Shown in pieces: positions 1-20,407 of a DNA stretch of 20,407 bases. Position 1 is the first letter of the stretch. The number at the start of each line of letters is the position of its first letter. Source of the stretch: a virus. The stretch lies in IMG/VR virus record IMGVR_UViG_3300022198_000284, positions 1-20,407 of that record; one strand, 5' to 3'. The notes under the pieces are model-generated. The model was not told the origin of the DNA. It saw only the letters and a list, made by a program, of their open reading frames with translations, and searched no databases. The position numbers were made by a program, and so were the translations under genes.

Positions 1-709
1 TGCCATCGTAATGGTACAGTTCAACAATATGCGTTCCCGTTTTCGGAGATTTAACCCAAAAAGATAAAGCAACATTTTCTGCTGAAGATGTTCCGTATTT
101 CAAACCTTGTAAGTTTTGACCTTCTATAATTTGACGCACAAGCGCAAAGTCACCAGCATCTAATGATGAATCTGCGGTAGTTATATCTATTTCTAATGAT
201 GCACCAAAACCATTTGACTGGGGCGAGTCGCTTGCCCCTGCTTGTTTGCCAGTTACCGCAGCCGCACCAGTGCGCGTAAAGAGAAATCTATCTACTCCAG
301 TGTAACCGCTTGTAAGGCTTGATTGGTCGCCACGCTGTGCCACCTGCATAGCACCATTGATGATGAGGTTTCTGTTTCCATACGGAGCCGCCCACGACAG
401 CGTACCAGCACCGTCCGTAATCATCGCCTGACCGCTTGCACCATCGCCATCCGGCAGGGTGAAGGTGGTGGTGGCCGTCACGCTTGCAGGGGCTTGCAGC
501 TTGATTGCGTGGCTTGCGTCATCGTCAGCTAGGCTCAGAACGTCAATGCCATCAGTGCCATCAGCAAACGCCCCAAGTTGCTTGGTAAGCTCTCTAATAG
601 AGTTGTTGACCGCGCTAGGCAGCATACCCTCAGCAACAGATATGCCCCCAATATCCGTATTATTTGACGGCGTGGTGCTGTCGTAGTCGGTGAGTTTATC
701 TTTTGCCAT
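1..709 (-). CDS. Tail-fibre-like protein, 3' end cut by window edge
   Basis: An open frame starts at ATG 709 and runs without a stop to base 1, giving at least 236 codons; the C-terminus lies outside the window. The start overlaps the previous stop as TAATG. Residues 1-45 carry an N-terminal module (NNTDIGGISVAEG, then NNSIREL) that is clearly paralogous to the start of the upstream fibre gene and probably anchors the protein to the virion. After a short beta-rich linker comes a domain opening NRNLIINGAMQVAQRG and continuing through SGYTGVDRF. I recognise this from memory as a jelly-roll-like, possibly carbohydrate-binding domain common in phage tail proteins (compare NLLINGDFRVWQRG-type starts). 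It is likely a receptor-binding or fibre subunit. Its position last in the tail block fits. Fold and ligand are inferred. Confidence 0.8.
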   Translation of the reverse strand, partial: MAKDKLTDYDSTTPSNNTDIGGISVAEGMLPSAVNNSIRELTKQLGAFADGTDGIDVLSLADDDASHAIKLQAPASVTATTTFTLPDGDGASGQAMITDGAGTLSWAAPYGNRNLIINGAMQVAQRGDQSSLTSGYTGVDRFLFTRTGAAAVTGKQAGASDSPQSNGFGASLEIDITTADSSLDAGDFALVRQIIEGQNLQGLKYGTSSAENVALSFWVKSPKTGTHIVELYHYDG

Positions 710-1863
710 TAGTTAGCCTCCAACGCTGTAATCCGCGCTTCTAGTTCTTGTATGGTCTTAACCAGCAACGGCACTAGCTTAGACTGATCAATGCCTTGAT
801 AATCCGGCACTGAACGTGTACCCATAACCGCTGGCGTAACTACGTTGCCATCCTCGTCAAGCACCGCTGGTGTGACCTCGTATTCCTCGTCACGCATAGC
901 GTCTTTAGTGCCGGTGACACTTTCCGGCACGATGCCCTCTACCTCGTGGGCAAGGAAGCCATCGACAGGAACAGCGTCATCACCATCAGCAATCCACTTA
1001 AACCTAGCAGGACGTAACTGCTTGAGGCGTGTGGTGGCATCCCAGTCGTAGTTGACTGCGGTCTTTAGGCGGTAGTCGGATGAGGTGTTGTAGGCGGTAG
1101 ATGAACCGCTAGTGACTATACTTCCAACAATTCCATTCGGATTTCTAAACCAAAAGTGAGTAACGCCAGACGTGGTATTTTGCCACGATTGAAGGTTAGG
1201 GTTGGACACATTTCCGTTAATGGTAAACCTTGTTGAGTCACGAACACTGCCATTTAGTGCAACGTTGCCGGTATTATCTACCGTGACGTGGGTTTGGGTG
1301 TCTTCTTTAATAAACAAGGAACGATTAGCGGGATATACAATGTTTAAATCATTTCCAGAGGCAGTTGTAAAAGTACCCCCAGCATTAGCTTGAAATGTTG
1401 TAGCCGTCAGATTGCCAGTAACATCCACGCCTGTGCTGGTGGTGCGCAACTTTTCTGCTCCGTCATAGTGTAGTTCAGCACGACCACCACTAACAAAAGA
1501 TGCTAAACGATTGCCATTTGCGCCATCAATAACAACGTTTGCACCTTCTATGATTAAATTACCTGTCCCTGCGTCCTTAATATAACTTGCAAACCCATCG
1601 TGATAAATCTGCAAGTCAGACCCAGCACCGAAGATGCACTTGTCGCTATCGCCAAAGGTCAGGTCGCCTGTCAGAGACGCACTATCGAAGGCAGGGCTTT
1701 CCAGCGCAACCGCGCCGGTAGACACATCCTTGAGGTCAGCCATAACCTCGCGGATGGCGTTGTTAATGCCAGCCGGTGAGCAGCCCTCGGAGATGTCGAT
1801 GGACTGTATATCGGTGTTTGAGGAATTTACGTTACTGTAATCCCGGATGGAGTTTCTTGCCAT
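709..1863 (-). CDS. Tail fibre/spike with C-terminal S74 intramolecular chaperone
   Basis: A 384 aa protein preceded by a good ribosome binding site (AGGAG, 7 nt before the ATG). Residues 1-45 form the same virion-attachment module as the downstream fibre (NTDIQSIDISEG, NNAIREV). The middle is beta-rich, with FGAGSDLQIYHDG near residues 78-90, a motif frequent in marine phage fibres. The C-terminus from about 261 is a peptidase S74 / intramolecular chaperone domain: SSDYRLK at 261-267, LRPARFKW at 283-290, DGFLAHEVEG at 301-310, and YQGIDQSKLVPLLVKTIQEL at 355-374, ending in a short coiled coil. In this family the chaperone trimerises the fibre and then cuts itself off at the Ser-Asp dyad, here Ser262-Asp263. 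The gene probably encodes a trimeric host-recognition fibre. Confidence 0.9.
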   Translation of the reverse strand: MARNSIRDYSNVNSSNTDIQSIDISEGCSPAGINNAIREVMADLKDVSTGAVALESPAFDSASLTGDLTFGDSDKCIFGAGSDLQIYHDGFASYIKDAGTGNLIIEGANVVIDGANGNRLASFVSGGRAELHYDGAEKLRTTSTGVDVTGNLTATTFQANAGGTFTTASGNDLNIVYPANRSLFIKEDTQTHVTVDNTGNVALNGSVRDSTRFTINGNVSNPNLQSWQNTTSGVTHFWFRNPNGIVGSIVTSGSSTAYNTSSDYRLKTAVNYDWDATTRLKQLRPARFKWIADGDDAVPVDGFLAHEVEGIVPESVTGTKDAMRDEEYEVTPAVLDEDGNVVTPAVMGTRSVPDYQGIDQSKLVPLLVKTIQELEARITALEAN

Positions 1864-1904
1864 TATTTTCTCCTAAAGGCGACTGCCTTATTTATAGCAT
1901 AAAT

Positions 1905-3479
1905 CTAGCGCACGCGCACCGCCCGACCGTCAGACATCTTGGCAAACGTGAACGGATTGCCTTGGCGATCAACCCCGCTCTCGTAGCCCACGATGTTGCC
2001 GCCAGCCGCCATATCTTCGAGTGAGCTGGCTTGGGCTTGGGAAAGCAGCCCACCGATCTGACTAGGCGCTCTTGTAGACATAATTGGCGTTGTTGCTTGC
2101 AATAGACGCCCCGGTACTTGCAGCGCACCTCTACCGAGCTTTCCGCTTCCCCCATACATCAATGCAGTTGGGGTTGCCAATACAGCACCAAGAGCTGTCT
2201 TTAATGGACTACTACGCATCAAACGTTCAGCCGTTCCGCTAGACCCTAAAGTGGCTCCAATAACATCCCTAGCCTCGCGCGCAGCTATCTTTTCTGGAGC
2301 TGTTGGCGGCATTATCTGCATACCCTTTTGACGCAAGAGCTGTGTCGGAGTGAATTGTCCTCCCTGACCAACAGAAGCCTTTTTTGCGCCTTCTATAGCC
2401 TGCATTTTGCTAAACGCTTTATTTACGGCCTGCAATTCAGGAACATTCGGGTTTTGAGCTGTTATTTCTTTTCTTAACTCATCTCTAAGCTCTTTTACAG
2501 CCCTGCCTATCCTGCCTTTTTTCCCGCCCTTACTTGCAGTGGCAAAAACCTCTGCTGTTAAGTCAGTCTCCACATCCTTTAAAACTTGCTTTGATAGATT
2601 GCCATTAGTGACGCTTTTGCTGACTAGGTCGATAATTATTTTTTCAAACTCTTTGGCGTCACTTGGGTTCATAGATTTTTGTATAGACTGAGCTTTGCTG
2701 ATCAAAGGGGTCACGTTTACGGAAAGTTGCGGTATGATCCTTTCATAAGCATCGGACACAATCTCTGAGCCAGCTTCTACAAGCTCCTCGCCAGCAGCGC
2801 CTTTTGGTAACTTACCGCCCAAACCAGCCACAGCATCTTCAACGGTCTTTCTATTAAACTGCTGTCTGGTCTTGAGCTGCTGACCTTTGATAATATCTTG
2901 TACAAACGGCAGGCTCACACCTTCTTCAATAGACTTTACAGCGCCGCCGTATGCTTGACCGGGAGTTAGCGAATACCCTTTATCAATCATAGATTTTGCG
3001 GCTGCGCTGACAGTTGGTGTGATTTTTTCTGCCAACTTGCCGCCCGCCAAGCCAAAGGCTCCAGAGGTCAAAGCCCCAGTAACTCTGTCGCCAGCATCAC
3101 CTTCTGCTGCGCCAGCGCCATATGCAGCACCTTCTAGTCCAGCAATCTTGGCTCCGCTCTTTACGCCCAACCTAGCCAACCCCGCCCCGCCAGCTATAGC
3201 TGTTGGTAGTGAACCAATAAGCTCTAAGGCAAAAGATGTGTATGGGTGAGCCTCGCTATACGCTTTGATGTCGCCCCTTATGTTTTCAAGTTCCTCTTCA
3301 TAAGACTTGCCACCCTCCATAAACTTTGATCGAACGAAAGCCTCAGCCTCATCTGCGGTTCCAAAAGTAAGCCCCTGAGCAAGCGCTCTACCAACATCAA
3401 AAAGAACATCTGTTGTAGTTCTTCCGCCGCCTGCCGCTGGTAGTTTTTTGGTTGGCGATAATGTGTATTTTGAAGCCAT
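1905..3479 (-). CDS. Probable internal virion / DNA-ejection protein (524 aa)
   Basis: The ATG at 3479 directly follows the upstream TAG stop and has an SD-like GGGAGAG. Residues about 80-150 are Gly/Ala-rich and hydrophobic (ELIGSLPTAIAGGAGLARLG, then GALTSGAFGLAGG), a pattern seen in phage ejection proteins that insert into the host envelope. Residues about 150-370 are charged and predicted helical. The segment after 420 has another Ala/Gly/Leu-rich stretch followed by a compact tail (GYESGVDRQGNPFTFAKMSD). No lytic transglycosylase motif is visible. It is the last of three long helical proteins between the tail-hub genes and the fibres, the usual place for internal proteins expelled with the DNA in podoviruses. 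Function rests on position and composition, not on a recognised catalytic domain. Confidence 0.72.
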   Translation of the reverse strand: MASKYTLSPTKKLPAAGGGRTTTDVLFDVGRALAQGLTFGTADEAEAFVRSKFMEGGKSYEEELENIRGDIKAYSEAHPYTSFALELIGSLPTAIAGGAGLARLGVKSGAKIAGLEGAAYGAGAAEGDAGDRVTGALTSGAFGLAGGKLAEKITPTVSAAAKSMIDKGYSLTPGQAYGGAVKSIEEGVSLPFVQDIIKGQQLKTRQQFNRKTVEDAVAGLGGKLPKGAAGEELVEAGSEIVSDAYERIIPQLSVNVTPLISKAQSIQKSMNPSDAKEFEKIIIDLVSKSVTNGNLSKQVLKDVETDLTAEVFATASKGGKKGRIGRAVKELRDELRKEITAQNPNVPELQAVNKAFSKMQAIEGAKKASVGQGGQFTPTQLLRQKGMQIMPPTAPEKIAAREARDVIGATLGSSGTAERLMRSSPLKTALGAVLATPTALMYGGSGKLGRGALQVPGRLLQATTPIMSTRAPSQIGGLLSQAQASSLEDMAAGGNIVGYESGVDRQGNPFTFAKMSDGRAVRVR

Positions 3480-4781
3480 CTAGTCTCTCCCCAAAATCTG
3501 GAACTCGCCAGCAAGGCCATTATAGAAAACATCACCTTCTTTTATGGCTCCGCTTTCAACAAGATCATCAAGCTCTTTTTGGGTTTTTGCTCTTTGGTAA
3601 AATGCACCAAGTTGTTGGTCAGCCGCCTCTTCAAACCCAAGAAGGTTCTTTTCTTTTTTTAACGTGCTGCCCATTAAAGTTAGCCGCTTCTTGTTGTAAT
3701 CCATTAGCTGCTTAAACATTTTAGCTATTATCAGGTTCCCTTCTGGGGTATTGGTCATCATAGGTGCCGCCTGAGCAAAAAACTCCATATCTCTGTCTGA
3801 TGAAGCGCCTGATCCTGTGACCCTCATTCTTGGAACCATATAAGACATTGCGCTTCTCAAAACCTCTTGGTCGCGCAATTTGCTTACTTGCTCTTCTGAC
3901 AAGAAACCCAACTCCTTGCCAAGTTGGCGCAATCCCATCGTGGCACTCTGTATTCTACCTGTTTCAGCCCCGCCTTCTATCAAATCAATAATTTGCATAA
4001 CCCTTGGAGCCAATGTAGCATCTGTTTTAATGTCTTTTTGCGCCTCTTTAATTGTGGCAAAACCGGACTTGATGCCTTCTTTTAGGAACTCACTCTCTCC
4101 GCCTGTCATAATTGTCGTGCCGGGCTTTGTAAGCGCATCCCTTATAATTTTCTGACCCTCTGGGCTGTTTGGGTCAATCCCCGCAGCGGCCAAATTTTTC
4201 ATAAGGCTAGTTGTGTCTGGGCGCATAGCTTTAGCAAACTGCGCCTCAGCCAATAGCCGGTCAATAACTGACTTCTGAGACGCCGCCTTCTGAGCCGCGA
4301 TGCGATCCTCAGCGGCCTGATAACCACCCATAGCGCCAGCGCCCATACGCGCTAAAACCTGACCTGTTGACACTGGCACCGGACTCCACCCAGACGCATC
4401 GGCACCCTGAATAGCCGCACCCAAAAGCGCTTGCGTTGTTGGCTGCGCGTACCGCTGACCGAATGTGGTGGCGGCTGGAGTGCCTTGCGGGGTAGTAGGT
4501 GCTGCGGGCTGTTCAGCCTCTTGCTGCATTAGCGCCTTTTGCAGCGGGGATATGTACTTGCCCTGAGCCACATTCGCCAGCATAGGCAAGACGCGAGGCG
4601 CTGGCCCGCCAGTACCGCGAGCAAGTTGCGCCGCCTGTGCCTTTTGCAGCCCGCTAAGAGCCATAGGCGGAGTGCCACCACCGGGCAGCTGATATGGTCT
4701 TTGCATATTAGCCGCAGGCACAGGAGCTGCCTGCTGTTGCCCCTGAAGCAAACGTAAGAACGTGTTTATGCCATTACTCAT
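3480..4781 (-). CDS. Probable internal virion protein (433 aa)
   Basis: The start at 4781 has a GGGG-containing SD about 8-12 nt upstream. The first 130 residues are rich in Gln, Ala and Pro (QGQQQAAPVPAANMQ) and look disordered. Residues 130-200 are helical and Ala/Gln-rich (QVLARMGAGAMGGYQAAEDR). The second half contains MVPRMRVTGSGASSDRDMEF followed by NTPEGN, which I recognise as conserved in many phage virion proteins of this type; no enzymatic function is known to me for it. The gene lies between two other Ala/Gln-rich virion-type genes, so an internal or ejected structural role is the best inference. The stop is followed immediately by the next ATG, suggesting translational coupling. 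Confidence 0.7.
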   Translation of the reverse strand: MSNGINTFLRLLQGQQQAAPVPAANMQRPYQLPGGGTPPMALSGLQKAQAAQLARGTGGPAPRVLPMLANVAQGKYISPLQKALMQQEAEQPAAPTTPQGTPAATTFGQRYAQPTTQALLGAAIQGADASGWSPVPVSTGQVLARMGAGAMGGYQAAEDRIAAQKAASQKSVIDRLLAEAQFAKAMRPDTTSLMKNLAAAGIDPNSPEGQKIIRDALTKPGTTIMTGGESEFLKEGIKSGFATIKEAQKDIKTDATLAPRVMQIIDLIEGGAETGRIQSATMGLRQLGKELGFLSEEQVSKLRDQEVLRSAMSYMVPRMRVTGSGASSDRDMEFFAQAAPMMTNTPEGNLIIAKMFKQLMDYNKKRLTLMGSTLKKEKNLLGFEEAADQQLGAFYQRAKTQKELDDLVESGAIKEGDVFYNGLAGEFQILGRD

Positions 4782-4796
4782 GCCTAAACCCCTAAC

Positions 4797-5495
4797 CTAT
4801 AAAATCCCAAACGACTTGCCGAGGCCAGCTAAACCACTAAGGCCGCTGAGGAAATCGCCTGTCGGGTTGCGGAAATACGGCGTGACTTTTTCACTGCCAA
4901 CCGTGCCGCCCTGAACCGTCGCCATATAGTTCGCAAGAGACGATAGCGGTTGAGCCTGCTCAAAGTTAAAGCGGTCAATATCAGCCTGAAGCTCCGCCTG
5001 TGATTGCGCCTCGCGCGCTGCACCAACGCCCGCAAGCGTCTCAAGGTCAGCCATACCAAATGCGCGAGCTTGTGGAGCCTGCTGGATGGCCGCCTGCTGC
5101 GCGTTATACGCGTAAGGCGCTAACGCCTGCCCAAGAGCCGCCTGCTGGTATCCTGAGCCGTAACGGCCAGCTTTTGAGGCTTGCGCTTGAACCTGCTCGA
5201 CAACAGGGCGAAACGCCGCTGCCATTAGCGGGTTAGTACCCATCAGGTTTTGCATCACGACGTCTTGGGTAGCTGGAATAAACGGCGATCCGGTTACAGC
5301 CGCTTGGCGGATACCTTGCAGCGCCATTTCACTTTCAGGCGCAAACCCTACGGTTGTCTGACCGGGGTAATATGTCGGCTGATCACCGTAAAGCTCTTTC
5401 GCCTCAGATAAGCCAAACTCAAGAAATGGCTTCGCGTATTCTGGTGGGTTGACGCTCTGCGTAACCGTCCTTGTTGATCCGCCGCCTTTACTCAT
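4797..5495 (-). CDS. Virion-associated protein, Ala/Gln-rich (232 aa)
   Basis: The start overlaps the preceding stop by 8 nt (ATGAGTAA) and has GAAGGA upstream. The N-terminus is KGGGSTRTVTQSVNPPEYAKP. The centre is a long Ala/Gln helical region (KAGRYGSGYQQAALGQALAP, then further Ala/Gln-rich helix), and the C-terminus is a short hydrophobic Gly/Leu run (GDFLSGLSGLAGLGKSFGIL). The RYGSG...ALG.ALAP pattern is familiar from podovirus-like marine phage genomes next to internal virion genes. The C-terminal hydrophobic tail suggests membrane or lumen contact. It is probably the first of three ejection/internal proteins. No catalytic motif is visible and no precise function can be given. Confidence 0.68.
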   Translation of the reverse strand: MSKGGGSTRTVTQSVNPPEYAKPFLEFGLSEAKELYGDQPTYYPGQTTVGFAPESEMALQGIRQAAVTGSPFIPATQDVVMQNLMGTNPLMAAAFRPVVEQVQAQASKAGRYGSGYQQAALGQALAPYAYNAQQAAIQQAPQARAFGMADLETLAGVGAAREAQSQAELQADIDRFNFEQAQPLSSLANYMATVQGGTVGSEKVTPYFRNPTGDFLSGLSGLAGLGKSFGIL

Positions 5496-5889
5496 CGCTA
5501 ATATCCTTCACTAAAACCACCGACGTGGCGGTGTAATCTTTGAGCTGACGCTGCCAGCCCTTCCTGCCGATTATCTCCATACCGTTGCAGCCAATAGACC
5601 TAGCCCAGACTGCGATAGATTTTTCGGCCTCCATTAACTCGTCAAGCTCACCGCCTGCAAGCCATATCCTACAAACTGACCGCTGCGGGTAATCTACTAT
5701 CTCCGTTATAATAGCAGACTTCTCTAGCGGGTGGAACTGCGCCTTGCCAGTCGCGCAGGCGTGGTACACATCCTCCATACAATGCGTGTCGCCAGCGTAA
5801 TCTAGCGCGTCGCTGATCCACTTGTAGCAGCGCTCCCACTGAGCGCCCATCCGGTCTTCAGCCGATAATAAGGTAGGCGAAGTCTGCAT
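5488..5889 (-). CDS. Conserved phage protein of the tail region (about 133 aa)
   Basis: The frame is open upstream to 5979, but that longer form would overlap the previous gene by 122 nt. I prefer ATG 5889, which has CAGGA just upstream and gives 133 aa; ATG 5850, 7 nt after the preceding stop, is the other reasonable start (120 aa). The protein has WERCYKWISDALDYAG, then a THCMEDVYHAC segment, LAGGELDELMEAEKSIAVWA, and an end segment GCNGMEIIGRKGWQRQL. This W.RC..WI...L.Y..TH pattern recurs in small phage proteins encoded beside tail and internal virion genes. It has five Cys residues but no clear metal-binding spacing. Mixed alpha/beta, soluble, function unknown. Confidence 0.7.
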   Translation of the reverse strand: MQTSPTLLSAEDRMGAQWERCYKWISDALDYAGDTHCMEDVYHACATGKAQFHPLEKSAIITEIVDYPQRSVCRIWLAGGELDELMEAEKSIAVWARSIGCNGMEIIGRKGWQRQLKDYTATSVVLVKDISDE

Positions 5890-6181
5890 CGTGTCCTGAG
5901 TTCTGATAGTTGATGACCATAGTACCGTTTGTGCTGGTGCTATCAATGTATGGGTTGTGGTGCCAAGGGTCGTGGTCAACGCCGGTAAAAAACACTAGGC
6001 TAGATGTTGAATAGCGAGGATCGTTGACCGTTACCTGAGTGCTGCTTGATGGAAACGTCACATAGCCAACGCTGTTCAAGCCGCCGTTAATCGTGCGATT
6101 TAGAACCTCGGCAATTTCGCGTGTCGTAGCCGTGATTGGATTTAACGTGCGAAAGTTAGTAACGCGCTGTTCAATAGTCAT
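5858..6181 (-). CDS. Small conserved tail-region protein (107 aa)
   Basis: The start overlaps the stop of the gp10-like gene by ATGA. Residues 1-40 are helical (MTIEQRVTNFRTLNPITATT, then REIAEVLNRTING); the rest is beta-rich and Ser/Thr-rich (YVTFPSSSTQVTVNDPRYST), ending in NSGHDADFAYLIIG. The 3' end overlaps the extended form of the next ORF, which is part of the reason for choosing a shorter start there. The context (between the tail hub-like protein and the internal proteins) suggests a minor virion component or tail assembly factor. I do not recognise a named family. Confidence 0.7.
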   Translation of the reverse strand: MTIEQRVTNFRTLNPITATTREIAEVLNRTINGGLNSVGYVTFPSSSTQVTVNDPRYSTSSLVFFTGVDHDPWHHNPYIDSTSTNGTMVINYQNSGHDADFAYLIIG

Positions 6182-7641
6182 CGTCTGCCCACCGATCTAA
6201 CGTCTAAGTCTATTCCGTGCGCGTATGACCAGTCGCCGCTAAGTAGCATCTTTACGCGGTGATATCGGTCATGCGCTCTGAAAGGCACAAAACCTGAGAC
6301 GTTTGTGCTGCCGCCAGCGATAAAGTTGACAAGGTCAGTCGGCGTGCCGCGCAACCCGACAAAAATCTCAACGGAGCCGCCCTCGTGGTAAGGATAGACA
6401 CGCGTAATAATTGCGTGGTTTCCAACCTGAATAGCCGCCTCACCTGTCGTCACTATGCCCTGCAAAGGATCGCCAGAAAACGCGTGTATATTTGCGCCCA
6501 GAGCGCCGCCAAATAAAAACTGCCCGCCCTTGTACAATGCGCTATCAAGAGACGCTGGCAGGGCGTCTACGCTGGTGCTGATGTTGTCCAAATCCTCTAG
6601 CGTGTAGCCCGGCGTAAAGAACGGCGCAATCAAATCGTTTTTGACGTTTGCCAGAGACCAGCGACCCAAGGCGTAGTTGTAAATTAGCAGCCGGTCTGGC
6701 GTGCCGTCTATCGAGCTGTTCGACACATACGACCAAACCGCAATCTGGTTTTGCGGGTCTACGGTTGAGGTCATCTTGTCTTTGTAGGAGATATTAAAGT
6801 CTTCCTCTAGGAACCAGCGGTTCACCTTCTCCGCGCCGATAGGCTGAGAGCGAGAGCCATCGAACATATAGAAGCCGTCGTCTGACAGGTAAAACACCAT
6901 ATGCCCGATATTGCAGACAGAGCCGGAAACTTGACAGCCACGCGCCGTCTCAACCTTATCGAACTGCCAGATTAGTGGCGGGCCTGTGTAGGTAGCACGC
7001 ACAATCGCACGCTCCATCAGGATCGTGCAGTATTCCCCGCCGACCATTCCAGTAATTGCACCAGCGTCGGGTATTTCTTGGAAATCAGATTGATCCGTGC
7101 CAGCCACCCAGCTCGTTATGTCGTTAAACCCTGACCAGCGAACCTTATAAGGCACACGCCCTGAACCCTCGTCGATGTTGGCCGTCCACACAAAGTCGCG
7201 CACAACGGCAAGGAAGTCAGCCTTTGGCGGCGTGCCGGACAAATCAGAAAACACAGTATCGGTGCCAAGCTGGAATTTTTGCAGCTCTTCGCCAATACCG
7301 CCAGACGCGATAACTGTGTCGCCAAACTGGACAAACCGCCAACGCTCACCGCTGACCAAATCATAGGCAGGCGTGCCTGCCTTGCTTATGTCGTCGAGGC
7401 CGCTAGTTCCGGCATTGAAAGAGTAGAGCTTGGCGCTATCACCGGCAAACAGCTTTACTGAGCCGTCGTTTTGCTTCGCCGCGAATATGTTTAATATCGT
7501 GTTTGATGCGGCGGTTGAGTATTGCACAAAGCCGGGCATACTGCGGTATCCGTTAGCCGCAGGAATAACGTTTGTCGCCTCAACGACGCCCGCATTTGAG
7601 AAGTCGGGCTGATCTGGCAGCCATTCACCAAACGTAATCAT
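6178..7641 (-). CDS. P22 gp10-like tail hub / DNA stabilisation protein
   Basis: The frame is open to 7653, but ATG 7641 forms an ATGA overlap with the preceding stop and yields 487 aa beginning MITFGEWLPDQPDF, a typical start for this family. The protein is beta-rich throughout. Landmarks are NVIPAANGYRSMPGF near residues 24-38, PYKVRWSGFNDITSWVAG near 165, DAGAITGMVGGEYCTILMER near 192, IWQFDKVETARGC near 227, and a late RAHDRYHRVKMLLSGDW. These resemble a widespread phage protein annotated as tail accessory or packaged-DNA stabilisation (P22 gp10 type), which closes the portal/adaptor channel and forms the tail hub. Around residues 350-370 it carries a GYTLEDLDN...DALPASLDS segment also found in its upstream neighbour. 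Family placement is from memory. Confidence 0.75.
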   Translation of the reverse strand: MITFGEWLPDQPDFSNAGVVEATNVIPAANGYRSMPGFVQYSTAASNTILNIFAAKQNDGSVKLFAGDSAKLYSFNAGTSGLDDISKAGTPAYDLVSGERWRFVQFGDTVIASGGIGEELQKFQLGTDTVFSDLSGTPPKADFLAVVRDFVWTANIDEGSGRVPYKVRWSGFNDITSWVAGTDQSDFQEIPDAGAITGMVGGEYCTILMERAIVRATYTGPPLIWQFDKVETARGCQVSGSVCNIGHMVFYLSDDGFYMFDGSRSQPIGAEKVNRWFLEEDFNISYKDKMTSTVDPQNQIAVWSYVSNSSIDGTPDRLLIYNYALGRWSLANVKNDLIAPFFTPGYTLEDLDNISTSVDALPASLDSALYKGGQFLFGGALGANIHAFSGDPLQGIVTTGEAAIQVGNHAIITRVYPYHEGGSVEIFVGLRGTPTDLVNFIAGGSTNVSGFVPFRAHDRYHRVKMLLSGDWSYAHGIDLDVRSVGRR

Positions 7642-8369
7642 TGCCCTAACCAAACTCCTGTTGCGCCAGACGTCACAGTCGACCAGATGGCCGGTGTGTC
7701 CGTAGTGTCAGTCCAAATTGCGGCAGTGTCTGATGTGTCTGTCCACGCCTCGCCTAATATTTCTCCGGTGATTGTACCACTCACCGCGACATTTGCCGAC
7801 CCCGACATCGCAAACGTGCCAACCGGCGCAGACGCTGATGTAATCGCTGCGGTGGCGTCACCCTCAAATGCGTATACCAAAAATGCCTGAGCCGTAGCGT
7901 TAAAGGCGACTGTGGCGCTGCCGCCGTAAGATGCGATAAAGATGGCGTTAGCCGTAACACCAGCCGCGCCAGTGACTGACGCTGACATAGACTGTATGCG
8001 ATTTGCTGTTCCTGTTGATGTTATGGCAACAGCCGCAGCGCCGTCAAAATGCTGCACGCGTTGAGGCGCAGCCGTGGCAGACGCCGAAACATTTACGCTC
8101 GCGTCAAACTCAATCGCAAATAGCATAGCGCCGGTAGCTGTAACAGCCACAGACGCTGATCCGTCAGCAACAAGAACGCACAGGCGGTCTCCGGTGCCAA
8201 TCTCGTCCAGCGTATATCCGAAGTTGTCTAGCTGCTCAAGCGTACCCCAACTATCCAACTGATCCATCGTGGGGTTGCACCACGGCAGAGCGTCAGGACT
8301 GTCGAGGCTCGCTGGCAGCGCGTCTATGCTGCCAGTTAGCTGTTCAAGTTGTGGGTCGCTGGTTGCCAT
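7638..8369 (-). CDS. Repeat protein with seven 20-residue units (243 aa), tail region
   Basis: Residues 1-60 hold the motif DALPASLDS (16-24) and two LDxWG/LDNFG-type elements (MDQLDSWGTLEQLDNFGYTL). Residues 68-207 consist of seven consecutive 20-residue repeats with no insertions, each starting with an aromatic, Met or Ala then x-(G/A) and a beta stretch: ADGSASVAV, FDASVNVSA, FDGAAAVAI, MSASVTGAA, YGGSATVAF, FEGDATAAI, MSGSANVAV. The end has a second short repeat (AWTDTSDTAAIWTDTTDT). The composition is Ala/Ser/Thr/Val, giving an almost all-beta prediction. The gene sits between a 128 aa virion-type gene and the gp10-like gene. A stacked beta structure such as a fibre shaft or capsid/tail decoration is the likely fold. 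No enzymatic motif is seen. Confidence 0.8.
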   Translation of the reverse strand: MATSDPQLEQLTGSIDALPASLDSPDALPWCNPTMDQLDSWGTLEQLDNFGYTLDEIGTGDRLCVLVADGSASVAVTATGAMLFAIEFDASVNVSASATAAPQRVQHFDGAAAVAITSTGTANRIQSMSASVTGAAGVTANAIFIASYGGSATVAFNATAQAFLVYAFEGDATAAITSASAPVGTFAMSGSANVAVSGTITGEILGEAWTDTSDTAAIWTDTTDTPAIWSTVTSGATGVWLGQ

Positions 8370-8379
8370 CTAACCGCCT

Positions 8380-8766
8380 TTAAGCTGCGGTGATGTCTAA
8401 GTCACCTGTCGGTATTTTCAAGATATCGCCGTTAGCAATCAGCTTTGGCGTGGTGAACGCGCCGTGGATCAACAAGTTGCCACCGCTGAGAGCATCAAAA
8501 ATTCCGAAGTGGCTTACTGTACCCCAAGAGCCGGTGGCTGCGTTGAACTCAACCGCCGCACTATTTGCGGTTGTGCCAGATGCTGCGGCTGTAAATGTCG
8601 CCACCTCACGCGCATAGTTATTGCCGGTCAACTCGGTGCCGCTGTTGTCGTCGTTAAACGATGCAGTCGACAGGCCGACGTAAACTGTGGTCGGCATCGT
8701 ATACGCGCCGGTTCCAAGGATATGGTCGAGAATTTCATTCTCAAGATAGTCACTCATTGCAGACAT
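8380..8766 (-). CDS. Small virion-type protein (128 aa)
   Basis: ATG 8766 has GGAGAG upstream at about 7 nt; an internal Met at residue 4 is the only alternative. The opening MSDYLENEILDHILGTGAYT, the TVYVGLSTASFND segment, NNYAREVATFTAAASG and the HFGIFDALSGGNLLIHGAF block form a pattern I recognise in many phage genomes, where it is annotated as a hypothetical or tail protein. It is beta-rich after a short N-terminal helix. The neighbours are the adaptor on one side and the repeat protein on the other. It is probably a minor head or tail structural protein; its exact role is unknown. Confidence 0.78.
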   Translation of the reverse strand: MSAMSDYLENEILDHILGTGAYTMPTTVYVGLSTASFNDDNSGTELTGNNYAREVATFTAAASGTTANSAAVEFNAATGSWGTVSHFGIFDALSGGNLLIHGAFTTPKLIANGDILKIPTGDLDITAA

Positions 8767-8769
8767 AAT

Positions 8770-9414
8770 TTAGCTCTCCGCTGCTGTGTTTTGCCGCTGG
8801 TAAATGCTGCTCATAGCCAGCGAGCCGGTGCCATAATGTGAGCGCTCCTCGTCAATTTTTATCTCCTCAAGCGCCAAGTTAAACCGCTGGAGATATTGAG
8901 AGGCACGCTGCTCATCCAAAAGGTAAGCATACGCCTCAGCCAACGCTCCGTAAAGGTAGGCATCCGGCGAGCGCGACAGAATGTTGTTTGTCTGGTTTAC
9001 CGCTGACAATGGCGTAATAGAGCCAATGTAAACGATCTCCAAAGAGTAAGTCGTGTCTGGCACAGGGCGCAGCTTAATCTCGTCGCCGATAATGCTGTAG
9101 CCAAGTGGCTTGCCCTGACCGCTCGACGCAAACTTCTCGTCCAGAGCGACTGGGCTGTAATAGCTAAGAACGGTCAGCGGTGATGTGTTCAGCTTTACCT
9201 CACGCACCTCACGCAAGTCGGTTGGCAGCGACAGGTATTCGTTGCCGCCAACAGTCGACGCTGTCGCGCGCTTTTCCTGACTGCGTGTTTCAAGCTCGCG
9301 GCTCATGCGCGCCTCAGCCATCGTGATAAAGTCAGGGATTTGCGCCGTCAAATCGTCGCGCGCCAAAAAATTGGCTACAGCGGTTTGGAGGTTTGTGTAG
9401 GTATCAACTGCCAT
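8770..9414 (-). CDS. Head-to-tail adaptor-like protein (P22 gp4 type)
   Basis: A 214 aa protein starting with a TGATG overlap with the upstream stop. The N-terminus is MAVDTYTNLQTAVANFLARD, followed by DFITMAEARMSRELETRSQE, the typical helical start of phage gp4-like adaptor proteins. A beta-rich middle has LPTDLREVREVKL and IGDEIKLRPVPDTTYSLEIV. The C-terminal helical region reads SRSPDAYLYGALAEAYAYLL, then RASQYLQRFNLALEEIK. Proteins with this arrangement form a ring under the portal and continue the DNA channel to the tail. Its position downstream of the capsid gene and upstream of the gp10-like protein fits that order. Assignment is by motif recognition only. Confidence 0.78.
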   Translation of the reverse strand: MAVDTYTNLQTAVANFLARDDLTAQIPDFITMAEARMSRELETRSQEKRATASTVGGNEYLSLPTDLREVREVKLNTSPLTVLSYYSPVALDEKFASSGQGKPLGYSIIGDEIKLRPVPDTTYSLEIVYIGSITPLSAVNQTNNILSRSPDAYLYGALAEAYAYLLDEQRASQYLQRFNLALEEIKIDEERSHYGTGSLAMSSIYQRQNTAAES

Positions 9415-9737
9415 CAGATATGCCCGCCACCAGTTCTAAAATCTCTGTTCTCGTTACTGTTCAGCCACGCCTTCCAGCCCTTTGGGTTTTCCTGCGGTGT
9501 GCCGAGCGTCTCGATTAGGTGATTATACACTACATTTGGTATTTCTGCTACGTGCTGCATATGGCGCTGGGTATTGCCAATCATGTTGCCCTTTGTGTAG
9601 TCGTTATTCATTTGACGGTTTAGCTTTACCAGCGTGTCAAAGCGCTGGGTCGTCTCAATGATGTCCGTGCCATCAGAGCGCTGATCCATTACCACCTCTT
9701 TGGCGGTGTAGGGGTCGGTATACAAAACTCGTTTCAT
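9414..9737 (-). CDS. Conserved small protein downstream of the capsid gene (107 aa)
   Basis: The start ATG 9737 is preceded by GAGGGAG at 5 nt and lies just after the terminator hairpin that follows the capsid gene. Residues 28-60 are helical (TQRFDTLVKLNRQMNNDYTK). The C-terminus is the recognisable part: HVAEIPNVVYNHLIETLG, then NPKGWKAWLNSNENRDFRTG and a final GGHI. This WK.WLN..ENR.FRTGGG ending recurs in small proteins encoded after the capsid gene of podovirus-like phages. It is probably a head completion or minor head protein. No known catalytic residues. Confidence 0.75.
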   Translation of the reverse strand: MKRVLYTDPYTAKEVVMDQRSDGTDIIETTQRFDTLVKLNRQMNNDYTKGNMIGNTQRHMQHVAEIPNVVYNHLIETLGTPQENPKGWKAWLNSNENRDFRTGGGHI

Positions 9738-9757
9738 GTCGTCTCCCTCATAGAAGA

Positions 9758-9781
9758 GAGGGGGCAGTCGCCCGCCCCCTC
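9758..9781 (-). terminator. Terminator hairpin after the capsid gene
   Basis: In the 51 nt gap after the capsid stop, the minus strand reads GAGGGGGC, an 8 nt loop, then GCCCCCTC: a perfect 8 bp GC-rich stem at 9781-9774 / 9765-9758. It is followed by TCTTCT rather than a clean T run, so it may terminate only partly. It could also stabilise the 3' end of capsid mRNA. Partial termination after the capsid gene is a common way to make capsid mRNA more abundant than downstream tail mRNA. Confidence 0.6.
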
Positions 9782-9788
9782 CGATTTA

Positions 9789-10989
9789 TTATGATCCGTT
9801 AAGATCGTAGACAACTGCGTGTGCCTTAGGCGCGGTAGGCTTGAGCGCCCACTCAGTGACCAGGTGCGACGTTTTTGCGTCACCGTCCTGGCTAAGTTCC
9901 TGCTCAAGGAAGTTACGTCCGTTCAGTGTGCAGATTGACACGAAGTCTGGGTCAATCAAGAACACCCGGTCGTTACCCAACAAGCGTGATGGAACGGCCT
10001 CAACAGTACCGAAGTCGGTCAGGAAAACACTGGTAGACCCGACATATGTGACTTCTTTAGCGGCAGTCATGTTTACGTCGTTTGACACCAGATTGCCTGA
10101 AGCAGACAGGTCTGAGAAGTTCGCACGGTTGGTCGCTGACGCGATCATCAGGCGAGGGTTTCCACCGTCTGTCCACGCATCCTGCATCCCATCTTCGATG
10201 AGCGCCAGGGTTAATGCGCGAGCCGTTCCTGACGTGATTGTTGTTGTGCCGTCGGCACCAACAGCAAACGCACCAGTTGCGCCAACTGAACCGTTTGACA
10301 TCCAGCAGGTCAGTGAAGCTGACTTGCGTGGGTCTGAACCGTCGCGTGCAACGTCTGTGTCACCGATTGCTTTTTCGATGTCCCGGCGAAGCTCCAGGGC
10401 CTTCAAGACCTTCTGGTAGTTGTGTTCCCGCTCTCTCCCGGCGCTGTCGACTGCATCCAAAGTCCCGGATGTAGCAAACACCTTCTTTGAGATTTGGTGG
10501 TAGTTACCAATCCGTGCAGTTGGTGTTGCCGCAGCAGTTGCGGTGGTTGCACCTTCGTTGTGGTAGTTCGTTGCCGCATTTTCTTCAACTAAGATCGCTA
10601 ATCTTAATCCGTCTTTTTACAGACTGCTCATGCTTTCACATGAGATGAGACTATATCATCACCCCGATTTGGGGTGCTGTGCGCTTCCACTCGCTTGAGT
10701 GTACTCCCCGAAGGGATAGTCGTTGCACCTTCCTATTTCTAGGCTTGGCTCAGGATTGCCATATCTTTCGACTTAGGGTTTCCCTGAGTTCACACAGTTT
10801 ATCCCGCGCTGGTCAGTGTATAGTTAACGCGGCGGTCAGCTCCTGAACTTGCCATTCGACGAAAATGCCGTTTGAGGTTTCTTTTTTCACATTGGAAAAA
10901 ATTGGTGTTTCTGCCGGATCAATCCGGTAGATGATGTCGGCGAGTTGTTCTTTCTCACCGACCGCGTTTTGGGTCGTAAAGACAGCCAT
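9789..10989 (-). CDS. Major capsid protein, split by a group I intron
   Basis: Exon 1 is 10989-10827, starting at an ATG with a strong GAAGGAG site. It gives MAVFTTQNAVGEKEQ, then RIDPAETPIFSNVKKETSNG and WQVQELTAA. Exon 2 is 10576-9789, giving ATNYHNEG, RIGNYHQISKKVFATSGTLD, REREHNYQKVLKALELRRD, NGRNFLEQELSQDGDAKTSH and a C-terminal KPTAPKAHAVVYDLNGS. The joined product is 316 aa, reading QELTAA-S-ATNYHNEG across the junction. This matches the SU10-like / DUF5309-type capsid family as I know it, in which an acidic EG follows about seven residues after the N-terminal block. An unspliced ribosome stops at TGA 10815-10813 after 58 codons. Exon 2 alone has an open frame back to GTG 10481 but would lack the N-terminal arm. 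The scaffold gene lies immediately upstream (18 nt). Confidence 0.9.
10577..10826 (-). ncRNA. Group I self-splicing intron (IA-like, no ORF)
   Basis: About 250 nt, minus strand. Hand-drawn helices: P1, exon CCGCGU (10832-10827) with GCGCGG (10809-10804), giving a U-G pair at the splice site; P3 UGUGUG (10796-10791) with CGCACA (10683-10678); P4 CUCAGG (10788-10783) with CCUGAG (10754-10749); P6a CCUA-GAAA-UAGG (10743-10732); P7 GACUA (10721-10717) with UAGUC (10653-10649); P7.1 UCCC-UUCG-GGGA (10716-10705); P7.2 CACUC/GAGUG (10701-10688); P8 CACCCC/GGGGUG (10676-10660); P9 CUCAUG/CAUGAG (10644-10627); P9.1 GUCU/AGAC; P9.2 8 bp (10608-10588). The core contains the familiar GGCAAUCCUGAGCCAAGC and GGUGCAACGACUA strings and the GAUAUAGUC of P7. 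Two extra hairpins between P7 and P3' are a subgroup IA trait. The 3' end is less certain: G10577 is favoured, G10589 is possible. Confidence 0.93.
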
Positions 10990-11007
10990 TTTTTTGCTCC
11001 TTCGGGC

Positions 11008-12021
11008 TTACCTGCCCATTAGAAATTCAACAGCGGCATCAACCGTTCCAGCGCTTTCAAAACGCTTTTTCGCTTGTTGCCGAGAACGACTAGCAACTTC
11101 TCGCTTGGTCTTTGGACGTCCTGCCTTAGCCATCTTTGGTGCCTGCCTTGCACGTTTCTTGGCGTCGGGTTTCTTCGACTGAAGATTGTCCCATTTCCAC
11201 GCCTTGTACAAAAGCTCTATAGCCCTAGCGTCTGAGGCATTTGCAATTTCCTCTTCACTAAAGCCAACGCGGCGTTGTGCATACTTAATGACTTCCTGAC
11301 GCTCAAATTCTCTTGTCTCGTCATTCTTCCATTCCGGTATGCGGTCGAGCATTTCGGCACGTTGATTTTGCAGGTGCTGTTTTAGTCTCTGCTCCTGCTC
11401 GTATGCCTGCTCTTGTGCGATGCGATACCTTTCGGTTTCAACCTGCTTTTGCTGTTCCTTGTACTGGTCGTACTCGGTCTTGGCTAAAAACAAGTCACGC
11501 TCGCTCATTGTTTCGGCTAATGCTCTCCAGTCAGGTTCTTGTTCGACTGTCTGACGGATTTGGGCGCTCAACAGATCAAGTTGCTGCGCGTAAGCGTCGC
11601 GGAGTTGCTTTGTTTGAGCCGCCTCAGCCTCAAAGGCTTTGCGCTGCTCGGCAAGTTCCATCGACTTCTTAGTAAAAGACCGCTGGCGCTGATAACCGTT
11701 TCGCAGCTCGTCTAGGTCTACCTCTACCTCTTCGCCGTCTATTTTGACTTTGTAGGTTTGCTGAGGCTCCTCGTCGTCTGCGTCGTATTCATCATCGTCG
11801 TAGTCTTCTTCGCCGTCATCGGCATCATCATCCACAAATTCCTCATCCGGCGTCTCATAGACGTTATCGGGTTCAGACTGTGCTGCCTCTGCCTCAGGCT
11901 GTTGAGACCGATCTTCGGTCTCAGGCCGCTCTTCTGTTGCATTATCCACTGGAGGATTGCTCAGAAGGCTAATTGCATCATTCATTGAAATAGTGCCGGT
12001 TCCTGCTGGATTGTCGGACAT
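11008..12021 (-). CDS. Capsid scaffolding protein (337 aa)
   Basis: The start ATG 12021 has AAGGTGAT upstream. Residues 46-86 are extremely acidic (VDDDADDGEEDYDDDEYD). Residues 88-112 give YKVKIDGEEVEVDLDELRNG, a small beta-hairpin motif frequent at this place in phage scaffold proteins. Residues 112-240 are a long Gln/Glu/Lys/Arg coiled coil (EQRKAFEAEAAQTKQLRDAY, then QEQAYEQEQRLKQHLQNQR). The C-terminus is basic (KKPDAKKRARQAPKMAKAGR), as expected for the part that contacts the coat protein, and ends TVDAAVEFLMGR. It lies directly upstream of the capsid gene, the standard order. Acidic head, coiled-coil centre and basic helical tail are the classic scaffold layout. No protease motif is visible. 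Confidence 0.85.
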   Translation of the reverse strand: MSDNPAGTGTISMNDAISLLSNPPVDNATEERPETEDRSQQPEAEAAQSEPDNVYETPDEEFVDDDADDGEEDYDDDEYDADDEEPQQTYKVKIDGEEVEVDLDELRNGYQRQRSFTKKSMELAEQRKAFEAEAAQTKQLRDAYAQQLDLLSAQIRQTVEQEPDWRALAETMSERDLFLAKTEYDQYKEQQKQVETERYRIAQEQAYEQEQRLKQHLQNQRAEMLDRIPEWKNDETREFERQEVIKYAQRRVGFSEEEIANASDARAIELLYKAWKWDNLQSKKPDAKKRARQAPKMAKAGRPKTKREVASRSRQQAKKRFESAGTVDAAVEFLMGR

Positions 12022-12028
12022 AATTAAA

Positions 12029-12316
12029 TCACCTTAATTTTGTTACAGTTGCACGCCGCCTGAAATCGTCAAGCTGCGCTTCTGCTAACTTACCATCCTC
12101 TATAACACTTTGAAAATACCCCTTTAAAGCGTTGAGGGATTGAGACAAATAATAAACTCGCTCTCTATTCTCCGTGTCCTTGACGTCGCTACTCTTCCAA
12201 GCCGCTGTAAATTGCTCGTCCAGATAGTCAAACGCCTCGTTTAATAACTCATTGCGAAGCAGTGCCTCAGCCCTCTCAGCTCTGGCCTGCTTATCCCTCA
12301 CCTTATGTTCGTCCAT
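12029..12316 (-). CDS. Small helical protein upstream of scaffold (95 aa)
   Basis: ATG 12316 is preceded by AAGGGGAG, and the gene lies 9 nt after the previous stop and 7 nt before the scaffold start. The sequence is almost entirely helical and charged: RAERAEALLRNELLNEAFDY, then AAWKSSDVKDTENRERVYYL, and a C-terminal GKLAEAQLDDFRR. The pattern of LL.E...EAF, AW.......D...RE and GKLA..QL recurs in small phage proteins placed just before scaffold or capsid genes. A role in capsid assembly or as a minor internal head protein is an inference from position. Confidence 0.75.
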   Translation of the reverse strand: MDEHKVRDKQARAERAEALLRNELLNEAFDYLDEQFTAAWKSSDVKDTENRERVYYLSQSLNALKGYFQSVIEDGKLAEAQLDDFRRRATVTKLR

Positions 12317-12325
12317 AGTCTCCCC

Positions 12326-13396
12326 TTACGAAAGTAGTGTGTACCCCGACAGTTGTGGTGGGCGCTGGAAATATTGCGGGTATGTCGCGCCCTGACGCCG
12401 GAAATTAAGGTTGGCTGCCGCAAAGTCCTGAGGCGTGCCAAAGCCTGCGCCATATTGCTGCTGGAACTGCGGCAGGCCAGTAGGTGCCACGTCGAGCAAG
12501 CCCATACGCGCATACGCGCCATCTGCCGGCGGCACGACTGAGCCTACATCGCCGGGAGCGCCTGCGCCGCCGCGTGTGTCTAAACGGCAAGCGTTTAGCT
12601 GCTCGTCAAAGATGTAGCCAGCGTCGCATTGGCCGGTGACAGGATTTACTGGTTTGACAGTTTGTGTGCCGTCGTCTCTGTCGCCTGCGTTTATGCTGTC
12701 CCCTCTGGGGTCTACACCCACAATTACATTTCCAAACTCATCAGTAATTGCCATAATACCTGATGTCGTTCTGCCAAATGGGTCTCTTCCTGTTGGCCCG
12801 CGTAAATTGCGAGACTGCAACGAAGCTAAAGCAGATGGGTCTAAGCCGGAGCCGATTTCTCTTGGTGTAATGCCGATAGAGCTAAGGAGACCCTGCGGAT
12901 ATCCTGCTGCTGTTGCCGCGAGATTTCTGACATTTTGCAGGGCAATATAGCCAGCGACAGGGTTATAAGACATCATTGCCTTGGCCTTAGCTTCACGCCT
13001 AGAAAGGTCTTGAAGGTCTGCATTTAATTGCTTTAGCGCGTCAATCTCTGACAGTTGACCGATACCCATAATAACGTCTCGGGACGCTTGAGTGCCGGTA
13101 TCAAATCCACGCGACTGAGTAATTTGTTCCTGTGTTGGGTCAGGAGTGCCAAAATCTTTTGCGGCAGCTCTGCTGATTGTGTCGTAGCTGTCGTTGCCAC
13201 CATTACCAGTAGGGCCTGACGTCGACGCTACGCTGTTGGTGATGGAATAATCCTCTTCAGAAAAATCCAAATTTCCAGAATATGTGGGTCGGCTATCAGC
13301 ACCGCTATCAGTGTCCTCACTAGAGCCAAAGCAGAACATCTGGCGCTGCATATACTCGCCGTAGTCAAAACCATCAATTAGATCGCGTGAACGCAT
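12326..13396 (-). CDS. Virion-type protein with CxxGYxFD cysteine motif (356 aa)
   Basis: ATG 13396 overlaps the end of the HlyC-like gene by 23 nt but has a good GGAAGG site upstream. Met16 and Met20 (MFCFGSSED) are alternative starts; many relatives begin near such an MCFG motif. Residues 20-100 are Ser/Gly/Asp/Thr-rich and look disordered. A helical stretch follows (LSEIDALKQLNADLQDLSRR, then YNPVAGYIALQNVRN). Later come GIMAITDEFGNVIVGVDPRG and a small cysteine element QCDAGYIFDEQLNACRLDT, and the C-terminus is Pro/Gln/Gly-rich (FQQQYGAGFGTPQDFAAANL). The position between portal and scaffold suggests a head or ejected protein. I do not know its function. Confidence 0.68.
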   Translation of the reverse strand: MRSRDLIDGFDYGEYMQRQMFCFGSSEDTDSGADSRPTYSGNLDFSEEDYSITNSVASTSGPTGNGGNDSYDTISRAAAKDFGTPDPTQEQITQSRGFDTGTQASRDVIMGIGQLSEIDALKQLNADLQDLSRREAKAKAMMSYNPVAGYIALQNVRNLAATAAGYPQGLLSSIGITPREIGSGLDPSALASLQSRNLRGPTGRDPFGRTTSGIMAITDEFGNVIVGVDPRGDSINAGDRDDGTQTVKPVNPVTGQCDAGYIFDEQLNACRLDTRGGAGAPGDVGSVVPPADGAYARMGLLDVAPTGLPQFQQQYGAGFGTPQDFAAANLNFRRQGATYPQYFQRPPQLSGYTLLS

Positions 13397-13790
13397 AACC
13401 TGACCTTCCTTTCAATGATCTCAACCATTGACCTTTAATTTTGTCGCCATACCTTTTGCCAAGTTCATCCCTGACATATTTAACCCAGCTCGCCTTTAGT
13501 CCAAATGGCGAGACGATGTCTGGAATAAACAGGTTGTCGCCAGTCTTCCATTCATCGAAACCTATTGAGCGCTCGCCAGCCACAAGCTGCTTTACAGCCT
13601 CGTCGCCGACAAACGCGTAAGAGAAAAACGCCACCGGCTTGTCGTTTTCCCTTATCAAAAAATACTGCCCCTTTTCGATGGGCTGTAAGAAAAACCGCTT
13701 TAGTGCCACCATTCTCCAATTATTATAATAATCGAAAAAGCTGGCTAAATATACCACCTCACTAAATACGCGATTAGCCTGCGATCCCAT
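13374..13790 (-). CDS. HlyC-like (toxin-activating lysine acyltransferase family) protein
   Basis: A 138 aa protein starting by TAATG overlap with the portal stop. Compared from memory with HlyC, it aligns without gaps from NNW (23-25) to GQY (41-43), which corresponds to HlyC RNW...NQY. It then follows the family: KPVAFFSYAF for YPVAYCSWAN, EWKTGDNLFIPDIVSPFG for DWTSGDRKWFIDWIAPFG, and WVKYVRDEL for LYKYMRKKF. Asp91 falls on the catalytic Asp92 of HlyC. The position of catalytic His23 is Tyr22 here, so activity by the known mechanism is doubtful. HlyC enzymes transfer a fatty acyl group from acyl-ACP to lysines of RTX toxins; no RTX protein is present here. It may modify a virion or host protein, or be a GNAT-fold structural derivative. 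Confidence 0.72.
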   Translation of the reverse strand: MGSQANRVFSEVVYLASFFDYYNNWRMVALKRFFLQPIEKGQYFLIRENDKPVAFFSYAFVGDEAVKQLVAGERSIGFDEWKTGDNLFIPDIVSPFGLKASWVKYVRDELGKRYGDKIKGQWLRSLKGRSGYAFTRSN

Positions 13791-15841
13791 TACTGCGCCC
13801 TTGGCAAATTCGTCGATATCTCGGCGTCGGTCATAGCCTTAGCCACGCGAAGTTCAGCCTCAGCCGATAGTTCCATACGGCGAAGCTCCATTTCCATCTG
13901 CATCTTCTCACGCTCAAGCTGAATATCCGCCTGCATTTTCTCACGCTTCAGCGCGATCTCAGCCTCAGCCTTTTGCTGCGCGAGCTGCAAGTCTAGCTGC
14001 GCCTTTTGCTGCGCTGCGGCAATAGCCGGATCAGGCTGCGGAGGCTGCTGCGTCTTCATCGCCATCTTCTGCGCCACCATCTGCGGCGAGCTGAAGAACT
14101 GGTCGGCATCCTTAAATCCGCCGATCTCCGCAATCGAGCGCAGGGTGGCAACGTACTGAGCCATAGTCACGACCGGATTATCAGGGCCGAGCTGCATTAG
14201 GATTTGCTCTTGCTTCGCCGCAATCTGCGTCAGGAACGCAATCTTGGTCTCGTCGTCAGTCGTGCCAAGCCCAACCTGCACAATCGTGTCAAACTGCGAC
14301 TTCCACTCGGCTGGGTTGATCGGCACAAAATTATTACGCAGGCGCAAAATCTGCGGCTTGTTGTCGTGCTTCAGGACAAGCGCCAAGATGCCCTTAAACA
14401 AATCCTTCACGCCGGTCTCAGCCATTGTGCGCGCGTAGCTCTCCAGCTTAACCTGCGCGCCGCGTACTGTGGCGGCAACGGCTGAGGCAGTCGACGACTG
14501 CAACGCGTTGGCGTCGAGGCCTTGGGATGCGGCTGACATTCCGGTGCGCTGCTCTTTTACCGTATCCAGATAATCCATCAGCGGGCGGATTTCAGCGCCA
14601 ACAGACGCGCCAGCCAGCGGCTGGATCATGCCGGGCTGCCGCACGCGGATAATCCCGCCAGCCTGTGCATCGAGCAGGTCGTCCAGATTTACAGCCCCCT
14701 CAACAGCGGCGATACGCGGCAAGGTTGAAGAGTAGACGCTGTCCAGATATTGACGCATCAGCGTTGTCTTAATCACCTGCAAATCTTCGGTCATGTCGTA
14801 GATCGAGCGACCGACCAAGCGGTGCGGCATCAGGATAGGCGAGGCAACGGCAAACGGAATGTGATCCCACGGCTCATTGTGCAGGATGTGCTGGCCGTTA
14901 GAGCCAATCGCGCAAATGCGGCGGCGCTCGGCAATGCCGTCGCCATCGTAATCCATCTTAACGATGCACTCATAATAGACGACGCTACGCATTGTCGGGT
15001 CAGACGGATCAACGCCGGTTGACGCCTCCAAATCCTGAAAGCGGTTGCTAACCTCGTCCTCAACCTTCAGCTCGTCCTCGCCGGCATACTCTTCGACCTC
15101 GTCGCGGTCGTAGCCCATAGCCACAAGGTCGCTGACGGTGAGGGTGGTGCGGTGCGCCATAAAGTGCGCGTCCTCAAGTGACGTGGCGCGGCGGTTCACG
15201 AGGAACTCTTCCGGCGGCACGTTGATGACTTTGATTTCGCCCTCTTCGCGCGTCACGCGCACCGTCAGATCGTATTCAGAACGAAGCGGCACAGTCTCGC
15301 CGCTCTCGTCGTCGTAGATGCTTTCCATAACAGTTTCGGACTGCTCGACGATCTCGACGTTGGGGTCGTTCATCAGCATGACCAGCTCGTCCTCAGACAG
15401 GCCGCTATACTCTTCCTCGTCGACCTCTTCCTTGGTCTCGTAGAAGAACTTTATGACGCCCATACGGAATAAGAGCGCGTCCTTGAAAAACGTGTGCAGC
15501 AGCTTATAGCCGTCATTGCGCTGCGTGATGATGTAATTGACGTAATCGGATGCCTGCTCTGCCGCCTCTTGGTCTTCGGCGGTGCGCGGTGCGAAGCGCA
15601 CATATTTGTCGTTTGCCGTGAAGACGCGCATCAGGTTGGGCATGATGGCCTCGACGGTGTCAGCCACCTCAGTGGCGACTACAGCCGAGCGGCCTTCGAC
15701 CTCATTGCCAAGAGGCTCACCCAAATAGAAGTCGAGAGCGCGTAGGCGCTCTTGGGTGTATTCGCTGTCGAAGTGGTTTAGCGCGTCGGTTATCTCACCT
15801 GAGACAATCGAACTGAGCTGGTAGTCATCCATCTTTGCCAT
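13790..15841 (-). CDS. Portal protein (P22 type)
   Basis: A 683 aa protein from ATG 15841 (MAKMDDYQL). The frame is open to GTG 15853, but that start would overlap the only SD-like sequence (AAAAGG at 15858-15853). Residues 20-110 contain YLGEPLGNEVEGRSAVVATE and VADTVEAIMPNLMRVFTAND, the conserved N-terminal part of large portal proteins. Further landmarks are INVPPEEFLVNRRATSLEDA, EPWDHIPFAVASPILMPHRL, GRSIYDMTEDLQVIKTTLMR and the RTGMSAASQGLDANALQSST segment. The last 110 residues, after a Gln/Pro linker, form a long charged coiled coil (ALKREKMQADIQLEREKMQM), like the barrel helix of P22-type portals. The portal forms the dodecameric DNA entry ring at one capsid vertex and docks TerL. Confidence 0.93.
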   Translation of the reverse strand: MAKMDDYQLSSIVSGEITDALNHFDSEYTQERLRALDFYLGEPLGNEVEGRSAVVATEVADTVEAIMPNLMRVFTANDKYVRFAPRTAEDQEAAEQASDYVNYIITQRNDGYKLLHTFFKDALLFRMGVIKFFYETKEEVDEEEYSGLSEDELVMLMNDPNVEIVEQSETVMESIYDDESGETVPLRSEYDLTVRVTREEGEIKVINVPPEEFLVNRRATSLEDAHFMAHRTTLTVSDLVAMGYDRDEVEEYAGEDELKVEDEVSNRFQDLEASTGVDPSDPTMRSVVYYECIVKMDYDGDGIAERRRICAIGSNGQHILHNEPWDHIPFAVASPILMPHRLVGRSIYDMTEDLQVIKTTLMRQYLDSVYSSTLPRIAAVEGAVNLDDLLDAQAGGIIRVRQPGMIQPLAGASVGAEIRPLMDYLDTVKEQRTGMSAASQGLDANALQSSTASAVAATVRGAQVKLESYARTMAETGVKDLFKGILALVLKHDNKPQILRLRNNFVPINPAEWKSQFDTIVQVGLGTTDDETKIAFLTQIAAKQEQILMQLGPDNPVVTMAQYVATLRSIAEIGGFKDADQFFSSPQMVAQKMAMKTQQPPQPDPAIAAAQQKAQLDLQLAQQKAEAEIALKREKMQADIQLEREKMQMEMELRRMELSAEAELRVAKAMTDAEISTNLPRAQ

Positions 15842-15974
15842 TTTTTTTCGCACCTTTTGCCGCGCGTTTAGGCGCGGGCTTTGGTTTAGTCGATTGTGTA
15901 TTATTACACAAATCCCGCGCAGGTTCTATGGGGGGCTGCGGCCTGCGTATTCGCGCCACTGATGGACGCCTCAC
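15825..15974 (-). CDS. Possible small basic protein (49 aa), GTG start
   Basis: The 135 nt between the Cys-rich gene and the portal are open in one frame. From GTG 15974, 2 nt after the previous stop, it encodes a Pro/Arg/Lys-rich peptide: RRPSVARIRRPQPPIEPARD, LCNNTQSTKPKPAPKRAAKG, then AKKNGKDG. The stop TGA lies inside the portal's first codons (GGATGAC), giving a 17 nt overlap. A TTG at 15980 overlapping the preceding stop is another possible start. No strong ribosome binding site is visible, but it would fill a gap in an otherwise gapless gene chain and has the same Lys/Ala/Pro tail as its neighbours. It could instead be untranslated leader. Confidence 0.42.
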   Translation of the reverse strand: MRRPSVARIRRPQPPIEPARDLCNNTQSTKPKPAPKRAAKGAKKNGKDG

Positions 15975-15976
15975 AA

Positions 15977-16198
15977 TCAATGTTCAGTGACCTTGCGTGT
16001 CTTCTTTGACGCGCCCTTGCTAGACCCCTTAATCGGTGCGCCACGCTTGCCAGCGGTCTCGACTGTACCCTTGCTGGTCTGCACAAACTTAGACGGCGCA
16101 GGCGCGGGCGTCATGTCCGGCATTGCGTTTTTCCCCTGAATACAGCGCTGCTTTATTTCGCACCGACCCTTATATGGGCAATTTTCACAAATAATCAT
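15977..16198 (-). CDS. Small four-cysteine, Lys-rich protein (73 aa)
   Basis: Starts with an ATGA overlap with the preceding 51 aa gene. The first 20 residues, MIICENCPYKGRCEIKQRC, have four Cys at 4, 7, 13 and 19 (spacing C-x2-C-x5-C-x5-C), which suggests a small zinc-binding knuckle. The remainder is Pro/Ala then Lys/Gly/Ser/Thr-rich (KGTVETAGKRGAPIKGSSKG, then ASKKTRKVTEH) and probably disordered, suited to nucleic acid contact. Metal binding and DNA binding are inferences. It belongs to the coupled micro-gene chain upstream of the portal. Confidence 0.75.
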   Translation of the reverse strand: MIICENCPYKGRCEIKQRCIQGKNAMPDMTPAPAPSKFVQTSKGTVETAGKRGAPIKGSSKGASKKTRKVTEH

Positions 16199-16350
16199 GC
16201 TTTCTTCGCTTTCTTTTTCTTCGCGGTTTTAGCCGCCGCCTTAAATGCGGCAGCGGTTGGCGCGCCCTTAGCGCCGACCTTTCGCATCTTCTCGCCGGAG
16301 CCAGCCTTAATGCGGGCGCGCTTTTTTGCGATATTGCGGTAGAGCGACAT
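16195..16350 (-). CDS. Small Lys/Ala-rich conserved phage protein (51 aa)
   Basis: ATG 16350 overlaps the preceding stop as TGATG, and its own stop overlaps the next start as ATGA. The sequence MSLYRNIAKKRARIKAGSGE, then KMRKVGAKGAPTAAAFKAAA, ending in a KKKKAKKA tail, is one I recognise as a recurrent small protein of marine phage genomes (LYxNIxxKRxRIxAGSGEKMRKxGxKGAPT). It is strongly basic and probably binds DNA or packs in the virion. No function is established to my knowledge. Confidence 0.82.
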   Translation of the reverse strand: MSLYRNIAKKRARIKAGSGEKMRKVGAKGAPTAAAFKAAAKTAKKKKAKKA

Positions 16351-16421
16351 CAGCAGTATTTACCCAAAACCTGCTTTGCGCCGCCTGACTTCTTTCCGCC
16401 TTTTTTCTTACCGTATCCCAT
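16350..16421 (-). CDS. Micro-ORF, 23 aa Gly/Lys-rich peptide
   Basis: Encodes MGYGKKKGGKKSGGAKQVLG then KYC. Its ATG overlaps the upstream stop as TAATG (16421), and its TGA overlaps the downstream ATG as TGATG (16350), so both ends fit the coupling pattern of the chain. Purine-rich GAGGAAGAA lies just before the ATG. Similar MGYGKK / MPYGKK micro-proteins occur in related phage genomes as I recall them. The function is unknown; the charge suggests nucleic acid association. Confidence 0.68.
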   Translation of the reverse strand: MGYGKKKGGKKSGGAKQVLGKYC

Positions 16422-16591
16422 TATTTCTTCCTCGCTTTCTTTTTAGCTGCGTCTGATAATTGACTAAAGTGTAACACCTTTTTGCTGGCTGGTGTCATAC
16501 GCGCGCCAGTCATAATCGTGCCGTCGGGGTGCTTATGCACGGCACCACGATATTTAGTGCCGTCACGGAAATAGTGAATACCCGCTGCCAT
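16421..16591 (-). CDS. Small conserved phage protein (56 aa)
   Basis: The frame is open upstream to 16645, but the ATG at 16591 overlaps the previous stop as TAATG and starts the recognisable part: MAAGIHYFRDGTKYRGAVHK, then HPDGTIMTGARMTPASKKVL, ending with a Lys-rich tail (AAKKKARKK). The YF.DGT...G..HKHPDG..MTG pattern recurs in small proteins of podovirus-like marine phages. Probably a soluble basic virion-associated protein; function unknown. Confidence 0.8.
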   Translation of the reverse strand: MAAGIHYFRDGTKYRGAVHKHPDGTIMTGARMTPASKKVLHFSQLSDAAKKKARKK

Positions 16592-16908
16592 TACGATCCC
16601 TTTTTCCACTTGGTTGAACTCGATTTGGTCTTGCTCGGCGACCACTTAATACGGTTAGCCCAATATGCCGCAGACATAGGGCCTTTGGCTATGTTCTTTG
16701 CGTGGCGCGACTTGAACGCCTCACGCTGGCCGACCGTCTGGTTGGTCTTCACGCCCTGCTGCCCGAAGCGGATCGTCTTAATCTGATCGCCAGACTTCGC
16801 CACAACGACGTGCGACTTGGTCGGGTGCGAGGGCGTGCGCTTCGGTTGATTGTAACCGGAGACGCCAGCGTTGGCTAGTCGGGGGTCTTTTGGCTTGCGT
16901 GGGGGCAT
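16591..16908 (-). CDS. Small basic conserved phage protein (105 aa)
   Basis: First gene of the micro-gene chain; ATG 16908 has AAAGG at 7 nt. The N-terminus is basic and Pro-rich (MPPRKPKDPRLANAGVSGYN). The conserved part is SHVVVAKSGDQIKTIRFGQQ, followed by EAFKSRHAKNIAKGPMSAAY and WANRIKWSP. This KTIRFGQ.G......F..RH..NI..G..SAAYWA pattern is familiar from many phage and giant-virus small proteins of unknown function. The high Lys/Arg content suggests DNA contact or internal head location. No enzymatic motif is visible. Confidence 0.82.
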   Translation of the reverse strand: MPPRKPKDPRLANAGVSGYNQPKRTPSHPTKSHVVVAKSGDQIKTIRFGQQGVKTNQTVGQREAFKSRHAKNIAKGPMSAAYWANRIKWSPSKTKSSSTKWKKGS

Positions 16909-16918
16909 ATTTTAACCT

Positions 16919-16946
16919 TTGCTATCACTTCGATATAGTATATAAT
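16919..16946 (+). promoter_or_regulatory. Sigma70-like promoter for the plus-strand gene
   Basis: TTGCTA at 16919-16924 (4 of 6 to TTGACA) and a perfect TATAAT at 16941-16946 are separated by 16 nt. The surrounding sequence is AT-rich, unlike the rest of the window. A ribosome binding site AAGGGG (16960-16965) lies 7 nt before ATG 16973. This is the clearest promoter in the window and points opposite to all other genes. The near-palindromic ATATAGTATATAAT could also serve the minus strand or bind a regulator. Confidence 0.6.
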
Positions 16947-16972
16947 CTGTTTTTTACATAAGGGGTCACATT

Positions 16973-17146
16973 ATGAAAATTGAAACCACACCACAAGAAC
17001 ACCGCGAAATCATTGTGCTGCGCGCAATGGTTTTAGGCAATTTATCACTTGAAGACGCAGAACAAATCGACGCGCTAGTATGCGACGCGCTAGGAATAGA
17101 ACAAATGGAAGAACCGCCGGAGTTCATGTTACTTGCCCAACAGTGA
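16973..17146 (+). CDS. Lone plus-strand small acidic protein (57 aa)
   Basis: It encodes MKIETTPQEHREIIVLRAMV, LGNLSLEDAEQIDALVCDAL, then GIEQMEEPPEFMLLAQQ. It has its own TATAAT promoter and AAGGGG ribosome binding site and is the only gene on this strand. It is acidic, predicted to be two or three helices, with one Cys and no transmembrane segment. The 3' end overlaps the 3' end of the convergent 457 aa gene by 18 nt, so its transcript would run antisense to that gene and perhaps to terL. The position, opposite orientation and strong promoter suggest an early or regulatory gene placed inside the late operon. No family is recognised. Confidence 0.72.
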   Translation: MKIETTPQEHREIIVLRAMVLGNLSLEDAEQIDALVCDALGIEQMEEPPEFMLLAQQ

Positions 17147-18502
17147 ATATTGCATAATTGCGTCTACTAGTTCTTGATCGACAACTTGGCCGGGTAGTTG
17201 CGTTTTCATAGTATAGGCTTTAGTGGCCTCTGAAAACGGCACATCTCGGCCAAGTTTTTTATTAAAATATGTCCTGCCTTCCATACCTTTGTATGCGTCT
17301 CTAAAGAGCAAGCCCTGAGGTATTGGGGTTTCAAGACCGCCAAGGTATTTGCCAAGTATTTGTGCATCATAGGTACCGTGAGGAACCCTTGGGTCAAGGA
17401 CAGGGGCGGCGGTTGGGTCTATCTGTCCCATAGCAAACCCAACGCGTCCAGCAGGGACATCGAGCAAATCACGCTCAGTAACCGCAACGCGCGTTTTGCC
17501 TACACTTGGGAAACCAGCCTCCTGAGCTGGCTTCTTGTCCATCAACCTAACAAAAGACTTCCGTATATCTGGGGAAACACTTGCCAGATAGTCGCCAAGG
17601 TTTTCTGACCCTGCACCCGGCCAGTTTTTGTCAACCTTCTTCATTTCGACATCAAATGACTTCATCGCTTTTTTTGTAATGCTGGCCGCTGGCAACTGCT
17701 CGGCCAAAGCGCGAGACATAAAGGTCGTAAAGTCTACAGCATTTGGTGCCATAGTTATTGTGGTTCCAACGATGTCTTTGCCGGTTTCTTCTGCAAGTTG
17801 TTGCGCTCTATTTTTGAGCGTCGACACAACACCCTTGCCAGACGCCCAGATAGCGTTTTCTGCTTGAGCGGCAGGGCCAACCATAAAGTCAGGGCCACCC
17901 TCAAGCAAAACAGGGCGCGCCAAGTCAGTCTCGTCAATGCCCATTAAAAGACCGCGATTTGAACTTTTGTCGCCGTAAAAAGGCATCAAGACCTTACCCT
18001 GTAAGTCTTCAATCGTAATAGCTTTACGCGGAAGATTAGGCTGGTTTGTCCCCATAATACGGACGTCAATATCTGAAACAGGGCGGTCTATCTTTACAGC
18101 ACCGTACCCAAGCGGGTCTAATTCAGTTTTTGTGGGTGGCTTTATGCGCCCGCCCATACCGATAGAGCCTGCGGGGCGATCCATAAGTAAACCACCCCCA
18201 GTCACTGCACCAGCAAGGTCAAAGGCGTCCATAAGCACGTCTTCGGTTGGCAAGCCGGTTTCTGGGTCTATTGTAATCGGCAACTCGCCCTGAGAACGAG
18301 CCACGTTTCTTGCAGCCGTCTGAACAAAGCCGGGAAAGCTCGGCACAACTTCGCCGCCGACATTCGCAATCGGCAAAAGGAAGTGCGGCTGAGAGTAGTC
18401 ACCCATACCATATAGCGAGCTTAGGAAAGCGCCCTCATCAAAACTTGGCGCACCCTGCGGCCCAGCGAGCATCATATCGTCTGGGGATAACAAACCGTTC
18501 AT
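17129..18502 (-). CDS. Conserved phage protein, polyvalent-type domain (457 aa)
   Basis: The start ATG 18502 overlaps the preceding stop as TAATG. Residues 1-110 are Gly/Pro-rich and loosely structured (SSLYGMGDYSQPHFLLPIAN). From about 125 there is a long conserved domain with TKTELDPLGYGAVKIDRPVS, ITIEDLQGKVLMPFYGDKSS, RPVLLEGGPDFMVGPAAQAE, WASGKGVVSTLKNRAQQLAE, ETGKDIVGTTITMAPNAVDF, FVRLMDKKPAQEAGFPSVGK, VAVTERDLLDVPAGRVGFAM and HGTYDAQILGKYLGGLETPI. I recall this domain in phage proteins and in very large multi-domain 'polyvalent' phage/plasmid proteins; its activity is unknown to me. Here it is freestanding, between the TerL genes and the micro-gene chain. It may be a virion or ejected protein. 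Confidence 0.72.
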   Translation of the reverse strand: MNGLLSPDDMMLAGPQGAPSFDEGAFLSSLYGMGDYSQPHFLLPIANVGGEVVPSFPGFVQTAARNVARSQGELPITIDPETGLPTEDVLMDAFDLAGAVTGGGLLMDRPAGSIGMGGRIKPPTKTELDPLGYGAVKIDRPVSDIDVRIMGTNQPNLPRKAITIEDLQGKVLMPFYGDKSSNRGLLMGIDETDLARPVLLEGGPDFMVGPAAQAENAIWASGKGVVSTLKNRAQQLAEETGKDIVGTTITMAPNAVDFTTFMSRALAEQLPAASITKKAMKSFDVEMKKVDKNWPGAGSENLGDYLASVSPDIRKSFVRLMDKKPAQEAGFPSVGKTRVAVTERDLLDVPAGRVGFAMGQIDPTAAPVLDPRVPHGTYDAQILGKYLGGLETPIPQGLLFRDAYKGMEGRTYFNKKLGRDVPFSEATKAYTMKTQLPGQVVDQELVDAIMQYSLLGK

Positions 18503-18978
18503 TAAATATTTTCCTTACGCGGCACAACCCCAAATTCGCCGGGCATTACGCCAAAAGCCTGAGGCGGGCGGCGGGGCAGATTGTCCGTAGGCATTAGTGG
18601 GACGCCGCCCATCATCTCTTGTTTGGTCTCATAATCGTAGCCAAACATTCTCTTGTAAAACTCTTCCTCAGACATTTGCAAAGGGTCAGCCAAAAGGCCG
18701 TAAGACTTGTACCCTTGCATAAACTCACCAAAGTCACCGTCAGCAGGCTCGCCAAAAAGCGGGTTATAAGGAAGTGCATATTCTGCGGCGCTTTTTATCT
18801 CATCTGCTGTCAAATCGCCTGAAATGACAAGCTCCATAATGTGCGAGCGCGCTGCCTTTGGCATTTTCAGAAACGACGGCCCTAAGACATCATAAGCAAC
18901 CTTGACCGGAGATTGGTTAAATGCCTCCTCATCGCTAATGCCTTCAGGGCGATATCTTGAGGCCTTAACTTTTTCCAT
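18502..18978 (-). CDS. Unknown protein downstream of terL (158-162 aa)
   Basis: Two starts are possible: ATG 18978, which overlaps the terL stop by one base (TGATG), or ATG 18990, 12 nt further upstream inside terL. I favour 18978 because one-base overlaps are the rule in this operon. The N-terminal half is helical (ISDEEAFNQSPVKVAYDVLG, then AARSHIMELVISGDLTADEI). The centre is YALPYNPLFGEPADGDFGEF and YGLLADPLQMSEEEFYKRMF; the C-terminus is Pro/Gly-rich (LPRRPPQAFGVMPGEFGVVP). The protein is acidic, soluble and without known motifs. Its position next to terL and the 457 aa gene suggests a packaging or virion role, but there is no direct evidence. Confidence 0.65.
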   Translation of the reverse strand: MEKVKASRYRPEGISDEEAFNQSPVKVAYDVLGPSFLKMPKAARSHIMELVISGDLTADEIKSAAEYALPYNPLFGEPADGDFGEFMQGYKSYGLLADPLQMSEEEFYKRMFGYDYETKQEMMGGVPLMPTDNLPRRPPQAFGVMPGEFGVVPRKENI

Positions 18979-20378
18979 CAAACCACCCAACTGTTTTTAG
19001 GTTTCAAACTGCGATTGTGATTATAACCCCTAGAGTAACCACCAGCAACCGCACCCTGCCCCGCGAAGGTCAGCACAAACGCGTCAGCCACGTCAGGCGA
19101 ACGCTGCCCGCGTCGCTTCATCTCGTCCTTGCTCTCAACCTTTAACTTGCCGGTCGACAGGTATTTGTACCTGACGCCAGTTATCTCGGCAATCAACGTG
19201 TCGTCCTGCGGTATTTTCACGTCGCGCGCCTCAAACCACTCGCGGGCAGCCCAAAACAACTCATCGCGCAGCCGGTTAAAGCGATCCTTCAGGCTGGCCG
19301 TCTCGCTAACCGACACCGCCACCGCAGGCATATCCAGCTCGCGCAACCGATCCGCCAAGCCCGCGCCCAAGCCAATCGCGTCAATATATATCGCCTGCGG
19401 GCGCTGCGAGTAAGGCACGACGTCGTATTCGCTCAAAATAATGCCCGCCAGCTCCATCAAATCCTTATTCTGCCACGTCTTGATCGGCTCAATCATTACG
19501 TTGCCCTGCCGCTTGCAAAGCGCCGACCTGTCGCCACCAAAACGTGCAACGTCCAACCCCCAAACAACCGGCGTCGTAGGCCCTGCCTCGACGTCACGCT
19601 TTACCGCGTCCTCAACCAAATGCAGTGGCAGCAACACGTCGTCGGACTGCGTCGGAAACTCGCCCAAGACGCGCACGCGGTACACATTGCTGTCGCCGCC
19701 GTATTTCGCCGCCATCTCGGCGATAAACTTCGGGTCGACATATTCGCCCTCTTCGCACGACACGGTAATGCAGTGCCACTTGTCGCGGTCACTATGAAAC
19801 GCGTCGTAAAAATATCCGTCGGAGCGGGTTGGGTTCCCGCACATAATGATTTTCGCGCCGGGGGTACTTAGCGCGCCACTAGCCGTCTCAAAGATCACGT
19901 TAGGCACGCCAGACGCCTCTTCGACCACAAACAGCATATGCGGCGAGTGAAAGCCCGCCAAGCTCTCAGGGTTCTCCCTGCGGCTCGTTCTCGCCACGGC
20001 GAAGCTATCCGGCGCACCTTTTAAGGCGATTTTGTCGGCCTTAAACTCCAGCAGTTCCTTAAATGCGGGCGGCATATTGCGCGCCCAGCGGTCGATCTCC
20101 GTCCACAATACGTCCGATAGCTGGTGCGCGCTGTTCGCCGTTACCGCCACCTTGCACGGATAATGCGTCATAAGCCACCAAAGCACGACCCAGCTCTCAA
20201 ACGCGGTCTTTCCGACGCCGTGGCCGGACTTAATGGCGACACGATCATGCGTCGCTATTGCTTTGAGCGCCTTCGCCTGCCACGCCTGCGGGGTGGCGTT
20301 CAGCACTTCCTCAACGAATAACGTCGGGTCGTCGCGTAGGGCGGCTATGGCTTCGACGGTGGCTTGGGTGGTGGTCAT
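18978..20378 (-). CDS. Terminase large subunit (TerL)
   Basis: A 466 aa, full-length ATP-driven DNA packaging motor. N-terminal ATPase: Walker A SGHGVGKT at residues 51-58, Walker B MLFVVEEAS at 148-155 with the catalytic acidic pair at 153-154, and the coupling motif MCGNPTRSDG near 179-188. C-terminal RNase H-like nuclease: WGLDVARFGGD at 273-283 (Asp276, Asp283), AIYIDAIGLG at 329-338 (Asp333), and SPDVADAFVLTF at 427-438 (Asp429, Asp432), so the metal-binding acidic residues are present. The enzyme docks on the portal, translocates DNA and cuts the concatemer. ATG 20378 is preceded by CGGAGA. The small terminase gene would be expected just beyond the right edge. It is first in the visible late operon. 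Confidence 0.95.
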   Translation of the reverse strand: MTTTQATVEAIAALRDDPTLFVEEVLNATPQAWQAKALKAIATHDRVAIKSGHGVGKTAFESWVVLWWLMTHYPCKVAVTANSAHQLSDVLWTEIDRWARNMPPAFKELLEFKADKIALKGAPDSFAVARTSRRENPESLAGFHSPHMLFVVEEASGVPNVIFETASGALSTPGAKIIMCGNPTRSDGYFYDAFHSDRDKWHCITVSCEEGEYVDPKFIAEMAAKYGGDSNVYRVRVLGEFPTQSDDVLLPLHLVEDAVKRDVEAGPTTPVVWGLDVARFGGDRSALCKRQGNVMIEPIKTWQNKDLMELAGIILSEYDVVPYSQRPQAIYIDAIGLGAGLADRLRELDMPAVAVSVSETASLKDRFNRLRDELFWAAREWFEARDVKIPQDDTLIAEITGVRYKYLSTGKLKVESKDEMKRRGQRSPDVADAFVLTFAGQGAVAGGYSRGYNHNRSLKPKNSWVV

Positions 20379-20407
20379 GCGATTTCTCCGAAGGGGGGGT
20401 GGTAGCC
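20379..20407. other. Edge fragment upstream of terL
   Basis: These 29 bases contain the terL ribosome binding site (CGGAGA on the minus strand) and a run of seven Cs on that strand. They are too short to assign to an upstream gene; the terminase small subunit is the usual neighbour. Confidence 0.3.

Follow-up and report, generated by a model that had tools for sequence, protein, structure and literature searches.

A split major capsid gene

The question raised by this locus is whether the 250 nt that break the major capsid reading frame of a phage are an intron that is removed from its message and, if so, how such an insert came to reside in that gene. The window is the whole stretch of DNA analysed here, 20,407 nt of the IMG/VR virus record IMGVR_UViG_3300022198_000284. 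The features concerned are listed below in the order of transcription.

11008..12021 (minus strand), head scaffolding protein gene, directly upstream of the capsid gene; PHROG 3927, E 6e-53
10827..10989 (minus strand), capsid exon 1, an open frame with its ATG at 10989; 54 codons plus 1 nt, ending ...GCC GCG T
10577..10826 (minus strand), group I intron of 250 nt without ORF and with a terminal G; from RF00028 and the empty-site alleles
9789..10576 (minus strand), capsid exon 2, from CGGCAACG... through the stop codon; SU10_MCP, spliced product 316 aa

The interrupted gene (10989-9789, minus strand) encodes an SU10-type major capsid protein. Excision of 10826-10577 leaves an open frame of 316 aa, the length given in the preliminary description and also that of the intronless alleles, with the residues ELTAASATNYHNEG across the exon junction. 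The identification of the host gene as a capsid gene was borne out as well. A splice version of 320 aa, with 4 extra junction residues, matched PF17236 (SU10 major capsid protein, SU10_MCP; Pfam) over its full length (residues 5-317 of 320, E 1.5e-68) and PHROG 1328, 'major head protein', and a profile of the intronless homologues matched the solved capsid proteins 9ny2 (E 1e-51) and 7z45. Portal, scaffold and SU10 adaptor genes are among the neighbours of the capsid gene. A search of bacterial genomes with the capsid protein, aimed at the host, found no relative.

The phage structural operon also contains, just downstream of the portal gene, a gene for a 138-aa protein that matches the HlyC/RTX toxin acyltransferase family (13374-13790, minus strand; PF02794, E 2e-22). 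A toxin gene was not seen nearby.

Both parts of the capsid gene have kept their protein sequence. Relative to the intronless allele L001, exon 1 displayed 6 synonymous and 0 non-synonymous codon differences, and over five intronless alleles (L001, L003, L005, L006 and L008) the ranges were 6-9 synonymous versus 0-1 non-synonymous in exon 1 and 44-77 versus 4-6 in exon 2. These counts indicate that the spliced capsid protein is under strong purifying selection in both exons. With so few non-synonymous differences in either, the exons are still selected as a single protein, and a capsid protein that starts inside exon 2 is therefore unsupported.

Identity and boundaries of the intron

The only Rfam match within the window was the group I intron model RF00028, which scored 93.9 bits (cut-off 50 bits; E 2.2e-23) and covered all 253 model positions (10930-10627, minus strand). 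Nine intronless alleles from IMG/VR (L001-L009; 89-93% DNA and 96-97% protein identity) run uninterrupted and in frame across the site. They fix the boundaries exactly at the interval 10577-10826 that had been proposed, and place the 3′ end at ...GAAAATG|CGG, with a G as the last base of the intron. An alternative 3′ end at 10589, giving a 238-nt intron and a 320-aa protein, was ruled out since the intronless alleles are 316 aa long. Neither strand of the intron contains an ORF of 70 aa or longer.

RNA fold and guide

The pairing elements of the intron and its in-frame stop are located as follows.

10827..10832 (minus strand), P1 exon strand CCGCGU with the U at the splice site; partner strand GCGCGG, giving U-G at the cleavage site
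10813..10815 (minus strand), in-frame TGA at intron nt 12-14; stops translation of unspliced transcripts ahead of the ribozyme core
10804..10809 (minus strand), internal guide sequence GCGCGG; 6 bp with exon 1
10717..10721 (minus strand), 5′ strand of P7, GACUA (the G-binding helix); invariant in four intron families
10660..10676 (minus strand), P8 hairpin CACCCC/GGGGUG; from the free fold and the alignment
10649..10653 (minus strand), 3′ strand of P7, UAGUC; invariant

Free folding gave P1, P3, P4, P6a, P8 and P9 together with two hairpins between P7 and P3, at an energy (z = -3.7) that none of 200 shuffled sequences equalled. Two hairpins in this position are typical of subgroup IA. P10 is weak in this intron (2 bp by inspection). 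The preliminary description had proposed the P1 pairing CCGCGU/GCGCGG with its U-G at the splice site, core strings typical of group I, and pairing of P3, P4, P6a, P7 and P8. The P1 and all the quoted strings are present, and all five helices are paired in an alignment across intron sites, four of them (P3, P4, P6a and P8) also in the free fold.

The covariation alignment comprised introns of four sites and was small (seven sequences); the introns at capsid nt 279 and 335, described below, were left out because their P3 alignment was off by one column. Standard pairs occupied 94.8% of the cells at 36 core pairs, and 11 pairs were altered on both sides, compared with 30-41% paired when the partners were slid by 1-3 columns as a control. 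The covariation is located in P3, P4, P5, P6a and P8, and P7 is invariant. The group I assignment is thus supported by the covariance model, the covarying structure, the empty sites and the P1 and terminal-G rules, and may be regarded as secure from the seven-sequence covariation and the Rfam score taken together.

Proposed splicing

By group I biochemistry, the capsid transcript would splice itself with a guanosine cofactor. The guanosine would attack after the U of exon 1, and the freed exon would then attack after the terminal G, joining T to CG, whereby a serine codon is rebuilt and the full-length capsid protein is restored. The in-frame stop at intron nt 12-14 lies ahead of P3, which begins at intron nt 30, and since it precedes the core it would keep ribosomes from entering and unfolding the ribozyme. 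A translation stop ahead of the core was found at all six intron sites detected in capsid genes of this group.

Six intron sites in related capsid genes

Searches of IMG/VR revealed capsid introns at six sites of the coding sequence, listed here with intron length and P1 (exon strand/guide).

nt 68, 210 nt, P1 ACCGCAU/GUGCGGU
nt 163 (the window), 250 nt, P1 CCGCGU/GCGCGG
nt 260, 266 nt, P1 AGGU/GCCU, a match of only 4 bp
nt 279, 283 nt, P1 GGAACU/GGUUCC
nt 322, 251-252 nt, P1 UUGCGU/GCGCAA
nt 335, 284-287 nt, P1 GGUGCU/GGCACC

At each site the exon ends in U, the intron ends in G and the guide is matched to its own site, and RF00028 scored representatives of all six above the cut-off. The sites (nt 68-335) all lie within the first 36% of the capsid gene, several of them at conserved residues; no intron was seen beyond nt 335 in either the full-length or the neighbour-anchored capsid searches. 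Exactly one RF00028 match was found in each of the 14 carrier genomes tested (14/14) and none in the 11 intronless relatives (0/11).

Full-length capsid searches favour unsplit genes and rank split ones low, and the introns were therefore counted in less biased samples drawn through neighbouring genes. An intron was present in 18 of 78 complete capsid genes anchored on the scaffold gene and in 13 of 60 anchored downstream. About a fifth of the capsid genes are occupied, a figure that applies within this phage group only, since the two samples overlap and consist of near relatives of the window.

One capsid gene (L124 / L435) carries two group I introns, at nt 68 and nt 260, both of which were scored by Rfam in L124. 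L120 likewise has a normal intron at site 68 and a second insert (roughly 489-773 in the oriented gene), in which the 5′ end of the site 279 intron is joined to the 3′ end of the site 335 intron and 57 nt of exon are missing. Joining its flanks would give a stop, and it was therefore treated as an assembly chimera or a recombination between two introns and not counted as a seventh site.

Two large-phage contigs, L084 (180,796 bases) and L094 (256,898 bases), were found to contain a related group I intron in two copies each. In addition, several HNH endonucleases and one GIY-YIG endonuclease are encoded on the L084 contig.

Spread between phages and probable relocation between sites

The window intron recurred in the capsid allele L090 with 249 of 250 nt identical, where the exons are only 81.6% identical, and it was also found in a separate contig (L055/L089). 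Between L090 and the window, about 65 nt around the site are 100% identical and identity drops beyond. The carriers at site 163 share CGGCAACGA directly after the intron, compared with none of 140 non-carriers. The same narrow halo of high identity flanks sites 68 and 335, where the choice of target could also cause it. Presence and absence of introns are scattered among close relatives in a tree built from the exon downstream of all the intron sites. On this tree the 21 carriers at site 68 require 15 changes, compared with a mean of 20 and a minimum of 17 after shuffling, so that they are only mildly clustered. Taken together, the alignments and the tree indicate that the introns pass horizontally from one related phage to another, recombination around the insertion being the most likely route.

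Introns at different sites are in two cases more alike than the genes that carry them. The introns at 163 (window) and 322 share 87-88% identity, against 67-68% for their exons, and the pair at 279 and 335 shares 91-93%, against 70-75% for the exons. The guide changes with the site in both pairs, GCGCGG (163) versus GCGCAA (322) and GGUUCC (279) versus GGCACC (335). Closely related introns at differing sites in diverged exons imply that one lineage came to occupy two sites, and that this happened twice. The pattern fits horizontal spread plus relocation within the capsid gene, and suggests inserts that move around within one essential gene.

Competing explanations

We put the probability at about 0.95 that the major capsid gene in the window, from a podovirus-like phage, carries a small, endonuclease-free group I intron, that this intron is spliced as inferred above and that it is evolutionarily mobile. 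A defective or degenerate intron that does not splice, leaving the capsid gene broken or its product initiated within exon 2, is very unlikely. A 230-aa frame with a GTG start is indeed present in exon 2, and the case for splicing is drawn from sequence. Against this stand the intact core helices, purifying selection on exon 1 that resembles that on exon 2, the nearly unchanged intron (249/250) in a second capsid allele and its recurrence in the further contig L055/L089.

The spliced, mobile intron is thus the preferred reading, and the manner of its movement has three possible accounts: homing driven by a trans-acting nuclease, reverse splicing, or introns acquired separately from an outside pool. 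A homing endonuclease supplied by a free-standing gene of a co-infecting phage or of the host would drive both spread and relocation, and would leave short tracts of high identity beside the insertions, as gene conversion predicts, and a scattered distribution such as that at site 68. However, the introns contain no endonuclease ORF, searches for HNH_3, HNH, GIY-YIG and LAGLIDADG_3 domains found none in 14 related viral contigs and phage C72C1 (GenBank OQ984150), several of these records being fragmentary, and those window proteins that were compared with Pfam included no endonuclease family; we consider this account tentative. Of comparable standing, and likewise short of an even chance, is the independent acquisition of the 163/322 and 279/335 introns from unsampled donors that reside in other genes. 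Introns of the same broad family do interrupt DNA polymerase and further genes in many phages (about 70-80% identity), but the closest full-length relative of the window intron in annotated phages is the capsid intron of C72C1 (87%), the matches of the 335 intron in such phages are all short, and the 279 and 335 introns are much alike. A capsid-gene hot spot is a rather unlikely third account, in which freed nuclease-free introns would reverse-splice into sites of the abundant capsid message chosen by the guide and be copied to DNA, after which the guide would adapt. A search for RVT_1 (reverse transcriptase) in the related genomes gave no match and hence no candidate enzyme for the copying step; the nuclease and RVT_1 searches hit only the unrelated 180-kb contig G015. 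Ectopic spread by reverse splicing has been reviewed as being without direct experimental evidence, its best circumstantial support coming from rRNA genes (PMC3984707).

Significance and comparison with known systems

The larger interest lies in the family pattern of six sites in one essential late gene, with about a fifth of the alleles occupied and the guides rewritten in two pairs of closely related introns; the multi-site, guide-rewriting pattern would surprise specialists. Close relatives with an empty site, with one insertion or with two make the set a natural experiment in a protein gene of phages. Relocation at the RNA level, should it prove true, would provide evidence from nature for RNA-based intron transposition in such a gene. 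The case is also a warning for environmental phage catalogues, where an intron may divide a capsid gene and lead to its misannotation, as happened in the C72C1 record.

The window intron is textbook in type, and its host gene is unusual yet precedented. The preliminary description was right to call a capsid gene an unusual host, but the location is not unprecedented. In the mycobacteriophage LittleE the major capsid gene contains an intron, most likely of group I, whose splicing was proven by RT-PCR and N-terminal protein sequencing, and the lactococcal phage Tuc2009 is cited as a further capsid case (PMC3706429). The LittleE intron differs from that of the window in its length (about 820 nt), in a LAGLIDADG-like ORF on the other strand and in belonging to an unrelated phage.

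The major head gene intron of C72C1 is closer, residing in the same gene with a group I core and 87% identity and likewise lacking a homing endonuclease gene. It differs in position and guide, located at nt 322 with the guide GCGCAA and the exon strand UUGCGU, whereas the window has nt 163 and GCGCGG. In the public C72C1 record (L081; OQ984150 8530-9731) the intron went unrecognised: the capsid gene is annotated as two separate 'major head protein' genes, and small hypothetical ORFs are assigned within the intron and close to it.

With the T4 td and Twort-type introns the window intron shares the P3-P9 core, the U-G at the 5′ site, the terminal G and the two P7-P3 hairpins. The best-studied of these have an endonuclease ORF and reside in genes of nucleotide metabolism, whereas the window intron is without an endonuclease ORF. 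A literature search, excluding most subscription papers, found no report of multiple intron sites in one phage capsid gene. The nearest parallel to the set as a whole is in fungal rDNA, where related group I introns likewise occupy different sites of one gene and are thought to have spread by reverse splicing (PMC1299323); the fungal introns are in rRNA genes, whereas the phage set is in a protein gene.
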